This document shows positions 1 to 64,000 of a DNA stretch of 64,000 nt, piece after piece (positions within the stretch are counted from its first letter, which is position 1; each line of letters starts with the position of its first letter). Origin of the DNA: Dyella japonica A8 (GTDB lineage Bacteria; Pseudomonadota; Gammaproteobacteria; Xanthomonadales; Rhodanobacteraceae). Below the pieces are notes generated by a model that made no database searches, was not told the origin of the DNA, and saw only the letters and a program-made list of their open reading frames with translations. Location of the stretch: the NCBI RefSeq assembly GCF_000725385.1, contig NZ_CP008884.1:4092001-4156000 (forward strand), written 5' to 3'. Both the position numbers and the translations under genes were made by a program.

Positions 1-345
1 TCGACGCCCGGTTGCACCACGGAGGCCAAGGATTTCCGCGACCTCTACCCCAAGTTCAAGAAGCGCCATGCCGAGGTGATCGGCGTTTCGCGCGATTCGG
101 TGAAGTCCCATGCGAACTTCGCTACCAAGCAGGAACTGCCGTTCCCGCTCGTTTCCGACACTGACGAAACCTGGTGCAACGCCTTCGACGTGATCCACGA
201 GAAGGTGCTGTACGGAAAACGTCACATGGGTGTCGTACGAAGTAGCTTCCTGATCGATCCCGAAGGCAGGCTGGCCCAGGAATGGCGCAACGTGAAAGTT
301 ACCGGGCATGCCCAGGCCGTGCTCGACGCCATTCCCGCCCAGTGA
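1..345 (+). CDS. bcp: Bcp/PrxQ-type peroxiredoxin, 5' end missing
   Basis: The reading frame is already open at base 1 and carries the thioredoxin-fold peroxidatic motif TPGCTTEA at its very start, so the first roughly 45 residues lie outside the window. It continues with VIGVSRDS, FPLVSDTD and SFLIDPEG, which are typical of the bacterioferritin comigratory protein family of thiol peroxidases that reduce H2O2 and organic peroxides in the cytoplasm. In E. coli Bcp a resolving Cys follows five residues after the catalytic Cys; here that place is Lys/Asp (TTEAKD), so this looks like a 1-Cys type or one with its resolving Cys elsewhere. The stop is TGA at 343-345. Confidence 0.88.
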   Translation, partial: STPGCTTEAKDFRDLYPKFKKRHAEVIGVSRDSVKSHANFATKQELPFPLVSDTDETWCNAFDVIHEKVLYGKRHMGVVRSSFLIDPEGRLAQEWRNVKVTGHAQAVLDAIPAQ

Positions 346-437
346 CCCCTGATCGCTCCTTTCGCCACGCCGCCGCCCGCCCCCGGGGACGGGCATCCGC
401 CGGTGCGCGTGGCAAACCGGCCGGGTTGGCCGGCTCC

Positions 438-460
438 CCGCGGCATGCCCCATGCCGCGG
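438..460. terminator. Hairpin between bcp and phoH
   Basis: A perfect 10-bp inverted repeat (CCGCGGCATG / CATGCCGCGG) with a 3-nt loop lies between bcp and phoH. It is not followed by a T run, so its role as bcp terminator is only a guess. Confidence 0.35.
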
Positions 461-496
461 TTCATCCACCTCGCACGCCCAAGAGGTCTCTTCCGT

Positions 497-1876
497 ATGA
501 CCGGAAGCAAGCGCATCTACGCTCTCGACACCAATGTGTTGCTGCACGATCCGACGTCGCTGTTCCGCTTCGAAGAGCACGATGTCTTCATCCCGATGAC
601 GGTGCTGGAGGAACTGGACGAGAAGAAGAAAGGCGCCTCGGAAGTCTCGCGCAACGGCCGCCAGGTCAGCCGTTTCCTCAATGAACTGATCGAACGCGGC
701 AACGGCCACGGCATCAGCAACGGGCTGGAGCTGGTCAGCCCGGAAGGCGTGAACCTCAAACGCAGCGCAGGCGTGGGCCGCCTGTATTTCCAGCAGCGCA
801 CCACCAACGGCCACGGCAAGGCGGATAACCTCATCCTGTCGGCCGTGATCGAGCTGCGCGACCAGAACCCCGATCGCCAGGTCGTGCTGGTCACCAAAGA
901 CATCAACCTCCGCATCAAGGCCAAGATCTACGACATCCATGCGGAGGACTACGAGAACGACCGCGCCCTCGATGATTTCAACCTGCTCTACACGGGCTCG
1001 AAGGAGCTGCCGGAAGACTTCTGGAACAAGCACCCCGAAGTGCAGTCGTGGAACGAGCGTGGCCGCACCTTCTACAAGCTCGACCGCCGCGAGGACGAGG
1101 ACTGGCACCCGAACCAGTGCCTGTTCCTGCCCGGTGACAACAGCGTGGAACTGCGCGTGCTGCACGTGGACGACACCCGCGCCACGCTGGTGCTGCTGGA
1201 TGACCACAGCCACTCCAACCACGCCGTGTGGGGCATCGCCGCACGCAACCGCGAACAGAATTTCGCGCTCAACGTGCTGATGGATCCGGACATCGATTTC
1301 GTCACCCTGCTCGGCACCGCCGGCACCGGCAAGACGCTGCTCGCACTCGCGGCGGGCCTGGCGCAGGTGATGGACCAGCAGCGCTACCGCGAGATCATCA
1401 TGACGCGCGCCACCGTGTCCGTGGGCGAGGACATCGGCTTCCTCCCCGGCACGGAGGAAGAAAAAATGACGCCGTGGATGGGTGCCCTCACCGACAACCT
1501 CGAAGTGCTCGCCAACCCCGAAGAAGGCGGCAGCTGGGGACGCCAGGCCACCAACGACCTGCTGGCCTCGCGCATCAAGATCCGCTCGCTCAACTTCATG
1601 CGTGGCCGCACCTTCCTCTCGCGCTACCTGATCATCGACGAGGCGCAGAACCTCACACCCAAGCAGATGAAGACACTGATTACGCGTGCAGGCCCCGGCA
1701 CCAAGATCGTCTGCCTTGGCAACGTGGAGCAGATCGACACGCCTTACCTCACCGAGACCACGTCCGGCCTCACCTATGCGGTTGACCGCTTCCAGCATTG
1801 GGAGCATTCGGCGCATATCACGCTGCGCCGGGGTGAGCGTTCGCGACTGGCGGATTTTGCGTCGGAGGCGTTGTAA
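497..1876 (+). CDS. PIN domain-PhoH family ATPase
   Basis: This 459-aa protein joins an N-terminal PIN-like nuclease domain (YALDTNVLL with Asp11) to a C-terminal PhoH-type P-loop ATPase. Walker A is GTAGTGKT at residues 273-280 and Walker B is LIIDEAQN at about 378-385. The PIN-PhoH (PhoH2/YlaK-like) architecture is linked to RNA unwinding and cleavage in other bacteria; the substrate here is unknown. The frame is open upstream to about 452, but ATG 497 is preceded by AAGAGG at 481-486 and gives the expected N-terminus. A hairpin terminator follows at 1889. It stands alone between bcp and a GIY-YIG gene. Confidence 0.92.
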   Translation: MTGSKRIYALDTNVLLHDPTSLFRFEEHDVFIPMTVLEELDEKKKGASEVSRNGRQVSRFLNELIERGNGHGISNGLELVSPEGVNLKRSAGVGRLYFQQRTTNGHGKADNLILSAVIELRDQNPDRQVVLVTKDINLRIKAKIYDIHAEDYENDRALDDFNLLYTGSKELPEDFWNKHPEVQSWNERGRTFYKLDRREDEDWHPNQCLFLPGDNSVELRVLHVDDTRATLVLLDDHSHSNHAVWGIAARNREQNFALNVLMDPDIDFVTLLGTAGTGKTLLALAAGLAQVMDQQRYREIIMTRATVSVGEDIGFLPGTEEEKMTPWMGALTDNLEVLANPEEGGSWGRQATNDLLASRIKIRSLNFMRGRTFLSRYLIIDEAQNLTPKQMKTLITRAGPGTKIVCLGNVEQIDTPYLTETTSGLTYAVDRFQHWEHSAHITLRRGERSRLADFASEAL

Positions 1877-1888
1877 GGGATTGGCCGG

Positions 1889-1912
1889 CGCCCCGGCAGG
1901 CATGCCGGGGCG
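1889..1912 (+). terminator. Hairpin terminator after phoH
   Basis: A perfect 10-bp GC-rich stem (CGCCCCGGCA / TGCCGGGGCG) with a GGCA loop sits 12 bases after the phoH-type gene's stop. There is no strong T run, so termination is probable but not certain. Confidence 0.5.
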
Positions 1913-1928
1913 TTGCCTGGAAGACGTT

Positions 1929-2222
1929 ATGGATCGACGGCAACCCTGTGTGTACATCTTGGCGAGCGGCCACAATGGCACGCTCTACGTCGGTGTGACC
2001 AGCGACTTGGTCAAACGCGTCTGGCAGCACAGAAATGAGGTGATCGAAAGCTTTACCTCGCAGCATCACGTGCACAACCTCGTCTGGTACGAGCTGCACG
2101 AAACCATGGAGTCGGCCATTCTTCGGGAGAAGCGGCTAAAGGACTGGAAGCGAGCTTGGAAGTTGCGACTTATTGAAGGCGAGAATCCCAAATGGGCTGA
2201 TCTTTACCCAACGCTGCTGTAA
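1929..2222 (+). CDS. Single-domain GIY-YIG endonuclease-like protein (COG2827/UPF0213 type)
   Basis: This 97-aa protein consists of one GIY-YIG nuclease domain: VYI (residues 8-10), YVG (20-22), Arg30, His34, and the helix ILREKRLKDW with Glu67 as likely metal ligand. Small proteins of this type (YhbQ/UPF0213-like) are widespread and mostly uncharacterised; YhbQ-like members can cleave DNA. The frame extends upstream into phoH, but ATG 1929 gives the standard N-terminus of the family. The last two bases of the stop codon (2220-2222) are already the first bases of a perfect 60-bp inverted repeat, so gene and palindrome form one continuous block (see findings). No partner gene is evident. Confidence 0.88.
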   Translation: MDRRQPCVYILASGHNGTLYVGVTSDLVKRVWQHRNEVIESFTSQHHVHNLVWYELHETMESAILREKRLKDWKRAWKLRLIEGENPKWADLYPTLL

Positions 2223-2384
2223 CTGGATGACCAGCCATTCGGCTGTTGTAAAGCGCCTCCGGCCTGCGCCGGAATGACGATCAAGAGCAGGGGTTTCGAA
2301 AACCTCACACGCTTTGGCTTTTGCTCGTCATTCCGGCGCAGGCCGGAGGCGCTTTACAACAGCCGAATGGCTGGTCATCCAGTT
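2221..2384. repeat. Perfect 60-bp inverted repeat, REP-like (class A)
   Basis: Arm 1 at 2221-2280 and arm 2 at 2325-2384 are exact reverse complements over 60 bp and are separated by a 44-bp loop. The inner 22 bases of each arm (GACG plus the GGCGCAGGCC core) match the start of a degenerate element at 46472. The repeat begins inside the GIY-YIG stop codon and ends 53 bp before thiD. In RNA it would make a very strong hairpin, so it can also act as a terminator. Confidence 0.95.
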
Positions 2385-2437
2385 GCGACCACGTGAGGTA
2401 CTACGATAGCCCCTCACTGCCCTTGACTCACCATGCC

Positions 2438-3223
<786 letters not shown>

Positions 3224-3284
3224 TGTGGCAAATCCGCACGCCGGCTGAACCCCCGGCCAGGCGCTGCGGCGTTCACGGAGTAGA

Positions 3285-4265
3285 ATGACCACTTCCGCTC
3301 CGTCGCCATCCCATGCATCCATGATCCTCGCCCCGCGCCTCGTGCTGTTGGCTCTTTTCGCACTGTTCGTGCTGTGCGTGCTGTTGGTGCACCTGCGCGG
3401 CCGCGCCAAGCTTCGCTTCGATCGCCAGCTGGTGGATCACTCGGCGGTGTTCGCGCCGTACAACCTGCTGATGTATGCGTTTTCCGCCGTGCCGGCCAAG
3501 CCCATCCTTGATCGCCGCGGCTTTCCTCAGCTCGATCTGCTGCAGGCCAACTGGCAAGCCATCCGCGAGGAAGCCCTGCACCTGTTCGACGAGGGCTACA
3601 TCCGCGCGGCGGAAAAGAACAACGACGCCAGCTTCAACAGCTTCTTCAAGCAGGGCTGGAAGCGCTTCTACCTGAAGTGGTACGGCGAGCCGCTCGCTTC
3701 CGCCGAGGCGCTGTGCCCCAGGACGGTCGCCCTGCTCAATTCGATCCCGAGCGTGAAAGCGGCCATGTTTGCCCTGCTCCCGCCCGGCAGCAAGCTCAAC
3801 CCGCATCGCGATCCGTTTGCCGGTTCGCTGCGCTACCACCTCGGTCTGATCACCCCGAATTCGGAAGAATGCCGCATCTTCGTCGACGGCGAGATCCACA
3901 GCTGGGGCGACGGCAAGGACGTGGTGTTCGACGAGACCTATGTGCACTGGGCGGAGAACCGCACCGACCAGACCCGCGTGATCCTGTTCGCCGACGTGGA
4001 ACGCCCGCTGCGCACGCGCTTCATGAATGCGATCAACCATCGCGTCGGCGCCTTCATGGGCAAGATCACCGCCTCGCCCAACACGGAATCCCCGGAAGAG
4101 AAGACCGGCTTCGTCAACCGCGTGTTCGCCATGAACCAGCGCAGCCGTGAGCGCAACCGGGTCTTCAAGAAGAAATTCCCCAAGCTGTTTCGCGCCGTGA
4201 AATACGTCGGCATGCTGGCAATCCTCTGGATCCTCTTCGCCGCTCCCTGGCCCTTCTTCGGCTGA
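3285..4265 (+). CDS. lpxO: LpxO-type lipid A 2-hydroxylase (Asp/Asn beta-hydroxylase family)
   Basis: This 326-aa protein is an Fe(II)/2-oxoglutarate dioxygenase anchored by an N-terminal membrane helix (about residues 15-36). A second hydrophobic segment, ILWILFAAPWPFF, lies at the C-terminus. The iron ligands are visible as NPHRDPFAG (His174, Asp176) and FDETYVHWAEN (His221), with the 2-oxoglutarate-binding Arg in TDQTRVILF. The last motif and DVERPL are typical of LpxO, which adds a 2-hydroxyl to the secondary acyl chain of lipid A on the inner-membrane cytoplasmic face. Assignment to LpxO rather than another membrane Asp/Asn hydroxylase rests on these motifs. The start ATG 3285 has GGAG about 6 bases upstream. 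Confidence 0.85.
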   Translation: MTTSAPSPSHASMILAPRLVLLALFALFVLCVLLVHLRGRAKLRFDRQLVDHSAVFAPYNLLMYAFSAVPAKPILDRRGFPQLDLLQANWQAIREEALHLFDEGYIRAAEKNNDASFNSFFKQGWKRFYLKWYGEPLASAEALCPRTVALLNSIPSVKAAMFALLPPGSKLNPHRDPFAGSLRYHLGLITPNSEECRIFVDGEIHSWGDGKDVVFDETYVHWAENRTDQTRVILFADVERPLRTRFMNAINHRVGAFMGKITASPNTESPEEKTGFVNRVFAMNQRSRERNRVFKKKFPKLFRAVKYVGMLAILWILFAAPWPFFG

Positions 4266-4323
4266 GCCGTCACGAACCATGACGTTCGCGCGTCCATGCA
4301 GTGTCAGCCCTTAGGAGAGCCTC

Positions 4324-5223
4324 ATGGACCACGCCACCGCCACCTTCCAGAAACACCGCCCCCGCCTGCTGGGGCTGGCCTACCGCATGCTCGGCACCCA
4401 GGCGGATGCCGAAGACGTACTGCATGACGCCTGGCTGCGCTGGCACCAGCAGGATGCCGATGCGCTGGACGATGCCGAAGCCTGGCTGGTCACCGTCACC
4501 ACGCGGCTATCGCTGGACCGCCTGCGCCGCGCCAAGACCGAGCGCCAGCACTACACCGGCCCCTGGCTCCCGGAGCCGCTGGTGGAGGAAACGGAGCAGC
4601 CCGAGGCCGAACTGGAGCGCGTCGAAAGCCTCAGCCTGTCTTTTCTCGCCCTGCTGGAGCGTCTGAGTCCGGAAGAGCGCGCCGCATTCCTGTTGGTCCA
4701 GGTGTTCGATTACAGCCACGCAGAAACGGCCGCCATGCTGCAGATCGCCGAAGATGCCTGCCGCCAGCGCGTGCACCGCGCGCGCCAGCGCCTGCGTGAA
4801 GGCCGCCCGCGCTTCACGCATTCCCCGGATGCCCAGCGCCGGCTGCTGGAAAAATTCCGCGATGCGCTGGAAAGCGCCAGCGTCGAATCGCTGCAGGCGC
4901 TGTTCGCGGAAGATGCGGTGCATCTGGCCGATGGCGGCGGCAAGGCCACGGCAACGCTCAGGCCACTGCACGGCGGCGAACGCCTCGTGCGGCTGTACGC
5001 CATCATCGCCCAACGCTACCGCCACCTTTCCATCGTGCACCGCCTGCAGTGGCTCAACGGCGCGCCGGCGCTGCTCACCTGGGTGGATGCCAGGCTCGCC
5101 ACCGTGGCGTGGATCGAAACCGACGGCGAGCGCATCACCAGCATCCACTCGCTGCGCAACCCGGAAAAACTCGCTCGACTGGAAGCTGTCACGAATCCGC
5201 AGGCCGGCGCGTCCTTGGTTTGA
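4324..5223 (+). CDS. ECF41-type sigma factor with C-terminal SnoaL-like regulatory domain
   Basis: This 299-aa ECF sigma factor starts at ATG 4324 after AGGAG. Region 2 (LLGLAYRMLGTQADAEDVLHD) and region 4 (RLSPEERAAFLLVQVFDYSH) occupy the first 165 residues. A SnoaL/NTF2-like extension follows. The three marks of the ECF41 group are all present: WLPEP in the linker, DGGGK in the extension, and RNPEKL near the C-terminus. In this group the extension itself modulates activity and replaces an anti-sigma factor. The next gene is the standard partner, a carboxymuconolactone decarboxylase-like protein, which is usually its direct target. Confidence 0.93.
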   Translation: MDHATATFQKHRPRLLGLAYRMLGTQADAEDVLHDAWLRWHQQDADALDDAEAWLVTVTTRLSLDRLRRAKTERQHYTGPWLPEPLVEETEQPEAELERVESLSLSFLALLERLSPEERAAFLLVQVFDYSHAETAAMLQIAEDACRQRVHRARQRLREGRPRFTHSPDAQRRLLEKFRDALESASVESLQALFAEDAVHLADGGGKATATLRPLHGGERLVRLYAIIAQRYRHLSIVHRLQWLNGAPALLTWVDARLATVAWIETDGERITSIHSLRNPEKLARLEAVTNPQAGASLV

Positions 5224-5258
5224 AACGGCCACCGTGGCCGCCTACCAAGGAACCCGCC

Positions 5259-5726
5259 ATGTCCAAGCGTCTCTCTTTCATGAAGTATCCCCAGGCCATG
5301 AAGCCGCTGTTCGACTTCAGTCAGGGCGTGCACGAGAGCGGGCTGGAACGCCCGCTCGTGGAACTGGTGCTGATGCGCGCTTCGCAGATCAACGGCTGTG
5401 CGTTCTGCATGGACATGCACAGCAAAGATGCGCGAGCCGCTGGCGAAACCGAGCAGCGCCTGTACATGTTGCCCGGCTGGCGTGAAGCACCCTCGGTCTA
5501 CAGCGAACGCGAAAGCGCCGCGCTGGGCTGGACAGAAGCCGTCACGCGGCTGGGCGAGCACGGCGTGCCCGATGACGTCTACGACCGCGCCCGCGCCTCC
5601 TTCAGCGAGGAAGAGCTGGTCGGCTTGACGGTGATCATCGGCATGATCAACACCTGGAACCGCATCAACGTGGCGTTCCAGACACCGGCAGGAAACTACA
5701 AGCCCGCCGCGAAACAGGCGGCCTGA
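5259..5726 (+). CDS. Carboxymuconolactone decarboxylase/AhpD-like protein, ECF41 partner
   Basis: This 155-aa alkylhydroperoxidase-D-like protein has the redox motif INGCAFCMDMH with Cys47, Cys50 and His54, followed by the helical CMD fold. AAGG precedes ATG 5259. It lies 35 bp after the ECF41 sigma gene, and such COE-type (carboxymuconolactone decarboxylase/oxidoreductase/epimerase) neighbours are the known targets of ECF41 factors. A peroxidase-like or disulfide role is likely from the CxxC-His motif; the substrate is unknown. The frame is open upstream within the sigma gene, but the family length supports this start. Confidence 0.9.
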   Translation: MSKRLSFMKYPQAMKPLFDFSQGVHESGLERPLVELVLMRASQINGCAFCMDMHSKDARAAGETEQRLYMLPGWREAPSVYSERESAALGWTEAVTRLGEHGVPDDVYDRARASFSEEELVGLTVIIGMINTWNRINVAFQTPAGNYKPAAKQAA

Positions 5727-5734
5727 TACCGCGA

Positions 5735-6829
5735 TCAGGCGGGCCCGGATGCCGGGCCGCGCATCTCCGGGGCGGCCCGCAACGGCCGCCCCTCCCTTTC
5801 GAGGGCGTGCAGGTCGATGTGCCTGACGGAAACGGGCCGGTAACGCTCGTCGAATGCCACATCGCCCGGCACCCAGCCGGCGCGGCAACGGATGGCGCAC
5901 CACCAGCGCCGCAACGTGGTCCATTGCTGGCCGGCCATGCCATGGCGGTTATCCGCATCCACCATGGGATCGCATACGCCCGTGGGGCGCACCGCCCGGC
6001 CATAGAGCGCCGTGCCGAACAGGATGTCCCAGATCGGGAAAACGAAGGCGTAGTTGCAGGCGTGCAGCGTGGGTTGGTCCGGATCCACCCGCATGTGATG
6101 GAGCCGGTGATAGCGCGGATCCACCAGCACGCGCCCCAGCACCGGGCCGAAATGCAGGCGGATGTTGGCGTGCCCCAGGTTCTGCAGCAGCTCGCCCATC
6201 AGCACCAGCAGCGCGTACTCCGTCGGCGCTACACCGATGAGCACGCCAACACCGGCGACGATGAGCGCTTCGAGCAGATCGTCCAGGTAGTGGTCGCGAT
6301 CATTCGACCAGCAACTGAGTTGGCGCTGGCTGTGATGCAGGCTGTGCAGCGCCCACCACCACGGGATCTGGTGCTGCAACCGGTGCACCACGTACAGCAC
6401 GAAGTCGTAGATGGCGTAGTAGACCAGGAACAGCACGAGCGGATGCCCCGCCAGCCATGGCACACCCTGCTGGATGCTCACCAACCCGGCGCCGTCGCCG
6501 TTGCTGTCTCCTCCCATCCATTGATTGAGGGGAAACAGCACGAGGTAAGTAAACAACGGGAGCACCACGAACAACTTGATCAGGGTGTAGCGGCCATCGA
6601 TGGCCGTCGTGCGGCGTTGCTCCCAACGCTCGGCCGGCCATACCGATTCCAGCGGACGCAGCACCAGCGCAATGATGGCGACCTGCGCGATGGTGAGCAA
6701 AAAATAGCGGGCGATGTCAGATGCCTGGCTGTCCAGCCACGACAGATGCAGCCATTGCAGCACGGGATGCACGGCGTGCGTGCACGTCCAGGCAAGCATC
6801 GAGGCCCACGGATCTGCCCATGCAGCCAT
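5735..6829 (-). CDS. Sterol desaturase / fatty acid hydroxylase family membrane protein
   Basis: This 364-aa membrane protein has about four or five hydrophobic helices and the His clusters of the di-iron hydroxylase superfamily: HRLQHQ, HSLHHSQ and YHRLHHM. Such enzymes hydroxylate or desaturate lipids at the membrane. The frame is open up to 7018, but that region contains the terminator of the upstream isocitrate dehydrogenase gene (6936-6967), so ATG 6829 is preferred. It converges with the ECF41 cluster, leaving only 8 bp between the stops. The exact substrate (fatty acid, sterol or carotenoid) cannot be read from the sequence. Confidence 0.85.
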   Translation of the reverse strand: MAAWADPWASMLAWTCTHAVHPVLQWLHLSWLDSQASDIARYFLLTIAQVAIIALVLRPLESVWPAERWEQRRTTAIDGRYTLIKLFVVLPLFTYLVLFPLNQWMGGDSNGDGAGLVSIQQGVPWLAGHPLVLFLVYYAIYDFVLYVVHRLQHQIPWWWALHSLHHSQRQLSCWSNDRDHYLDDLLEALIVAGVGVLIGVAPTEYALLVLMGELLQNLGHANIRLHFGPVLGRVLVDPRYHRLHHMRVDPDQPTLHACNYAFVFPIWDILFGTALYGRAVRPTGVCDPMVDADNRHGMAGQQWTTLRRWWCAIRCRAGWVPGDVAFDERYRPVSVRHIDLHALEREGRPLRAAPEMRGPASGPA

Positions 6830-6935
6830 CGCATCGGGACTCCGGCATATGGGATCCGATTCTACGTCCGCACCCACGGCACGATCTTGCCGCACGAAAC
6901 TGCGCTCATCGGCCACAAGCCTTGGACGCGCGCAC

Positions 6936-6967
6936 AAAAAAAGCCCCTCTCTCGCGAGAGGGGCTTT
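6936..6967 (-). terminator. Intrinsic terminator of isocitrate dehydrogenase gene
   Basis: A perfect 12-bp stem (AAAGCCCCTCTC / GAGAGGGGCTTT, loop TCGC) is followed on the minus strand by a run of seven T. It lies 17 bp after the icd stop. Confidence 0.93.
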
Positions 6968-6983
6968 CAGGGTCGATCGTCGC

Positions 6984-7997
6984 TCAGGCCTTGACGCGCT
7001 TGACGATGGCGTCGCCAAAGCTGGTCGTGGTGCCCTTGCCGCCGATGTCCGGCGTGACGCTGTCGCGGTCGTTGGTCATGGTGTCGCGGATCGCGTTACG
7101 CACCTTGTCGCCCTTGTCGACCATGCCGAGGTGGTCGAGCATGTCGGCGGCAGCGAGCAGCAGCGCGCACGGGTTGGCGATGCCCTTGCCGGCGATGTCC
7201 GGAGCCGAACCGTGCACGGCCTCGAAGATGGCCGCCTCGGTGCCGATGTTGTCGCCCGGCGCCAGGCCCAGGCCGCCCACCAGGCCGGCGCACAGGTCGG
7301 ACAGGATGTCGCCGAACAGGTTGGTGGTGACGATAACGTCGAACTGCTCCGGCTTCATCACCAGCTGCATGCAGGCGTTGTCAACGATCATCTCGCTGAA
7401 CTCGATCTGCGGGTATTCCTTGGCGATCTCGCGTGCCACGTTGAGGAACAGGCCCGACGCGGTCTTGATGATGTTGGCCTTGTGCACGGCCGTCACCTTC
7501 TTGCGGCCCTTCTTCACGGCCAGTTCGAAGGCGTAGCGCACGATGCGGCTGGAGCCCTTGCGGGTGTTGCGGATCATCGAGATGGCGGTTTCGCCGTCTT
7601 CGGACAGGGTCTGGCCTTCGGACAGGTACGCACCTTCGGTGTTCTCGCGCACCGTGATGATGTCGATGTTGTCGAAGCGCGCCTTGGTGCCCGGGAAGCT
7701 GATCGCCGGACGCACGTTGGCGTACAGGTCGAAGTGGCGGCGCAGGGTGACGTTGATCGAGGTGAAACCGCCGCCCACCGGGGTGGTCAGCGGGCCTTTC
7801 AGGGCCACCTTGTGCTTGGCGATGGCGTCGAGTGTCGGCTGCGGCAGCAGGTCGCCGCTCTTCTCCAGGGCAACCATGCCGGCATCGACGAACTCGTAGG
7901 ACAGGCCGCAGTCCAGGGCATCGAGCACGCGCAGCGTGGCGTTCATGATCTCGGGGCCGATACCGTCGCCCGGAATCACGGCAATGGTCTTGCTCAT
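6984..7997 (-). CDS. icd: Isocitrate dehydrogenase, NAD-dependent type
   Basis: This 337-aa enzyme belongs to the isocitrate/isopropylmalate dehydrogenase family. It shows IPGDGIGPEI at the N-terminus, the substrate motif TVRENTEGAYLSEGQ, the catalytic region VTAVHKANI, and the nucleotide-site sequence GSAPDIAGKGIANP. The short length and these motifs match the eukaryote-like NAD-IDH found in Xanthomonadales, acting in the TCA cycle. A homoisocitrate or isopropylmalate role is less likely, since no leu or lys genes are nearby. AAGGAG precedes ATG 7997, and a strong terminator follows. Confidence 0.88.
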   Translation of the reverse strand: MSKTIAVIPGDGIGPEIMNATLRVLDALDCGLSYEFVDAGMVALEKSGDLLPQPTLDAIAKHKVALKGPLTTPVGGGFTSINVTLRRHFDLYANVRPAISFPGTKARFDNIDIITVRENTEGAYLSEGQTLSEDGETAISMIRNTRKGSSRIVRYAFELAVKKGRKKVTAVHKANIIKTASGLFLNVAREIAKEYPQIEFSEMIVDNACMQLVMKPEQFDVIVTTNLFGDILSDLCAGLVGGLGLAPGDNIGTEAAIFEAVHGSAPDIAGKGIANPCALLLAAADMLDHLGMVDKGDKVRNAIRDTMTNDRDSVTPDIGGKGTTTSFGDAIVKRVKA

Positions 7998-8216
7998 GGG
8001 GACACTCCTTGGGATATGAATCGAGCAACCCTGTGGCGGGGGACGACAGGGTTGTAAATCCCGTCAATTATCCCCGATGAGCCGTACCGCGGCCAGAGCG
8101 GAAAGCCCGGCCACCGTTGCAAATCCTCGCATGCAGCATTGAATAAACTCGCACGCGTCAACGGGACGGCAAGAGTCTGCGGGGCGGCAAGGAGTCACCG
8201 CCCCGCCCACGTGGCC

Positions 8217-8624
8217 TCAGACGTGGCTGGCGTGGTCCGCCGCGGGCGTGGCGCCCTCGCCCGACTCCAGCTGGTCGAGGAAATCGACCGCACGGCGCAG
8301 GTGCGGTATCACGATGGAGCCGCCCACCACCAGGCCGACGCTGAAGGTTTCGAAAAATTCCTCGCGGGTCACGCCCGCTTCCTTGCACTGGGCCACGTGG
8401 TAGCTGATGCAGTCGTCGCAGCGCAGCACCATGGAAGCCACCAGGCCCAGCAGCTCCTTGGTCTTCACGTCGAGTGCACCGGGCTTGTAGGTCTGCGTAT
8501 CGAGCGCGAAGAAGCGCCGGACGACCTGGTTGTCTTCCGACAGGATGCGTTCGTTCATGCGCTGTCGGAAGGCGGTGAATTCGGCGACGCGGTCCTTGCT
8601 GCCCTGATCCGTGGTGTTGCTCAT
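8217..8624 (-). CDS. AhpD-like carboxymuconolactone decarboxylase family protein
   Basis: This 135-aa protein has the AhpD-type motif LRCDDCISYHVAQC with Cys69, Cys72 and His76, and a helical CMD core. Its start ATG (8622-8624) overlaps the stop of the upstream glutaredoxin gene by 4 bp (ATGA), so the two are translationally coupled. The pairing suggests a shared role in thiol redox chemistry, for example peroxide reduction with electrons from glutaredoxin, but this is inference. A GC-rich hairpin at 8180-8206 may end the transcript. Confidence 0.88.
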   Translation of the reverse strand: MSNTTDQGSKDRVAEFTAFRQRMNERILSEDNQVVRRFFALDTQTYKPGALDVKTKELLGLVASMVLRCDDCISYHVAQCKEAGVTREEFFETFSVGLVVGGSIVIPHLRRAVDFLDQLESGEGATPAADHASHV

Positions 8625-8884
8625 GCGGTGGTCTCCAGCAGCTCGGCCAGCTTGCCGCTGCGGTCGGCGGCCACAAGGTCGTCGAAACCACCCACGTGGT
8701 GGTCGTTGATGAAAATCTGCGGCACGGTACGGCGGCCACCGCTGCGCGCCAGCATCAACTCGCGCTGGGACGGGTCCAGATCGATGCGCACCTCGGTCCA
8801 CTCCAGCCCCTTGGACTTGAGCAGGTTCTTGGCGGATACGCAGTACGGACACACCGCGGTGGAATAGACCTCAATCTTGGGCAC
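8621..8884 (-). CDS. grxC: Glutaredoxin (GrxC type), GTG start
   Basis: This 87-aa protein has the dithiol active site VCPYC (Cys12, Cys15), the cis-proline segment RRTVPQIFIN and the glutathione-binding GGFDDL. The frame is open further upstream, but the family N-terminus (PKIEVYST) is reached with GTG at 8882-8884, preceded by GGAG eight bases upstream. It reduces disulfides using glutathione in the cytoplasm. It overlaps the AhpD-like gene by 4 bp and is divergent from bepA. Confidence 0.92.
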   Translation of the reverse strand: MPKIEVYSTAVCPYCVSAKNLLKSKGLEWTEVRIDLDPSQRELMLARSGGRRTVPQIFINDHHVGGFDDLVAADRSGKLAELLETTA

Positions 8885-9092
8885 GACACACTCCGAAAAA
8901 CGGGAAACCCCATAGCGCCCCAGATGGGGTCGCCGGCACGGTAAACAACGGTGAAGACAGGTGAACTGACGCCGTAAGCCGGTGTCAGTAATGGTATTGT
9001 CGCTGACCTGGGCATGCGGCACCACGCCCTGCCCCGGCCGGACCAACGAAAGCGAATCACATGACCACGCATAGCCTGCGGGCAGGAGGCCC

Positions 9093-10775
9093 ATGAGCCG
9101 TTTCACCCCCACCCGCCTCCTGACGGCCCTGGTCTGCGCCGGTCTCACCCTCGGTGCGTCTGCGCAGGACAAGGACGTGCGCCTGCCCGACCTGGGCAGT
9201 TCGGCCAATGCGCTGATCTCGCCGCAGGAAGCCCAGGACTACGGCGCGGCCATGCTGCGCCAGATGCGCGCGCTGGACATGGTGCTCGACGACCCCATGC
9301 TGGACGACTACATCAACGACCTGGGCTACCGCCTGGTGTCGGGCAGCGAGAAGCCCAAGGAGCACTTTTCCTTCTTCATCGCCAAGGACAACATCATCAA
9401 CGCGTTTGCCGCGCCCGGCGGCTATATCGCGGTGAATTCCGGCCTGATCATCATCACCAACAACGAGAGCGAACTGGCGGGCGTGATCGCCCACGAGATC
9501 GGCCATATCACGCAGAACCACCTGCAGCGCGCCTTCGAGGCCTCCAAGAAGGACACGCCGCTGATGGCGCTGGTCCTGCTGGGGGCGATTGCCGCGGGTG
9601 CCGGCGCCGGCGCGGGCGACGCTGCGGGCGCCATCTTCATGGGCGGCCAGGGCCTGCTGATGCAGCGCCAGATCAACTTCACCCGCAAGGATGAAATCGA
9701 AGCCGATCGCGCGGGCATCCAGACGCTCGCCAACGCCGGCTACAACCCCGACGCCATGGCGGCCTTCTTCGGGCGCATGGAAGACACCTTGCGGGTCGGC
9801 TCCGGCGGCGACCTGGGCGGTGTCCCGGCGCTGCTGCAGGACCACCCGGTCAGCATGGACCGCATCAGCGACGCCAAGGCCCGTGCCGGCGCGCTGGTCG
9901 CCCGGCAGAAGCAGCGCCCCAACGGCTCCACGCTGGACAAGGCTCAATGGGAAAAGAGCACCGCGCCGATCGCCTTCGTGAAAGATCCCACCTCCATCGC
10001 CAGCCGGGATGCCAAGGGAGGGCTGGATACGTACCTGCTGATGCGTGAACGCGTACGCGTGCTCTCCGGCGATGCAGGAAAACTCGCCAGCTATTACGCC
10101 AACAACCTGCAGGGCGAAGCCGGCTTCGACACGCCATCCAACCGTTATGGCTACGCGCTGGCGCTCATCCGCAGCAACCGCGGCGCCAAGGCCGTGGACG
10201 AACTGCAGCCCCTGCTCACGGCGCACCCGGACAATCCGATCGTCCGCGTCGCCATGGCCGACGCCAAGCTGCAGGCGGGCCGGCGCGCCGAGGCGCTGGC
10301 GATCTACACCGAGCTCAACCGGCAATCGCCACGCAACCGCGCCATCGCCATGGGCTACGCCAAGGCGCTGACCGAAGGCGGCACCCAGGATGAGGCCAGG
10401 CAGGCGGCGGCCATGGTGATGCCCATGCTGGACAACAACGACGAACCAGAGCTCTACCGCACCTACGCCCGCGCCGCCGAGAAGGCGGGCGACCCCGTGC
10501 GCTCAGGCGAGGCCTATGCGGACGCCGCCTACCTCTCCGGCCGCCCGTTCGATGCGATGGAGCAGCTCAAGCGCCTGCAACAGCGCCCCGACCTGGACTA
10601 CTACGCCCGCGCCCGCATCCAGGCCCGCATCAACGACCTGACGCCGCTGGTCATGGAGCTGCGCAAGCGCAAGATCCAGACCGACGACAACCCGGATGGC
10701 CGCAGCCAGCAGTTGCAGAACGGGGAGAATTGCCAGGGACGCCTGTGCTTCAGCGCCACCAATGCGGTGCGCTGA
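9093..10775 (+). CDS. bepA: Periplasmic M48 metalloprotease/chaperone BepA (YfgC) family
   Basis: This 560-aa protein carries a signal peptide (about residues 1-24, cleavage near ASA-QD), an M48 peptidase domain with the zinc motif HEIGH (His134, Glu135, His138), and a C-terminal helical half that reads as TPR repeats. BepA-type proteins monitor outer-membrane assembly, degrading stalled LptD or BAM-bound substrates and promoting LptD maturation. It is longer than E. coli BepA (487 aa). AGGAGG ends seven bases before ATG 9093. It stands alone between grxC (divergent) and phoB. Confidence 0.92.
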   Translation: MSRFTPTRLLTALVCAGLTLGASAQDKDVRLPDLGSSANALISPQEAQDYGAAMLRQMRALDMVLDDPMLDDYINDLGYRLVSGSEKPKEHFSFFIAKDNIINAFAAPGGYIAVNSGLIIITNNESELAGVIAHEIGHITQNHLQRAFEASKKDTPLMALVLLGAIAAGAGAGAGDAAGAIFMGGQGLLMQRQINFTRKDEIEADRAGIQTLANAGYNPDAMAAFFGRMEDTLRVGSGGDLGGVPALLQDHPVSMDRISDAKARAGALVARQKQRPNGSTLDKAQWEKSTAPIAFVKDPTSIASRDAKGGLDTYLLMRERVRVLSGDAGKLASYYANNLQGEAGFDTPSNRYGYALALIRSNRGAKAVDELQPLLTAHPDNPIVRVAMADAKLQAGRRAEALAIYTELNRQSPRNRAIAMGYAKALTEGGTQDEARQAAAMVMPMLDNNDEPELYRTYARAAEKAGDPVRSGEAYADAAYLSGRPFDAMEQLKRLQQRPDLDYYARARIQARINDLTPLVMELRKRKIQTDDNPDGRSQQLQNGENCQGRLCFSATNAVR

Positions 10776-10801
10776 TTTCGCCTTGCCGAGAGACTCCGGC
10801 C

Positions 10802-10824
10802 ACGTCGTCATGTTGTGACGACGT
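10802..10824. promoter_or_regulatory. Perfect 9-bp dyad upstream of phoB
   Basis: ACGTCGTCA and TGACGACGT flank a TGTTG loop, directly before the putative Pho box. It has no T run, so it could be either the bepA terminator stem or a protein-binding dyad. Confidence 0.55.
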
Positions 10825-10828
10825 GAAA

Positions 10829-10863
10829 TGTCATCTGGGCGTAACATTGGACCGTTGCAATAA
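10829..10863 (+). promoter_or_regulatory. Putative Pho box and -10 for phoB
   Basis: TGTCATCTGGGCGTAACAT (10829-10847) resembles two 11-bp Pho-box half sites (CTGTCAT-like then CGTAACAT). About ten bases later CAATAAT could serve as -10 element. This would fit the known autoregulation of phoB, but the second half site is weak. Confidence 0.45.
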
Positions 10864-10897
10864 TTGCGTCATAGCCCTCTCCCAGCGGACTTAACGC

Positions 10898-11587
10898 GTG
10901 CACAAGCGCATCCTGATCGTCGAAGACGAAGCTTCGATCCGCGACATGGTCGCCTTCGCCCTGCGCAAGGCCGGCATGGACGCCATCCACGCCGCCGACG
11001 CGCGCGCGGCCCAACTGGCCATTGCCGAACAGGTACCGGACCTCATCCTGCTTGACTGGATGCTGCCCGGTACCAGCGGCCTCGACCTGGCGCGCCGCCT
11101 GCGCAAGGAAGAACTGAGCCGCGAAGTACCCATCATCATGCTCACCGCGCGCGGTGAGGAGATGGACCGCGTGAACGGCCTGGAAGCCGGCGTGGACGAC
11201 TACGTCGTCAAGCCCTTCTCCACCCGTGAGCTGGTCGCCCGCATCAAGGCCGTGCTTCGCCGCAGCCAGGGCGACGACGGTTCGGGCATGGTGGAACTGG
11301 GCGGCCTGCGCATCGATGGCCCGGCCCACCGCGTGTTCGCCGGCGAAGAGCCGGTGACCATCGGCCCCACCGAATACCGCCTGCTGTACTTCTTCATGAC
11401 GCATCCCGAACGCGTGTACTCGCGTGCGCAGCTGCTCGACCACGTGTGGGGCGGCAGCGTGTACGTCGAAGAGCGCACGGTGGACGTCCATATCCGTCGC
11501 CTGCGCAAGACACTCGAGCCGTGGAAGCTGGACGACATGGTGCAGACCGTGCGCGGCGCGGGTTACCGCTTCTCCGCCAGCGTCTGA
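10898..11587 (+). CDS. phoB: Phosphate regulon response regulator PhoB
   Basis: This 229-aa OmpR-type regulator has receiver residues Glu9/Asp10, phospho-acceptor Asp53 ([10 protein letters not shown]), and the Lys of DYVVKPFS, followed by a winged-helix DNA-binding domain ending [11 protein letters not shown]. The start is GTG at 10898. It lies 118 bp before phoR, its sensor kinase, and is followed by ppk1 and ppx, so phosphate sensing and polyphosphate metabolism are clustered. PhoB activates Pho-regulon promoters under phosphate starvation. Confidence 0.96.
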
Positions 11588-11705
11588 GCGTCTGACCGGC
11601 ATCCCTTCGGGCATGCCGGCCGGGCTTCAAGTTCCTATTGCGGGAACGCATGCTTTTGCCGATGCTGGCGGACCGCTGGCCTCGGCACTTTCAAGCGAAC
11701 TTCCC

Positions 11706-12974
11706 ATGCCAACTACCTTTGACCGCTCCTGGAAGCTGCCGGCCATCATGGTCGCAGGGCTGCTTGCGGGCGCGTTCGTCGGATGGCTTGCAGGAGGCCG
11801 CGCGGCCGCTGGTTTTGCGCTGGTCGCCGTCGTTGAAATCGTCTTTCTCCTGACCCGAATCCGTCATCAAGCAAACCTCATGATGGCGCCCGATTCGTCG
11901 CCGACCTCTCTCAAGCATGACCGTTTCATGACGCGTTCCCGCCGCATCGCCTCCAGTCTGCGCGACCTTCGCAGCGCCGCCGGCACCCTGCCGGATGCGG
12001 TCGTCCTGCTCGACAACGAGCAGCACGTCCGCTGGTTCAATCACGCCGCCGAAGACCTGCTCGGGCTGCGTCGCCCGCAGGATCGCGGCGCGCACCTGGA
12101 CGAACGCCTCAGCACGACTGAACTCGCCACCTGGCTGAAGGAAGGCGCGCGCGAACCGCTCAACGACGTCGCGGCGCCGGGCCATCCGAACCGCCACATC
12201 AACGTGACGCTGTTGCCGTTCGGCCGTCGCCAGCGCCTGCTGCTTGCGCGCGACATCAGCCACCTCACCCGGCTGGAACAGATTCGCCGCGACTTCGTCG
12301 CCAACGTGTCGCACGAGTTGCGCACGCCGCTCACCGTCATCCACGGCTACCTTGAGCTGATCGATCCGGAAGACGTGCCGGAACTCGCGCCCGTGCTCAA
12401 CGAGATGCGCGCGCAGTCCAAGCGCATGGGCCAGATCGTGGAAGACCTGCTCACGCTGTCGCGCCTGGAAACGCAGGAGCACGTGCAGGACGAGCGCGTG
12501 CAGATGACGCCGCTGCTCGCCACCATCCGCAAGGAGGCCGAGGCACTCAGCCAGGGCCGCCATCAGATCACCGTGGAGTCCACCGCCGAGGCCGACCTGC
12601 TGGGCTCGGTGAAGGACCTGCACAGCGCGTTCTCCAACCTGGTGAGCAACGCGGTGCGCTACACGCCCACGGGCGGGCGCATCACCATCCGCTGGCGCCG
12701 CAGTTCGGAAGGCGCGGTCTACTCCGTTACTGACACGGGTTACGGCATCCCGGCCAGCCACCTGGCCCGCCTCACCGAGCGCTTCTACCGCGTCTCCTCC
12801 AGCCGCTCGCGCGAAAGCGGCGGCACGGGCCTGGGCTTGTCCATCGTCAAGCACGTGCTCAACCTGCACCAGGCACGCCTGGACATCCAGAGTGAGCCGG
12901 GCCAGGGGTCGACCTTCTCCTGCTGGTTCAGCAACGAGCGGCTGATGGCGCCGGGAACCACCGACCCGGATTGA
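11706..12974 (+). CDS. phoR: Phosphate regulon sensor histidine kinase PhoR
   Basis: This 422-aa kinase starts with two hydrophobic helices (about residues 11-50) and no large periplasmic domain, as in PhoR. It continues with a PAS-like region (VVLLDNEQHVRWFNHAAEDL), HisKA with VSHELRTPL (His203), and an HATPase with NLVSNAVRYTP, DTGYGIP and GTGLGLSIVKH. The frame is open back into phoB, but ATG 11706 is the first Met that gives the membrane anchor at the N-terminus. It pairs with phoB upstream and is followed by a hairpin terminator before ppk1. Confidence 0.94.
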   Translation: MPTTFDRSWKLPAIMVAGLLAGAFVGWLAGGRAAAGFALVAVVEIVFLLTRIRHQANLMMAPDSSPTSLKHDRFMTRSRRIASSLRDLRSAAGTLPDAVVLLDNEQHVRWFNHAAEDLLGLRRPQDRGAHLDERLSTTELATWLKEGAREPLNDVAAPGHPNRHINVTLLPFGRRQRLLLARDISHLTRLEQIRRDFVANVSHELRTPLTVIHGYLELIDPEDVPELAPVLNEMRAQSKRMGQIVEDLLTLSRLETQEHVQDERVQMTPLLATIRKEAEALSQGRHQITVESTAEADLLGSVKDLHSAFSNLVSNAVRYTPTGGRITIRWRRSSEGAVYSVTDTGYGIPASHLARLTERFYRVSSSRSRESGGTGLGLSIVKHVLNLHQARLDIQSEPGQGSTFSCWFSNERLMAPGTTDPD

Positions 12975-12983
12975 ACGCCTCCC

Positions 12984-13005
12984 GGAAGCGCCTTGAGGCG
13001 TTTCC
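12984..13005 (+). terminator. Hairpin after phoR
   Basis: A 9-bp stem (GGAAGCGCC / GGCGTTTCC, one G-U pair) with a TTGA loop starts 9 bp after the phoR stop. The T run is minimal, so readthrough into ppk1 is possible. Confidence 0.5.
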
Positions 13006-13083
13006 GACGGCCAGCCTGAACGGCCGTCACAGTACGCGGCAGTGCACCATGTAACAAATCGCGGTATCGGCCAGAATGACTGG

Positions 13084-15186
13084 ATGCGTCGCAAGCCAGC
13101 CACTCCACCGCCCGTTCTCGACCGTGCCGCCCCCGAGCTCTACCTCAGCCGCGAGCTGGCCGCCCTCGAATTCAATTTCCGCGTTCTGGCGCAAGCCCGT
13201 GACGAACGCATTCCGTTGCTGGAACGCCTGCGCTTCCTGAGCATCGTGGCAAACAACCTCGACGAGTTCTTCGAGGTGCGCGTGGCCATGCTCAAGCACC
13301 ATCACATGTTCGGCTCCGCCGCGCCCGGCCCCGATGGGCTGTCGTCCGGCGAGTTGCTCACGCGCATCCGCAAGCGCGTACTGGATCTGGTCGACCAGCA
13401 GTACGACACCTGGCAGCACGAACTGCGGCCCCAGCTGGATACCCAGAACATCCATTTCCTCACGCGCGAGGACTGGACGCCGCGCCAGCGCCGCTGGCTG
13501 CAGGGTTACTTCGAGAACGAAGTGTTGCCTGTGCTGTCGCCGCTGGGGCTGGACCCCGCCCATCCGTTCCCGCGCATTCTCAACAAGACGCTGAACCTCG
13601 CGGTGGTGCTGAAGGGCCGCGACGCTTTCGGCCGCGAAGGCCACATGGCGCTGGTGCGCGCGCCGCGCTCGTTGCCGCGCATCATTCGTCTGCCGAGTGA
13701 AGTCTGTGACGGCGGCGACCACTACATTTTCCTCGCCGAGCTGCTGCAGGGCTTCGTCGATCTTATGTTCCCCGGCTTCAAGGTGGCCGGCTCGTACCAG
13801 TTCCGCGTGACGCGCAACAGCGAGCTGATGGTCGAAGAGGCCGAAGTGGACAACCTGGCCCGCGCGCTCAGCGAGGAGCTGATCGGCCGCGGCTATGCGC
13901 GCCCGGTACGGCTGGAGATCGGCAACGACTGCCCAAAGGCCATCGTGGCCATGCTGATCGCCAATTTCGAGCTGGAGGAAACAGACGTCTATCGTTGCGA
14001 CGGCCCGGTCAACATCATCCGTGCCGGCACCATCTACGACGGCCTGGAGCGTCCGGAACTGAAGTTCCCCCGCTTCATTTCGCAGTTGCCGCCGGCCTTC
14101 GTCGGCGCCCGCTGCAAGTTCGACGTGCTGCGCCAGCGCGACGTGCTGCTGCACCATCCATACGAATCGTTTGCGGCCGTGATCGACCTGCTACGCCAGG
14201 CATCGCAGGACCCGTCCGTACTCGCCATCAAGCAGACCCTTTACCGCGCCGGCGTCGACACGCCGCTGGTGGACCTGTTGGTGGAAGCCGCGCGCAACGG
14301 CAAGGACGTCACGGTGGTGATCGAGCTGCGCGCGCGCTTCGATGAAGAGGCCAACATCCGCCTCGCCACGCGGCTGCAGGAAGCCGGCGTGCAGGTGGTG
14401 TACGGCGTGGTGGGCTACAAGACGCACGCCAAGATGCTGCTGATCGTGCGCCGCGAGGACGAGGTACTGCGCCGCTACGTGCACCTGTCCACCGGCAACT
14501 ACCACCAATCCAACAGTCGCAGCTATACCGACATCGGCCTGATGACCTCGCACCCAGGCATCGGCGAGGACCTGCACAAGATCTTCCAGCAGCTCTCGGG
14601 CCTGGGCCCGGTGATCGAGCTGAAGCATCTGCTCCACTCGCCCTTTACGCTCTATCGCGGCGTGCTGGAGAAGATCGAGCGCGAGACCGCCCACGCGGAA
14701 GCCGGCCGGCCGGCACGCATCGTGGCCAAGCTCAATGCGCTCAACGAGGCGCAGGTGATCCAGGCGCTGTACCGCGCCTCGCAGGCCGGCGTGGAGATCG
14801 ACCTGATCGTGCGCGGCGCATGCACGCTGCGTCCCGGCGTGCCCGGGGTGTCCGAGCGCATCCGCGTGCGCTCTATCGTGGGGCGCTTCCTTGAGCACAG
14901 CCGCGTGTACTGGTTCGGTAACGACGGCTCGCCCGAGATCTATTGCGGCAGCGCCGACTGGATGGAGCGCAACCTGAAGCGCCGCATCGAGGTGGCCTTT
15001 CCCATCCTTGACCCGGCACTCGCCGCGCGTGTCTACGAAGAGACGCTGGCGAACTACCTGGCCGACAACACCGAGGCCTGGCTGCTTGATGGCGACGGGC
15101 ACTACACCCGCGCCGAACCTGGTGACCAGCCGCCGCACAGCGCGCAGCAATGGCTGCTGGCGAAATTGACGCCGGGTGCGGTGTAA
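13084..15186 (+). CDS. ppk1: Polyphosphate kinase 1
   Basis: This 700-aa enzyme makes polyphosphate from ATP, reversibly. Visible parts are the N domain (YLSRELAALEFNFRVL), the head domain, and the two PLD-like catalytic domains with the autophosphorylated His in YVHLSTGNYHQSN (His467). The C-terminal part includes RSIVGRFLEHSRVYWFGN. The frame is open to a GTG at 13042; ATG 13084 gives a family-like N-terminus, but no clear ribosome site separates the two choices. It follows phoBR and precedes ppx with a REP palindrome between, a common Pho-linked arrangement. Confidence 0.95.
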   Translation: MRRKPATPPPVLDRAAPELYLSRELAALEFNFRVLAQARDERIPLLERLRFLSIVANNLDEFFEVRVAMLKHHHMFGSAAPGPDGLSSGELLTRIRKRVLDLVDQQYDTWQHELRPQLDTQNIHFLTREDWTPRQRRWLQGYFENEVLPVLSPLGLDPAHPFPRILNKTLNLAVVLKGRDAFGREGHMALVRAPRSLPRIIRLPSEVCDGGDHYIFLAELLQGFVDLMFPGFKVAGSYQFRVTRNSELMVEEAEVDNLARALSEELIGRGYARPVRLEIGNDCPKAIVAMLIANFELEETDVYRCDGPVNIIRAGTIYDGLERPELKFPRFISQLPPAFVGARCKFDVLRQRDVLLHHPYESFAAVIDLLRQASQDPSVLAIKQTLYRAGVDTPLVDLLVEAARNGKDVTVVIELRARFDEEANIRLATRLQEAGVQVVYGVVGYKTHAKMLLIVRREDEVLRRYVHLSTGNYHQSNSRSYTDIGLMTSHPGIGEDLHKIFQQLSGLGPVIELKHLLHSPFTLYRGVLEKIERETAHAEAGRPARIVAKLNALNEAQVIQALYRASQAGVEIDLIVRGACTLRPGVPGVSERIRVRSIVGRFLEHSRVYWFGNDGSPEIYCGSADWMERNLKRRIEVAFPILDPALAARVYEETLANYLADNTEAWLLDGDGHYTRAEPGDQPPHSAQQWLLAKLTPGAV

Positions 15187-15221
15187 GGGCCAGTTTCCGA
15201 CCCTCTTCAAGCCCCGGGGGC

Positions 15222-15323
15222 CCTCACCGTCATTCCCGCGAAAGCGGGAATCCAGTGTCTTTTCCCGTTGTACTCAGAGCCTAAAGGCACTGGATTCCCG
15301 CTTTCGCGGGAATGACGGTGAGG
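15222..15323. repeat. REP-like palindrome, class B
   Basis: Arms 15222-15257 and 15288-15323 are exact 36-bp reverse complements around a 30-bp loop. Each arm contains its own hairpin (ATTCCCGCGAAAGCGGGAAT). The same class recurs at 51587-51688. It lies between ppk1 and ppx and would fold strongly in RNA. Confidence 0.95.
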
Positions 15324-15433
15324 AAACGTGGGGCTTGAAGGAAATCGTGAGCACGCGCTTGGGCCTGCCAGCGCTACTCGCCCCCGTCCTCGCGTGAGAG
15401 AATCCACGCTCTGCAGCCCGGAACGAGCCCCGC

Positions 15434-16951
15434 ATGAGTCAAGGCGATCAGATCCAGATCAAGGACGGCGAACTGATCGCGGCCGTCGACATGGGCTCCA
15501 ACAGCTATCACATGGTGGTGGCCCGGGTGGAACACGGCGAGCCCCGCGTGATCGATCGCCTGCGCGAGACGGTGCGCATGGCCGCCGGCCTGCGCGCCGA
15601 CGGCACGCTGGATGCCGAGCATCGTGCCCGCGCGCTCAACTGCCTGGCCCGGTTCGGCCAGCGCATCGCGGGGGTTCCCTCCATCCGCATCCGCGCGGTG
15701 GCCACCAATACCGTGCGCCGACTGGCGTCGCCGCAAACCTTCCTGACGGCCGCCGAGGCGGCGCTGGGGCACCCCGTGGAAATCGTGTCCGGCCGCGAGG
15801 AAGGCCGACTGATCTTCCTCGGCGCCTCGCATGACCTGCCCGCGTCGCGCGAAAGTCGCCTGGTCATCGACGTTGGCGGCGGCAGTACCGAATTCATCAT
15901 CGGCCGCGGCTTTGCGCCCATGCATACGGAAAGCGTGCAGGCGGGCTGCATTGCCTCGACGCTGCGCTTTTTCCCGGGCGGCAAGCTCAACCGCAAGCGC
16001 TGGCAGCGGGCCAACAACGAAATCGGCGTGCTGCTGCAACAGTTTTCCGAGGACTACCGCGAGTCCGGCTGGGTAGAGGCCTACGGCTCCTCGGGCACGG
16101 CCAAGGCCATCGGTTCGGTGGTGCAGGCCATGAGGCTGTCCGATGACGGCATCACCCCCTCCTCGCTGGCCGCGCTGCGCGACGCCCTGCTGGCGCAGGG
16201 GCAGATCAACGCCCTGAAGCTGCCCGGCCTGGCCGAAGACCGCGCACCGGTCATCGCCGGCGGCGTGGCGATCTTCGAAGCCGCCTTCGAGGCGCTGGGC
16301 ATCGAGCGTCTGCGTGTCTGCGAAAGCTCGATGCGCGAAGGCCTGCTGTGGGATCTGCTCGGCCGCGCCGGCGGCAGCGATCCGCGCACCGCCAGCATCG
16401 ATGCGCTGGCCAACCGCTACGGCGTGGACCGCGCCCAGGCGCGCCGCGTGGAATCGACCGCACTGATGTTCTTCGACCAGATCGCCCGCATCTGGAAGCT
16501 GGATGGCGAAGCGCGCGAATGGCTCTCCTGGTCGGCACGCGTGCACGAGATCGGCCTGGCCATTGCGCACAGCCAGCACCATCACCATGGTGCCTACATC
16601 CTGCGGCACGCCGACCTGGCCGGTTTCTCGCGGCAGGAGCAGCAATTGCTGGCGGCCATCGTGGAAGCGCACCGCCGCAAGCCCGACAAGGCCACATTCC
16701 TGGCGCTGCCGCAGCGCTACCGGCAGCTGGCCCGCTACATCACCGCCCTGCTCCGCCTGGCGGTGCTGTTCCGCCGCGCACGCCGTGCCGAGTCGCTGCC
16801 CCCGATGCAACTGGCCGCCACCAGCCAGCGCTTGCGCCTCACGATGCCCTCGTCCTGGCTGGATCAGCACCCGCTCAGCGAAGCCGACCTGGAGCAAGAG
16901 CAGGCGCCCATGAACGAGCTGGGGCTGCTGCTGGAAGTCCACCCCTCCTGA
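15434..16951 (+). CDS. ppx: Exopolyphosphatase
   Basis: This 505-aa ASKHA-fold phosphatase of the Ppx/GppA family removes terminal phosphates from polyphosphate. It shows the P-loop-like AAVDMGSNSYHMVVARVE at the N-terminus, EEGRLIFLGA, IDVGGGSTEFI, and the C-terminal HD-like half with RVHEIGLAIAHSQHHHHG. Length and motifs favour Ppx over GppA. It lies directly after ppk1, so synthesis and breakdown of polyphosphate are adjacent. No clear promoter was identified in the short gap. Confidence 0.93.
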   Translation: MSQGDQIQIKDGELIAAVDMGSNSYHMVVARVEHGEPRVIDRLRETVRMAAGLRADGTLDAEHRARALNCLARFGQRIAGVPSIRIRAVATNTVRRLASPQTFLTAAEAALGHPVEIVSGREEGRLIFLGASHDLPASRESRLVIDVGGGSTEFIIGRGFAPMHTESVQAGCIASTLRFFPGGKLNRKRWQRANNEIGVLLQQFSEDYRESGWVEAYGSSGTAKAIGSVVQAMRLSDDGITPSSLAALRDALLAQGQINALKLPGLAEDRAPVIAGGVAIFEAAFEALGIERLRVCESSMREGLLWDLLGRAGGSDPRTASIDALANRYGVDRAQARRVESTALMFFDQIARIWKLDGEAREWLSWSARVHEIGLAIAHSQHHHHGAYILRHADLAGFSRQEQQLLAAIVEAHRRKPDKATFLALPQRYRQLARYITALLRLAVLFRRARRAESLPPMQLAATSQRLRLTMPSSWLDQHPLSEADLEQEQAPMNELGLLLEVHPS

Positions 16952-17040
16952 GCGCGGGCCGTATCCGCCCTGCGCCGACCCGGCCATGAAACCGCTTCGC
17001 CGCGTATGATGTCCCGATGCCCCACGCCGCCCGACCCGCC

Positions 17041-17721
17041 ATGACACGATTCCTGCTCGCCGCGCTCCTGCTGCTCCCGTCGTCCGCCCTGCTCGCCCAG
17101 GCGGCCAAGCCGACGGCGACAACGCCCGCTGCCACGGCGCATCCGGAAGTGGTGCTGCATACCTCGCAGGGCGACATCACGCTGGAGCTGTACCCGGACA
17201 AGGCCCCCAAGAGCGTCGCGAACTTCCTGCAGTACGTGCGCGACGGCTTCTACAGCGGTACGGTGTTCCACCGCGCCATCCAGGGTTACCTGGTGCAGGG
17301 CGGCCTCTACACGCGCGACCTGCAGGCCAAGCGCACGCGCTCGGCCATCCCCAGCGAGGCGGACAATGGCCTCTCCAACCTGCGTGGCACGGTGGCTGTG
17401 GCGCGCGGCGCGGATCCGAACTCCGGCACGGCGCAGTTTTTCTTCAATCTGGTCGACAACCGCCGCCTCGATTTCGTGGGCAACCAGAGCGGCCTGACCT
17501 GGGGCTATGCCGTGTTCGGCAAGGTCATCAAGGGCATGGACGTGGTCGACAAGATGGCCGCCCTGCCCACGCGCGGCCTTGGCCCGTTCGCCGGCGACGT
17601 GCCCAATCCGCTGGTGGTGATCGACAGCGCCAGCGTGGTGGGCGAAGAAACCGCCGCGCCACAGCCAACGGCCACGCCCGCCGCCGAGCCGGCCAAAAAG
17701 TCCGGCGGCAAGAAGGGCTGA
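17041..17721 (+). CDS. ppiA: Exported cyclophilin-type peptidyl-prolyl isomerase
   Basis: This 226-aa protein has a signal peptide (TRFLLAALLLLPSSALLAQ) and a cyclophilin domain with FHRAIQGYLVQGG, GTAQFFFNLVDN and WGYAVFGKVIKGMDVVD. It would catalyse proline isomerisation in the periplasm. The C-terminal tail is Ala/Pro/Lys-rich and probably disordered (AAPQPTATPAAEPAKKSGG). ATG 17017 in frame is an alternative start that adds MPHAARPA ahead of the signal. It is 6 bp from lpxH, so the two are probably cotranscribed. Confidence 0.9.
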   Translation: MTRFLLAALLLLPSSALLAQAAKPTATTPAATAHPEVVLHTSQGDITLELYPDKAPKSVANFLQYVRDGFYSGTVFHRAIQGYLVQGGLYTRDLQAKRTRSAIPSEADNGLSNLRGTVAVARGADPNSGTAQFFFNLVDNRRLDFVGNQSGLTWGYAVFGKVIKGMDVVDKMAALPTRGLGPFAGDVPNPLVVIDSASVVGEETAAPQPTATPAAEPAKKSGGKKG

Positions 17722-17727
17722 GGCACG

Positions 17728-18456
17728 ATGGCGACGCTGTTCATTTCGGACCTGCACCTGGACGACAGCCGTCCCGAGATCACGCACTTGTTCGAGGCTT
17801 TCCTCGCCAGTGACGAGGCAAGATCCGCCGACGCCGTCTACATCCTCGGCGACCTGGTCGAAGCATGGGTTGGCGACGACGATGACGCCGAACTCCCGAC
17901 CCGCATCGCGCGCGCCACGAAGGCGCTCAGCGAGCACGGGGTGCCGGTTTACTTCATCGTGGGCAACCGCGATTTCCTGATCGGCAAGGACTTCGCCGGG
18001 CGTGCCGGCTTCACCCTGCTCGACGACGGTACCGTGCACGAGCTATACGGCCGCCCCACCCTGCTGATGCACGGCGACGTACTGTGCACCGATGACCTTG
18101 CCTACCAGGCGCTGCGCAAGCAGGTGCGCTCACCGGAGTGGCAGGCGCAGGTCCTGGCCATGCCGCTGACCGCGCGCCGTGCGCTTGCCGCCCAGGCGCG
18201 CGCAGACAGCAAGGCGCATACGAGCAGCACCATGGAAACCATCATGGACGTCAATGCCGGGGCTGTGGCGGACGCCATGCACCAGGGCGGCGTTACCCGA
18301 CTCATCCACGGCCACACGCACCGCCCCGCCATCCATCGCTTCGAGCTGGACGGCCAGCCGGCCGAACGCATCGTGCTGGGCGACTGGTACGAGCAGGGCT
18401 CCGTGCTGCGGGTTACGCCGGACGGCGTTGAACTGCAAGGGCTCGCGCTGCACTGA
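17728..18456 (+). CDS. lpxH: UDP-2,3-diacylglucosamine diphosphatase
   Basis: This 242-aa metallophosphoesterase hydrolyses UDP-diacylglucosamine to lipid X in lipid A synthesis at the inner membrane. Metal-site motifs are ISDLHLDDSRP, ILGDLVEAW, VGNRDFLIG, MHGDVLCTDD and HGHTHRPAIH, all as in LpxH. It follows the cyclophilin gene by 6 bp; cyclophilin-lpxH neighbours are common in gammaproteobacteria. A shared terminator at 18465 separates it from the convergent YajG-like gene. Confidence 0.95.
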   Translation: MATLFISDLHLDDSRPEITHLFEAFLASDEARSADAVYILGDLVEAWVGDDDDAELPTRIARATKALSEHGVPVYFIVGNRDFLIGKDFAGRAGFTLLDDGTVHELYGRPTLLMHGDVLCTDDLAYQALRKQVRSPEWQAQVLAMPLTARRALAAQARADSKAHTSSTMETIMDVNAGAVADAMHQGGVTRLIHGHTHRPAIHRFELDGQPAERIVLGDWYEQGSVLRVTPDGVELQGLALH

Positions 18457-18464
18457 TCGCGAAC

Positions 18465-18492
18465 GATCGCCCGCCATCTGTGGCGGGCGATC
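18465..18492. terminator. Bidirectional hairpin between lpxH and the YajG-like gene
   Basis: A perfect 12-bp stem (GATCGCCCGCCA / TGGCGGGCGATC, loop TCTG) lies between two converging genes. Confidence 0.75.
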
Positions 18493-18506
18493 ATCGGCGC
18501 GTGGCG

Positions 18507-19094
18507 TCAGTGCACCTGCAACGCGTTGTGGAAGCCCTGGCTGTTGAGCATGCTGTTGCTCAGCTTCAGCACGGCGTTGGACAAGGTTTCGTAGTAGTTG
18601 TCCGCCTTGTAGGAGCGGCCGAAGTTGGTCGCGCCGCCACCGGCCACACCCTGCCACAGCACCTTGCCCGTTGCATTGGTCAGCGTGACGTAGAGCGTAA
18701 TGTTGCCCACGTACTGATCGGTCTCGTTGACGAAGAAGTCGCGGATCTCGCCCGAGACGACGACGTCACCGCCCGTGTCGACCACGTTGATGCCCGCCTT
18801 GCCGAAGGTCTCTTTCACGTGATCCGTCAGGAACGCCGCCACGCTGTCCTTCGTGGTCACCTGGCGCACCGGATCCTTTTCATGGTTTTCGGCGATCAGC
18901 GCGGGATCCTTGCGCGCATCGGTGAAACCGTTGAACTGCACTTTCACATGGCCGATGCCGTTCAGATCGATCGCGCCGAACTCCGCGAAGCTCTGCGTCG
19001 GCGACCACACCAGCGGAATGTTGCTCAGGTTCTTTGAAGCCATGGCACTGCCGGATGCGGCCAGCAACGCCACGAACACAAAACGCTTCAACAT
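18507..19094 (-). CDS. YajG-like exported protein of unknown function
   Basis: This 195-aa protein begins with a signal peptide (LKRFVFVALLAASGSAMA-SK) but has no lipobox Cys, so it should be soluble in the periplasm rather than a lipoprotein. The middle (ASVAAFLTDHVKE-like helix, then GGDVVVSGEIRDFFVNETD, ITLYVTLTNATGKVLWQG) resembles the YajG/LptE-like fold of proteins with a C-terminal helix in which newly made strands build a small sheet. Function is unknown. GGGGATATCGATG precedes the start, with GGGG as a weak ribosome site. It converges with lpxH. Confidence 0.7.
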   Translation of the reverse strand: MLKRFVFVALLAASGSAMASKNLSNIPLVWSPTQSFAEFGAIDLNGIGHVKVQFNGFTDARKDPALIAENHEKDPVRQVTTKDSVAAFLTDHVKETFGKAGINVVDTGGDVVVSGEIRDFFVNETDQYVGNITLYVTLTNATGKVLWQGVAGGGATNFGRSYKADNYYETLSNAVLKLSNSMLNSQGFHNALQVH

Positions 19095-19210
19095 CGATAT
19101 CCCCTTTCCATGTTTCGATGATGTCAGCGGACGCCTCTGCGTCCGCGCGGCCCGGTGGCGGGCCGCCGCGCATTCTAGTGGAGGATGCGACCTGCACCCG
19201 CATGCTCCGC

Positions 19211-19242
19211 AAAAAAACCGGCTGCCACGAAGGCAGCCGGTG
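19211..19242 (-). terminator. Intrinsic terminator of the YXWGXW-repeat gene
   Basis: On the minus strand a stem ACCGGCTGCC / GGCAGCCGGT is followed by seven T. It begins about 30 bp after the gene's stop. Confidence 0.92.
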
Positions 19243-19272
19243 CACTTTCAGACAACGCTAACGCTGCGACCG

Positions 19273-20523
19273 TCAGTGGTGGTCGTCAGACCCGCCATGG
19301 TGCGGCTGGGCCTGCTCATGCGGCTGGGGTTGCGGGTGAGGCGCAGGCGCCGGGCGAGGTGCCTGTGCGTGATAGGACGGCGGGGGCGCGTGGTATTGAG
19401 GTGCCGGTTCACGAAATGCCGGTTCCGGCGCGCGGTTCTGGGGCGCCGCTGCGCGGTACTGCGGTGCCGGTTCGCGGTTTTGATAGGCAGGCTCCGGGCG
19501 CTGCGCATGCGGCGCGTACGAGGGCTGCGGGCTGCTGCCCGCGTGATAGCCACCGCCCGGGTTCGACGGCTCGCGCGTGTAGCCGGCATGGCTCTCGGCT
19601 GGCGCGTAGTTGTTGGTGTGCGCGCCACCCGGGGCATTCATCGAACCATTGTTGTGAGGCGCGAAACCCGACGAATGCAGTGCCATGGAGTCGCGCGGCT
19701 GTGGTGCTGGCACGCTGGTGCGCTGCTCGCCCATCGCGGCCGGCATCGGCCGTCCCTGCGCACCATGTGCCGCAGCAGCACTCGGATCGTTGAATGCGCC
19801 GGCACGCGGTGTTGCGGCGATGGAAGGCGCTCCGTGATTGAACGAGGCGCGCATGGCTTGGTTCTGGCTCGCCATCGTGCGCTGCTGCTCCTGTGCCGCC
19901 ACCGGCCCGGCGTGCCGCTCACGCGCAAAGGTCTCCTGCTGCGGTGTCGGTCGCGCGGCGATGCCACCCTGACCACCGTTGAAACTCGTCCGGTTCACCG
20001 TGATGTTGTTCACCACCGTGCGGTTGTAGACGTTGGTGATGTGCACGTTCTCGATGCGGTTCACCGAGCGGTTGTAATAGAACGAATTGCCATGCCAGTA
20101 ACCGCCCTCGTAACCGACGCCGGTATAGCCAAAGCCGTAATTGATGCCGCCATAGAAGCCCACGTGCGGGCCCCAATAGCCAACGTGGAAGATGTAGGCG
20201 CTGCCCACCCAGCCCCAATAGCCGGGCGTCCACAGCGCGCCGACGTAGGGCGGCATCACCCACGTACCGGGAACCCAGTAGTAATCATCGCCATCCCAGG
20301 CCCAGTAACCCGGCACCCAGATGTAGCCCGGTGCAGGGATCACCGGTTGCTCGTATACCGGCAGGGGCGGCGGCGGAAAACCGACCGAGATGCCCACGGA
20401 AACGTCTGCGCTTGCGCTCAACGGGACAACCGTCGCCGTGGCCAAGGCCAACGCGACGACCATCGAACGAAGCAGGCCACGATGCAGCCGTGCCCCGCAG
20501 CGATCAGCTTGGATCCTCACCAT
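19273..20523 (-). CDS. YXWGXW-repeat exported protein with long disordered tail
   Basis: This 416-aa protein starts at ATG 20523 (GGAG eight bases before; the frame is open slightly further) and carries a signal sequence (VVALALATATVVPLSASA). The first 150 mature residues repeat aromatic units: PGYWAWDG, PGTWVMPP, PGYWGWVG, VGYWGPHV, GGYWHGNS, the hallmark of YXWGXW-type domains of unknown function. The remaining 250 residues are low-complexity, rich in Pro, Ala, Gln and His, with degenerate REPAPQY units and a His-rich end (PHHGGSDDHH). Likely periplasmic or surface-exposed; the His tail could bind metals. No functional neighbour is evident. Confidence 0.85.
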   Translation of the reverse strand: MVRIQADRCGARLHRGLLRSMVVALALATATVVPLSASADVSVGISVGFPPPPLPVYEQPVIPAPGYIWVPGYWAWDGDDYYWVPGTWVMPPYVGALWTPGYWGWVGSAYIFHVGYWGPHVGFYGGINYGFGYTGVGYEGGYWHGNSFYYNRSVNRIENVHITNVYNRTVVNNITVNRTSFNGGQGGIAARPTPQQETFARERHAGPVAAQEQQRTMASQNQAMRASFNHGAPSIAATPRAGAFNDPSAAAAHGAQGRPMPAAMGEQRTSVPAPQPRDSMALHSSGFAPHNNGSMNAPGGAHTNNYAPAESHAGYTREPSNPGGGYHAGSSPQPSYAPHAQRPEPAYQNREPAPQYRAAAPQNRAPEPAFREPAPQYHAPPPSYHAQAPRPAPAPHPQPQPHEQAQPHHGGSDDHH

Positions 20524-20810
20524 AAAGCTTCTCCCGTGAAGTGGGTCCGTAAGCAAGGTAACGCGGGAGCTGGCGCGAGGTCGTACGTCGTTGCGTCCCC
20601 CAGGTTCGGGAGGGTTCAGCAGCTTGGCTGGGGGGTGAATGGTTTCTTGCGCTGTGCTGTCGGTTCATTGCGTACATGGACTCGCCGGTGGCTTCGTGTG
20701 AAGTGCGCGAGTGGGGGTTGGAAAGCTTTCGGCGAATGCTGGAGCGAACATCAGCGCAGCCGATGGCTCAGAGGGTGAGGCGCAGGATGCGGCGAATAAC
20801 CGGAGCGCTC
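20524..20810. other. Gene-poor spacer upstream of the YXWGXW gene
   Basis: This stretch of 287 bases separates the YXWGXW start from the tRNA-linked repeat array. It must hold the promoter of the minus-strand gene. No convincing ORF, RNA gene or inverted repeat was seen. Confidence 0.6.
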
Positions 20811-21431
20811 GTCCACACTTCTCTCCGGCAGATACGCAGAGCCCCCCCCGCTAGGGGGCTTCGTTGAAGGGCGCGATGACGTGAAGGTTGGGATTGTTCG
20901 GCCCATCCGTGGGCCTCACCCTTCCGCGCCGCGCGCTCCAGGGCCAGCCTGCGGCTGTCCAAATTTGTTCCAGACAAATTTGTCGAACCAGAGGGTTCGT
21001 CCACACCTCTCTCTCCGCCAGATACGCAAAAAGCCCCACTAGGGGGCTTCGTTGGAGGGCGCGATGACGTGAAGGTTGGGATTGTTCGGCCCATCCGTGG
21101 GCCTCACCCTTCCGCGCTGCGTGCTCCAGGGCCAGCCTGCGGCTGTCCAAATTTGTTCCAGACAAATTTGTCGAACCAGAGGGTTCGTCAACTACCTCTC
21201 TCTCCGCAGATACGAGAGCCCCACTAGGGGGCTTCGTTGAAGGCCGCGTTTGCGTGGAGGTTGGGATTGTTCGGCCCATCCGTGGGCCTCACCCTTCCGC
21301 GCTGCGCGCTCCAGGGCCAGCCTGCGGCTGTCCAAATTTGTTCCAGACAAATTTGTCGAACCAGAGGGTTCGTCCACACCTCTCTCTCCGCCAGATACGC
21401 AAAAAGCCCCACTAGGGGCTTTTTGCGTATC
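20811..21431. repeat. Tandem 188-bp repeats carrying an inverted tRNA-Ser 3' end
   Basis: Units start with GTCCACAC-like sequence at 20811, 20999, 21187 and (partial) 21372, with spacings of 188, 188 and 185 bp. Each plus-strand unit contains a tRNA-like end (GAGGGTTCG then CTCTCTCCGCCAGATACG), an AAGCCCC/GGGGCTT hairpin, a GGCCCA/TGGGCC hairpin, and a CAAATTTGT...ACAAATTTG dyad. Copies 1 and 2 share most bases; copy 3 has a changed segment after the hairpin (GGCCGCGTTTGCGTGG). Short minus-strand frames through the array change phase from copy to copy, so they are not genes. Confidence 0.93.
21401..21424 (-). terminator. Intrinsic terminator of tRNA-Ser
   Basis: On the minus strand the stem AAAAAGCCCC / GGGGCTTTTT with a TAGT loop starts 8 bases after the tRNA CCA and ends in five T. 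It is the core of a longer, perfect 32-bp stem (21379-21446) that includes the tRNA 3' end. Confidence 0.85.
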
Positions 21432-21524
21432 TGGCGGAGAGAGAGGGATTCGAACCCTCGATAAGGCTTTTGACCCTATACTCCCTTAGCAGGGGAGCCC
21501 CTTCGGCCTCTCGGGCATCTCTCC
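21432..21524 (-). tRNA. serV: tRNA-Ser (GCU anticodon)
   Basis: The minus strand reads a 7-bp acceptor stem (GGAGAGA / TCTCTCC), discriminator G, and an encoded CCA. The anticodon arm is CTCCC-CTGCTAA-GGGAG with anticodon GCT (reads AGC/AGU). A long variable arm (about 21 nt, TATAGGGTC...) and the T arm GAGGGTTCGAATCCCTC identify a class II serine tRNA. It sits just downstream of csrA, as in many gammaproteobacteria. The 93-base length includes CCA. Confidence 0.97.
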
Positions 21525-21555
21525 GTTTTTCGACCGCATCTCTGCGGAGCCGGCA

Positions 21556-21584
21556 AGGATACTGACCGGCGCGCTCAAGGTAAA
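21556..21584 (-). promoter_or_regulatory. Sigma-70 promoter of tRNA-Ser
   Basis: On the minus strand TTTACC (21579-21584) and TATCCT (21556-21561) are separated by 17 bases and lie about 32 bases before the mature tRNA 5' end. Each hexamer matches 4 of 6 consensus bases. Confidence 0.55.
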
Positions 21585-21598
21585 GCTTTTATCGCCTG

Positions 21599-21805
21599 TC
21601 AGTGTTCGCCAGTGCCGCCGGAGGCGTTGCCATCCGGCTCGTGCTCGTTCTTGATCCGTTGATAGATCTCTTCGCGATGCACGGCAACGTTCTTGGGTGC
21701 GTTAATACCAATGCGCACCTGGTTGCCCTTGACGCCCAGAACGGTAACGGTCACCTCGTCACCGATCATCAAGGTTTCACCGACCCTGCGGGTCAGAATC
21801 AACAT
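21599..21805 (-). CDS. csrA: Carbon storage regulator CsrA/RsmA
   Basis: This 68-aa RNA-binding protein has the canonical sequence start [16 protein letters not shown] and the RNA-contact residues around [12 protein letters not shown]. It binds GGA motifs in mRNA leaders and controls translation and stability. GGAG lies nine bases before ATG 21805; the frame is open upstream but the family start is unambiguous. The order alaS-csrA-tRNA-Ser is conserved in gammaproteobacteria. Confidence 0.97.
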
Positions 21806-22073
21806 GTTTGCCACTCCATGAATACTTTGGTCACAGGCCCACAGACGGTTATGCCTCACCCCTGAGCTTCACCGCCTGAAACAGTTCGACGATTGTACCG
21901 CCGAAGGCCCTACCGCCTTCCCCGGTTTCGATCCACAGACGAGGCATCCCCTGTGATGCCATGTCGGCGACACCGTCGCAACCATCGGTGCCGGCAGTGT
22001 TTGGATACTAGCCGAGCGTCCGATGGCAGTGCAATGCGTAAACGCCAACGGAGTATGGTCAGTTGACCCCCAG

Positions 22074-24710
22074 TCAGGAGGCCAGCCGCTGGCCGATCCA
22101 GCCGGCCAGACCGTCAAGGATGCCCGGCAGCGCCGGCGTGTCCGAACCGCCACCCTGGGCCATGTCCGGGCGGCCACCGCCCTTGCCGTCGATCTGGCTG
22201 GCCACGTGAGCCACCACGTCGCCGGCCTTGACGCGGCCCAGCGCCTTGCCGTTGACGCCGGCCACCAGCGAGACGCGGCCCTCGGCGGCGCCGGCCAGCA
22301 GCACCACGCAATCGGTCAGCTGCTGTTTCAGCTGGTCCATGGCGTCACGCAGGGCCTTGGCGTCCAGGCCTTCCAGGCGGGCGGCGATGATCTTGATGCC
22401 ATCGATGTCCTTGGCCGTGCCGGCCAGGTCGGCCGTGGCCGAGCCGGCGGCCTTGGCGCGCATCGATTCCAGTTCGCGCTCCAGCTTCTTCTGCTTGTCG
22501 AACAGCTGGCGCAGCTTTTCGACAGCGTCGTCTCCGCTGGTCGACAGCAGCTGGGCGAACTCGCCCAGGCGGCGCTCCTCGTCGGCCACGTAGGCCAGCG
22601 CGCCGGCGCCGGTCACCGCCTCGATGCGGCGCACGCCGGAGGCCACGCCGGCCTCGCTGACGATCTTGAACAGGCCGATGTCACCCGTGCGGCCCACGTG
22701 CGTGCCGCCGCAGAGTTCGGTGGAGAACCCACCCATCTTCAACACGCGCACTTCGTCGCCGTATTTCTCGCCAAACAGCGCCATGGCGCCGAACTCGATG
22801 GCGTCGTTGTAACCCATGTGATGCACTTCGGCGGCCTCGTTGCGGCGCACTTCGGCGTTCACGAGCGCCTCGATCTCGCGCAGTTCGTCCGCGCTCATCG
22901 GCTTGAAGTGGGAGAAGTCGAAGCGCAGGCGCTCCGGCGCCACCAGCGAGCCCTTCTGCGTCACGTGCTCGCCCAGCACCTTGCGCAGCGCGGCGTGCAA
23001 CAGGTGCGTGGCGGAGTGGTTCAGCACGATGGCCTGGCGGCGCGTGCCGTCGACGTTGGCGTCGACCACATCGCCCACGCGCAGGGCCTGCTTGCCGTGC
23101 CATTGCCCGGCATGGCCGAAGAACACGCCGCCCATCTTCAGCGTGTCGCCCACGGTAAAGGAACCCGGGGCGCACACCAGCACGCCGGTATCACCGACCT
23201 GGCCACCGGACTCCGCGTAGAACGGGGTGCGATCCAGGATGACAAGGCCTTCCTCGCCATCGTTCAGCTGATCGAGCTGCTTGCCTGCACGCACGATGCC
23301 CACCACCGTGCTGCCCTGGCTGGTCAGCGCCTCGTAGCCGAGGAAGGCCGTCGGCTGCAACTGGCTGGCAAGTTCGGCGGGCATCAGGCCCTTGGCCTCG
23401 AACTTGCCGCCCTTGCGGCTGCGATCCTGCTGTTCTTCCATGGCCTGCTCGAAGCCGTCCATGTCCACCGTCAGGCCGCGCTCGCGCGCGATGTCGGCGG
23501 TCAGGTCGATCGGGAAGCCGTAGGTGTCGTAGAGGCGGAACGCATCGGCGCCGGGAATGCTGCCACTGGCGTTGGCGGCCACGGCGTCGAACAGGCGCAT
23601 GCCGTTCTCCAGCGTCTCGCCAAAGCGGCGCTCTTCCGTGCGCAGCGCGTCTTCCACGAACGCCTGCTTCTGCGCCAGTTCCGGATAGGCCTCGCCCATC
23701 TCCTCCACCAGCGGCTTGACCATCTTCCAGAAGAAATCGCCGCGCACGCCCAGCATCCAGCCGTGGCGCAACGCGCGACGGATGATGCGGCGAAGCACAT
23801 AGCCGCGGCCCTCGTTGGAGGGCAGCACGCCGTCGACGATCAGGAACGAGCAGGCGCGGATGTGGTCGGCGATGACGCGCAGCGACTTGTTGGCCAGATC
23901 CTGGGTGCTGGTCAGTTCGGCCGCCACCTTAATCAGGTGCTGGAACAGGTCGATCTCATAGTTGGAATGCACGTGCTGCAGCACGGCGGCGAGACGCTCC
24001 AGGCCCATGCCGGTGTCCACGCACGGCGCCGGCAGCGGCGACAGCGTGCCGTCGGGCGCGCGATCGAACTGCATGAACACCAGATTCCAGATTTCGATGT
24101 AACGGTCGCCGTCTTCATCGGGCGAACCCGGCGGGCCACCGGCGATTTCCTCGCCGTGGTCGAAGAAGATTTCCGTGCACGGGCCGCAGGGACCGGTATC
24201 GGCCATCTGCCAGAAGTTGTCCGACGCGTACGGCGCGCCCTTGTTGTCGCCAATGCGCACGATGCGCTCGGCCGGCACGCCCACTTCCTTGTTCCAGATG
24301 TCGAAGGCCTCGTCATCGGTGTGGTAGACGGTGACCCAGAGCTTGTCCTTGGGCAGCTTGAAAACGCCGGTCAGCAGCTCCCACGCGAAAGCAATGGCGT
24401 CGCGCTTGAAGTAGTCGCCGAACGACCAATTGCCCAGCATTTCGAAGAAGGTGTGGTGGCGCGCGGTGTAGCCCACCGAATCGAGGTCGTTGTGCTTGCC
24501 GCCGGCACGCAGGCAGCGCTGCACGTCGGCCGCGCGCACGTACGACAGCTTTTCGCTGCCCAGGAACACGTTCTTGAACTGCACCATGCCCGAGTTGGTG
24601 AACAGCAGCGTCGGGTCGCTGGCCGGCACCAGCGAGCTGGACGGCACGATGGTGTGCCCTTTCGAGCGGAAATAGTCGAGGAAGGTCGAGCGGATGTCGG
24701 CGGTTTTCAT
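22074..24710 (-). CDS. alaS: Alanyl-tRNA synthetase
   Basis: This 878-aa class II synthetase charges tRNA-Ala. Visible parts are the catalytic N-terminus ([33 protein letters not shown]), the editing domain with zinc-type motifs [12 protein letters not shown] and [11 protein letters not shown], and the C-Ala domain. ATG 24710 gives the standard [14 protein letters not shown] start; the frame opens 33 bases earlier. It lies between recX and csrA in a conserved gene order. A complementary frame of similar length on the plus strand is a GC-driven shadow. Confidence 0.97.
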
Positions 24711-24794
24711 GCGGCTGGGGAGGACCTGGCGGAATGAGGCCACGTCCGGGGAGCACGGCCTAAGCGACGCCCATCCGCCCCAACAGCGGGGAGG

Positions 24795-25286
24795 TCAGGC
24801 ATCGTCGTCGGCTGCGTCGTCCACGTCGGCGTGGGTAACACTCCGTACTGTGGCGGCGGGAAAGCCCCGACGCAAGAGAAATTGCGCCCGGCGGGCCTTT
24901 TCGTCGCGATCTGGCGCCGATCCGCCGCCAAAACGCCGCCGCAGCTGGGCCAGCGCGCTGGTCTCCCAGTCCACCGCCGCCTCGTCCAGCACGGCCCGGA
25001 TGCGGGCATCGGAGAGCCCGTGGCTCTTCAGTTCGGCCCGCACGCGCATGGGGCCGTAACCCTGCGAGACCCGGCTGCGCACCAGCACCTCGGCAAAGCG
25101 GTCGTCGTCCTGGTAGTGCTGCTCGCCCAGGCGGTCGAGAGCCTCGCCGGCCTCGTCGCCTTCGTAGCCCTTTTGCCGCAGCTTGAGCTTCAGTTCGCGG
25201 CGGGAATGCTCGCGTCGCGCAAGCATGCCCAGCGCCTTGCTGTAGGCGCTGGGTTTGTCTTTCTTGTCGTCGCGATCGCGGGCCAT
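24795..25286 (-). CDS. recX: Regulatory protein RecX
   Basis: This 163-aa protein is a tandem three-helix RecX, with motifs ALGMLARREHSRRELKLKL, LGEQHYQDDDRFAEVLVRSR and GYGPMRVRAELKSHG. RecX binds within the groove of RecA filaments and limits their extension. It sits 101 bp downstream of recA in the same direction, the usual place. A short acidic tail (DVDDAADDDA) closes the protein. Confidence 0.95.
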   Translation of the reverse strand: MARDRDDKKDKPSAYSKALGMLARREHSRRELKLKLRQKGYEGDEAGEALDRLGEQHYQDDDRFAEVLVRSRVSQGYGPMRVRAELKSHGLSDARIRAVLDEAAVDWETSALAQLRRRFGGGSAPDRDEKARRAQFLLRRGFPAATVRSVTHADVDDAADDDA

Positions 25287-25387
25287 GTGCGTGGCCTGCC
25301 CTTGGGCAGGCGGTCAGATCCGCGGCGGCGCCTGTAAGGGGGGCGAAGCGTCCCGCCCGCCCCGCTGCTGCGCCGCCGACACGTCGA

Positions 25388-26422
<1,035 letters not shown>

Positions 26423-26547
26423 CGTCTTGAATCCTGGAGTTGGCAGTGAATGTAGGGGCATGATGCCCGTGGCTGGTCTCACGGGCTAAGAATCGCAGCG
26501 GACGAGTATCCCATACCGGTCAAGCCACCCGGCGGGCGGCGCGGCGC

Positions 26548-27054
26548 TCAATCCGCCAGTGCCTTGAGGACGCCGCTGAGGGCCGCCGACACGGTCTGCC
26601 GGCGCACGGCCTCGCGGTCGCCGTCGAAGTGGAACAGCTGGGCATAGGCATAGCCGCCGCGCCGCTTCCAGCCGATCCAGACGGTGCCGACGGGCTTGTC
26701 GGGCGTGCCGCCGCTGGGCCCGGCAATGCCGGTGACGGCCACTGCCACGCCCGCGCCAAACCGCGACAACGCGCCGGACACCATCTCCAGTGCCGTTTCC
26801 TCGCTCACCGCGCCGGTGCGCTCCAGCGTACGCGGGTTGACGCCCAGCAGCGCCTCCTTGGCTTCGTAGCTGTAGGTGACCACGCCGGCGTCGAACCAGG
26901 CGGAGCTGCCGGGCAGATCGGTCAGGGCCTTGGCGATCCAGCCGCCGGTACAGGACTCGGCAGTCACCATCATCAGGCGCCGCTGCTGGGTGGCGGCAGC
27001 CACCTGTTCGGCCAGTGCCTTGAGCTCGGCATCGGTGGGAACGGACAAGGTCAT
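26548..27054 (-). CDS. pncC: Nicotinamide-nucleotide amidohydrolase PncC (CinA C-terminal type)
   Basis: This 168-aa protein is a stand-alone CinA C-terminal domain: MVTAESCTGGWIAKALTD, GVVTYSYEAKEALLGV, GAVSEETALEMV and VAVTGIAGPSGGTPDKPVGTV. Such enzymes deamidate nicotinamide mononucleotide in pyridine nucleotide salvage. It lies immediately upstream of recA, a common cinA-recA linkage. ATG 27054 is chosen over an earlier in-frame position because it gives the normal N-terminus. Confidence 0.93.
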   Translation of the reverse strand: MTLSVPTDAELKALAEQVAAATQQRRLMMVTAESCTGGWIAKALTDLPGSSAWFDAGVVTYSYEAKEALLGVNPRTLERTGAVSEETALEMVSGALSRFGAGVAVAVTGIAGPSGGTPDKPVGTVWIGWKRRGGYAYAQLFHFDGDREAVRRQTVSAALSGVLKALAD

Positions 27055-27136
27055 CGGGATATCCCTGGGGAGTGGGCGGAGGCCGATCCTTCTACCCTGC
27101 CGGCGCCCGCCCGCCAAGGGCCGCCACCGCCACGGA

Positions 27137-28282
27137 TCAGCTTCCCCAGACGGTCTGGGCGTAGCGCAGGAAGTTCAAGCCGAGGATCTTCTCGATACGC
27201 CCGCTGGTATAGCCCTTCCGCGCCAGCCGCTGCGCCAGCTCGTGGAACTGCTGCGGACCGCGCAGATCCACCACGAACGGATACGTATCCGGCCGCTCGC
27301 CCGCGGCGCTGATGCCCGCCTTCCGGCGCTCCTGGATCTCCTTCGCCAGCGTGGCCTGGTAGGCCTGCAGGTCATCGATCTGCGTCACCGTGCCGTCCGT
27401 GCCGATGCCCACGTGATCCTCGCCGCACACGTTCACCGCATGATCGATGTGCGCAACCACGTCGTCGGCACGCGCGTGGCCAGACGCATGGAGGAACGGC
27501 ATGAAATAGATGCCGACGAAACCACCCCGCTCCGCCACCAGCCGCAGCTCGGCGTCCGTCTTGTTGCGCGGCAGGTCGGTCACTGCGCGACAGCCCGTGT
27601 GGTTGATCGAGACGGGCGCGGTGGAAACGCGCGCGGCCTCAAGGCAAGTGTGTTCACCGCTGTGCGAAAGATCGACCATCACGCGGCACGCATTGAGCCT
27701 CGCCACCACCTCGCGCCCGAACGGAGTCAGACCGCGATTTTCCGGCGCCATCGAACCATCGCCCAGCAGGTTCGCCGGGTTGTAGGTCAGCTGGAACACG
27801 CGCACGCCGAGGTTGGCGAAAACGTCCACGCGCGTCGCGTCCTTGCCCATCATGGCGCCGTTCTGGAAACCGTAGATCAGCCCGATCTTCTGCTCGTCAC
27901 GGGCGCGGCGGATATCGGCGGCGGTGAACACCTTCAACACGTCGCCCGCATGCTCGCGCACCAGCGCGTCGGTGGCGGCGATGTCGCGCACACTGGCCTC
28001 GAACGGATCGCCCGGCCCGGACACGTAGCCCAGCGTCACGTTCACCGCCGTCAGGCCGGAGGCATGCGCGTCCGCCAGCACGCGTGGCGACAAGGTGGGC
28101 ACCAGTGAATCCGAATCCCGGTTGGGATCGCCCAGCGCACCCAGCGCGTTGACGATGATGCCGCTGCCCGCGGCGCTGCGGCCTTGAGGCGCTGCGCCCA
28201 GCGTTTCCACGGGCAGCATGGATGCCGCAGCCGCCCAGGTCATGCCGGTAAGAAACGTGCGCCGATCAATCCTCGTCGTCAT
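27137..28282 (-). CDS. Tat-exported membrane dipeptidase (M19 family)
   Basis: This 381-aa protein starts with a twin-arginine signal (DRRTFLTG, then a hydrophobic stretch ending LGAA). The M19 peptidase core shows VDLSHSGEHTCLEAA (metal-binding His), SINHTGCRAVTDLPRN, and HVGIGTDG. M19 enzymes are zinc dipeptidases with broad substrate range, here folded before export. Its start overlaps the stop region of the upstream amidohydrolase by 17 bp, so they form an operon of two exported metallohydrolases. Confidence 0.9.
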   Translation of the reverse strand: MTTRIDRRTFLTGMTWAAAASMLPVETLGAAPQGRSAAGSGIIVNALGALGDPNRDSDSLVPTLSPRVLADAHASGLTAVNVTLGYVSGPGDPFEASVRDIAATDALVREHAGDVLKVFTAADIRRARDEQKIGLIYGFQNGAMMGKDATRVDVFANLGVRVFQLTYNPANLLGDGSMAPENRGLTPFGREVVARLNACRVMVDLSHSGEHTCLEAARVSTAPVSINHTGCRAVTDLPRNKTDAELRLVAERGGFVGIYFMPFLHASGHARADDVVAHIDHAVNVCGEDHVGIGTDGTVTQIDDLQAYQATLAKEIQERRKAGISAAGERPDTYPFVVDLRGPQQFHELAQRLARKGYTSGRIEKILGLNFLRYAQTVWGS

Positions 28283-29669
28283 GGTCCATCTCTTCCTTCG
28301 TTACCGGTGGGTAGCCGCCCCGCGGATACACACGTCCGCGCTTGACTGTCATGCGGATGCTCTGGAGGTTGCCGATGTCTTTGGCGGGGTCGGCGGACAA
28401 CACGGCGAAGTTCGCCAGCTTGCCCGCTTCGATCGAGCCCATGTCCTTCGCCTGCCCGGCGGCCTGGGCACCGACCAGCGTGGCCGAATGGATGGCCTCG
28501 ATCGGCGGCATGCCCACGTCGTGCACGAGGAAGCGGATTTCGTCATAGACGGATGGCCAAACCTGATCGAGGCCTCCATCGCTGTCGGTGCCGGTGGAGA
28601 TCGGCACGCCCGCCTTCCAGGCCTGGCGCACCAGCCGGGTGGTGGTCGGGCCCGTGCAGCGCAGCGGCTTGCGCTCGGGATGCGTCTTGCGCTCGGCGTC
28701 GTAGCGCACGAACAGGCTGCCGGTGGCATCCAGTATCGTGCCGTGCTTCAACATGTCCCGGTAGAGCCCGGCGATGACAGGATCGTCGCCGCTGGGAGCC
28801 AGCAACGCGTCATGGAACGGCGTGTGGTCCTCGTAGGACGCCAGCATCACCGGTTCCAGCTGGTAGGCGAGATAGCAGGCGTGACTCACCACGTCGACGC
28901 CGGCGTTGATCACGTCGGCCGGGCGCGTCGGAAACACCGCGCTGTGTGCCCACACCATGATGTGCTGGCGGTGCGCTTCGGCAGTGATCTTCGCCACCAG
29001 GTCGGGCGGCAGGTCCGCGTACACCTTGAGGGCCGTGGCGGACGTGCCGCGCGCCAGCGTCACCGCCTCGCGCAGATCGGTGTTCTCGTCGATGGACTGC
29101 ATCCACGGGCTCTTGCCCGGCGTCACCCCATAACTGGCCGCCGACACGCGCGGATCGAGGAAGAACGTCGGGCCGGCCATCAGGGCGGCGTAGTAAATAT
29201 CCGGCGCGGGAATCTCGCCCGCCCTCGCCTCGCGCGCCAGCTCGGCGACCGACCGCAGGTCGTCCGCCATGTCGCGCACGGCGGTGACCCCCGCGTAGAG
29301 GTTGCGACGGAGGATGGCCTGCGCCCGTTTTGCATCCGGCGGTGTCGCCAGGTGCACGTGGCTGTCGATCAGGCCGGGAATGACATAGCTGCCGTGCAGA
29401 TCGACCGTATGGAAGCTGGCGTCGTGCGTACCTTCCAACGAGCCGTGCGGCCCCACCGCGACGATGCGTTCCGCCCGAACCAGGATGTCCTGATTCACTC
29501 GCGGCGCGGCGCCGGTGCCGTCGATGACGGTCGCCCCCGCATACAGCGTCGCGGCTTCGGTGGCCGATGCCCCGGGTCCGGCGCTGCCCGCGGCCCATGC
29601 GGCGGAAACGGACAGCGCAAGGAACAGCGCTGTCGCCCATCGTGTAGCAGGTCGTCGAGGCGTGTGCAT
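28266..29669 (-). CDS. Exported amidohydrolase family protein
   Basis: This 467-aa metal-dependent hydrolase has a signal peptide (TALFLALSVSAAWA) after ATG 29669 and an imidazolonepropionase/dipeptidase-like amidohydrolase fold. Metal ligands appear as PGLIDSHVHLATP, the carbamylated-Lys-type segment TALKVYADLP, HIMVWAHS, VSHACY and STGTDSDGGL. These exported amidohydrolases often act as prolidases or dipeptidases, but the substrate is not readable. It overlaps the M19 dipeptidase gene by 17 bp, so the pair may handle the same class of peptides. The N-terminus could extend further upstream, without a signal peptide. Confidence 0.88.
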   Translation of the reverse strand: MHTPRRPATRWATALFLALSVSAAWAAGSAGPGASATEAATLYAGATVIDGTGAAPRVNQDILVRAERIVAVGPHGSLEGTHDASFHTVDLHGSYVIPGLIDSHVHLATPPDAKRAQAILRRNLYAGVTAVRDMADDLRSVAELAREARAGEIPAPDIYYAALMAGPTFFLDPRVSAASYGVTPGKSPWMQSIDENTDLREAVTLARGTSATALKVYADLPPDLVAKITAEAHRQHIMVWAHSAVFPTRPADVINAGVDVVSHACYLAYQLEPVMLASYEDHTPFHDALLAPSGDDPVIAGLYRDMLKHGTILDATGSLFVRYDAERKTHPERKPLRCTGPTTTRLVRQAWKAGVPISTGTDSDGGLDQVWPSVYDEIRFLVHDVGMPPIEAIHSATLVGAQAAGQAKDMGSIEAGKLANFAVLSADPAKDIGNLQSIRMTVKRGRVYPRGGYPPVTKEEMDHDDED

Positions 29670-29760
29670 GACCGGCGATGCTACACATCGGTTTTGCGCC
29701 ATCACAAGCATGCCGAAGGTCCCGGCACAGCCCCTGCCCGCACGGGAGGGAAACACGGGG

Positions 29761-30582
29761 TCAGCGCGCGAGCGCGCCGATCAACGCCTGGGTCAGCGGC
29801 TTCATGTAGTAGCTGCCCTCGGGAATGGCCCGGACCGTCACGCCATGCCGCGCCAGGGCTTCCGCCACCAGCGGGCCCACCGCGGCAACCACAGTGTGCG
29901 ACAGGGCGGCCTGCCATGCCTGCCGGTGGCCGAGCTGGTCAGCCAGCCGGAAAAGCCGCTCTACCTGCTGCAGGCTGGTGAAGGCCATCGCATCGACAGC
30001 GCCTTGCGCCATGTGCTGCATCAGCGTCGTGACCGCCGCGTCGTCTGCGGCATCCGCGTAGCGATACGGAGCGACCGGCAGAACGACCGCCCCGGCATCC
30101 GCCAGGAAATCCATCAGCGGTGTATTGGGGTCGGTACCGTACAACTGCACGCCCACCCTCCTGCCGCGCAGATCGACGTCCCGCAGATACCCGATCATCC
30201 CTGAGCTGGTGGCCGGCTCGACCACGACGTCTGGCTTCAGCCCCAGCTCGCGCAGCACGCGTCCGGGCTTGGGGCCGCGGGCGATGATGCGCGTCGCGGC
30301 AAGGCGCGCGACGAAAGCGGCCCGCCAAGCCGGCGCGTGCTGGTCGATGCAGCCGAGCAGGCGCTGCAGCCCTTCGCCGGTGAACAACAGCAAGTCATCG
30401 CAGCCCACGGCATTCACTTCGGCAATCCAGGCCAGCACCGGCGCCGGGTCGGCGGCATCGCGGATGTCCACCAGCGGGCAACGCAGCACCTTCGCGCCGC
30501 GGCGTTCAAGCAGGGCAGCGAATACATCGAGCTGGCGTGACTCGGGAACGGCGATGCAACGGCCGCTCAACGGTCCCTTCAT
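29761..30582 (-). CDS. Uroporphyrinogen-III synthase (HemD) family protein
   Basis: This 273-aa protein has the two-domain HemD fold signature: RCIAVPESRQLDVFAALLERRGA, DLLLFTGEGLQRLL in the first half, and DAMAFTSLQQVERLFRLAD followed by HTVVAAVGPLVAEALARHG in the second. HemD cyclises hydroxymethylbilane to uroporphyrinogen III, the precursor of siroheme. Located 58 bp after cysG at the end of the nitrate assimilation cluster, it may be a paralogue that boosts siroheme precursor rather than the housekeeping hemD, which would normally lie with hemC. ATG 30582 is preferred; the frame is open to 30726. Confidence 0.85.
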   Translation of the reverse strand: MKGPLSGRCIAVPESRQLDVFAALLERRGAKVLRCPLVDIRDAADPAPVLAWIAEVNAVGCDDLLLFTGEGLQRLLGCIDQHAPAWRAAFVARLAATRIIARGPKPGRVLRELGLKPDVVVEPATSSGMIGYLRDVDLRGRRVGVQLYGTDPNTPLMDFLADAGAVVLPVAPYRYADAADDAAVTTLMQHMAQGAVDAMAFTSLQQVERLFRLADQLGHRQAWQAALSHTVVAAVGPLVAEALARHGVTVRAIPEGSYYMKPLTQALIGALAR

Positions 30583-30640
30583 GTCGTCCTGCTCACTCAC
30601 CACCACCTGCCCTCCGAAACCGTCAAACCATGACGACGCG

Positions 30641-32083
30641 TCAAGCAACCTCCCGCTGGACCAGACGTCGTGGCGGGACACCTGTCGCCGCCTCATCGAC
30701 CAGCTCGCCGAACCACGCATGCTCACGCGCGAACGCCGCCACCTCGCCGATGACCAGCAACGCGGGCGTTTTCACCGCGTGGCGTCTGGCCAGCGCGGGA
30801 AGCGTGGCGAGCGTGCCGGCAATCACGCGTTGCTGCGGCAGCGTGCCGTTCTCGATGATGGCGCAAGGTGTTTCAGCGTCGCGTGCATGGGCAATCAGCC
30901 GCGCGGCCAGCTCATCGAGCTTTTCCACGCCCATGTAAATCGCCAGTGTCTGTCGCGGATTGCCCAGCACCTGGTCGCCCAGCGTATCGGTCGCGTCCTT
31001 GCCATGCGCGGTAAGCAGGCAGATCGACTGTGCATGATCGCGGTGCGTGAGGGGTATGCCGGCGAAGGCCGCGCACGCCACGGCGGCCGTGATCCCCGGG
31101 ACCACTTCGCAGGCGACTCCGTGCGATCTCAGGAAGGCCATTTCCTCGCCGCCCCGCCCAAACACGAAGGGATCACCACCTTTCAGGCGCACCACCCGGC
31201 GCCCCTCCCGCGCATGCGCGAGCATCAGCCGGTGGGTGTGCTCCTGCGCCACATGACGGCCACCGCAGCGCTTGCCGACGTCGATGCATTCGGCATCGCG
31301 CCTTGCCATGGCCAGCACCTCGTGACTGACCAGCTGGTCGTACAGCACGACATCGGCCTGCTGCAACAGCCGCAACGCCTGCAGGGTCAGCAAACCCGGG
31401 TGCCCCGGCCCCGCGCCGACCAGGGCCACCGATCCCTCCTTGTGCACACTGCCGTTGCACTCCAGCGCATCGAGCAAGACTTGCTCCGCCTGCGCGGGCT
31501 TCGCCTGGCGCAGCAAGGAAAACACTGGACCGTCATATAGCCAGTCGTAGAAGTCCCGCCGCGCTGCCGTGTCCCCATGGCGGCGCACGATGCGGCGGCG
31601 ATGCCGTTGGGCCAATGCCAGCAGCGGGCCCAAGGCGTGGTCGAGCACGCGTTCGAGCACTTCACGGATCCGCCGCGCCAGCGCGGGGGCGGCGCCCGCG
31701 GTGGAAACCGCGACCACCAGCGGTGAACGGTCCACCACGGCGGGCACGTGGAATCGCGACAGCGCGGCGTCGTCCACGACATTGGCGAAGATGCGGCGCT
31801 CCTTCGCACACCCGGCGACCCTCGCATTGAGCGGATGATCGTCGGTGGCGGCTACGACCAGCCACATGCCCTCGAGCCACGCCGGCTCGAACTCGCCGTG
31901 AAAGGCCCGGACATGCCCCTCCCGGATCCAGGCGGCGAGGTCCGGCTCAAAGCGGGGTGCGCCTATCGTCACCTCGGCACCGGCATCACGTAGCGCCGCG
32001 GCCTTTCGCTTCGCTACGCTGCCCCCGCCCACCACCAGCACGGGCAAGCCACTGAGATCGGCAAACAGTGGATAGAGCCTCAT
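30641..32083 (-). CDS. cysG: Siroheme synthase (trifunctional CysG)
   Basis: This 480-aa protein joins an N-terminal precorrin-2 dehydrogenase/ferrochelatase half ([39 protein letters not shown]) to a C-terminal uroporphyrinogen-III methyltransferase ([58 protein letters not shown]). It makes siroheme, the cofactor of the neighbouring nitrite reductase. The gene lies 30 bp after nasA on the same strand, so cofactor and enzyme are made together. Confidence 0.96.
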
Positions 32084-32113
32084 GGAGTACCTCCGGTCTG
32101 CCGGCGATTCATG

Positions 32114-34819
32114 TCATGCCTCCGGCGCTACGCGGGATTCGGCGATCAGCCGCTGCAGTTCCGGCACGCACGAGCCGCAATTGCCGCCCGCACGCAACGC
32201 GGCCGTAATCCTTGCTGGAGTGTCGAGGCCATCCTTGCGGATCGCCTCGCAGAGGGTGTTCCTGCCAACGCCGAAGCACGAACACACCACCGGGCCGGCA
32301 TCCACACCATCCCCTGGCGGCTCGCCGATCAGCAGGGCGGCGCGATCCGCATCGCCGATCCGCTCGTGCGCGAACAGGCTCGCCAGCCAGTGCCGCGATG
32401 GCAGATCCGGACGCGCGGAAAGAAACACGCATGCCTCGATGCGATCGTCCTGTATGTGCACGGCGCGGTACACGCCGGTGTTCCTGTCCTCGTACTCCAG
32501 CCAGTCCGCGTCCGCATCGGTCACGCCAAGCCAGGCCCTGGCCCAGGCGCCACCATCCTTCGGCCGCTCCCGGTGCGCCAGCTCATAGCGAAGAAAGCGC
32601 TCGCCGCGGATCAGCGTCCAATAACTCAACTCCGATGCCGGCAGGCGCCGCCGTCCGAACGCGAAGCCATACCAGCGCACGGGAAACGGTTCCACCCGCA
32701 CGGGCGTGTGCTTGAATTCCGGCTCGCCGGACACCGGATCGACCACCGGATTCACCACGCCTCCCACGCGCGCATCCGACGCGAACTGATCGTTCCAGTG
32801 GATCGGCACGAAGATGTTACCGGCAAGCATGTCTCCTCCATGGCGAACGCGAGCCACCATGGCGCCCCAGCGCGAATGCACACGCGCGAGCTCGCCCTCG
32901 CGGACGCCGCTGTGCAAGGCGTCATGCGGATGCATGTCGATATAGGGCTCGCTCATATGGCCGGCCAACCGGGGCGATTTGCCGGTACGCGTCATGGTGT
33001 GCCAGTGGTCGCGCACGCGCCCCGTGTTGAGCACCAGTGGATACTCCCGGTCTGGTGCGTGCATGGGCGCACGCGCCGGTGTGGCGACAAAGCGCGCCCG
33101 CCCGTCGGCATGGGCAAAAAGCCCATCCGAAAACAACCGACGGCTGCCATCGCCCTTTGGATTCACCGGCCACTGCACGGGCGCGAGTTCCGCATAGTCC
33201 CGCGGCGAGAGCGTGGCAAGGCCTTCAAGATTCAACAGGCGCTGTGCCGCCGGCAGGCCATCGTCGGCCGGCGGGTGATTGCGGTAGGCCGTCAGTCGCG
33301 CGTGCTCCACGAAGATCTGGTGCGGTGTGTCGAAGCCGAACCCTTGCCCAAACCCCATGCGCCTGGCGACATCGCAGACGATGCGCCAGTCCGCCCTCGC
33401 CTCGCCCGGTGCAGGCAGGAAGGGGCGTTGCCGCGACAGGCGCCGCTCTGAACTGGTCACCACACCGTCCTTTTCGCCCCAACCCAGCGCGGGCAGCAGC
33501 ACATGGGCATGACGGTTGGTATCCGTGCGTTCGACGATGTCCGAGCACACCACCAGCTCGCAGGCCTCCAGCGCGTGTCTGGCGCGATCGGCATCGGGCA
33601 GGCTCACCACCGGATTGGTGCCCATGATCCACAGGGCCTTCACCCTGCCTTCGAGGATCGCGTCGAACAGCGCCACGGCTTTCAGGCCAGGTTGCGAAGC
33701 CATGCGCGGCGAGGCCCAGAACGACTGCACGATCTCCCGGTGCGTCGCATCGTGCAGGTCCATGTGCGCGGCAAGCATGTTCGCCAGTCCACCGACTTCG
33801 CGCCCGCCCATGGCATTGGGCTGCCCGGTGATGGAGAACGGCCCTGCGCCGGGTTTGCCGATGCGCCCGGTCAACAAGTGGCAGTTGATGATGCTGTTGA
33901 CCTTGTCCGTGCCACTCGACGACTGGTTGACGCCCTGCGAGAACAGCGTGACGGTTTTCTCGTGGCGGGCGAACAGGCGATAGAACGCCAACAGGTCGGC
34001 GGTCTGTACGCCACAAAGGCGGGCGACGTCGGCGGGGTCCGAGGCATCGCCCTCGGCGGCCGAAAGGGCTGGCGCCAGGCCCTGCGTATGCGCCTGGACA
34101 AACGCCGTATCCATCACGCCATGCCTGAACAGGAAGGCCAGCAGTCCATTGAACAACCACACGTCGGTGCCGGGCTTGATGGGTAGATGCAGGTCCGCCG
34201 ATTCACAGGTGGCGGTGAAGCGCGGATCGATCACCACGATGCGTGCGCCGGACTCTTTCGCCGCCGCGATGCGCTGGAACACCACCGGATGGCACCATGC
34301 CGTGTTCGAACCCACCAGCACCACCAGCTCCGCCAGCTCAAGGTCTTCGTAGCATCCGGGCACCACGTCCTCGCCAAAGGCACGCTTGTGGCCCGCCACG
34401 GCGGAGGACATGCACAGGCGCGAATTGGTGTCGATGTTCGCCGTGCCGACATACCCCTTGGCCAGCTTGTTGACGACGTAGTAGTCCTCGGTGAGCAACT
34501 GCCCCGATACATAGAAAGCCACGGCGTCCGGACCGTGCTCCCCAATGACGCGACTGAATCCTTCCGCCACGCGTCCCAGCGCTTCATCCCAGCTTGTGCG
34601 CTGGAATTGACCGTGTTGACCGCGCAGCTGCGGATGAAGCAGGCGCCCTTCCAGGTCCACGGTTTCGCCCAGCGCTGCGCCCTTCACGCACAGGCGGCCA
34701 TGGTTCGAACCATGCGAAGGATCGCCGGCAACGCTCACCACGCCCGCGGCATCGACTCCCGCCAGCACCCCGCAGCCCACCCCACAGTAAGGACAGGTGG
34801 TGGCGACGCGCGCGCTCAT
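32114..34819 (-). CDS. nasA: Assimilatory nitrate reductase catalytic subunit NasA
   Basis: This 901-aa molybdopterin enzyme begins with a [4Fe-4S] motif (TCPYCGVGCGV ... LCVKG) and has the bis-MGD domains of assimilatory nitrate reductases (SRLCMSSAVAGHKRAFGED, GTNPVVSLPDADR, RVRDHWHTMTRTGKSPRL). A C-terminal BFD-like [2Fe-2S] domain (VVCSCFGVGRNTL ... GNCGSCVPEL) adds an electron-entry site, as in Klebsiella-type NasA. It reduces nitrate to nitrite in the cytoplasm. ATG 34819 overlaps the stop of the upstream FAD oxidoreductase by 4 bp; the frame opens further but those residues have no family match. Confidence 0.96.
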   Translation of the reverse strand: MSARVATTCPYCGVGCGVLAGVDAAGVVSVAGDPSHGSNHGRLCVKGAALGETVDLEGRLLHPQLRGQHGQFQRTSWDEALGRVAEGFSRVIGEHGPDAVAFYVSGQLLTEDYYVVNKLAKGYVGTANIDTNSRLCMSSAVAGHKRAFGEDVVPGCYEDLELAELVVLVGSNTAWCHPVVFQRIAAAKESGARIVVIDPRFTATCESADLHLPIKPGTDVWLFNGLLAFLFRHGVMDTAFVQAHTQGLAPALSAAEGDASDPADVARLCGVQTADLLAFYRLFARHEKTVTLFSQGVNQSSSGTDKVNSIINCHLLTGRIGKPGAGPFSITGQPNAMGGREVGGLANMLAAHMDLHDATHREIVQSFWASPRMASQPGLKAVALFDAILEGRVKALWIMGTNPVVSLPDADRARHALEACELVVCSDIVERTDTNRHAHVLLPALGWGEKDGVVTSSERRLSRQRPFLPAPGEARADWRIVCDVARRMGFGQGFGFDTPHQIFVEHARLTAYRNHPPADDGLPAAQRLLNLEGLATLSPRDYAELAPVQWPVNPKGDGSRRLFSDGLFAHADGRARFVATPARAPMHAPDREYPLVLNTGRVRDHWHTMTRTGKSPRLAGHMSEPYIDMHPHDALHSGVREGELARVHSRWGAMVARVRHGGDMLAGNIFVPIHWNDQFASDARVGGVVNPVVDPVSGEPEFKHTPVRVEPFPVRWYGFAFGRRRLPASELSYWTLIRGERFLRYELAHRERPKDGGAWARAWLGVTDADADWLEYEDRNTGVYRAVHIQDDRIEACVFLSARPDLPSRHWLASLFAHERIGDADRAALLIGEPPGDGVDAGPVVCSCFGVGRNTLCEAIRKDGLDTPARITAALRAGGNCGSCVPELQRLIAESRVAPEA

Positions 34820-36054
34820 GCGGATGCCTGCGCCAGGGCGGGCTGGCAATACGCCTGGCCGAACAGCAGCCGGTCCCGCCAGGGTGCCACGTCGTCGCCA
34901 TGGCGGATCAGGTCGAAGTACCAGCCGCCATCCCGCGCGTCGCCATAAAGCACCGCGCCGACGAGCCGGTTGCCGCTGAGCACGAGGCGCTTGTAGATGC
35001 CTCGACGCGGGTCGCGCAGCACCAGATCCTCGGTACCCGCGCCGCCGATGAAGTCGCCGGCCGAATACAGGTCGATGCCCGTCACCTTCAGTCGCGTGGC
35101 GGCCTGCGCCGAGCGGTACCGTCGGTGGCCAAAACGTGCCAGGTGCGCTGCGCAGACGCTCGCCTGCTCCCACACCGGCGCGACCAGCCCGAATGTCAGC
35201 TTGCGATGCTGCACGCATTCACCCACGGCATAGACGCGGGGGTCATAGGTCTGCAAGGTATCGTCCACCACGATGCCGCGTTCGCAGTAGATGCCACTGG
35301 CCTGCATCAGTGCGATGTCCGGTTGCACGCCGATGGCCACAACCACCATGTCGGCATCCACCTGGCTACCGTCAGCCAGGCATACCCGCTCTACCCTGTG
35401 CACGCCTTCGAAGCGCACCGTCTCCGCGCCCAGGCGCAACGCCAGTCCCCGGCCCTCGAGATTGCGCCCAAGCAGGCGTGCGGCATCCGCGTTGAGCTGT
35501 TGGTTGAGCAAGACCTGGCTGCGATGGATCAGGGTGACCTGCATGCCTCGCCGTGACAGCCCATGGGCGGCTTCGATGCCCAGCAGCCCACCACCGATCA
35601 CCGCCGCACGGCGATACACGCCCGCGGCGGCCACCATGCGTTCCACGTCATCGATATTGCGGAAACTGACGATGCCCGGAAGCGCGGCTCCCGGTACCGG
35701 GAGCGGTGCCGGCCGCGATCCCGTGGCCACCAGCAGGCGATCGTAGGAACGCACCACGCCGCTGCGCGAGCGCACTGTCCGGCGTGCACGATCCACCGCC
35801 ACGACCGGATCGCCCGTGTGCAACTCGATGCCATGCGAGGCGTACCACACTGGCGGATGGAGCACGATGTCGTCCGCCTGTTTTTCGCCACTGAGCAGCA
35901 TCGACAACAGGATGCGGTTGTAATTGCCATGCGGCTCCGCGCCGAACACGCTGATGTCGTACAGATCCGGCGCCAGCTGCAGCAGTTCCTCCACCGTGCG
36001 CATGCCGGCCATGCCGTTGCCGATCACCACCAGCCGTGGACGGGGTTTGCTCAT
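34816..36054 (-). CDS. NirB-like FAD/NAD(P)H oxidoreductase of the nitrate cluster
   Basis: This 412-aa flavoprotein has two Rossmann motifs (LVVIGNGMAGMRTVEEL and AAVIGGGLLGIEAAHGL) and resembles the N-terminal half of NirB, with the rubredoxin-reductase-like fold but without Fe-S or siroheme domains. Set between nirD and nasA with 4-bp overlaps at both ends, it is best explained as the NAD(P)H-dependent electron donor of NasA (analogous to Klebsiella NasC or Bacillus NasB). The start is ATG 36054. The C-terminal part contains VLRDPRRGIYKRLVL as in NirB. Electron transfer to NasA is inferred from position and family. Confidence 0.85.
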   Translation of the reverse strand: MSKPRPRLVVIGNGMAGMRTVEELLQLAPDLYDISVFGAEPHGNYNRILLSMLLSGEKQADDIVLHPPVWYASHGIELHTGDPVVAVDRARRTVRSRSGVVRSYDRLLVATGSRPAPLPVPGAALPGIVSFRNIDDVERMVAAAGVYRRAAVIGGGLLGIEAAHGLSRRGMQVTLIHRSQVLLNQQLNADAARLLGRNLEGRGLALRLGAETVRFEGVHRVERVCLADGSQVDADMVVVAIGVQPDIALMQASGIYCERGIVVDDTLQTYDPRVYAVGECVQHRKLTFGLVAPVWEQASVCAAHLARFGHRRYRSAQAATRLKVTGIDLYSAGDFIGGAGTEDLVLRDPRRGIYKRLVLSGNRLVGAVLYGDARDGGWYFDLIRHGDDVAPWRDRLLFGQAYCQPALAQASA

Positions 36055-36398
36055 GCGGCGGCGCGCCTGACCTGCACGGTGTCGCCATGGCGCCGCACCT
36101 GCCATGCGTGCACGCTCAGTGTGGGCGTTTCCAGGCACTCGCCTGTGCGCAGGTCGAAATGCTGTTTGTGGATCGGCGAGGCCACGACCAGGTGTCCGCC
36201 GAGGTTGCCGACCAGCCCACGCGCGAGCACGGCGGCACCCGAGCAAGGGTCGATGTTGTCGATGGCATGCAGCTCGCCGCCTGCCATGCGGAACACCGCC
36301 ACCTGTTCGCCATCCACCAGCGCGCACACGCCCGTGTCGGGAACGATATCGTCGATGCCGCAGACCGACGTCCAACCCGCGTTATCGTTGCCCGTCAT
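36051..36398 (-). CDS. nirD: Nitrite reductase small subunit NirD
   Basis: This 115-aa Rieske-like protein carries VCALVDGEQVAVFRMA, IDNIDPCSGAAVLARGLVG and VVASPIHKQHFDLRTGECLE. In NirD the Rieske cluster ligands are lost, and here the remaining pattern also lacks the full Cys-X-His pair (PCSG then HKQHF), as expected. It binds the NirB large subunit for NADH-dependent nitrite reduction to ammonium. It lies 3 bp after nirB and overlaps the FAD oxidoreductase gene by 4 bp. Confidence 0.93.
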   Translation of the reverse strand: MTGNDNAGWTSVCGIDDIVPDTGVCALVDGEQVAVFRMAGGELHAIDNIDPCSGAAVLARGLVGNLGGHLVVASPIHKQHFDLRTGECLETPTLSVHAWQVRRHGDTVQVRRAAA

Positions 36399-36401
36399 CG
36401 T

Positions 36402-38972
36402 TCACTCCGTTTCCACGACGACCGGAATGCGGCCGTGTCGCGTCTGTTTTTCGGCGGCCGTCGCCGGCCGGATCTGCCCTCGCTCCGGCACGAAGGCCAC
36501 GCGGTCGTCGCCCGCATCGCTGTTGACGAAATGACGGAACCGGCTGCGCACCTGCGGATCGTTGACCGCGCGCTTCCATTCGCACTCATAGGTATCGACG
36601 ACCTGCTTCATCTCGGCTTCGAGTTCCTCGCCGATGCCCAGGCTGTCGTTGACGATGACATCGCGCAGGTAATCCATGCCGCCTTCGAGGTTGTCGCGCC
36701 ATACGCTGGTGCGTTGCAGGCGATCGGCCGTGCGGATGTAGAACATCAGGAAGCGGTCGATATAACGAACCAGGGTGTCACCATCCAGATCACCGGCCAG
36801 CAGCTCCGCGTGGCGGGGTTTCATGCCGCCGTTGCCACAGACGTAGAGGTTCCAGCCCTTCTCCGTGGCGATGATGCCTACGTCCTTGCCCTGCGCCTCC
36901 GCGCACTCGCGCGTGCAGCCGGACACGGCGAACTTCAGCTTGTGCGGGGACCGCAGGCCCTTGTAGCGGTTCTCCAGATCGATGGCCTTGCCGACCGAAT
37001 CCTGCACGCCATAGCGGCACCAGGTGGAGCCCACGCAGGACTTCACCGTGCGCAGCGACTTGCCATAGGCATGCCCGGATTCGAAGCCCGCCGCGATCAA
37101 CTCTTCCCAGATCAGCGGCAACTGCTCCACGCGCGCGCCAAACATATCCACGCGCTGCCCGCCGGTGAGCTTGGTGTACAGACCGTACTTGCGCGCGATC
37201 TGGCCAATGGCGATCAGACCATCGGGCGTCACCTCGCCACCGGCCATGCGCGGCACCACGGAATACGTGCCGTCCTTCTGGATATTGGCCAGGAAGTAAT
37301 CGTTGGAGTCCTGCAGCGAGGCATGCTCGCGTTGCAGCACGAACTCGTTCCAGCACGAGGCGAGGATGCTCGCCGCCACCGGCTTGCAAATATCGCAACC
37401 GAGCCCGTGGCCATGGCGCGCCAGCAGCTCGTCGAAGCGCCGGATCCGCCCTACCCGCACCAGGTGGTAAAGCTCCTGCCGGGCATAGGGAAAGTGCTCG
37501 CACAGGTGGTTGTTCACCGCGAGCCCCTGGCGCTTCATCTCCGCCTTCATGATCTGCGTGGCCAGCGGCACGCAGCCGCCGCAGGTGGTGCCGGCACGCG
37601 TCGCCTGCTTCAACGCGCCGATGGAGGTGGCGCCCGCCGCCACTGCCTCGCACAACTCCGCCTTGCTTACGTTGTTGCAGGAACAGATCTGCGCGGTCGC
37701 GGGCAACGCATCCACCGCGAGGCCGGGTTTCGCCGCGCCCTCGATGGCGGGAAGGATCAACGACTCCGGCGACTCGGGCAGTTCCAGCTCGTTGAGCATC
37801 ATCTGCAGCCACGTGCCGTAATCGGTCGCATCGCCCACCAGCACGCCGCCCAGCAAACGCTTGCCGTCCTGCGATACCACCAGCTTCTTGTAGATCTGCC
37901 TGTGCCCGTCGCTGAACTGGTAGGTCCGGCTACCCGGCGTCAAACCGTGGGCATCGCCAATGCTGGCCACGTCCACGCCCATCAGCTTGAGCTTGGTGGA
38001 CATGTCCGCACCTGCGAACTCGGGCAGGCTCGCCGCCCTGCTGCGCACCAGCAGCGCGTTCAGATGGTTAGCCACCACACGCGCCATCTCGTAGCCCGGC
38101 GCCACCAGGCCGAACACCTTGCCGCCCCACTGCGCGCATTCGCCGATGGCGTACACGTCGCGGTCGCGCGTACGGCAGAAGTTGTCCACCATGATGCCGC
38201 CACGCGGCCCCACGCCCAGTTCGCTCGCACGTGCCAGTTCGTCGCGCGGCCGGATGCCCGCCGAAAAGACGATGAGGTCGGTTTCCAGATGGCCACCGTC
38301 GGCGAACCGCATGCGATGGCGCTTCGCTTCGCCGTCGACGATCTCCTGCGTGTTCTTGCCGGTATGCACGATGAGGCCGAGATCCTCGATGGACTTGCGC
38401 AGCAGCTGGCCACCGGCGTCATCCACCTGCACCGCCATCAGGCGCGACGCGAATTCCACCACGTGCGTTTCCAGCCCCATGTCGCGCAGGGCCTTGGCGC
38501 ATTCGAGACCGAGCAGCCCGCCCCCCACGACCACGCCGTGGGTGGCCTGCGCGCCCCAATGGGACAGTGCATGCAGGTCATCCAGCGTGCGGTATACGAG
38601 GCAGCCATCGCGGTCGTTGCCGGGTATCGCCGGCACGAACGGCACGGAGCCCGTGGCGATCACCAGCTTGTCATAGGCGATGACATCGCCATCGCTGGTG
38701 GTCACGCGCTTGATCGCCCGGTCGATACCGGTCGCACGCGTCGCCAGCCGTATGGAAATGCCGGCCTGCTCGAAGAAACCCGGCGTAACCAGCGAGAGAT
38801 CCTCCGCACGCTTGCCGGCGAAGAAATCGGAGAGATGCACGCGATCGTAGGCCGGGCGAGTTTCCTCGCACAGCACGGTGATCTCCAGCCCCGGCGGCTG
38901 CATCGCCGCCAGTTCTTCCAGCAATTTGTGGCCAACCATGCCGTTGCCCACGACGACAAGCTTCATCCCCAT
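36402..38972 (-). CDS. nirB: Nitrite reductase (NADH) large subunit NirB
   Basis: This 856-aa siroheme enzyme has an FAD/NAD domain (KLVVVGNGMVGHKLLEEL, GVVVGGGLLGLECAKAL), a BFD-like [2Fe-2S] domain (QICSCNNVSKAEL ... GTTCGGCVPL), and the sulfite/nitrite reductase repeat with the [4Fe-4S]-siroheme ligands KSCVGSTWCRYG and SGCTRECAEAQGKD. It reduces nitrite to ammonium with NADH in the cytoplasm. ATG 38972 has GGGAGG eight bases upstream. The frame is open in the 5' direction through the narK gene, an artefact of high GC. It lies 20 bp after narK. Confidence 0.97.
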   Translation of the reverse strand: MGMKLVVVGNGMVGHKLLEELAAMQPPGLEITVLCEETRPAYDRVHLSDFFAGKRAEDLSLVTPGFFEQAGISIRLATRATGIDRAIKRVTTSDGDVIAYDKLVIATGSVPFVPAIPGNDRDGCLVYRTLDDLHALSHWGAQATHGVVVGGGLLGLECAKALRDMGLETHVVEFASRLMAVQVDDAGGQLLRKSIEDLGLIVHTGKNTQEIVDGEAKRHRMRFADGGHLETDLIVFSAGIRPRDELARASELGVGPRGGIMVDNFCRTRDRDVYAIGECAQWGGKVFGLVAPGYEMARVVANHLNALLVRSRAASLPEFAGADMSTKLKLMGVDVASIGDAHGLTPGSRTYQFSDGHRQIYKKLVVSQDGKRLLGGVLVGDATDYGTWLQMMLNELELPESPESLILPAIEGAAKPGLAVDALPATAQICSCNNVSKAELCEAVAAGATSIGALKQATRAGTTCGGCVPLATQIMKAEMKRQGLAVNNHLCEHFPYARQELYHLVRVGRIRRFDELLARHGHGLGCDICKPVAASILASCWNEFVLQREHASLQDSNDYFLANIQKDGTYSVVPRMAGGEVTPDGLIAIGQIARKYGLYTKLTGGQRVDMFGARVEQLPLIWEELIAAGFESGHAYGKSLRTVKSCVGSTWCRYGVQDSVGKAIDLENRYKGLRSPHKLKFAVSGCTRECAEAQGKDVGIIATEKGWNLYVCGNGGMKPRHAELLAGDLDGDTLVRYIDRFLMFYIRTADRLQRTSVWRDNLEGGMDYLRDVIVNDSLGIGEELEAEMKQVVDTYECEWKRAVNDPQVRSRFRHFVNSDAGDDRVAFVPERGQIRPATAAEKQTRHGRIPVVVETE

Positions 38973-38992
38973 CCCGATGACCTCCCGCCTAT

Positions 38993-40330
38993 TCAATCGA
39001 TGGCCAATGCCGGACCCCGCGCTTGTTGCAATGCTTCGCGATACAACCGCTCCTCGTCGGCAACGTGCTCGCGGCTGAAGCGCACGGCCAGCGCGCACAG
39101 CGAGCCGGCGATCACGAAGCCGCCCAGCAGCAGGAAGCTCTGCTGCACGGAGCCGGTGAGCTTCTGCAGGAACCCCGCGGCGACCGCGCCGACGTTGCCG
39201 CCCGCGCCGACGATGCCCGTCACGCCGCCGAGTGCCTTGCGGTCGATGAAGGGCACCAGCGCATAGGTCGCGCCACACGCCATGTGGGTAAACAGGCCGA
39301 AGGCGAGCATCGCCGCGACCGCCATGCCCGCGGCGTGCGCGCCGGAGAACCACAGCAACCCCACGCCTTCGCAGAACATCAGCACGCAAAGCAGGCGCGC
39401 CCGCGCGGAAAGACCATGGCGTCGCGCCAGGCGGTCGGAGGCCAGGCCACCGAGGGCGCGAGCGAACAGCGCCAGCAGGCCAAAGCACCCCACTGCCAGT
39501 CCAGCCCCGGCCAGGCTCAGGCCGAAGCGGTCCACGTAATACGCTGCCGCCACGCCATGTACGAACAACTCGATGCCGAAGCAGCCGGCATAGGTCACGA
39601 ACAGCATCCACACGCGATAGTTGCCTGCGGCCCGCAGAAAGGCGGACCAGCCCCCGCGCTTGCCGCTGCCTGCCGCCACGCCATGGGCGCGCAGTTCGCG
39701 ATAGTCGCCCTCGGGGCCATCCTGCGTGAGCTTCCAGTACAGCACGCCCACCACGACCATCAGCACGCCGGGCAGCATCATGGCCACGCGCCAGCCGGCG
39801 CCCCGTGCCACGCCGAGCCCCACTACGCCCGCGAGCACCAGCGGCATCAACGCCTGCGCGGCACCGCCGCCCGCATTGCCCCAACCCGCCGCCGTGGCGT
39901 TGGCCGTGCCCACCACGTTCGACGCGAACATCACCGAGGTGTGGTACTGCGTGATCACGAACCCCGCGCCCACCATGCCGATCGCCATGCGCGCGAGCAG
40001 GAACGATGCATACCCCTGCGCCAGCGCAATGCCGAACACCGGCACCGCACCCAACAGAAGCAAACCGGTATAAGTCCGGCGTGGCCCGAAACGGTCGCAC
40101 AGCGGTCCCACCAGCAGTCGCCCGAAAACGGTGACGGCGACGGCCGCGATGGTGATGTTGGCCACCTGGTCCGTCCCCAGTCCGAATTCGGTGCGCACCA
40201 ATGGCATCAGCGGCGCCACCGCAAACCATGCGAAGAAGCACGCGAAGAACGCCATCCAGCTCAGATGGAACGCGCGCATCTGCGGTGTGCGCCATTGGAA
40301 CAGCTCGATCCGCGTCGCCTTGCCCGACAT
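38993..40330 (-). CDS. narK: NarK/NasA-type nitrate/nitrite MFS transporter
   Basis: This 445-aa major facilitator protein has 12 predicted membrane helices and the nitrate/nitrite porter signature GWGNAGGGAAQALMP in helix 5, plus a glycine-rich partner motif TGIVGAGGNVGAVAAGFL in helix 11. These nitrate-signature motifs define NarK/NrtP-like nitrate uptake systems. It is the first gene of the assimilation operon, and ATG 40330 is preceded by a GGGGGTGG ribosome site. A sigma-54 promoter and NtrC-type site lie upstream. A nitrite-export role is possible, but the assimilatory context favours nitrate import. Confidence 0.94.
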   Translation of the reverse strand: MSGKATRIELFQWRTPQMRAFHLSWMAFFACFFAWFAVAPLMPLVRTEFGLGTDQVANITIAAVAVTVFGRLLVGPLCDRFGPRRTYTGLLLLGAVPVFGIALAQGYASFLLARMAIGMVGAGFVITQYHTSVMFASNVVGTANATAAGWGNAGGGAAQALMPLVLAGVVGLGVARGAGWRVAMMLPGVLMVVVGVLYWKLTQDGPEGDYRELRAHGVAAGSGKRGGWSAFLRAAGNYRVWMLFVTYAGCFGIELFVHGVAAAYYVDRFGLSLAGAGLAVGCFGLLALFARALGGLASDRLARRHGLSARARLLCVLMFCEGVGLLWFSGAHAAGMAVAAMLAFGLFTHMACGATYALVPFIDRKALGGVTGIVGAGGNVGAVAAGFLQKLTGSVQQSFLLLGGFVIAGSLCALAVRFSREHVADEERLYREALQQARGPALAID

Positions 40331-40415
40331 ACCACCCCCGCTCGAAGATGACGAAGCGCTCCCTGCCGGCCGCATCGCGGCCCCGGCCCCTCCCCGGGGG
40401 CCTCGCATGTTGCTA

Positions 40416-40431
40416 TGCAACACATATGCCA
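40416..40431 (-). promoter_or_regulatory. Sigma-54 promoter of the nitrate assimilation operon
   Basis: The minus strand reads TGGCATATGTGTTGCA, matching TGGCAC-N5-TTGCA at all positions but one (C to T). The GG of -24 and the GC of -12 are exactly 10 bases apart. Transcription would start near 40405, giving a leader of about 75 nt to the narK ATG. This fits nitrogen regulation of nitrate assimilation. Confidence 0.78.
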
Positions 40432-40525
40432 TACCGTCAAGCCGAGGAAAATCGCGGTCTTCGCGGTAATGAGGCGGATAAATGCCCATGGTGCTGCACC
40501 AGCGGGCACCGACCAGGGCACCGCT

Positions 40526-40542
40526 TGCACCATTGCAGTGCA
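40526..40542. promoter_or_regulatory. Putative NtrC-binding site
   Basis: TGCACC-ATTGC-AGTGCA matches the NtrC consensus TGCAC(C/T)-N5-GGTGCA at 11 of 12 defined bases. It lies about 120-140 bp upstream of the predicted start, the usual enhancer distance for a sigma-54 promoter. Confidence 0.65.
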
Positions 40543-40672
40543 GCAATGCCGACACGGCGCCATGACAGGGCCTGCGGCCATGCGCTCAACAAGACCGGAC
40601 CGAACCGCTAAAGTGAGCGCCTTTGACCGGCGCACGCAGCGCCGACGTCATGCATCAGGACACCGCACGGGA

Positions 40673-43249
40673 ATGGCCGACAACAGCACCGAACACACCC
40701 CACTCATGCGCCAGTACCTCGGCGCCAAGGCCGAGCACCCGGACGTGCTGCTGTTCTTCCGGATGGGCGACTTCTACGAGCTGTTCTACGACGACGCGCG
40801 CAAGGCCGCGCGACTGCTGGACATCACCCTGACCCAGCGCGGCCAGTCGGCCGGCCAGCCGATCCCCATGGCGGGCGTGCCTTACCACGCCGTCGAAAAC
40901 TATCTGGCGCGTCTGGTGCGCCTGGGCGAATCGGTCGCGATCTGCGAGCAGATCGGTGATCCGGCCACGTCCAAGGGCCCGGTGGAACGCAAGGTGGTGC
41001 GCATCGTCACGCCAGGCACGGTGACGGACGCCGCGCTGCTGGAAGAACGCCGCGACAACCTGCTGATGGCGATTTCCGCGGGCGCGCACGGCGCTTACGG
41101 CCTGGCCTGGGTCGATCTCGCCAGCGGCCGTTTCCTGCTCAGCGAAGTGCCGAGCGCGGAAGCGCTCGCTTCGGAACTGGCCCGCCTGCAGCCGGCCGAA
41201 ACGCTGGTCGGCGAAGACGTGGCCTGGCCCAAGTTCGTCAGCACCCTGCCCGGCCTGCGCCGCCGGCCGCCGTGGCACTTCGATGGCGACGCGGCCAAGC
41301 GCGAACTCAACCGCTTCTTCGGCACCCGCGACCTCGGCGGCTTCGGCGTCGACCGCCTGCCGCTGGCCATTGCCGCGGCGGGCTGCCTGCTGGGCTACGT
41401 GGAAGAAACCCAGAAGAGCGCGCTGCCGCACATCTCCGGCATGTCGGTGGAAAGCGCCAGCGACACCATCGCGCTGGACGCCGCCACCCGTCGCAATCTT
41501 GAGTTGGATACGCATCCCAGCGGACGCACCGAACACACCCTGCTCGGCGTGCTGGATGAAACCGTCACCCCGATGGGCGCACGCCTGATGCGCCGCTGGC
41601 TCAACCGCCCGCTGCGCTCGCGCGACCTGCTGCGCGCACGCCACCAGGCCATCGGCACGCTGATCGACCATCGCCAGCACGAGCCGCTGCGCGAGCAGCT
41701 GCGCGGCATCGGCGACCTGGAACGCATCCTGGCGCGCGTGGCGCTGCGTTCGGCGCGACCGCGCGACCTGTCCACGCTGCGCGACGGCCTGGCCGCTGCG
41801 CCGTCGCTGCGCGCGCTGATTGCGTCGCTCGACAGCCCGTTGCTGCACGCGCTGGTGGAACGCATCGGCGACCACGCCGACACCGCCGCCTTGCTCGCCC
41901 GCGCCGTGGTGCCGCAACCGCCGGTGCTCCAGCGCGACGGCGGCGTCATTGCCGACGGCTACGATGCCGAACTCGACGAGCTGCGCCGCCTTTCCACCCA
42001 CGCCGACCAGTACCTGGTCGAGCTGGAAGAACGCGAGAAAGCCGCCAGCGGCATCGCCACGCTCAAGGTCGGCTACAACCGCGTGCACGGCTACTACATC
42101 GAGATCAGCAAGGGCCAGGCGGACAAGGCACCCACGCACTACACGCGCCGCCAGACCACCAAGAACGCCGAGCGCTACATCACCGAAGAACTGAAGACCT
42201 TCGAAGACAAGGTGCTCTCGGCCAAGGAACGTTCGCTGATGCGCGAGCGCGCCCTGTACGAAGCGCTGCTCGACACGCTTACCGGACAGCTCGAACCGCT
42301 CAAGAGCGCCGCGATGGCGATGGCCGAGCTCGACGTGGTGGCCACACTCACCGAGCGTGCCGTCACGCTGGACTGGAGCGCGCCCGAACTCACCGACGAG
42401 CCCGGCATCGCCATCGAGCGCGGTCGCCACCCCGTGGTGGAGAAGGTGCGCGACGAGCCGTTCGAGCCGAACGACCTCACGCTGGACGACGGTCGCCGCA
42501 TGCTGGTGATCACCGGTCCGAACATGGGCGGTAAATCGACCTACATGCGCCAGAACGCGCTGATCGTGCTGCTCGCGCATATCGGCAGCTACGTGCCGAC
42601 CTCGCGCGCGGTGATCGGCCCGATCGATCGCGTGTTCACCCGCATTGGCGCGGGCGACGACCTGTCGCGCGGCCAGTCCACCTTCATGGTGGAAATGAGC
42701 GAGACGGCGAACATCCTGCACAACGCCACCGAACACAGCCTGGTGCTGATGGACGAAGTGGGTCGTGGCACCAGCACCTACGACGGCCTGGCGCTCGCAC
42801 GCGCCGCTGCCGTGCACCTGGCGGCCGCCAGCCGTTCCTACACGCTGTTCGCCACGCACTACTTCGAGTTGACCGAACTGGCGAATGAATACACCACCAT
42901 CGCCAACGTGCATCTCGACGCCGTTGAATATGGCGAGCAGCTGGTTTTCATGCACGCGGTGAAGGAAGGCCCGGCCAACCGCAGCTTTGGCCTGCAGGTG
43001 GCGGCGCTGGCAGGCTTGCCCAAGTCGGTGATTGCCGATGCGCGACGCACGCTGGCGGAACTGGAGCGAGGCATGTACCAGCACGCCTCGGCCGCCGGCA
43101 CGAAAGCGCCGACCGAGGAGTCACCGCAGATGGGCCTGTTCGCCGCCGCCCCGTCCGTGGTGGAACGGGCACTGGAAGACATCGACCCCGATGCGATGAC
43201 GCCGCGCGAAGCGCTGGAAGCGCTCTATCGGCTCAAGTCGCTGGCCTGA
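40673..43249 (+). CDS. mutS: DNA mismatch repair protein MutS
   Basis: This 858-aa protein recognises mispairs. The N-terminal mismatch-binding motif is [15 protein letters not shown] (Phe-X-Glu), and the C-terminal ATPase has Walker [29 protein letters not shown], and Walker [20 protein letters not shown] 40673 gives the standard start ([14 protein letters not shown]). The frame is open further upstream, which lacks family similarity. A hairpin follows at 43271. It is divergent from the nitrate operon, with no functional link. Confidence 0.97.
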
Positions 43250-43270
43250 CCCCTCGCCGTGCCGACACGC

Positions 43271-43300
43271 AAACGCCTCGTCCTCCCGGGCGAGGCGTTT
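43271..43300. terminator. Bidirectional terminator after mutS
   Basis: Stem AAACGCCTCG / CGAGGCGTTT (10 bp) with a 10-nt loop lies between two converging genes. It has A-rich and T-rich edges on both sides. Confidence 0.8.
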
Positions 43301-43321
43301 GCTTAGGTGCTTGCGGCGACA

Positions 43322-43630
43322 TTAGTGCGGGTATTCCGACTTCCTCGCGTAGCCGATGGCTTCCAGCACCGGCGTGGGCAGATGGTCCAGGTTGAGCACG
43401 ACCTTGCCCGAGTGCACCGCGCGCACGGCACCCAGCGGTATCTCGAAATCGCCGCCGTTCTCGATGTAGACGACGAGCACGTCGCCGCCGGCCAGAACCC
43501 GGCGCACCGAGCCGATGCCGTCTTCGCCATCGGCCACGAAGACCATGTCGCCTTCCTGGATGCTTTCTGCCACGGCGCCGTCTCCGCTGGGTGAAGGTGG
43601 CGGCATCGTGGGCCACGCAAAGTCGCGCAT
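43322..43630 (-). CDS. Small conserved-looking protein of unknown function
   Basis: This 102-aa protein has an unstructured N-terminus, then alternating short strands: DMVFVADGEDGIGSVRRVLAG, GDVLVVYIENGGDFEIPLGA, VRAVHSGKVVLNLDHLP. This reads like a small beta-barrel (PRC-barrel or DUF2171 kind), but I do not recognise a firm family. The start could instead be an internal Met (MVFVAD) at about residue 29. It converges with mutS and is upstream of the response-regulator terminator. Codon use matches its neighbours. Confidence is moderate that it is a real gene. Confidence 0.65.
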   Translation of the reverse strand: MRDFAWPTMPPPSPSGDGAVAESIQEGDMVFVADGEDGIGSVRRVLAGGDVLVVYIENGGDFEIPLGAVRAVHSGKVVLNLDHLPTPVLEAIGYARKSEYPH

Positions 43631-43786
43631 GCGTGAACGCTCCAGCCCAACGTTCAGGAAAACGTCCGCTCTGCGCCATAGACGGGCGCTATGAGCGACA
43701 TCGGAACCATCGAATTCACCCCAAGATGGGCGCGCGCTACAGTGCTTCCGAGCCAGCTATCGCCAGCGAGCCCACTGGGCAGGATG

Positions 43787-43814
43787 AAGGGCGGCGCCTC
43801 AGGGCGCCGCCCTT
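43787..43814 (-). terminator. Terminator of the CheY-like response regulator gene
   Basis: A perfect 12-bp stem (AAGGGCGGCGCC / GGCGCCGCCCTT, loop TCAG) lies 24 bp after the regulator's stop. On the minus strand it ends in TT followed by C, so the T run is weak. Confidence 0.7.
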
Positions 43815-43837
43815 GGTCTTTCAGGGGAAGCCTGGCC

Positions 43838-44419
43838 TCAGGCCGCGAGTTCCGGAACGCCGACCGCGCCCGGCTCGGCCGACGCATTCGCCAGCATGGA
43901 TGGGATGGTCTCCACCGGCACCGATACCGGCAGCGACACCACGTTGGCCGCCTCGCGCGCGGAAAGGCGCCCGAAGCCGACCAGCCGGTCGATGCTGCGG
44001 GCCACTTCCAGCTGTCCGAACGGCTTCCTGATGAAATCGTCGGCGCCGAAGCGCTGCACGTAGAACTGCTCGGTGGCCTGCTGGTTGCCGCTGATCATCA
44101 CGATGGGCACGTGCTGCGTGACCGGGTCGTGGCGCAGTGCCCGCAGCACGGCAAAGCCATTCATGCCGGGCAGGACGATGTCGAGGAAGATCATGGCCGG
44201 AGGCTCCGCACGCGCCAATTCCAGCGCACTCTCGCCGTCAGCGGCACGGATCACGTTGTAACCGTCCACTTCCAGCATGCGGCCAAGCACGGCCCGGATG
44301 GTCGCGGAATCGTCCACGACCAGTACGCGCGCACCCTGCGTGGTCTTGCGCCACGTCAGGTCCGCTTGTTCAGGCGTCGTACCCGTAAGCAGCCGCTTAA
44401 GGAATCCCATGCCCGTCAT
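43838..44419 (-). CDS. CheY-like single receiver response regulator
   Basis: This 193-aa protein has one receiver domain (VLVVDDSATIRAVLGRML, FLDIVLPGMNGF, VIMISGNQQATEQFYV, DDFIRKPFG) with all phosphorylation residues present, flanked by a short N-terminal helix (GFLKRLLTG) and a C-terminal tail of about 40 Ala/Val/Pro-rich residues, with no output domain. It resembles the PilG/PilH-type regulators of twitching motility, but no pil genes are nearby. GGGAGG lies six bases before ATG 44419. The partner kinase is unknown. Confidence 0.88.
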   Translation of the reverse strand: MTGMGFLKRLLTGTTPEQADLTWRKTTQGARVLVVDDSATIRAVLGRMLEVDGYNVIRAADGESALELARAEPPAMIFLDIVLPGMNGFAVLRALRHDPVTQHVPIVMISGNQQATEQFYVQRFGADDFIRKPFGQLEVARSIDRLVGFGRLSAREAANVVSLPVSVPVETIPSMLANASAEPGAVGVPELAA

Positions 44420-44522
44420 TGTTGTCCTCCCACTTCAAGATCCCGGGAAAACCACGCGCCCGCGCAGCTTTCCATGGAGGACATGCTCACCCAGATCCGC
44501 TATGCGTTCTGAGATGGGTGAC

Positions 44523-44921
44523 TCACATGAAATCCTTAAGGCGTCGCAATTCTCGACGCGCCTGCTTGTCCGGACGGCCCGGCGGAGCCATGGCGCCCAC
44601 AAGCTTGCGCTGGGCCTTCGCCGCATCGCGGGCCGCGATGCTGGCCTCGCTCTCGCGATAAAGCGCCTGCGCCGCGCTGGCCGGGCCGCGCTTGTCGGAC
44701 AGCGCCAGCACTTCCACCTCCAGGCGCTCCTCGCCCCGGCTGATGCGGAACACATCGCCCACGTGCACCGCCTTGGCGGGTTTGCACGAGCCGTCGTTCA
44801 GGTCGATCTTGCCGCCGTCGATGGCCTGCTTGGCGAGGCTGCGGGTCTTGAAGAACCGCGCGGCCCATAGCCACACGTCGGCGCGAATCGGAGCCGGTGA
44901 AGAAGATTCAGGAGATGCCAT
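44523..44921 (-). CDS. hslR: S4-domain RNA-binding protein, heat shock protein 15 type
   Basis: This 132-aa protein has an S4 domain (IRADVWLWAARFFKTRSLAKQAIDGGKIDLNDG) and a basic C-terminal tail (DKQARRELRRLKDF). HslR (Hsp15) binds 50S subunits carrying stalled nascent chains and helps recycling. Its size and domain order match the E. coli protein (133 aa). ATG 44921 is chosen because it puts the S4 domain at the normal position; the frame opens earlier. Confidence 0.92.
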   Translation of the reverse strand: MASPESSSPAPIRADVWLWAARFFKTRSLAKQAIDGGKIDLNDGSCKPAKAVHVGDVFRISRGEERLEVEVLALSDKRGPASAAQALYRESEASIAARDAAKAQRKLVGAMAPPGRPDKQARRELRRLKDFM

Positions 44922-44952
44922 GGGCCCATTGTCGCGCAAGCCCGCGCTTCTT

Positions 44953-45093
44953 TTGTAGGAGCGCACTTGCGCGCGACCGGACCTGGCGACGCCACCCAAG
45001 GCTGCCGGGGGACCGTTCGTCGGCAAGGAATGAGGGAGTCAAGGAATGAGGTAGTCCGGCAGTCCGCGGTCGCGCACAAGTGCGCTCCTACAA
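44953..45093. repeat. REP-like inverted repeat, class C
   Basis: Arms of 25 bp at 44953-44977 and 45069-45093 (TTGTAGGAGCGCACTT core) are reverse complements with one mismatch and a 91-bp spacer. The right arm overlaps the last codons and TAG stop of the NTF2-like gene at 45088. A short tandem repeat (GGAATGAGG, 45027-45051) lies in the loop. The same class recurs at 53099-53181. Confidence 0.9.
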
Positions 45094-45447
45094 CAGCGGT
45101 GTGCCCTGGTGGAACTGCATCTGCCATCGGCCCTCGCGCAGCCGCCAGATGGAACTGCGCAGCGAATCCGACGAAGGACGGTGCGGTGTCGCCACGCGAT
45201 GCCCGCGATACGTCACCAGCGCCACGTCGTCGGCCAGCAAGGTCAGGCGGAAATCGCTCACCTCTCGCATCGAGAAGGCTTCACCGCGCAAGGCCTCGAT
45301 CACGGCCTCGCGCGTCCACACGGTGCCGGATACGCCGAACTCGAAGAAATCCTCGGCGATCAGCCGGCGCAGCGCGATGCCGTCGGCGCGCACGTCCTGT
45401 CGATGCAGTTGCGTCTCCAGGTCCAGCAGATGCGCGGCGAGATCCAT
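45088..45447 (-). CDS. NTF2-like (DUF4440/SnoaL) family protein
   Basis: This 119-aa protein has the alpha+beta cone fold of the NTF2-like superfamily: LLDLETQLHRQDVRADGIALRRLIAEDFFEFG, WTREAVIEALRGE, FRLTLLADDVALVTYRG, and SSIWRLREGRWQMQFHQGT. No catalytic residues are evident, so function is unknown. ATG 45447 follows GAGGAGG at six bases; a GTG one codon earlier is less well spaced. It lies 10 bp after the AEC permease gene in the same direction, so they are likely cotranscribed. Its stop codon lies inside a REP-like arm. Confidence 0.82.
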   Translation of the reverse strand: MDLAAHLLDLETQLHRQDVRADGIALRRLIAEDFFEFGVSGTVWTREAVIEALRGEAFSMREVSDFRLTLLADDVALVTYRGHRVATPHRPSSDSLRSSIWRLREGRWQMQFHQGTPLL

Positions 45448-45457
45448 CACGGCCTCC

Positions 45458-46360
45458 TCAGCCGCCCAGCAGCATGTTGCCGAGCGGAATGGTGATCAGG
45501 GACAACACGATGCCCGCGCCCAGCACGGTATTGGCCAGCGACGGCTCGAGTTTGTGTTCATCCGCCAGGATGGCCGCGGAAATCATCGGCGCCATGGCTG
45601 CCTGCAATACGCCGACCGTCAGCGTGAGCCCCCCCACGCCCGCCGCCATGCCAAGCCCCCAGGCCGCAAGCGGCGCCACCAGCAGTTTCCAGCCCAGGCC
45701 CGCCAGCAGTGCCGACAACTGCCGCTCCCCCAGGTGGAACTTGAACTGCAGGCCCACGGAGAACAACGCCAGCGGCGTCAGCGTGGCGCCGATCGGCGAG
45801 AACACCTCATCGAGCATGGCCGGCCAGCCACCGAGCACGCCGGCCACAGCACCGACCACGAGCGACAGGAACGCCGGAAACGTCAGAATGCGGCGCGCGA
45901 TCACGGCCGGTTGCGGCGTGCGCCCGGCATACAGCGATGCCACCGCCACGCCTGCGGAAGCGAGCAAGGGGAAGCACCCCATCTGGTCGGCGACCACGGC
46001 AAGCGCCAGGCCTTCCTTGCCATGCAGGGCCTGCATCATGGGATAGCCCATGAATGAGGTATTGCCCAAGCCGCACACCAGCACCAGCGCGCCGACACGC
46101 TCCCGCGACCAGCCCAGCACCCTGCCAAGCACGGCGAACACCAGCCACGCCCCAAAGAACACCAGCCACATCGCCGCCACGGGAAACCACAGCTGCGCAT
46201 CCACCGTCACCTTGGGCACCAGCGCCAGCACCAGCGCCGGCAACGCGACGTTGATCACCCACCAGTTGATGCCATGAACGATACCCGCCGGCGGCCTGGC
46301 GAAACGCGCGACCAGGGCGCCGAGCAAAAGGCAGATAAACAGCAGCAACAACGCGCTCAT
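45458..46360 (-). CDS. AEC-family (auxin efflux carrier type) permease
   Basis: This 300-aa membrane protein has about ten hydrophobic helices. It matches AEC transporters, with helix segments such as ALLLLFICLLLGALVARF, the broken-helix NTSFMGYPMMQALHG and the C-terminal ANTVLGAGIVLSLITIPLG. Bacterial members move malate, malonate or other organic acids by secondary transport; the substrate here is unknown. ATG 46360 has no strong ribosome site but gives the helix-first N-terminus. The neighbouring NTF2-like protein is 10 bp downstream. Confidence 0.88.
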   Translation of the reverse strand: MSALLLLFICLLLGALVARFARPPAGIVHGINWWVINVALPALVLALVPKVTVDAQLWFPVAAMWLVFFGAWLVFAVLGRVLGWSRERVGALVLVCGLGNTSFMGYPMMQALHGKEGLALAVVADQMGCFPLLASAGVAVASLYAGRTPQPAVIARRILTFPAFLSLVVGAVAGVLGGWPAMLDEVFSPIGATLTPLALFSVGLQFKFHLGERQLSALLAGLGWKLLVAPLAAWGLGMAAGVGGLTLTVGVLQAAMAPMISAAILADEHKLEPSLANTVLGAGIVLSLITIPLGNMLLGG

Positions 46361-46421
46361 GGGCTTCCCGGACAACCAAACGGCCGCAGTATAGCGGCCG
46401 TTTCCGGGTTGCCATGGGGTA

Positions 46422-46451
46422 GCGCTTTGGCGCTTTGGCGCTTTGGCGCTT
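46422..46451. repeat. Short tandem repeat (9-bp unit)
   Basis: The unit GCGCTTTGG is repeated a little over three times in direct order between the AEC permease and the degenerate class-A REP. It may vary in copy number. Confidence 0.8.
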
Positions 46452-46471
46452 GCCACGACTACCCTACTTGC

Positions 46472-46621
46472 CGTCATTCCGGCGCAGGCCGGAATCCAGT
46501 AGCGATGGTGGTGGGTTTTCGCGAACGACTTTACGTTTACCCTTCGCGAAAACTGGACATCAACGCACCTGGATTCCGGCCTGCGACGCGAAGCTAGTCC
46601 CTGTGGGGCGCCAGAATGACG
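46472..46621. repeat. Degenerate class-A REP-like element
   Basis: It begins with the same CGTCATTCC and GGCGCAGGCC core as the element at 2325, runs through an inner dyad (GTTTTCGCGAA / TTCGCGAAAAC), and closes with CTGGATTCCGGCCTGCG and GAATGACG in inverted orientation. The right half has drifted. It lies between the AEC gene and htpG. Confidence 0.8.
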
Positions 46622-46648
46622 AGCTTGGGGTTCCGGCCTGCGCCCGCC

Positions 46649-48520
46649 TTACCCCACGATCAAGCGATTCAAACGCTGCACGAACGCTGCCGGGTCCGGC
46701 AGCTGCGCTCCAGCGGCGATCTCCGCCTGGTCCAGCAGCAGGTTCGCGAGGTCGGCAGCCTTGACCGCATCACCCTCACTCTCCACGCGCTTGAGCAGCG
46801 GATGCTGCGGGTTCACTTCCAGCGTTGGCTTGGCCAGCGGCACGTCGTGGCCGGCCTCACGCAGCAGGCGTGCCAGGTGCGGCGCCATTTCGTAGTCGGA
46901 CAACGCCAGGCACGACGGCGAGTCGGTGAGTCGCGCCGACACGCGCACGTCGCCCACGCGGTCGCCCAGCAGTTCCTTCAACTTGTGCACCAACGGCTCG
47001 GCGGCCTTGCTGGCTTCTTCCTGCTGCTTCTTGTCCGCCTCGTCCAGCGGCAGATCACCCTTGGCCACGTTGCGGAGCTTCTTGCCTTCGTACTCGTGCA
47101 GGCTGTTGAGCATCCATTCGTCGACGCGGTCGAACATCAGCAGTACTTCGATGCCCTTGGCCTTGAACGCTTCGAGCTGCGGGCTACCCAAGGCAGCGGC
47201 GTAGCTGTCGGCGGTGATGTACCAGATGGTGTCCTGGCCCATGGCCATGCGGCTGATGTAGTCATCCAGCGACACGGTCTGCGCGGCGCCATCGCCCTTG
47301 GTGGATGCGAAGCGCAGCAGCTTGGCAATGCGCTCGCGGTTGGCGGGATCCTCGCCGATGCCTTCCTTCAGCGTGTTGCCGAAGGCCTTGTAGAAGGTGG
47401 CGTACTTCTCCGGCTCGTCGCGCGAGAGCTTCTCCAGCAGGTCGAGCACCCGCTTCACGCAGGCGGCGCGGATGCGCTCCAGCTGGCGGTTGTGCTGGAG
47501 GATTTCGCGGCTCACGTTGAGCGGCAGGTCGTCCGCATCCACCACGCCGCGCACGAAGCGCAGGTAGTTGGGCAGAAGTTCCTCGGCCGCATCCATGATG
47601 AAGACGCGCTTGATGTAAAGCTTCAGCCCCTTGCGCTCGTCGCGCCCGCCCATCATCAGGTCGAACGGCGGCTGCTCGGGGATGTACAGCAGCGTGGTGA
47701 AGCTCTGGCTGCCTTCGACGCGGTTGTGCGTCCACGCCAGCGCGTCATTGAAATCGTGGCCGAGCGACTTGTAGAAGCTCTGGTAGTCCTCGTCGGAGAT
47801 CTCGCTGCGCGGCTTGGCCCACAGCGCGGACGCATCGTTGACGGTTTCCCACTCGTTGCCCGGCTTGCCGTCCTCTTCCTTCGGCATGCGGATCGGGAAC
47901 GCCACGTGGTCGGAATACTTGCGGATCAGCGAACGCAGCTCCCAGCCCTTGAGGAACTCGTCCTCATCGGCCTTCAGATGCAGGATCACCGCCGTGCCGC
48001 GTTCGGGCAGGTCGGCCTGCGCCAGGGTGTATTCGCCTTTGCCATCACTCTCCCACCGCACGCCTTCGCTGGCCGGCAGGTCGGCGCGGCGGCTGAGCAC
48101 GGTGACGCGGTCGGCCACCACGAAGGCCGAGTAGAAACCCACGCCGAACTGGCCGATCAGGCGTGCATCGGTCTTCTGCTGGGAGCTCATGGCCTCCAGG
48201 AAACGGCGCGTGCCGGAGCTGGCGATGGTGCCGATGTTGGCCACCACTTCGTCGCGGCTCATGCCGATGCCGTTGTCGCGCACGGTGACGGTGCGCGCCT
48301 GCGGGTCCCAGCTCACGTCGATCTGTAGCTCACCCTCGCCGGCAAGCAGCGCGGGATGGGCAATGGATTCGAAGCGCAGCTTGTCGCAGGCGTCGGAGGC
48401 GTTGGAGATCAGCTCGCGCAGGAAGATTTCCTTGTGCGAGTACAGCGAATGCGTGACCAGGTGGAGGACCTGGGCGACTTCGGCTTCGAATTTGCGGGTT
48501 TCGGGCGCGGCGTTCGTCAT
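46649..48520 (-). CDS. htpG: Chaperone HtpG (Hsp90)
   Basis: This 623-aa Hsp90 shows the GHKL ATPase N-terminus ([45 protein letters not shown]), a middle domain and the C-terminal dimer domain. It remodels client proteins together with DnaK. ATG 48520 gives the normal start ([14 protein letters not shown]). It is transcribed alone, 118 bp downstream of htpX in the same direction, with a hairpin between them. Confidence 0.97.
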
Positions 48521-48579
48521 ACGGAAGGCTCGTTCGGTGAGTCGTCGGAAATCGGGCAAACGTGAAAGATACACAAACA

Positions 48580-48603
48580 GAGGGGCCGACGAGTCGGCCC
48601 CTC
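48580..48603 (-). terminator. Hairpin terminator after htpX
   Basis: GAGGGGCCGAC / GTCGGCCCCTC (11-bp stem, 2-nt loop) follows htpX by 35 bp. On the minus strand it is followed by TGTTTGTG, a moderate T-rich tract. Confidence 0.7.
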
Positions 48604-48638
48604 ATGATGACCGCTCCCCCAGGGAGAGCGGGTGAAGA

Positions 48639-49538
48639 TCAGGCGTTGCCGGCGGCGTTCTGCAGGGCGGCGATGCGCTCTTCCAGCGGCGGGTGGCTCA
48701 TGAACAGGTTCTTGAGGCCCGAGGCGATGTGGCCGGAGATGCCGAAGGCGGCGATGGTCTGCGGCAGCGTGCTTTCCCCGTGCTGCACCTGCAGGCGCTG
48801 CAGGGCGGAGATCATGGCGCCGCGGCCCGCCAGTTTGGCGCCGGCCGCATCCGCGCGGAACTCGCGCCAGCGCGAAAAGGCCATGACGATCATCGAAGCG
48901 AACAGGCCGAACACCAGTTGCAGCACCATCACCGAGACGAAATAGCCGATGCCGCCGCCACCGTCGCGGTCACGGCCGCCGGACAGCCAGCTGTCGACCA
49001 GCCGGCCGACCACGCGTGCCGCCACGATCACCAGCGTGTTCAGCACGCCCTGGACCAGGGTCAGCGTGACCATGTCGCCGTTGGCTACGTGGCCAATCTC
49101 GTGGCCGAGCACGGCGGAGACCTGTTCACGATCCATCTGTTGCAGCAGGCCGGTGCTTACGGCCACCAGCGAGCTGTTTCTCGTCATGCCGGTGGCGAAG
49201 GCGTTCATTTCCGGCGCGTCGTAGATCGCCACCTCGGGCATACCGATGCCGGCGTTCTGCGCATGGCGGCGCACGGTTTCCACCAGCCAGCGCTCAGCCT
49301 CGTTCTGCGGCTGTTCGATCACGCGGGCGCCGGTGGACATCTTGGCCGTCCACTTGGACATGGCCAGCGAGATGAAGGCGCCGCCCATGCCGATCACGGC
49401 AGCGTAGGCCAGCAGGTTGCCCATGCCGCCGTAACCACGGGCGGCGGCCCACTGATCGATGCCAAACAGATGGCACACGATGCTGAGCAGGAAAAGTACG
49501 GCGATATTGGTAAGCAGGAACAATGCGATGCGACGCAT
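48639..49538 (-). CDS. htpX: Membrane protease HtpX
   Basis: This 299-aa zinc metalloprotease of the inner membrane has two N-terminal helices (ALFLLTNIAVLFLLSIV and a second near residue 40), the active-site motif HEIGHVANGD, a further pair of helices, and the third zinc ligand region FRADAAGAKL. HtpX degrades damaged membrane proteins and is heat-shock and envelope-stress induced. ATG 49538 gives the family start (RRIALFLLTN). Confidence 0.96.
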   Translation of the reverse strand: MRRIALFLLTNIAVLFLLSIVCHLFGIDQWAAARGYGGMGNLLAYAAVIGMGGAFISLAMSKWTAKMSTGARVIEQPQNEAERWLVETVRRHAQNAGIGMPEVAIYDAPEMNAFATGMTRNSSLVAVSTGLLQQMDREQVSAVLGHEIGHVANGDMVTLTLVQGVLNTLVIVAARVVGRLVDSWLSGGRDRDGGGGIGYFVSVMVLQLVFGLFASMIVMAFSRWREFRADAAGAKLAGRGAMISALQRLQVQHGESTLPQTIAAFGISGHIASGLKNLFMSHPPLEERIAALQNAAGNA

Positions 49539-49754
49539 GGCTGTCTCTCGGGCAGTCATGAAAAGGGATGCGATGTCGAGGCAAGCCCCCACCGCCCTCA
49601 AAGGATCGTGGCGAAATCTTGCGGTTTCAAGGGCCGAAAGACGGGAAACATCCTGTCACTGATGGGCGTTTCAACGGGGCGTCAGCAAGCGCCCCGCCCG
49701 GTTGCGCACGCGTGCGCTCCGACAAAGGGGGCGGCCCGCCCTTAAAATGCCGCG

Positions 49755-50615
49755 ATGAGTTACCGCGGACGCTTTGCCCCTTCTCCGACCGGCCACCTGC
49801 ATTTCGGTTCCCTCGTGGCCGCCGTGGGCAGCTGGCTGTGCGCCCGCCACGCGGGTGGGGCCTGGCTGCTGCGCGTGGAGGACATCGACCCGCCACGCGA
49901 GATGCCTGGCTCGGCGGAAAGCATCCTGGCCGCCCTGCCCGCGTTCGGCCTGCTGGCCGACGCCCCGCCGCTGTTCCAGTCCCGGCGCATCGCCGCCTAC
50001 GATGCCGCCTTCGAGCAGCTCAGGGCGACGGGCCACGTTTTCCCCTGCTGGTGCAGCCGCAACGACCTGGCGGGTGGGCTGCATCTGGATGGCCAGTGCC
50101 TCGCCGCGCCGGTCGAGGGCCGCGCCCCGGCCTGGCGGCTGCGCGTGCCGGACATAGAGATCGGCTTCGTGGATGGCCTGCAGGGCCCGCAGATCCAGAG
50201 CCTGCGACTGGCGGCCGGGGATTTCGTGATACGCCGGGTGGAGGGCTATTACGCCTACCAGCTGGCCTGCGTGGTCGACGACGCGTTCCAGGGCATCACC
50301 CAGGTGGTGCGCGGCAATGACCTGCTCGATTCCACCCCGCGCCAGATCTTTCTGCAGCGCTGCCTTGGCCTGCCCACGCCCGGCTACCTGCATCTGCCGC
50401 TGGCGCTGGATGGCGAAGGCCGCAAGCTGTCCAAGTCCGAGCGGGCGCATCCGGTGGACCCGACGAACCCTTTGCCGGCCCTGCGCCGCGCGCTGGACTT
50501 CCTCGATCTCCCCGCGCATCCGGGGGCGAGCGACCCCGCCTCGCTGCTGGCGCATGCCCTCGCCCATTTCTCCCCCGCGCGCCTGCCGCACTGCAGCGAA
50601 CGTGCGGCGGCCTGA
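49755..50615 (+). CDS. gluQ: Glutamyl-queuosine tRNA(Asp) synthetase
   Basis: This 286-aa truncated class I synthetase, lacking an anticodon-binding domain, has the HIGH-like motif FAPSPTGHLHFGSL, zinc-type Cys in FPCWCSRNDL, and the KMSKS-like KLSKSERAHP. GluQ attaches glutamate to queuosine-34 of tRNA-Asp. The length and missing C-terminal domain separate it from GltX. It has no obvious operon partner; htpX is divergent. Confidence 0.95.
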   Translation: MSYRGRFAPSPTGHLHFGSLVAAVGSWLCARHAGGAWLLRVEDIDPPREMPGSAESILAALPAFGLLADAPPLFQSRRIAAYDAAFEQLRATGHVFPCWCSRNDLAGGLHLDGQCLAAPVEGRAPAWRLRVPDIEIGFVDGLQGPQIQSLRLAAGDFVIRRVEGYYAYQLACVVDDAFQGITQVVRGNDLLDSTPRQIFLQRCLGLPTPGYLHLPLALDGEGRKLSKSERAHPVDPTNPLPALRRALDFLDLPAHPGASDPASLLAHALAHFSPARLPHCSERAAA

Positions 50616-50770
50616 AAGGCCCGCCCCGCATTTCATTCGCTGACCACCAACGGAACCTAAAGACGGCGTACTCTCCGTAGACGTTTTGCCACATGGCGCG
50701 TGATAGACATGGCAGCGTCCCGGCCACACGATCCGGGTGGATTTGTCACAGGCATCTTTGGAGAACAGGC

Positions 50771-51511
50771 ATGACGCAACGCACGGCTTTGGTCACTGGC
50801 GGCACGGGTGGTATCGGCACCGCGATCATTCGCTATCTCGCACGCCAAGGGCATCGGGTCGCCACCAATTACCGCGACCAGGCCAAGGCCGAAGCGGTGA
50901 AAGAGATGATGGCGAAGGAAGGCATCGAAGTGATGCTGGTGCCGGGCGACGTGAAGGATCCCGATTCCTGCGAGGCCATGGTGCGCATCATCGAAGGTGG
51001 ACTGGGCCCGGTGGAGATCCTGGTCAACAACGCCGGCATCACCCGTGACACCACCTTCCACAAGATGACCTATCCGCAGTGGATGGAAGTGGTGAACACC
51101 AACCTCAATGCCTGTTTCAACGTCACCCGCCCGGTGATCGAAGGCATGCGCAACCGCAAGTGGGGCCGCATCGTGCAGATCAGTTCGATCAACGGCCAGA
51201 AGGGCCAGTACGGCCAGGCCAACTACGCCGCCGCCAAGGCCGGCATGCATGGCTTCACCATCTCGCTGGCCCAGGAAAACGCCAAGTTCGGCATCACCGT
51301 GAACACCGTGTCACCGGGTTACGTGGGCACCGACATGGTGATGGCCGTGCCGGAGGACGTGCGCGAGAAGATCGTGGCGCAGATCCCCGTCGGCCGCCTG
51401 GGCAAGCCCGAGGAAATCGCGCATGCCGTGGCTTTCCTGACGGGCGAGGAAGCTGCTTGGATCACCGGCGCCAACCTCTCCATCAACGGCGGGCATTACA
51501 TGGGTTGGTGA
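50771..51511 (+). CDS. phaB: Acetoacetyl-CoA reductase (PhaB type)
   Basis: This 246-aa short-chain dehydrogenase has the NADPH motif TGGTGGIGTAI, NNAGITRD and the catalytic Ser-Tyr-Lys (QISSINGQKGQYGQANYAAAKAG). The segment around GQKGQYGQ is typical of PhaB, which makes 3-hydroxybutyryl-CoA for polyhydroxybutyrate. No phaC or phaA is nearby, so a FabG-like or other 3-ketoacyl reductase role is possible. GGAG lies about 8 bases before ATG 50771; the frame opens further upstream. Confidence 0.88.
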   Translation: MTQRTALVTGGTGGIGTAIIRYLARQGHRVATNYRDQAKAEAVKEMMAKEGIEVMLVPGDVKDPDSCEAMVRIIEGGLGPVEILVNNAGITRDTTFHKMTYPQWMEVVNTNLNACFNVTRPVIEGMRNRKWGRIVQISSINGQKGQYGQANYAAAKAGMHGFTISLAQENAKFGITVNTVSPGYVGTDMVMAVPEDVREKIVAQIPVGRLGKPEEIAHAVAFLTGEEAAWITGANLSINGGHYMGW

Positions 51512-51586
51512 GGTGTCGTCGTGCTGACGCGTGGGATCACGCTCGGCAATGCCTGTAGAACGAATACCCCTCACCACCACTCCCCA

Positions 51587-51688
51587 CCTCACCGTCATCC
51601 CCGCGAAAGCGGGGATCCAGTGCCTTTTGAGGCGTGAGGCAAGCGCGAAAGACGCTGGATCCCCGCTTTCGCGGGGATGACGGTGAGG
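51587..51688. repeat. REP-like palindrome, class B
   Basis: Arms 51587-51620 and 51655-51688 are exact 34-bp reverse complements. They carry the CGTCAT-CCCCGCGAAAGCGGGGAT core, the counterpart of the element at 15222. It lies between the converging phaB and tcdA genes. Confidence 0.95.
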
Positions 51689-51737
51689 GAAGTCTCGATG
51701 TGAGGGAAATCCGAAGGTGAGGATCGTTCCGCGCGCC

Positions 51738-52595
51738 CTAGCCCAGCAGCTTCTCCATCACCTTCCCCACCGCCGCAAAGGCAAACGCCCCGGTGACATG
51801 CGTGGCGGCGCCAAGCCCGCCACCGCAGGCCAGGTTCAGCGCTTCCGCACCATTGGCCACCGGCGGACGCGTGCCGCACACCGTGCCGTCCGGCTGCGGG
51901 TACTGCACGTTCTGCAGCGAATACACCGCCGACACCCCAAAGTAGCGATCCGGATTACGCGGGAAGTTGAAATCAGCCCGGAGCTTTTTGCGAATCAGGC
52001 TGAACATCGCGTCGTGCTCGGTACGCGAAAGATCGCGCACACGGACCTGGGTGGGGTCGGTGCGACCGCCTGCGGAGCCCACGCTCACCATCGGCAACTT
52101 GCGCCGGCGACACCATGCGATGGCTTCCAGCTTCACGCGGAAGGCGTCGCAAGCGTCCAGCACCACGTCGTAGCCACGGTCGAGCAGTTCATCGAGCGTG
52201 GACGTGGTGAGGAAGCGCTCGATGGCGTCCACCTTGATCGCGGGGTTGATCGCGCGCAGGCGATCTTCGATCACCTTGACCTTGGACTTGCCGTATTGGC
52301 CGTCGAGGGCGTGCAACTGGCGATTGGTGTTGGATACGCAGATCTCGTCCGCGTCGATCAGCGTGAGGTGACCCACGCCGCTGCGCGCCAGCGCTTCGGC
52401 CGCCCACGAGCCCACGCCACCAATGCCGATCACGCAGACATGGGCCTGCATCAGCCGGTCCAGGCTGCCCAGGCCATAGAGGCGCTCCACGCCCGCGAAG
52501 CGCTCGCGCGGGAACGCCGCGCCAACCTGGTCGGCAGCGGGGGCTGCGTGTTCTTCCACCGTGGCGGCGTTTTCGATCTGCATCTCTGGAGCCAT
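51738..52595 (-). CDS. tcdA: tRNA threonylcarbamoyladenosine dehydratase (ThiF/E1 family)
   Basis: This 285-aa E1-like enzyme shows the ATP-binding VCVIGIGGVGSWAAEAL, DADEICVSNTNRQLHAL and the segment LDACDAFRVKLEAIAWC. TcdA (CsdL) cyclises the t6A base at position 37 of ANN-decoding tRNAs to ct6A. The C-terminal sequence (TCDA-type GGGLGAATHVTGAFAF) fits. Three in-frame Met codons (52619, 52595, 52583) could be the start; none has a strong ribosome site, so 52595 is a compromise. Confidence 0.92.
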   Translation of the reverse strand: MAPEMQIENAATVEEHAAPAADQVGAAFPRERFAGVERLYGLGSLDRLMQAHVCVIGIGGVGSWAAEALARSGVGHLTLIDADEICVSNTNRQLHALDGQYGKSKVKVIEDRLRAINPAIKVDAIERFLTTSTLDELLDRGYDVVLDACDAFRVKLEAIAWCRRRKLPMVSVGSAGGRTDPTQVRVRDLSRTEHDAMFSLIRKKLRADFNFPRNPDRYFGVSAVYSLQNVQYPQPDGTVCGTRPPVANGAEALNLACGGGLGAATHVTGAFAFAAVGKVMEKLLG

Positions 52596-52696
52596 GACAA
52601 CGTCTTGAAGAGGCGGCATTTTATCGGGAACGGCCCGCCCCTGCAGGCGGCCCGTTATGCTTGGGGTTTGTCCATCATCGCAAGGGATTCCAGCGC

Positions 52697-53086
52697 ATGC
52701 GTTCCGCCCTATTGCTCGTGCTCGGCCTGGCCATCGGTATCGTCGGCACCGTGTTCGCCATGAATGCCCTGCAGGAGCGCCAGCCGTACTCGCACCACCT
52801 GATGATGACCATGGCCCACCACGCCGGCGCACTGAGCGCGGCGGTGAAGGCGCAGAAGTGCGATGCCGCCCAGTCGCAACAGCACATCGCCCGCCTGCTG
52901 GAGACCCAGACGGACCTAGGTGAGGCCTTCCCGGGCGTGGATCAACCGTTCAAGGACGAGGCAGCCAAGCTGCGCGAGAAGACCCAGGCGGCCATCCAGG
53001 CGGCCCCGGCCGATTGCGCCGCGCTGGCGGCGGCGATCAAGCCGATCGGGGAAACCTGCCAGTCCTGCCATCAGCAGTACCGCTGA
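52697..53086 (+). CDS. Small exported c-type cytochrome, cytochrome c'-like
   Basis: This 129-aa protein has an N-terminal hydrophobic segment (LLLVLGLAIGIVGTVFAMN), a helical middle with two His-rich stretches (PYSHHLMMTMAHHAG), and one haem motif at the extreme C-terminus (TCQSCHQQYR). The C-terminal CXXCH and four-helix composition resemble the cytochrome c'/c556 family, which binds gases or carries electrons in the periplasm. AAGGGA lies about nine bases before ATG 52697. No partner oxidase is nearby. Confidence 0.8.
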   Translation: MRSALLLVLGLAIGIVGTVFAMNALQERQPYSHHLMMTMAHHAGALSAAVKAQKCDAAQSQQHIARLLETQTDLGEAFPGVDQPFKDEAAKLREKTQAAIQAAPADCAALAAAIKPIGETCQSCHQQYR

Positions 53087-53098
53087 TTTTCCTTCACC

Positions 53099-53181
53099 TG
53101 TGGGAGCGCACCCTGTGCGCGACGACCCAACCAGGCGGAAACGACGCAGCCTCGCGGTCGCGCACAGGGTGCGCTCCCACA
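53099..53181. repeat. REP-like inverted repeat, class C
   Basis: Arms 53099-53123 and 53157-53181 are exact 25-bp reverse complements (TGTGGGAGCGCACCCTG core). It is a variant of the element at 44953. It sits between the converging cytochrome and Mpo1-like genes. Confidence 0.95.
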
Positions 53182-53197
53182 ACAAGGAAGGGCTCCG

Positions 53198-53500
53198 TCA
53201 GATCTTCACCTTGCCCCGCAGGATCTGCCAGTACATCACCCAGTCCCCCATCAGGCTGTAGAGCGGATGGGTGAAGGTGGCCGGGCGGTTCTTCTCGAAC
53301 ACGAAGTGCCCGATCCAGGCAAAGCCGTAACCCGCTACGGGCGCCAGCCACAGCCACCATGCGTTGCCGGTGACGATGGCCGTAGCGATCACCGCCAGCA
53401 CCAGCGTGCTGCCGACAAAGTGCATGCGCCGGCACTGCACGTCGCTGTGCTCGCCCAGATAGAACGGATAGAACTCGCGGAAGCTGGCGTACTGGGACAT
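53198..53500 (-). CDS. DUF962/Mpo1-like membrane protein
   Basis: This 100-aa protein has the signature of the DUF962/Mpo1-like family: SFREFYPFYLGEHSDVQCRRMHFVGS at the N-terminus, two or three short hydrophobic helices, then FAWIGHFVFEKNRPATFTHPLYSL with conserved His residues. In yeast Mpo1 (YGL010w) is an Fe2+-dependent 2-hydroxy fatty acid dioxygenase; a similar role here is inference. ATG 53500 is the family start; the upstream open frame is spurious. Confidence 0.88.
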   Translation of the reverse strand: MSQYASFREFYPFYLGEHSDVQCRRMHFVGSTLVLAVIATAIVTGNAWWLWLAPVAGYGFAWIGHFVFEKNRPATFTHPLYSLMGDWVMYWQILRGKVKI

Positions 53501-53579
53501 GCGGATCACCCTGGACGGTACGCCCGGAGGGTAATCCGCAGCGCCCGCCAATGCATGCGCGGGCGCAACATGCTCCGTA

Positions 53580-54452
53580 TCAGGCCGGCAGCGGGATGAA
53601 CTCTCCCTCGTCGCCGATGACCTTGCCCATGCGCTGCGCCGCCCAGTCCGCCTTGGCCTGCTCGATGCGCTCGCGCGTGCTGGCAACGAAGTTCCACCAC
53701 AGGTGACGTTCGCCATCCAGCGGCGCGCCGCCGAACAGCATCACGCGGCTCTTGCTGCGCGCCCGCAGCGGTGGTGAATCGGGGCCGGCCTGCACCGCCG
53801 CCTGCATGGGCGGTACGGTCACGCCGTCCCATTCCACCTCGCCGTCGACCACGCACACGCCACGCTCGACGTGTTCCTGCGGCCACGGCAATGACGCTCC
53901 CGCCTCCAGCGTCGCCTCGACGAAGAACATCGGCGCGAACACCTTCACCGGCGATTCCTTGCCATAGCCGGTACCGGCGATCAGCACGAGCTCCGCGCCC
54001 GGCAGGGAAATCCTGGGCAGCTCATCGGCGCCGTGATGATGGAATTCCGGCGCCACCTCCGCATCCTTCTGTGGCAACGCCACCCATACCTGGATGCCAT
54101 GCGCACGATGGCCGCCACCACGCGCTTCCGGCGGCGTGCGCTCGGAATGCACGATGCCGCGGCCGGCCGTCATCCAGTTCACCTCGCCGGGACGAATGTC
54201 CGCGATGCTGCCGATGCTGTCGCGATGGCGGATCACGCCCTCGAACAACCACGTCACCGTCGCCAGGCCGATGTGCGGGTGCGGGCGCACGTCCATGCCC
54301 TTGTCATCGAGGAAAGTGACCGGCCCCATGTAGTCGAAAAACACGAACGGCCCCACGTGGCGTGCCTGCAGCACAGGCAGCAGGCGGCGCACGTTGAAGC
54401 CGTCGCCCAGGTCGTGCACGCGGCCCTCGATCAATATCGGTTGCTGTTCCAT
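53580..54452 (-). CDS. Pirin family protein
   Basis: This 290-aa cupin-fold protein has the pirin iron-site motif VRPHPHIGLATVTW with further His in MTAGRGIVHSERTP and the conserved GPFVFFDYMGP. Bacterial pirins act as quercetinase or as redox-linked regulators; the exact role is unclear. It lies 20 bp after the OYE-family gene in the same direction, so they may be cotranscribed. ATG 54452 begins with EQQPILIEGRVHDLG. Confidence 0.9.
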   Translation of the reverse strand: MEQQPILIEGRVHDLGDGFNVRRLLPVLQARHVGPFVFFDYMGPVTFLDDKGMDVRPHPHIGLATVTWLFEGVIRHRDSIGSIADIRPGEVNWMTAGRGIVHSERTPPEARGGGHRAHGIQVWVALPQKDAEVAPEFHHHGADELPRISLPGAELVLIAGTGYGKESPVKVFAPMFFVEATLEAGASLPWPQEHVERGVCVVDGEVEWDGVTVPPMQAAVQAGPDSPPLRARSKSRVMLFGGAPLDGERHLWWNFVASTRERIEQAKADWAAQRMGKVIGDEGEFIPLPA

Positions 54453-54471
54453 GGTGTCTCTTCCTCCTCGG

Positions 54472-55530
54472 TTACCAGGCACGCTGGTACTGCACGGGCG
54501 CGGTGATGGCGACGCCAAGCTCCTGCGCGGCACGGCGCGGGAAATAGGGATCGCGCAGACTCTCGCGTGCGATCAGCACCACGTCGGCGGCGCCTTCGTC
54601 GATGATGCGCGCGGCATGTGTGGATTCAGTGATGAGGCCCACCGCACCGGTGGCGATGCCCGCGTCATGGCGCAGACGCGCCGCGAACGGCACCTGGTAA
54701 CCAGGCGACACCGGGATCTTCACGTGCGGTACCAGGCCGCCGCTGGACACGTCGATCAGGTCGACGCCCATGGGCTTGACCATATGGGCCAACTGCACGC
54801 TCTGCTCGATATCCCAGCCACCCTCGCTCCAGTCCGTGGCGGAAATGCGCAGCCACAGTGGCAGGTGCTCCGGCCAGACCTCGCGCACAGCGGTGATCAC
54901 TTCGCGCACCAGGCGCGTGCGGTTCTCGAAGCTGCCGCCGTATTCATCGGTACGCTGGTTGCTGAGCGGCGACAGGAACTGGTGCAGCAGGTAACCATGC
55001 GCGCCATGCAGCTCGATCAGCTCGAAGCCTGCCGCCAGTGCGCGCTCGGCCGCCGCGCGGAAATCGGCGACGATCGTGGCGATGCTCTGCGTGTCCAGCG
55101 CCTGCGGGACGTGCCAGTGCTTGTCGAACGGCACGGCGGACGGCGCCACGGTCTGCCAGGCGCCGGCATCGGCGGCGAGCGGACCACCGCCTTCCCACGG
55201 GCGCTGGGCGCTGGCCTTGCGCCCGGCGTGGGCAAGCTGGACGCCAGCGACCGCACCATGGGCCTTGATGAAGCGGGTGATCGGCTGCCACGCGGCCTGG
55301 TGCGCCTCGCTCCACAGACCCACGTCACCTGGGGAAATACGGCCTTCCGGCGACACCGCGGTGGCCTCGGCGATCACCAGCCCGGCGCCGCCGACGGCAC
55401 GGCTGCCCAGGTGCACCAGATGCCAGTCATCGGGGATGCCATCGGTGGCCGAGTACTGGCACATCGGCGCGATGACGATGCGGTTGCGAAGGGTAAGACT
55501 GCGTTGCGCGTAGGGAGTGAAGAGTTTCAT
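54472..55530 (-). CDS. Old yellow enzyme family NADPH:flavin oxidoreductase (YqjM/NamA type)
   Basis: This 352-aa TIM-barrel FMN enzyme carries YqjM-class marks: NRIVIAPMCQYSATDG with the active-site Cys, GVQLAHAGRKAS, and the FMN phosphate site LIARESLRDPYFP. Such enzymes reduce alkenes activated by a carbonyl or nitro group. It is followed by a pirin gene 20 bp away. Physiological substrate is unknown; it may detoxify electrophiles. Confidence 0.92.
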   Translation of the reverse strand: MKLFTPYAQRSLTLRNRIVIAPMCQYSATDGIPDDWHLVHLGSRAVGGAGLVIAEATAVSPEGRISPGDVGLWSEAHQAAWQPITRFIKAHGAVAGVQLAHAGRKASAQRPWEGGGPLAADAGAWQTVAPSAVPFDKHWHVPQALDTQSIATIVADFRAAAERALAAGFELIELHGAHGYLLHQFLSPLSNQRTDEYGGSFENRTRLVREVITAVREVWPEHLPLWLRISATDWSEGGWDIEQSVQLAHMVKPMGVDLIDVSSGGLVPHVKIPVSPGYQVPFAARLRHDAGIATGAVGLITESTHAARIIDEGAADVVLIARESLRDPYFPRRAAQELGVAITAPVQYQRAW

Positions 55531-55591
55531 CGGACCGGCTCAGGAAAATATCCGTCACACATGCCGGCGGCGCGCTCGAGGTTCAAGGTCC

Positions 55592-56488
55592 TCATCGGGT
55601 AGATTGGGCTTCCAGCCACGCCGCCATCCGCGTCGCAACGGGCCATGGCGTTTTCATCCAGCGGAAATGATCCGCTTTGTCGCTGTCCAGCTCGGCGGCC
55701 GTGACCACCTGCTGCGTGTGGGTGCCGCGCGGCACTTTCCCCAGCAACCATGACAGTGACGCCTCGGGAACAAGCCAGTCGTCCTGCAGCCGCAGCCCGA
55801 GTACCGGCAGGTCGAGCCGGCCCAGTGCAGCTTCGAAATCAATGCCCATGCCTACGGCAGCGTAACGTCCGGTGCGGCCGGTGCGCGCCCAATCGTCGAT
55901 CAGCCGCCTTGCCTCGTTGCCGCCAAAGCCGATCCTTCGCCCCGGAAGATAGCCCACCAGACGCGCGAGCCAGGGTGCCAGCGCATAGGCGAACCACAGC
56001 AGGCGGCCTTGCGGAAACTGTCGCCAGTACGGCGCGCCGCTCGCTACCGCCAGCAGGCCGGCGGCCTCTTCCGGATGCAGGCTCGTGTAGAGCGATGCGA
56101 TCTGCGCACCCAGGCTATGGCCCCCGAGGTACAACGGTGCGTGCGGCACGGCGGCGCGGGCGACGGCGATGCCGGCCGGCAGGTCGTCTTCCAGCAGCTC
56201 CCGATAACCCCAGTCTTCGCGACGGCCCGCGCGCTTGTTGCTGGAGCCGATGCCGCGCCATTCGTGGATCGCCACCGCGATGCCATGGGTGGCCAGTGCC
56301 TGTGCCAGCGGCAGGTAGTGTTTGGCCGCCACACCCAAGGCCGGCACCCAGTAAAGCAGTTGCGTTGCGCGGCCGGCGGGGCGTTGCAGCATCACCTCGG
56401 CGCGCGCGCCATCGACGGCAACGGCGGGCAATGCGTGGCAAGGCGGAGGCGTGGCGGGAATGGAAACAGTCGCGGACATTCTCGGCAC
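55592..56488 (-). CDS. Alpha/beta hydrolase family protein
   Basis: This 298-aa alpha/beta hydrolase has the nucleophile elbow YLGGHSLGAQIAS, an upstream oxyanion region (LLYWVPALGVAAKHYLPLAQAL), and a late acid/His region (DKADHFRWMKTPWP). Substrate cannot be read. The start is ambiguous between Met1 and Met4 (56479). The gene lies in the same direction upstream of the OYE gene, but 61 bp apart. Confidence 0.85.
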   Translation of the reverse strand: MPRMSATVSIPATPPPCHALPAVAVDGARAEVMLQRPAGRATQLLYWVPALGVAAKHYLPLAQALATHGIAVAIHEWRGIGSSNKRAGRREDWGYRELLEDDLPAGIAVARAAVPHAPLYLGGHSLGAQIASLYTSLHPEEAAGLLAVASGAPYWRQFPQGRLLWFAYALAPWLARLVGYLPGRRIGFGGNEARRLIDDWARTGRTGRYAAVGMGIDFEAALGRLDLPVLGLRLQDDWLVPEASLSWLLGKVPRGTHTQQVVTAAELDSDKADHFRWMKTPWPVATRMAAWLEAQSTR

Positions 56489-56552
56489 GCATGCCAGTGG
56501 AAAAGTCCTGACAGGCTAGCGAACTGTCACGCAACTAAAAAGCCGCGAAAAG

Positions 56553-56578
56553 AAAAGGCCGGTGTGGGCCGGCCTTTT
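56553..56578 (-). terminator. Terminator of the first cold-shock gene
   Basis: AAAAGGCCGG / CCGGCCTTTT (10-bp stem, 6-nt loop) lies 33 bp after the csp stop, and the minus strand continues TTTCTTTTCG. Confidence 0.88.
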
Positions 56579-56611
56579 CCTCCTGCAGTAAATAGGTTTC
56601 CCCGTTTGAAA

Positions 56612-56821
56612 TCAGGCCGGCGCCACTTCATCGGCCTGCAGGCCTTTCTGGCCCTGCACCACCTTGAAGCTCACCTTCTGGCCTTCCTTCAGGCTGCGGA
56701 AACCCGAGCCGCTGATTGCGCGGAAATGCACGAACACGTCCGGGCCACTCTCACGACTGATGAAGCCAAAGCCCTTGGCGTCGTTGAACCATTTGACTGT
56801 GCCAACTTCACGATCCGACAT
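56612..56821 (-). CDS. cspA: Cold-shock protein, CspA family (first copy)
   Basis: This 69-aa single cold-shock domain protein carries both RNA-binding motifs: [11 protein letters not shown] (RNP1) and DVFVHFRAI (RNP2), and starts [14 protein letters not shown]. CspA-type proteins melt mRNA structure after cold shock. It has a long leader of about 143 nt and a matching leader box with the second copy. GGAGTGAG lies just before ATG 56821. Confidence 0.96.
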
Positions 56822-56976
56822 GACTCACTCCGATCAACTCGATGCTGAGACAAGTCAGCCTCCCCTTTGGCCGACGGCTTACTGGGCATGCAGGATCGGG
56901 GGTGAAGCGATGTGGACCCTCGCGAGTCGCGCACCGGGCACGCACGTGACCGAGCAACCACAGTGAATCCAGCATA
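56822..56976 (-). promoter_or_regulatory. Promoter and long 5' leader of the first csp gene
   Basis: On the minus strand TATGCT (56971-56976) with TTCACT (56995-57000) 18 bases away gives a start near 56964 and a leader of about 143 nt. The leader contains CTGTGGTTGC at its 5' end and the shared box at 56875-56915 (ACATCGC, CACCCC, CCAGTAAGCCG). Both features recur in the second csp leader. Confidence 0.6.
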
Positions 56977-57055
56977 ACGGATTTCTTTAATGCAAGTGAA
57001 TGGCCTTAATCAATATTTTGATTTTCACATTTCAACGACATTTGCGAATAAAACA

Positions 57056-57085
57056 AAAAAGCCAGGCATTGCTGCCTGGCTTTTT
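57056..57085 (-). terminator. Terminator of the second cold-shock gene
   Basis: AAAAAGCCAGGCA / TGCCTGGCTTTTT (13-bp stem, TTGC loop) lies 22 bp after the stop and has U-rich flanks on the minus strand. Confidence 0.95.
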
Positions 57086-57107
57086 CTTCAGCGTTTGAAA
57101 ACGCTTA

Positions 57108-57317
57108 TTACTGCGGGATCACTTCGTCAGCCTGCAGGCCCTTCTGGCCCTGCACGACCTTGAAGGAAACCTTCTGGCCTTCGACGAGGCTCTTGAAGCC
57201 GTTGCCCTGGATCGCGCGGAAATGCACGAAGACATCCGGGCCGTTGTCACGGCTGATGAAGCCGAAACCCTTGGCATCGTTGAACCACTTGACGGTACCG
57301 ATCTGACGATCAGACAT
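57108..57317 (-). CDS. cspA: Cold-shock protein, CspA family (second copy)
   Basis: This 69-aa protein differs from the first copy at several surface positions ([13 protein letters not shown]) but keeps RNP1 and RNP2 ([20 protein letters not shown]). It starts at ATG 57317, with GGAG ten bases upstream; an in-frame Met nine bases earlier has poorer spacing. The leader is long (about 156 nt) and shares its boxes with the first copy. The two genes arose by duplication and are 286 bp apart in tandem. Confidence 0.96.
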
Positions 57318-57486
57318 GTAAATCACTCCATAGGATTGAACAGACTCAGCCCGCGCGACATGCGCAGGCCGGCTTACTGGTGTGCAAGGAAACCCTAGGG
57401 GTGAGGCGATGTTGCTAGATCGAGATCAGGCGGCATCGGGTCACAAAACTCTGGTGACCCCGGCAAACACAGTAAGCGCATGATAG
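57318..57486 (-). promoter_or_regulatory. Promoter and long 5' leader of the second csp gene
   Basis: TATCAT (minus strand, 57480-57485) gives a start near 57473 and a leader of about 156 nt. A GGGTCAC / GTGACCC hairpin follows the 5' end CTGTGTTTGCC. The shared box lies at 57369-57414 (ACATCGCCTCACCCC, TGCA, CCAGTAAGCCG). The remaining bases up to 57660 show no further gene. Confidence 0.6.
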
Positions 57487-57660
57487 CTGCTTCAACGCCA
57501 TAAGGCGAATAGGCAAATACCTATCCAACCTGAATGAATAACCGTCAGTCCTTACAAATCAGGTTTGATTTTCACGCCATCTTCGCATTTCATCCCGTCC
57601 CTTGTCGGATGAGAACCGACGGCCCGCCCCTTCCATGAACACCTGCGCAGGAGAAGCTCC

Positions 57661-58149
57661 ATGACGTTCCACCGCCACCATCGCCTGGCCCTCCTCGCTC
57701 TTGTCGCAGGCGGCGTGATACTAGCCGGCTGCTCCAACAAGCCCGAAACCCGCGCGACCGCACCTGCCCATGGCGCCACGACAACGGCCACGCCCAGCGG
57801 TGCCCGGACCACCGGCACGGGCACCAGCGCACCGAGGGCGCGCACCGCTACAGTGACCACCTCCGGTGGCAAGCCGCTGCCCACCAGCACCGGCATCCCC
57901 GCCTGCGACGACTATCTGGCCAGCTATGTGTCCTGCCACACCACAGCGGGCGTGTATCCGCCTGACCAGATCCAGTCGCGCTATGAAGACATGCGCACCA
58001 GCCTGCTGCAGGACTCGGTGGACCCGAACACGCGCCCGCAACTGGGAGCTCGCTGCACGGCCCTGGCCAAGCAGCTGCGCGCCACGCTGCAGGGCAAATC
58101 CTGTGGACAGGCCATCCCCGCCAGCCCCGCCAGCGGCGGCTCGCACTAA
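57661..58149 (+). CDS. Lipoprotein of unknown function
   Basis: This 162-aa protein has a lipoprotein signal with lipobox LAGC (Cys at about residue 23). A Thr/Ala/Pro-rich linker (residues 28-75) joins it to a C-terminal domain with a Cys pattern (IPACDDYLASYVSCHTTAG ... GARCTALAKQL ... GKSCGQ), suggesting two disulfides. It should sit in the outer or inner membrane facing the periplasm; function is unknown. The single-domain Cys-rich end resembles small exported proteins of Xanthomonadales, but I cannot name a family. GGAGAAGC precedes ATG 57661. Confidence 0.8.
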   Translation: MTFHRHHRLALLALVAGGVILAGCSNKPETRATAPAHGATTTATPSGARTTGTGTSAPRARTATVTTSGGKPLPTSTGIPACDDYLASYVSCHTTAGVYPPDQIQSRYEDMRTSLLQDSVDPNTRPQLGARCTALAKQLRATLQGKSCGQAIPASPASGGSH

Positions 58150-58152
58150 GTT

Positions 58153-59427
58153 TCAGCGCAACAACGTGCGCAGCGCGGCAGCCACGGACGCGGGCCGGCT
58201 GCGCGCAAGCTTCACCTTGGGCGTTTCGTGCCACTGCGCGGACGCCCGGATGGCGCCGGCAAGGTCTTCCAGCAGCCGTGGCGTGGCCTCGACATCCGGC
58301 TCGAGAAACAACGCCTTGATCTCGAACACACCCTCGCGACGATGCGCTTTCGCATCGAGGCGACCCACCAGCCGCCCCCGGTGGAGGATGGGCAGCACGT
58401 AGTAGCCGTACTGGCGCTTGGGTGCGGGCACATAGCACTCGATGGTGTATTCGAAGCCGAACAACGCCAGGGCACGCGCACGGTCCCACACCACCGGGTC
58501 GAACGGTGACAGCAAGGTGGTATGCGTGGCGCGCAACTGGCCTGATGCGGCCTGCGCCAGCAGCGCAGCGTGATCGCGATGCACATAGGTCGGCATGCTC
58601 CAGTCCGCCACCTGCACCGTCAGCAATTCGCCACTGGCCACCAGCGGCGCGAGTTCCTTGTCCGTCACGGCGGGCTTCAACCGGTAGTAATCGGCGATCC
58701 AGCGTGCCTGCGCGATGCCCAGTGCGCGCACGCTGTCGACGATGAAGCGGCGACGCAATGCTTCGTGATCGAGCCCGAGCAAATCGCGATCCAGTGGTGG
58801 ATCGAGTTTTTCCAGCACGCGTTCGGTCAGGTCGTAAACACGCTGGAAGCGTTCGCGACGCGTCACCATCAATTCGCCCAGCGCGAACCATGCTTCCAGC
58901 CAACGCTTCTCCGGCTTCCAGGACCACCAGCCGCCGGCGCTGCGCGTTTCGCTTTCGAAATCCGCCGCGCGCGCCGCACCGTTGTCGCGTATGCGCGCAA
59001 GCAGTGCATCCATGCCGTCGCGGTGCTCGCGGTGCATACGGTCGGCATGCTTGTATGCCCAATGCATCGCACGCTGCCTGCGCCAGGCCTGGTGCAGCGG
59101 AAGATCCGCCGCGGGCACGAAACACGCCTCGTGCGCCCAGCTTTCCGCAAGGCGCCCGCTGTCCAGGACGTCCTCCAACCATTGCGGTTCGTAGTCGCCC
59201 AGTCGCGAATGCAGCACCAGGTACGGACTGCGTGCAACGACATGGATGCTGTCGATCTGCAACAGCCGCATGCGTGCAACGATATCGACGACATCCTTTT
59301 TTTTCGCGCGCCCCTTGGGCTTGCCGAGCAAGCCCTGCGCTGCCAGGTGAAGACGCTGTGCTTGCGCCAGGCTCAATGTGGCGTATGGCGCAGATGAAGG
59401 AACCGATAACGGTAACGATGACTTCAC
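58153..59427 (-). CDS. ycaQ: YcaQ-type DNA glycosylase (interstrand crosslink repair), GTG start
   Basis: This 424-aa winged-helix protein closely follows E. coli YcaQ: QRLHLAAQGLLGKP, the catalytic QxD in RLLQIDSIHVVARSPYLVL, SWAHEACFVP, FQRVYDLTERVLEK, LSPFDPVVWDRARA and PAPKRQYGYYVLPILHRG. YcaQ/AlkX excises alkylated bases and unhooks interstrand DNA crosslinks. The first Met in the frame would cut off the N-terminal helix, so the GTG at 59427 is chosen. It converges with the lipoprotein gene, with 3 bp between the stops. Confidence 0.9.
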   Translation of the reverse strand: MKSSLPLSVPSSAPYATLSLAQAQRLHLAAQGLLGKPKGRAKKKDVVDIVARMRLLQIDSIHVVARSPYLVLHSRLGDYEPQWLEDVLDSGRLAESWAHEACFVPAADLPLHQAWRRQRAMHWAYKHADRMHREHRDGMDALLARIRDNGAARAADFESETRSAGGWWSWKPEKRWLEAWFALGELMVTRRERFQRVYDLTERVLEKLDPPLDRDLLGLDHEALRRRFIVDSVRALGIAQARWIADYYRLKPAVTDKELAPLVASGELLTVQVADWSMPTYVHRDHAALLAQAASGQLRATHTTLLSPFDPVVWDRARALALFGFEYTIECYVPAPKRQYGYYVLPILHRGRLVGRLDAKAHRREGVFEIKALFLEPDVEATPRLLEDLAGAIRASAQWHETPKVKLARSRPASVAAALRTLLR

Positions 59428-59585
59428 GTGATCACGATGCCCTTGTTGAGCCTGTATTGAGCCGGCATTTAGCCGTGCTCTGCTAGCTTGAACTCTGCGC
59501 GAAGGACTTGCAGCGCGCCATCGCTCCACTACTGCACCATCGCGCGCTTCCGCAGACGAGCCACGCATTCTGGCATGGAGTAACG

Positions 59586-60017
59586 ATGATGAAACCCCGC
59601 ACTCCCCTACTCGTTCTCGTAACCGCCGGCTCCATGATGCTGGCGGGCTCGCTGTTGGCACAGGATCAACCCATGCCAACGCCTCCGCCTCCCCAGCCGA
59701 CGCAGAACACCCAGGCTCCGCCACCGCCGCCCACCCAGACCATGCCGGCGCAGACGCCGACACCTCCGCCGCAAGGTGGCACGCAGGCCCAGACCAGTGC
59801 CGGCGGACAGCAGGTGACGATCAATTCCAGCGTTCCGCCCATCAAGTCGGGCCCTGCGCCAAGCTTCGAGCAGTTGTCGGGCGGATCGAAGTACATCACC
59901 GAAGCGCAGGCCTCGGCCTATCCGCTGCTCGCCAATGACTTCAGCTATGTGGACAAGGGCCACACCGGCCACATCACCAAGGCACAGTACGAAGCCTGGG
60001 TAAGCCACAACCGGTAA
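59586..60017 (+). CDS. Exported Pro-rich protein with degenerate EF-hand-like end
   Basis: This 143-aa protein has a signal peptide (LLVLVTAGSMMLAGSLLAQ), a Pro/Gln/Thr-rich linker of about 50 residues, and a C-terminal helix-loop-helix with DFSYVDKGHTGHITKAQYEAW, which looks like an EF-hand with substituted ligands (D-K-G-H-T-G-H-I). Such proteins are common but uncharacterised in Xanthomonadales. GGAG lies five bases before ATG 59586. No partner is evident. Calcium binding is doubtful because position 3 and 12 ligands are Gly and Gln. Confidence 0.75.
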   Translation: MMKPRTPLLVLVTAGSMMLAGSLLAQDQPMPTPPPPQPTQNTQAPPPPPTQTMPAQTPTPPPQGGTQAQTSAGGQQVTINSSVPPIKSGPAPSFEQLSGGSKYITEAQASAYPLLANDFSYVDKGHTGHITKAQYEAWVSHNR

Positions 60018-60146
60018 GATGCAACACCACGAACGCGGGTCGCCGGCAACGGCGGCCCGCGTCGTCACATGCGATGCATGGCGCTACCGGTAGGGGAACG
60101 ACCACCTGTGCTGCCAGGGCAACACTGACCAGGACGGAGCCACATC

Positions 60147-61268
60147 ATGCGACTCACCTCCCAGGCAGCTTTGCTGCTCACGCTAGGCCTGCCGTCGCTC
60201 GCTGCCCACGCGCAGAATCCGGAGCCGATGGACATCCGCGCGTGCACCGCCATCGAAACCGACTCGCAACGCCTGGCCTGCTACGACCACGCCACCGGGC
60301 GCGACAATCTTCCCGCGGCGCAAAAGAAAAGCGACACGACGGTTGGGGAGACATCCACCACGCCGGTAACCCAGGTGTTCGGTCACGAAGCCCCGCGGAC
60401 GACCACCGCCAATCCATCCACGACGACGGCGCAGGCCGAGCCGGAAGTGAAGCCGCTGTCCCTGCTGGACAGTCGCTGGGAGCTGTCGCCCGAAAGCAAG
60501 CTCGGTACCTTCAACCTGCGTGGCTACAAGCCAATCGTGGTGTTGCCGTTCTTTGCCAGCAGCAACCAGAACCGGCAGCCCAGCAGTCCCAATCCACTCA
60601 ACACGGTTACCGAACCGCAGCACCTGGACAACATCGAAAGCAAGTTCCAGCTCAGCCTGAAAACCAAGATCTGGCAGGGCGTGTTCGGCGATGCGGGCGA
60701 CGTGTGGGTGGCCTATACCCAGTCCTCGCGCTGGCAGGTGTACAACAAGCAGGAGTCACGTCCCTTCCGCGAGACCAACTACGAGCCGGAAGTGATGCTG
60801 ATGTTCAACACGAACTACGAGCTGGCCGGCTGGAACGGCCGGTTGATGGGCATTGCGCTGAACCATCAATCCAATGGCCAGTCCGATCCGCTGTCGCGCA
60901 GCTGGAACCGCGTGATGGGCTACATCGGCCTCGAACGCCCGAGCTGGACCATCATGTTCCGGCCGTGGTGGCGCGTTCCCGAGGGCGGCACGGACGACAA
61001 CAACCCCGACATCAGCAACTACATGGGGCGCGCCGACATGCAGATCATTCATGAGTGGAAAGGCCAGGAGTTCGGCCTGCTGCTGCGCCACTCGCTGCGC
61101 GGCGGCAACCAGAGCCACGGCGCAGCGCAATTCACCTGGTCGTTCCCGGTGGCAGGCAACCTGCGTGGCTACATGGAACTGTTCAAGGGTTATGGCGAGA
61201 GCATGATCGACTACAACCACAACGCCACGTACCTCGGCATCGGCGTATCGCTGCTCGACTGGTACTGA
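60147..61268 (+). CDS. pldA: Outer-membrane phospholipase A (OMPLA)
   Basis: This 373-aa beta-barrel lipase has a signal peptide (ALLLTLGLPSLAAHAQ), an N-terminal extension of about 85 residues, and the OMPLA active-site run LNHQSNGQSDPLSRSWNR with the His/Ser pair and calcium-site Ser/Arg. The C-terminus ends YLGIGVSLLDWY, a typical outer-membrane barrel end with terminal aromatic residue. It hydrolyses misplaced outer-leaflet phospholipids, activated by dimerisation and calcium. The N-terminal extension includes CTAIETDSQRLACYDHATG with two Cys. Confidence 0.93.
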   Translation: MRLTSQAALLLTLGLPSLAAHAQNPEPMDIRACTAIETDSQRLACYDHATGRDNLPAAQKKSDTTVGETSTTPVTQVFGHEAPRTTTANPSTTTAQAEPEVKPLSLLDSRWELSPESKLGTFNLRGYKPIVVLPFFASSNQNRQPSSPNPLNTVTEPQHLDNIESKFQLSLKTKIWQGVFGDAGDVWVAYTQSSRWQVYNKQESRPFRETNYEPEVMLMFNTNYELAGWNGRLMGIALNHQSNGQSDPLSRSWNRVMGYIGLERPSWTIMFRPWWRVPEGGTDDNNPDISNYMGRADMQIIHEWKGQEFGLLLRHSLRGGNQSHGAAQFTWSFPVAGNLRGYMELFKGYGESMIDYNHNATYLGIGVSLLDWY

Positions 61269-61307
61269 TCGGCGCTACGCACGGCGACAGGTAGCCTGCC
61301 GTGCCAT

Positions 61308-61337
61308 GCGGACGCTGGCGGTCACGCCAACGTCCGC
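61308..61337. terminator. Bidirectional terminator between pldA and slyD
   Basis: A 13-bp stem with one mismatch (GCGGACGCTGGCG / CGCCAACGTCCGC, loop GTCA) separates the converging genes. Confidence 0.75.
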
Positions 61338-61345
61338 GCGTTGCA

Positions 61346-61828
61346 TCAGTGGTGGTGGCCGCCTTCACCGTGCACGTGGCCGTGGGCGAGCTCTTCCTCG
61401 CTGGCCGGGCGCACGTCGGTCACTTCGACGTCGAAGTGCAGGGTCTGGCCGGCGAGCGGATGGTTGCCGTCGATGTGCACCTTGTCGTTCTCGACCTTGG
61501 TCACGGTGACGTTGATGACGCCCTGCGGGCCACGACCCTGGAACTGCATGCCGGGCTGGATGTCTTCCACGCCCTGGAAAGCCTCGCGCGGTACTTCCTG
61601 CACGAGCTCGGCGTGGTGCACGCCGTAACCTTCTTCCGGCACCACGTCGACCTTGAACTGGTCGCCCACCTGACGGCCTTCCATCGCCTTCTCCAGGCCC
61701 GGGACGATCTGGCCAACACCCTGCAGGTACACGAGCGGCTCGCGACCCTGCGAGCTGTCCAGCACCTGGCCGTTGTCGTCGGTCAGGGTGTAGTGGAAGG
61801 AAACGACGGAGTTGTTGGCGATCTGCAT
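61346..61828 (-). CDS. slyD: FKBP-type peptidyl-prolyl isomerase SlyD
   Basis: This 160-aa protein has an FKBP domain with an inserted flap (IANNSVVSFHYTLTDDNGQVLDSS, PLVYLQGVGQIVPGLEKAMEG, GVHHAELVQEVPREAF) and a His-rich C-terminus (EELAHGHVHGEGGHHH) that binds nickel in SlyD. It acts as chaperone and isomerase in the cytoplasm. ATG 61828 is the family start. Confidence 0.94.
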   Translation of the reverse strand: MQIANNSVVSFHYTLTDDNGQVLDSSQGREPLVYLQGVGQIVPGLEKAMEGRQVGDQFKVDVVPEEGYGVHHAELVQEVPREAFQGVEDIQPGMQFQGRGPQGVINVTVTKVENDKVHIDGNHPLAGQTLHFDVEVTDVRPASEEELAHGHVHGEGGHHH

Positions 61829-61977
61829 GATGTTCTCGACTGGGGAAGGAGCGCCGGCAGAAGCCGGCACGAAGCGATAAGCCTAACAGACCCCCTGTGA
61901 GGATGCCGGCGACGGATGTGTCTCCATTCGACGCCGATGCCTAGCGGGGACCGGCGGCGATTGGCGATACTTCGCCC

Positions 61978-63579
61978 ATGATCCTGCCCCAGCGCCTGCT
62001 ATGCCGTTGTACTGCCGTGCTTTTTGGCATGGCGCTGGCGATGGCCTCGGCGGCGGGCCAGGTCCCCGGTGCAGCGTCCACGCCCAGCCCGGCCGCCATC
62101 GCACCGTCGCTGGGCGAGCAGATCGATGGCCTGATCGGCCAGCCCCGCTTTGCAGGCGCCGACTGGGGCATCTCCGTGATTTCGCTCAGCAGCGGACGAA
62201 CCGTCTACAGCCACCATGCCGACCAGCTTTTCCAGCCGGCCTCCACCGTCAAGCTCTTCACGGCGGCTGTGACACTGAGCGAACTCGGCCCCGATTACCG
62301 CATCCCCACGCGGGTGCTGGCGGGCGGAGAGATCCGCCATGGACGGCTGGACGGTGCGCTGATTCTCTACGGCATGGGTGATCCGACGCTGGGCGTCGAT
62401 CCGGCCACCTTCCACTGGGCCGACCAGCTCGCCGAACAGCTGGCTGCCAAGGGCCTGCGTCACGTGCACGGCGACCTGGTCGCCGATGCCACCTACTTCG
62501 CCAGCCCCATGATGGGCAGCGGCTGGGAGGCCACCGACCTGCAAAGCTGGTTCGCCGTGCCGACCAGCGCGCTGAGCGTGGGCGAAAACCAGGTGGAGAT
62601 CACCGTGTCGCCCGGCGTCGGCGCTGGCGCGGCGGCGCAATTGCGCTTCGACCCGGCCGATGCCATACCCGCCGTGACCAACGACGTGATGACCACCGCC
62701 CAGCGCGCCCGCAGCGACGTGAATCTCTATCGCGCGCCCGGCGACAACATGCTGTACGCGTTCGGAAGCATCGCGGCGAAATCCCCAGCGCAGAACTACA
62801 AGCTTGCCCTGCCCGACCCCGCCCAGTTCGCAGGCAGGCAGCTGCAGCAGGCGCTGCTGCGCCATGGCATCCAGCTCGACGGCAAGCTGACCACCGTGCA
62901 CTGGCCGCGACGCGACACCGCCCTGCCGGCGCAACCACAAACGCTGGCCGAGGTGCTTTCGCCGCCGGTCAGCGAGATCCTCGGGCGCGGACTCAAACGT
63001 TCGCAGAACCTCTATCTGCAGAACCTGCTGCTGCTCGCAGGCGTCAAGGCGCAGGCGGACACGGAACAACGCGAAGGCAGCACGGGTTTCATCACCAGCG
63101 AACGTTGGGGCATTCGCGCCATGCGCCAGATGCTCGAACAGATCGGTATTGCACCGACCGCCAGCATGATCGAAGAAGGCACGGGGTTATCGCGGCGCAA
63201 CCTCGCCACGCCCAACGCGATGGCGCGCCTGCTCGCCTTCCTCGCCGGCCAGCCCTACGGGCCGGCATTGATGCAGGCGCTGCCGGTCGCTGGCGTCGAT
63301 GGCACGCTGCAATGGCGCATGCGCAACACGCCAGCCGCCAACAACGTGCATGCCAAGACCGGCAGCATGAGCTTCGTGCACTGCCTCGCTGGTTATGTCA
63401 CCACCAGCGACGGCGAACCGCTCGCGTTCGCCATCATGCTCAACAACTACGATCCACCCGCCGGCGCACCAAGCGCCACGAAGGACATCGACCAGATCGC
63501 CGAGCTGCTCGCGGGGTCGCGCAGCCCGGGCAAGGCCGTGGCGGCCTCACCCGGTGTGGCCACTCATCCGGCCAATTGA
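61978..63579 (+). CDS. dacB: D-alanyl-D-alanine carboxypeptidase/endopeptidase PBP4
   Basis: This 533-aa penicillin-binding protein has a signal peptide (VLFGMALAMASAAGQ), then the serine acyltransferase motifs SxxK in FQPASTVKLFTAA, SxN in GLKRSQNLYLQN, and KTG in VHAKTGSMSF, with the large inserted domains II and III typical of PBP4. It trims and cleaves peptidoglycan crosslinks in the periplasm. Its last 16 bases overlap the 3' end of the convergent glutathione peroxidase gene. The start ATG 61978 lies close to the slyD promoter region. Confidence 0.93.
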   Translation: MILPQRLLCRCTAVLFGMALAMASAAGQVPGAASTPSPAAIAPSLGEQIDGLIGQPRFAGADWGISVISLSSGRTVYSHHADQLFQPASTVKLFTAAVTLSELGPDYRIPTRVLAGGEIRHGRLDGALILYGMGDPTLGVDPATFHWADQLAEQLAAKGLRHVHGDLVADATYFASPMMGSGWEATDLQSWFAVPTSALSVGENQVEITVSPGVGAGAAAQLRFDPADAIPAVTNDVMTTAQRARSDVNLYRAPGDNMLYAFGSIAAKSPAQNYKLALPDPAQFAGRQLQQALLRHGIQLDGKLTTVHWPRRDTALPAQPQTLAEVLSPPVSEILGRGLKRSQNLYLQNLLLLAGVKAQADTEQREGSTGFITSERWGIRAMRQMLEQIGIAPTASMIEEGTGLSRRNLATPNAMARLLAFLAGQPYGPALMQALPVAGVDGTLQWRMRNTPAANNVHAKTGSMSFVHCLAGYVTTSDGEPLAFAIMLNNYDPPAGAPSATKDIDQIAELLAGSRSPGKAVAASPGVATHPAN

Positions 63580-64000
63580 GCGTTCAGATCCTTGGCGATC
63601 TTCTCGGGCGTGTCGTTGGGCGCATAACGCTTCACCACCTGGCCATCGCGATCGACCAGGAACTTGGTGAAGTTCCACTTGATCGCCTCGCTGCCCAGGA
63701 TGCCCTTGCCTTCGCTCTTGAGCCATTTGTAGAGCGGATGCGTGCCCGCGCCGTTCACTTCGATCTTGGCGAACATAGGGAAGGTCACGTCATAGCTGGT
63801 GGAGCAGAAGTTGCGGATCTCCGCCTCGTCACCAGGCTCCTGGTGGCCAAACTGGTCGCAGGGGAAGCCGAGCACCACCAGGCCCTTGTCGCGATCGGCG
63901 CGCCACAGCGCCTCCAGCCCGGTGTATTGGGGGGTGAAACCGCACTTGGACGCCACGTTGACGATCAGCAGCGCCTTGCCGCGGTAGTCGGCGAGCGAAC
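63564..64000 (-). CDS. gpx: Glutathione peroxidase (Cys type), 5' end missing
   Basis: The frame runs off the window at its 5' end; 145 codons are visible. It holds VNVASKCGFTPQY with the catalytic Cys, GFPCDQFGHQEPG (Gln of the catalytic tetrad, plus the Cys that resolves in thioredoxin-dependent members) and IKWNFTKFLVDRDG (Trp and Asn). This is a BtuE-like cysteine GPx that reduces peroxides, usually with thioredoxin. It overlaps the dacB 3' end by 16 bp in convergent orientation. Confidence 0.95.
   Translation of the reverse strand, partial: SLADYRGKALLIVNVASKCGFTPQYTGLEALWRADRDKGLVVLGFPCDQFGHQEPGDEAEIRNFCSTSYDVTFPMFAKIEVNGAGTHPLYKWLKSEGKGILGSEAIKWNFTKFLVDRDGQVVKRYAPNDTPEKIAKDLNAQLAG

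Follow-up and report, generated by a model that had tools for sequence, protein, structure and literature searches.

The gene for tRNA-Ser(GCU) in Dyella japonica A8 is adjoined by a tandem array in whose units the 3' end of the tRNA recurs in inverted form, which raises the question of what this array is, how it arose, and whether it has a role in the cell. The window analyzed here is a stretch of 64,000 nucleotides (NZ_CP008884.1, positions 4,092,001 to 4,156,000), and all coordinates below refer to it. On the minus strand, csrA is followed by tRNA-Ser(GCU), a terminator-like hairpin, and three units of about 188 bp. The features of the locus are as follows, R2 being a covariance model of the unit's core:

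21599..21859, minus strand: csrA open reading frame (CsrA domain, residues 19-70; Pfam PF02599, E 3.2e-26), co-directional with tRNA-Ser(GCU) and 74 bp from it
21432..21524, minus strand: intact tRNA-Ser(GCU) gene (ARAGORN; Rfam RF00005, 53.7 bits)
21379..21410 and 21415..21446, no strand: perfect inverted repeat with 32-bp arms (tRNA 3' end and terminator-like hairpin versus mirror), spacer ACTA
21187..21371, minus strand: repeat unit 1, closest to the tRNA, 185 bp (sequence and TRF)
20999..21186, minus strand: repeat unit 2, 188 bp (sequence and TRF)
20811..20998, minus strand: repeat unit 3, 188 bp (sequence and TRF)
21268..21356, minus strand: core of unit 1, with hairpins P1-P4, GGA in the P1 and P4 loops, and GGTTCG/AATCCC flanks (R2, 88.7 bits, E 4.4e-17)
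21083..21171, minus strand: core of unit 2 (R2, 88.7 bits)
20895..20983, minus strand: core of unit 3 (R2, 88.7 bits)
21364..21400, plus strand: mirror (inverted copy) of the tRNA-Ser 3' end, closest to the tRNA, exact
21179..21214, plus strand: second mirror of the tRNA-Ser 3' end, with small indels
20991..21027, plus strand: third mirror of the tRNA-Ser 3' end, exact
20803..20837, plus strand: degraded mirror closing the array on the side away from the tRNA
20736..20798, plus strand: possible decayed core copy in the opposite orientation (R2, 20.0 bits, E 0.016; marginal)

The tandem 188-bp repeats reported in a first-pass annotation are real: TRF describes an array with a period of 188, 3.3 copies, and 91% matches at 20798-21418, comprising the three units and a degraded edge. 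Read in the sense of the tRNA, a unit consists of a terminator-like hairpin, the mirror, GGTTCGA, a core of about 90 nt, AATCCC, and a stretch that is now unlike the tRNA; the core is thereby framed by two T-arm halves. The mirror, which reads GAGGGTTCG and CTCTCTCCGCCAGATACG on the plus strand, had been described as present in every unit, and this stands for the two exact copies, while the other two carry indels or are degraded. The AAGCCCC/GGGGCTT hairpin assigned to each unit is present as a copy of the terminator-like hairpin adjoining the tRNA, and the CAAATTTG dyad proved to open a series of four hairpins in each unit, of which the remaining three had been missed. A sigma-70 promoter and terminator scan scored none in the array, neither a plus-strand promoter nor a promoter of its own; the terminator-like hairpin was presumably left unscored because its T run lies inside the stem. 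In an Rfam scan of the window, tRNA was the sole model at cut-off, with no match to the CsrB/RsmZ families or to RtT (RF00391), and a relaxed search of 20700-21600 returned, besides tRNA, seven matches that each fell under their own family's cut-off. A module like that at 20736-20798 (GCCATCGGCTGCGCCGATGTTCGCTCC...) stands before second-line cores at six other loci (L011, L014, L016, L019, L022, and L023). Elsewhere in the window, at 46422-46451, TRF also detected a perfect 8-bp tandem repeat of GCGCTTTG (x3.8).

Folding of five single cores yields four hairpins inside a closing helix, with z from -3.35 to -4.76. P1 is formed by CAAATTTGT/ACAAATTTG, P2 by CAGCC/GGCTG, P3 by CCC..GGG with an added GCGC arm in the family of the window, and P4 by GGCCCA/TGGGCC. 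This structure was set by hand from the single folds; the RNAalifold consensus of the first alignment misplaced P1. It is 97.1% paired across 33 cores. In a set of 53 diverse cores, 95.3% of cells pair and two-sided changes occur at 19 of the 24 pairs, amounting to 201 cells against 43.9 in shuffles (score 0.476 vs 0.139), while controls with slid partners score 0.073 or less and their pairing drops to 28-49%. The R2 model covers this core only, with no T-arm flanks and no named E. coli sequence in its build. Two further ideas about the structure were rejected. A paucity of G-U pairs might have marked DNA-level hairpins, but the cores contain 1.6% (43/2656) compared to 2.3% in 133 tRNA acceptor stems; and a closing stem between the mirror and its own 3' flank finds no preference for self (-18.55 kcal/mol) over swapped partners (-18.39 kcal/mol) among 22 chosen units of the genus. 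The loops of P1 and P4 are characterized by GGA, found in 118 and 113 of 126 aligned matches, respectively, compared to 8 for P2 and 14 for P3, with the closing pair included and with a bias in these counts that comes from the GGA in the R2 consensus itself. All three window units have CUGGA in P1 and ACGGAU in P4, giving six GGA loops in the array.

A comparison of this core with the tRNA-linked repeats (TLRs) of E. coli accounts for the array, which the first-pass annotation had placed outside the standard feature types. TLRs were first described in 1978, number 22 at ten E. coli loci, and are presented by Stenum et al. (2021, PMC8144298) as having no known function before RrA, RrB, and RrF; that paper also cites Egan and Landy 1978, Rudd 1999, and the withdrawn rtT phenotype. 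The R2 model matches rrA, rrB, and rrF at 59.8 bits each (E 8.4e-12). RrA, RrB, and RrF, located between T1 and T2 of rrnA, rrnB, and rrnD, possess a homologous four-hairpin core with GGA in P1 and P4, and like the window array they stand behind the terminator of a stable-RNA operon; next to them the 3' end of 5S is present a second time, and in rrnB the core precedes that second copy. They differ in that their host is 5S rRNA with one copy per locus, whereas the host in the window is a tRNA followed by tandem units, and only the window has the added P3 arm and the inverted copy of the tRNA end. The E. coli tyrT rtT array resembles the window in its 178-bp tandem units 3' of a tRNA, with a core between GGTTCG and ATCC of the 3' copy, and in its mirror TGAGAA replaces the T-loop letters. 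Its core is only weakly alike (15-21 bits), with R2 scoring the three rtT units at 16.0-20.6 bits, and by eye the P1 and P4 loops lack GGA; the Rfam RtT model recognizes the tyrT stretches alone among six loci, four of which stretches score 133-138. In E. coli csrA-serV-argVYZQ, two of three TLR-like spacers reach 12.6 and 13.2 bits with R2 (E 0.04-0.05), and P2, P3, and a tRNA 3' copy can be made out by eye in all three.

The window array lies directly downstream of its tRNA in the same direction, its core is homologous to those of named TLRs (rrA/rrB/rrF), and its three cores fall within the one to five copies found per TLR locus. It does not have the 18-19 bp direct copy of the gene 3' end that a TLR carries, since only AATCCC is kept after the core; longer direct copies of the tRNA end are seen at other loci (L027, L092, and L206). 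With a homologous core and this direct copy missing, the array is a TLR-type variant rather than a strict TLR. Like REP/BIME, ERIC, and other dispersed palindromic repeats, the element is short, structured, dispersed, and mostly non-coding; unlike REP/BIME and ERIC, it is tied to tRNA genes, has the ends CAAA...CA, and lacks the GTAG foot that marks REP. The literature searched reports TLRs from Enterobacteriales only and yielded nothing on the letters of the element, on T-loop palindromes, or on tRNA repeats in Xanthomonas. The occurrence of rrB-like sequences is given as at least 31 species, all Enterobacteriales, in the published E. coli account (PMC8144298), and RsmU of Xanthomonas is described as derived from an mRNA 3' end, not from a tRNA (PMC7694677). 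As far as this literature shows, the range beyond Enterobacteriales, the covarying core model, the anatomy of T-loop insertion, and the dispersed copies are new.

In its own genome the core, used as query, has seven copies at E <1e-10. Three are those of the window array, and the other four are at tRNA-Gln(CTG), tRNA-Ser(CGA), tRNA-Ser(TGA), and one protein gene (L009); in the last, at approximately 1445-1616, the inserted copy has the gene start on either side. R2 raises the total to 19 matches, the twelve further ones measuring 69 nt in eleven cases and 76 nt in one. Eight of these twelve short relatives were fetched (e.g., L271-L275), with no tRNA in the fetched stretch. These eight lie between CTTTTCTTT-type flanks, some of them in inverted pairs. 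Counting the own genome in each case, the whole unit as a DNA query matched 37 of 61 genomes, the R1 model matched 91 of 117 family genomes and 110 of 274 class genomes, and R2 matched 19 of 38 genomes of the class and 51 of 199 of the phylum. Thirty of these 51 lie outside the class, 22 of them in a single family (f200). When named genomes were scanned for an exact pattern, 49 stretches turned up, of which 37 belong to Dyella or Rhodanobacter by title, and the consensus core had no match in the phage and plasmid collections. At the tRNA-Ser(GCU) locus itself, 15 of 20 genomes of the genus, each from its own species, carry the array with one to three cores, some partial, a variation in copy number between species; five have no listed array, and the R2 core was absent from the locus in all three of those checked.

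Linkage to tRNA genes was assessed with the 104 R2 matches found outside the own genome among the 38 class genomes, all fetched with flanks, some shortened by contig ends. ARAGORN places a tRNA or tmRNA within 500 bp of 50 of these copies and none there for the other 54; in comparison, about 1.7% of the window lies within 500 bp of a tRNA. The earlier proposal of a tRNA-linked repeat thus holds, with recurrence at other tRNA genes and usually a fit to the local tRNA, but the stronger form, in which the unit always flanks a tRNA, applies to those 50 copies and not to the 54. The tRNA strand is shared by 42 of the 50. In 33 stretches with one tRNA each, the tRNA is Ser in 16, Arg in seven (two on the opposite strand), Gln in four, Val in one, and Met or Phe in three and two, respectively, with all five of these on the opposite strand. 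Genes for tRNA-Ser make up about a tenth of the tRNA set and are overrepresented among the tRNA-near stretches (16/33). Three loci have tmRNA as host (L032, L094, and L098), with flanks resembling the tmRNA T-arm. Both halves of a T-arm directly abut the core in 32 of the 104 copies, including four with no tRNA within 500 bp. Among T-loop copies located 3' of a tRNA (n = 30), the local tRNA was the best match to the direct flank in 16 and to the mirror in 21, with mean scores for local versus other tRNAs of 13.7 vs 7.6 and 14.2 vs 9.4, respectively; most of the 14 direct-flank misses were either ties among Ser isoacceptors or copies that have decayed. One stretch (L154) holds nine copies in 6.5 kb of chromosome.

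The letters preceding the element end in GA (NGA) in 85 of 109 distinct cases and read CGA in 56. Within tRNAs, the element follows TTCGA of the T-loop or, as in L145, GGTCGA of the D-loop; L145 has three cores alternating with four copies of the 5' part of the tRNA. At these other loci the element has exact ends and mostly comes after GA, so that at a tRNA it occupies an extra, partial copy and leaves the working tRNA whole. From A58 to the final A of a tRNA is 19 nt, and this distance from the T-loop insertion point to CCA may explain the 18-19 bp identity of TLRs. Judged from sequence, the copies elsewhere show that the element is or was mobile.

This mobility is central to the best-surviving rival explanation, which we consider unlikely though well worth weighing: the array would be a selfish, non-autonomous mobile DNA element with no cellular role, its hairpins recognized as single-stranded DNA by a recombinase or transposase, the GGA loops of the end hairpins serving as recognition marks and T-loops being merely favored targets. 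Such an element is suggested by an exact insertion in L165, in which an 83-bp copy splits a phage-integrase-family gene (PF00589, E 5e-11) whose rejoined flanks carry the reading frame on (31 protein letters), as well as by head-to-tail, unit-length tandems (CA|CAAA) in L021, L139, and L159, a copy nested in P1 of another (L091), copies following REP-like sequences (L147-L153), and the preference for GA. It must nevertheless accommodate the strong and co-oriented placement at tRNAs and, in E. coli, the placement in rrn operons with measured CsrA binding (PMC8144298). The 54 copies free of a tRNA within 500 bp are also consistent with a selfish element, as is the retention of both GGA loops in 53 of 62 copies away from tRNAs versus 48 of 56 near them (8 of the 126 unclassified), which indicates that tRNA linkage does not explain the conservation of the loops. 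A non-systematic look found no autonomous version or enzyme, and the lack of phage or plasmid matches likewise speaks against it. The loci concerned show some additional features. L159, from one class genome, has a run of four or more head-to-tail copies (673-1039) spaced 72 bp apart. In L091 (60-1802), copies are found where a recombinase gene (PF07508/PF00239) ends, the nested ones inside a 226-aa open reading frame that stays open through both, and L095 looks alike. The seven copies of L147-L153, all in one genome, stand right after REP-like sequences of types GTAGGAGC and GTAGGAGCGCACCCTGTGCGCGA.

The mirror bears on a second rival, passive debris, in which replication would have switched templates at two palindromes, that of the terminator and that of the T-loop, producing mirrors that were then tandemly amplified. 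The mirror does span two palindromes, the number of cores varies, and within the genus the mirror and 3' flank of the unit do not covary, all of which would fit debris. At the tRNA-Ser(GCU) locus the mirror tracks the core: it exceeds the 95% shuffle level in 14 of 15 genus arrays (the exception being G009), and it is absent from 11 of 12 kin without a core (scores 5-7; shuffled 95% level 8-9), indicating that mirror and core mostly travel together (14/15 vs 1/12). G030 (L285) has, downstream of its tRNA-Ser(GCU), an exact mirror (27/28), an intact TTCGAA, and a much reduced core, possibly an early or decayed stage. Debris does not account for a core that covaries and recurs in many families at many tRNAs, nor for the exact insertions, and with covariation against it we regard it as very improbable. 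Least credible of all, to the point of near dismissal, is the plus-strand antisense RNA against tRNA-Ser(GCU) suggested in the first-pass annotation and by the 32 nt of that strand that repeat the tRNA 3' end and its downstream sequence in inverted form, as the antisense or tRNA-mimic part is not what is conserved (the structured core recurs and the mirror does not, being imperfect at many other loci where the core is kept), tRNA-near cores are mostly on the tRNA strand, and no plus-strand promoter was scored.

We lean, if modestly, toward the array being a TLR locus in which a mobile structured element has been kept at a stable-RNA gene as a predicted CsrA-binding RNA. RNA polymerase that runs past the tRNA would yield a small structured RNA, as has been described for rrnB; the P1 and P4 GGA loops, six in the array, would bind CsrA dimers; and as the tRNA, and perhaps csrA as well, is transcribed, free CsrA would fall accordingly. 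In the E. coli account, RrA, RrB, and RrF arise by read-through transcription and bind CsrA and Hfq, RrB binding CsrA in vitro with a KD of ~100 nM and a shift that is abolished in the tested range when three GGA are changed; the same source predicts that the 19 TLRs in tRNA operons do not bind CsrA, and describes modest effects of both rrA/B/F deletion and rrB overexpression (PMC8144298). CsrB/CsrC and RsmY/RsmZ likewise consist of GGA-loop hairpins, but the window array differs from CsrB in having six loop sites rather than ~18, no scored promoter of its own, and no Rfam match. From its loops, the array is predicted, with somewhat more confidence than doubt, to bind CsrA; a measurable regulatory effect is possible but doubtful.

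The presence of CsrA was rejected as a predictor of the element, as no association was seen among the 38 class genomes (both present in 18, copy only in one, CsrA only in 16, and neither in three); G163 has an element copy and no CsrA match. In seven of the 18 genomes with both (G000, G160, G162, G165, G185, G193, and G195), a copy lies no more than 0.75 kb downstream of csrA on the same strand, and E. coli has a similar csrA-serV-arg operon. This link to csrA may reflect nothing beyond the synteny of csrA with tRNA-Ser(GCU) and the frequency of the element at tRNA-Ser.

Taken together, the covariance model indicates that the TLR core is shared across many families and is not confined to Enterobacteriales, and it opens two points to testing: what moves the element, and whether the Csr system receives input from stable-RNA operons in general. 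More speculatively, and as a possibility that we put forward only tentatively, TLRs may represent one phylum-wide mobile element, inserting after GA and above all in tRNA T-loops, that was retained time and again as a CsrA titrator transcribed from stable-RNA promoters and that, following csrA and tRNA-Ser, forms a growth-rate feedback loop. If true, csrA and a CsrA sponge would become co-directional neighbors, with feedback tied to growth rate.
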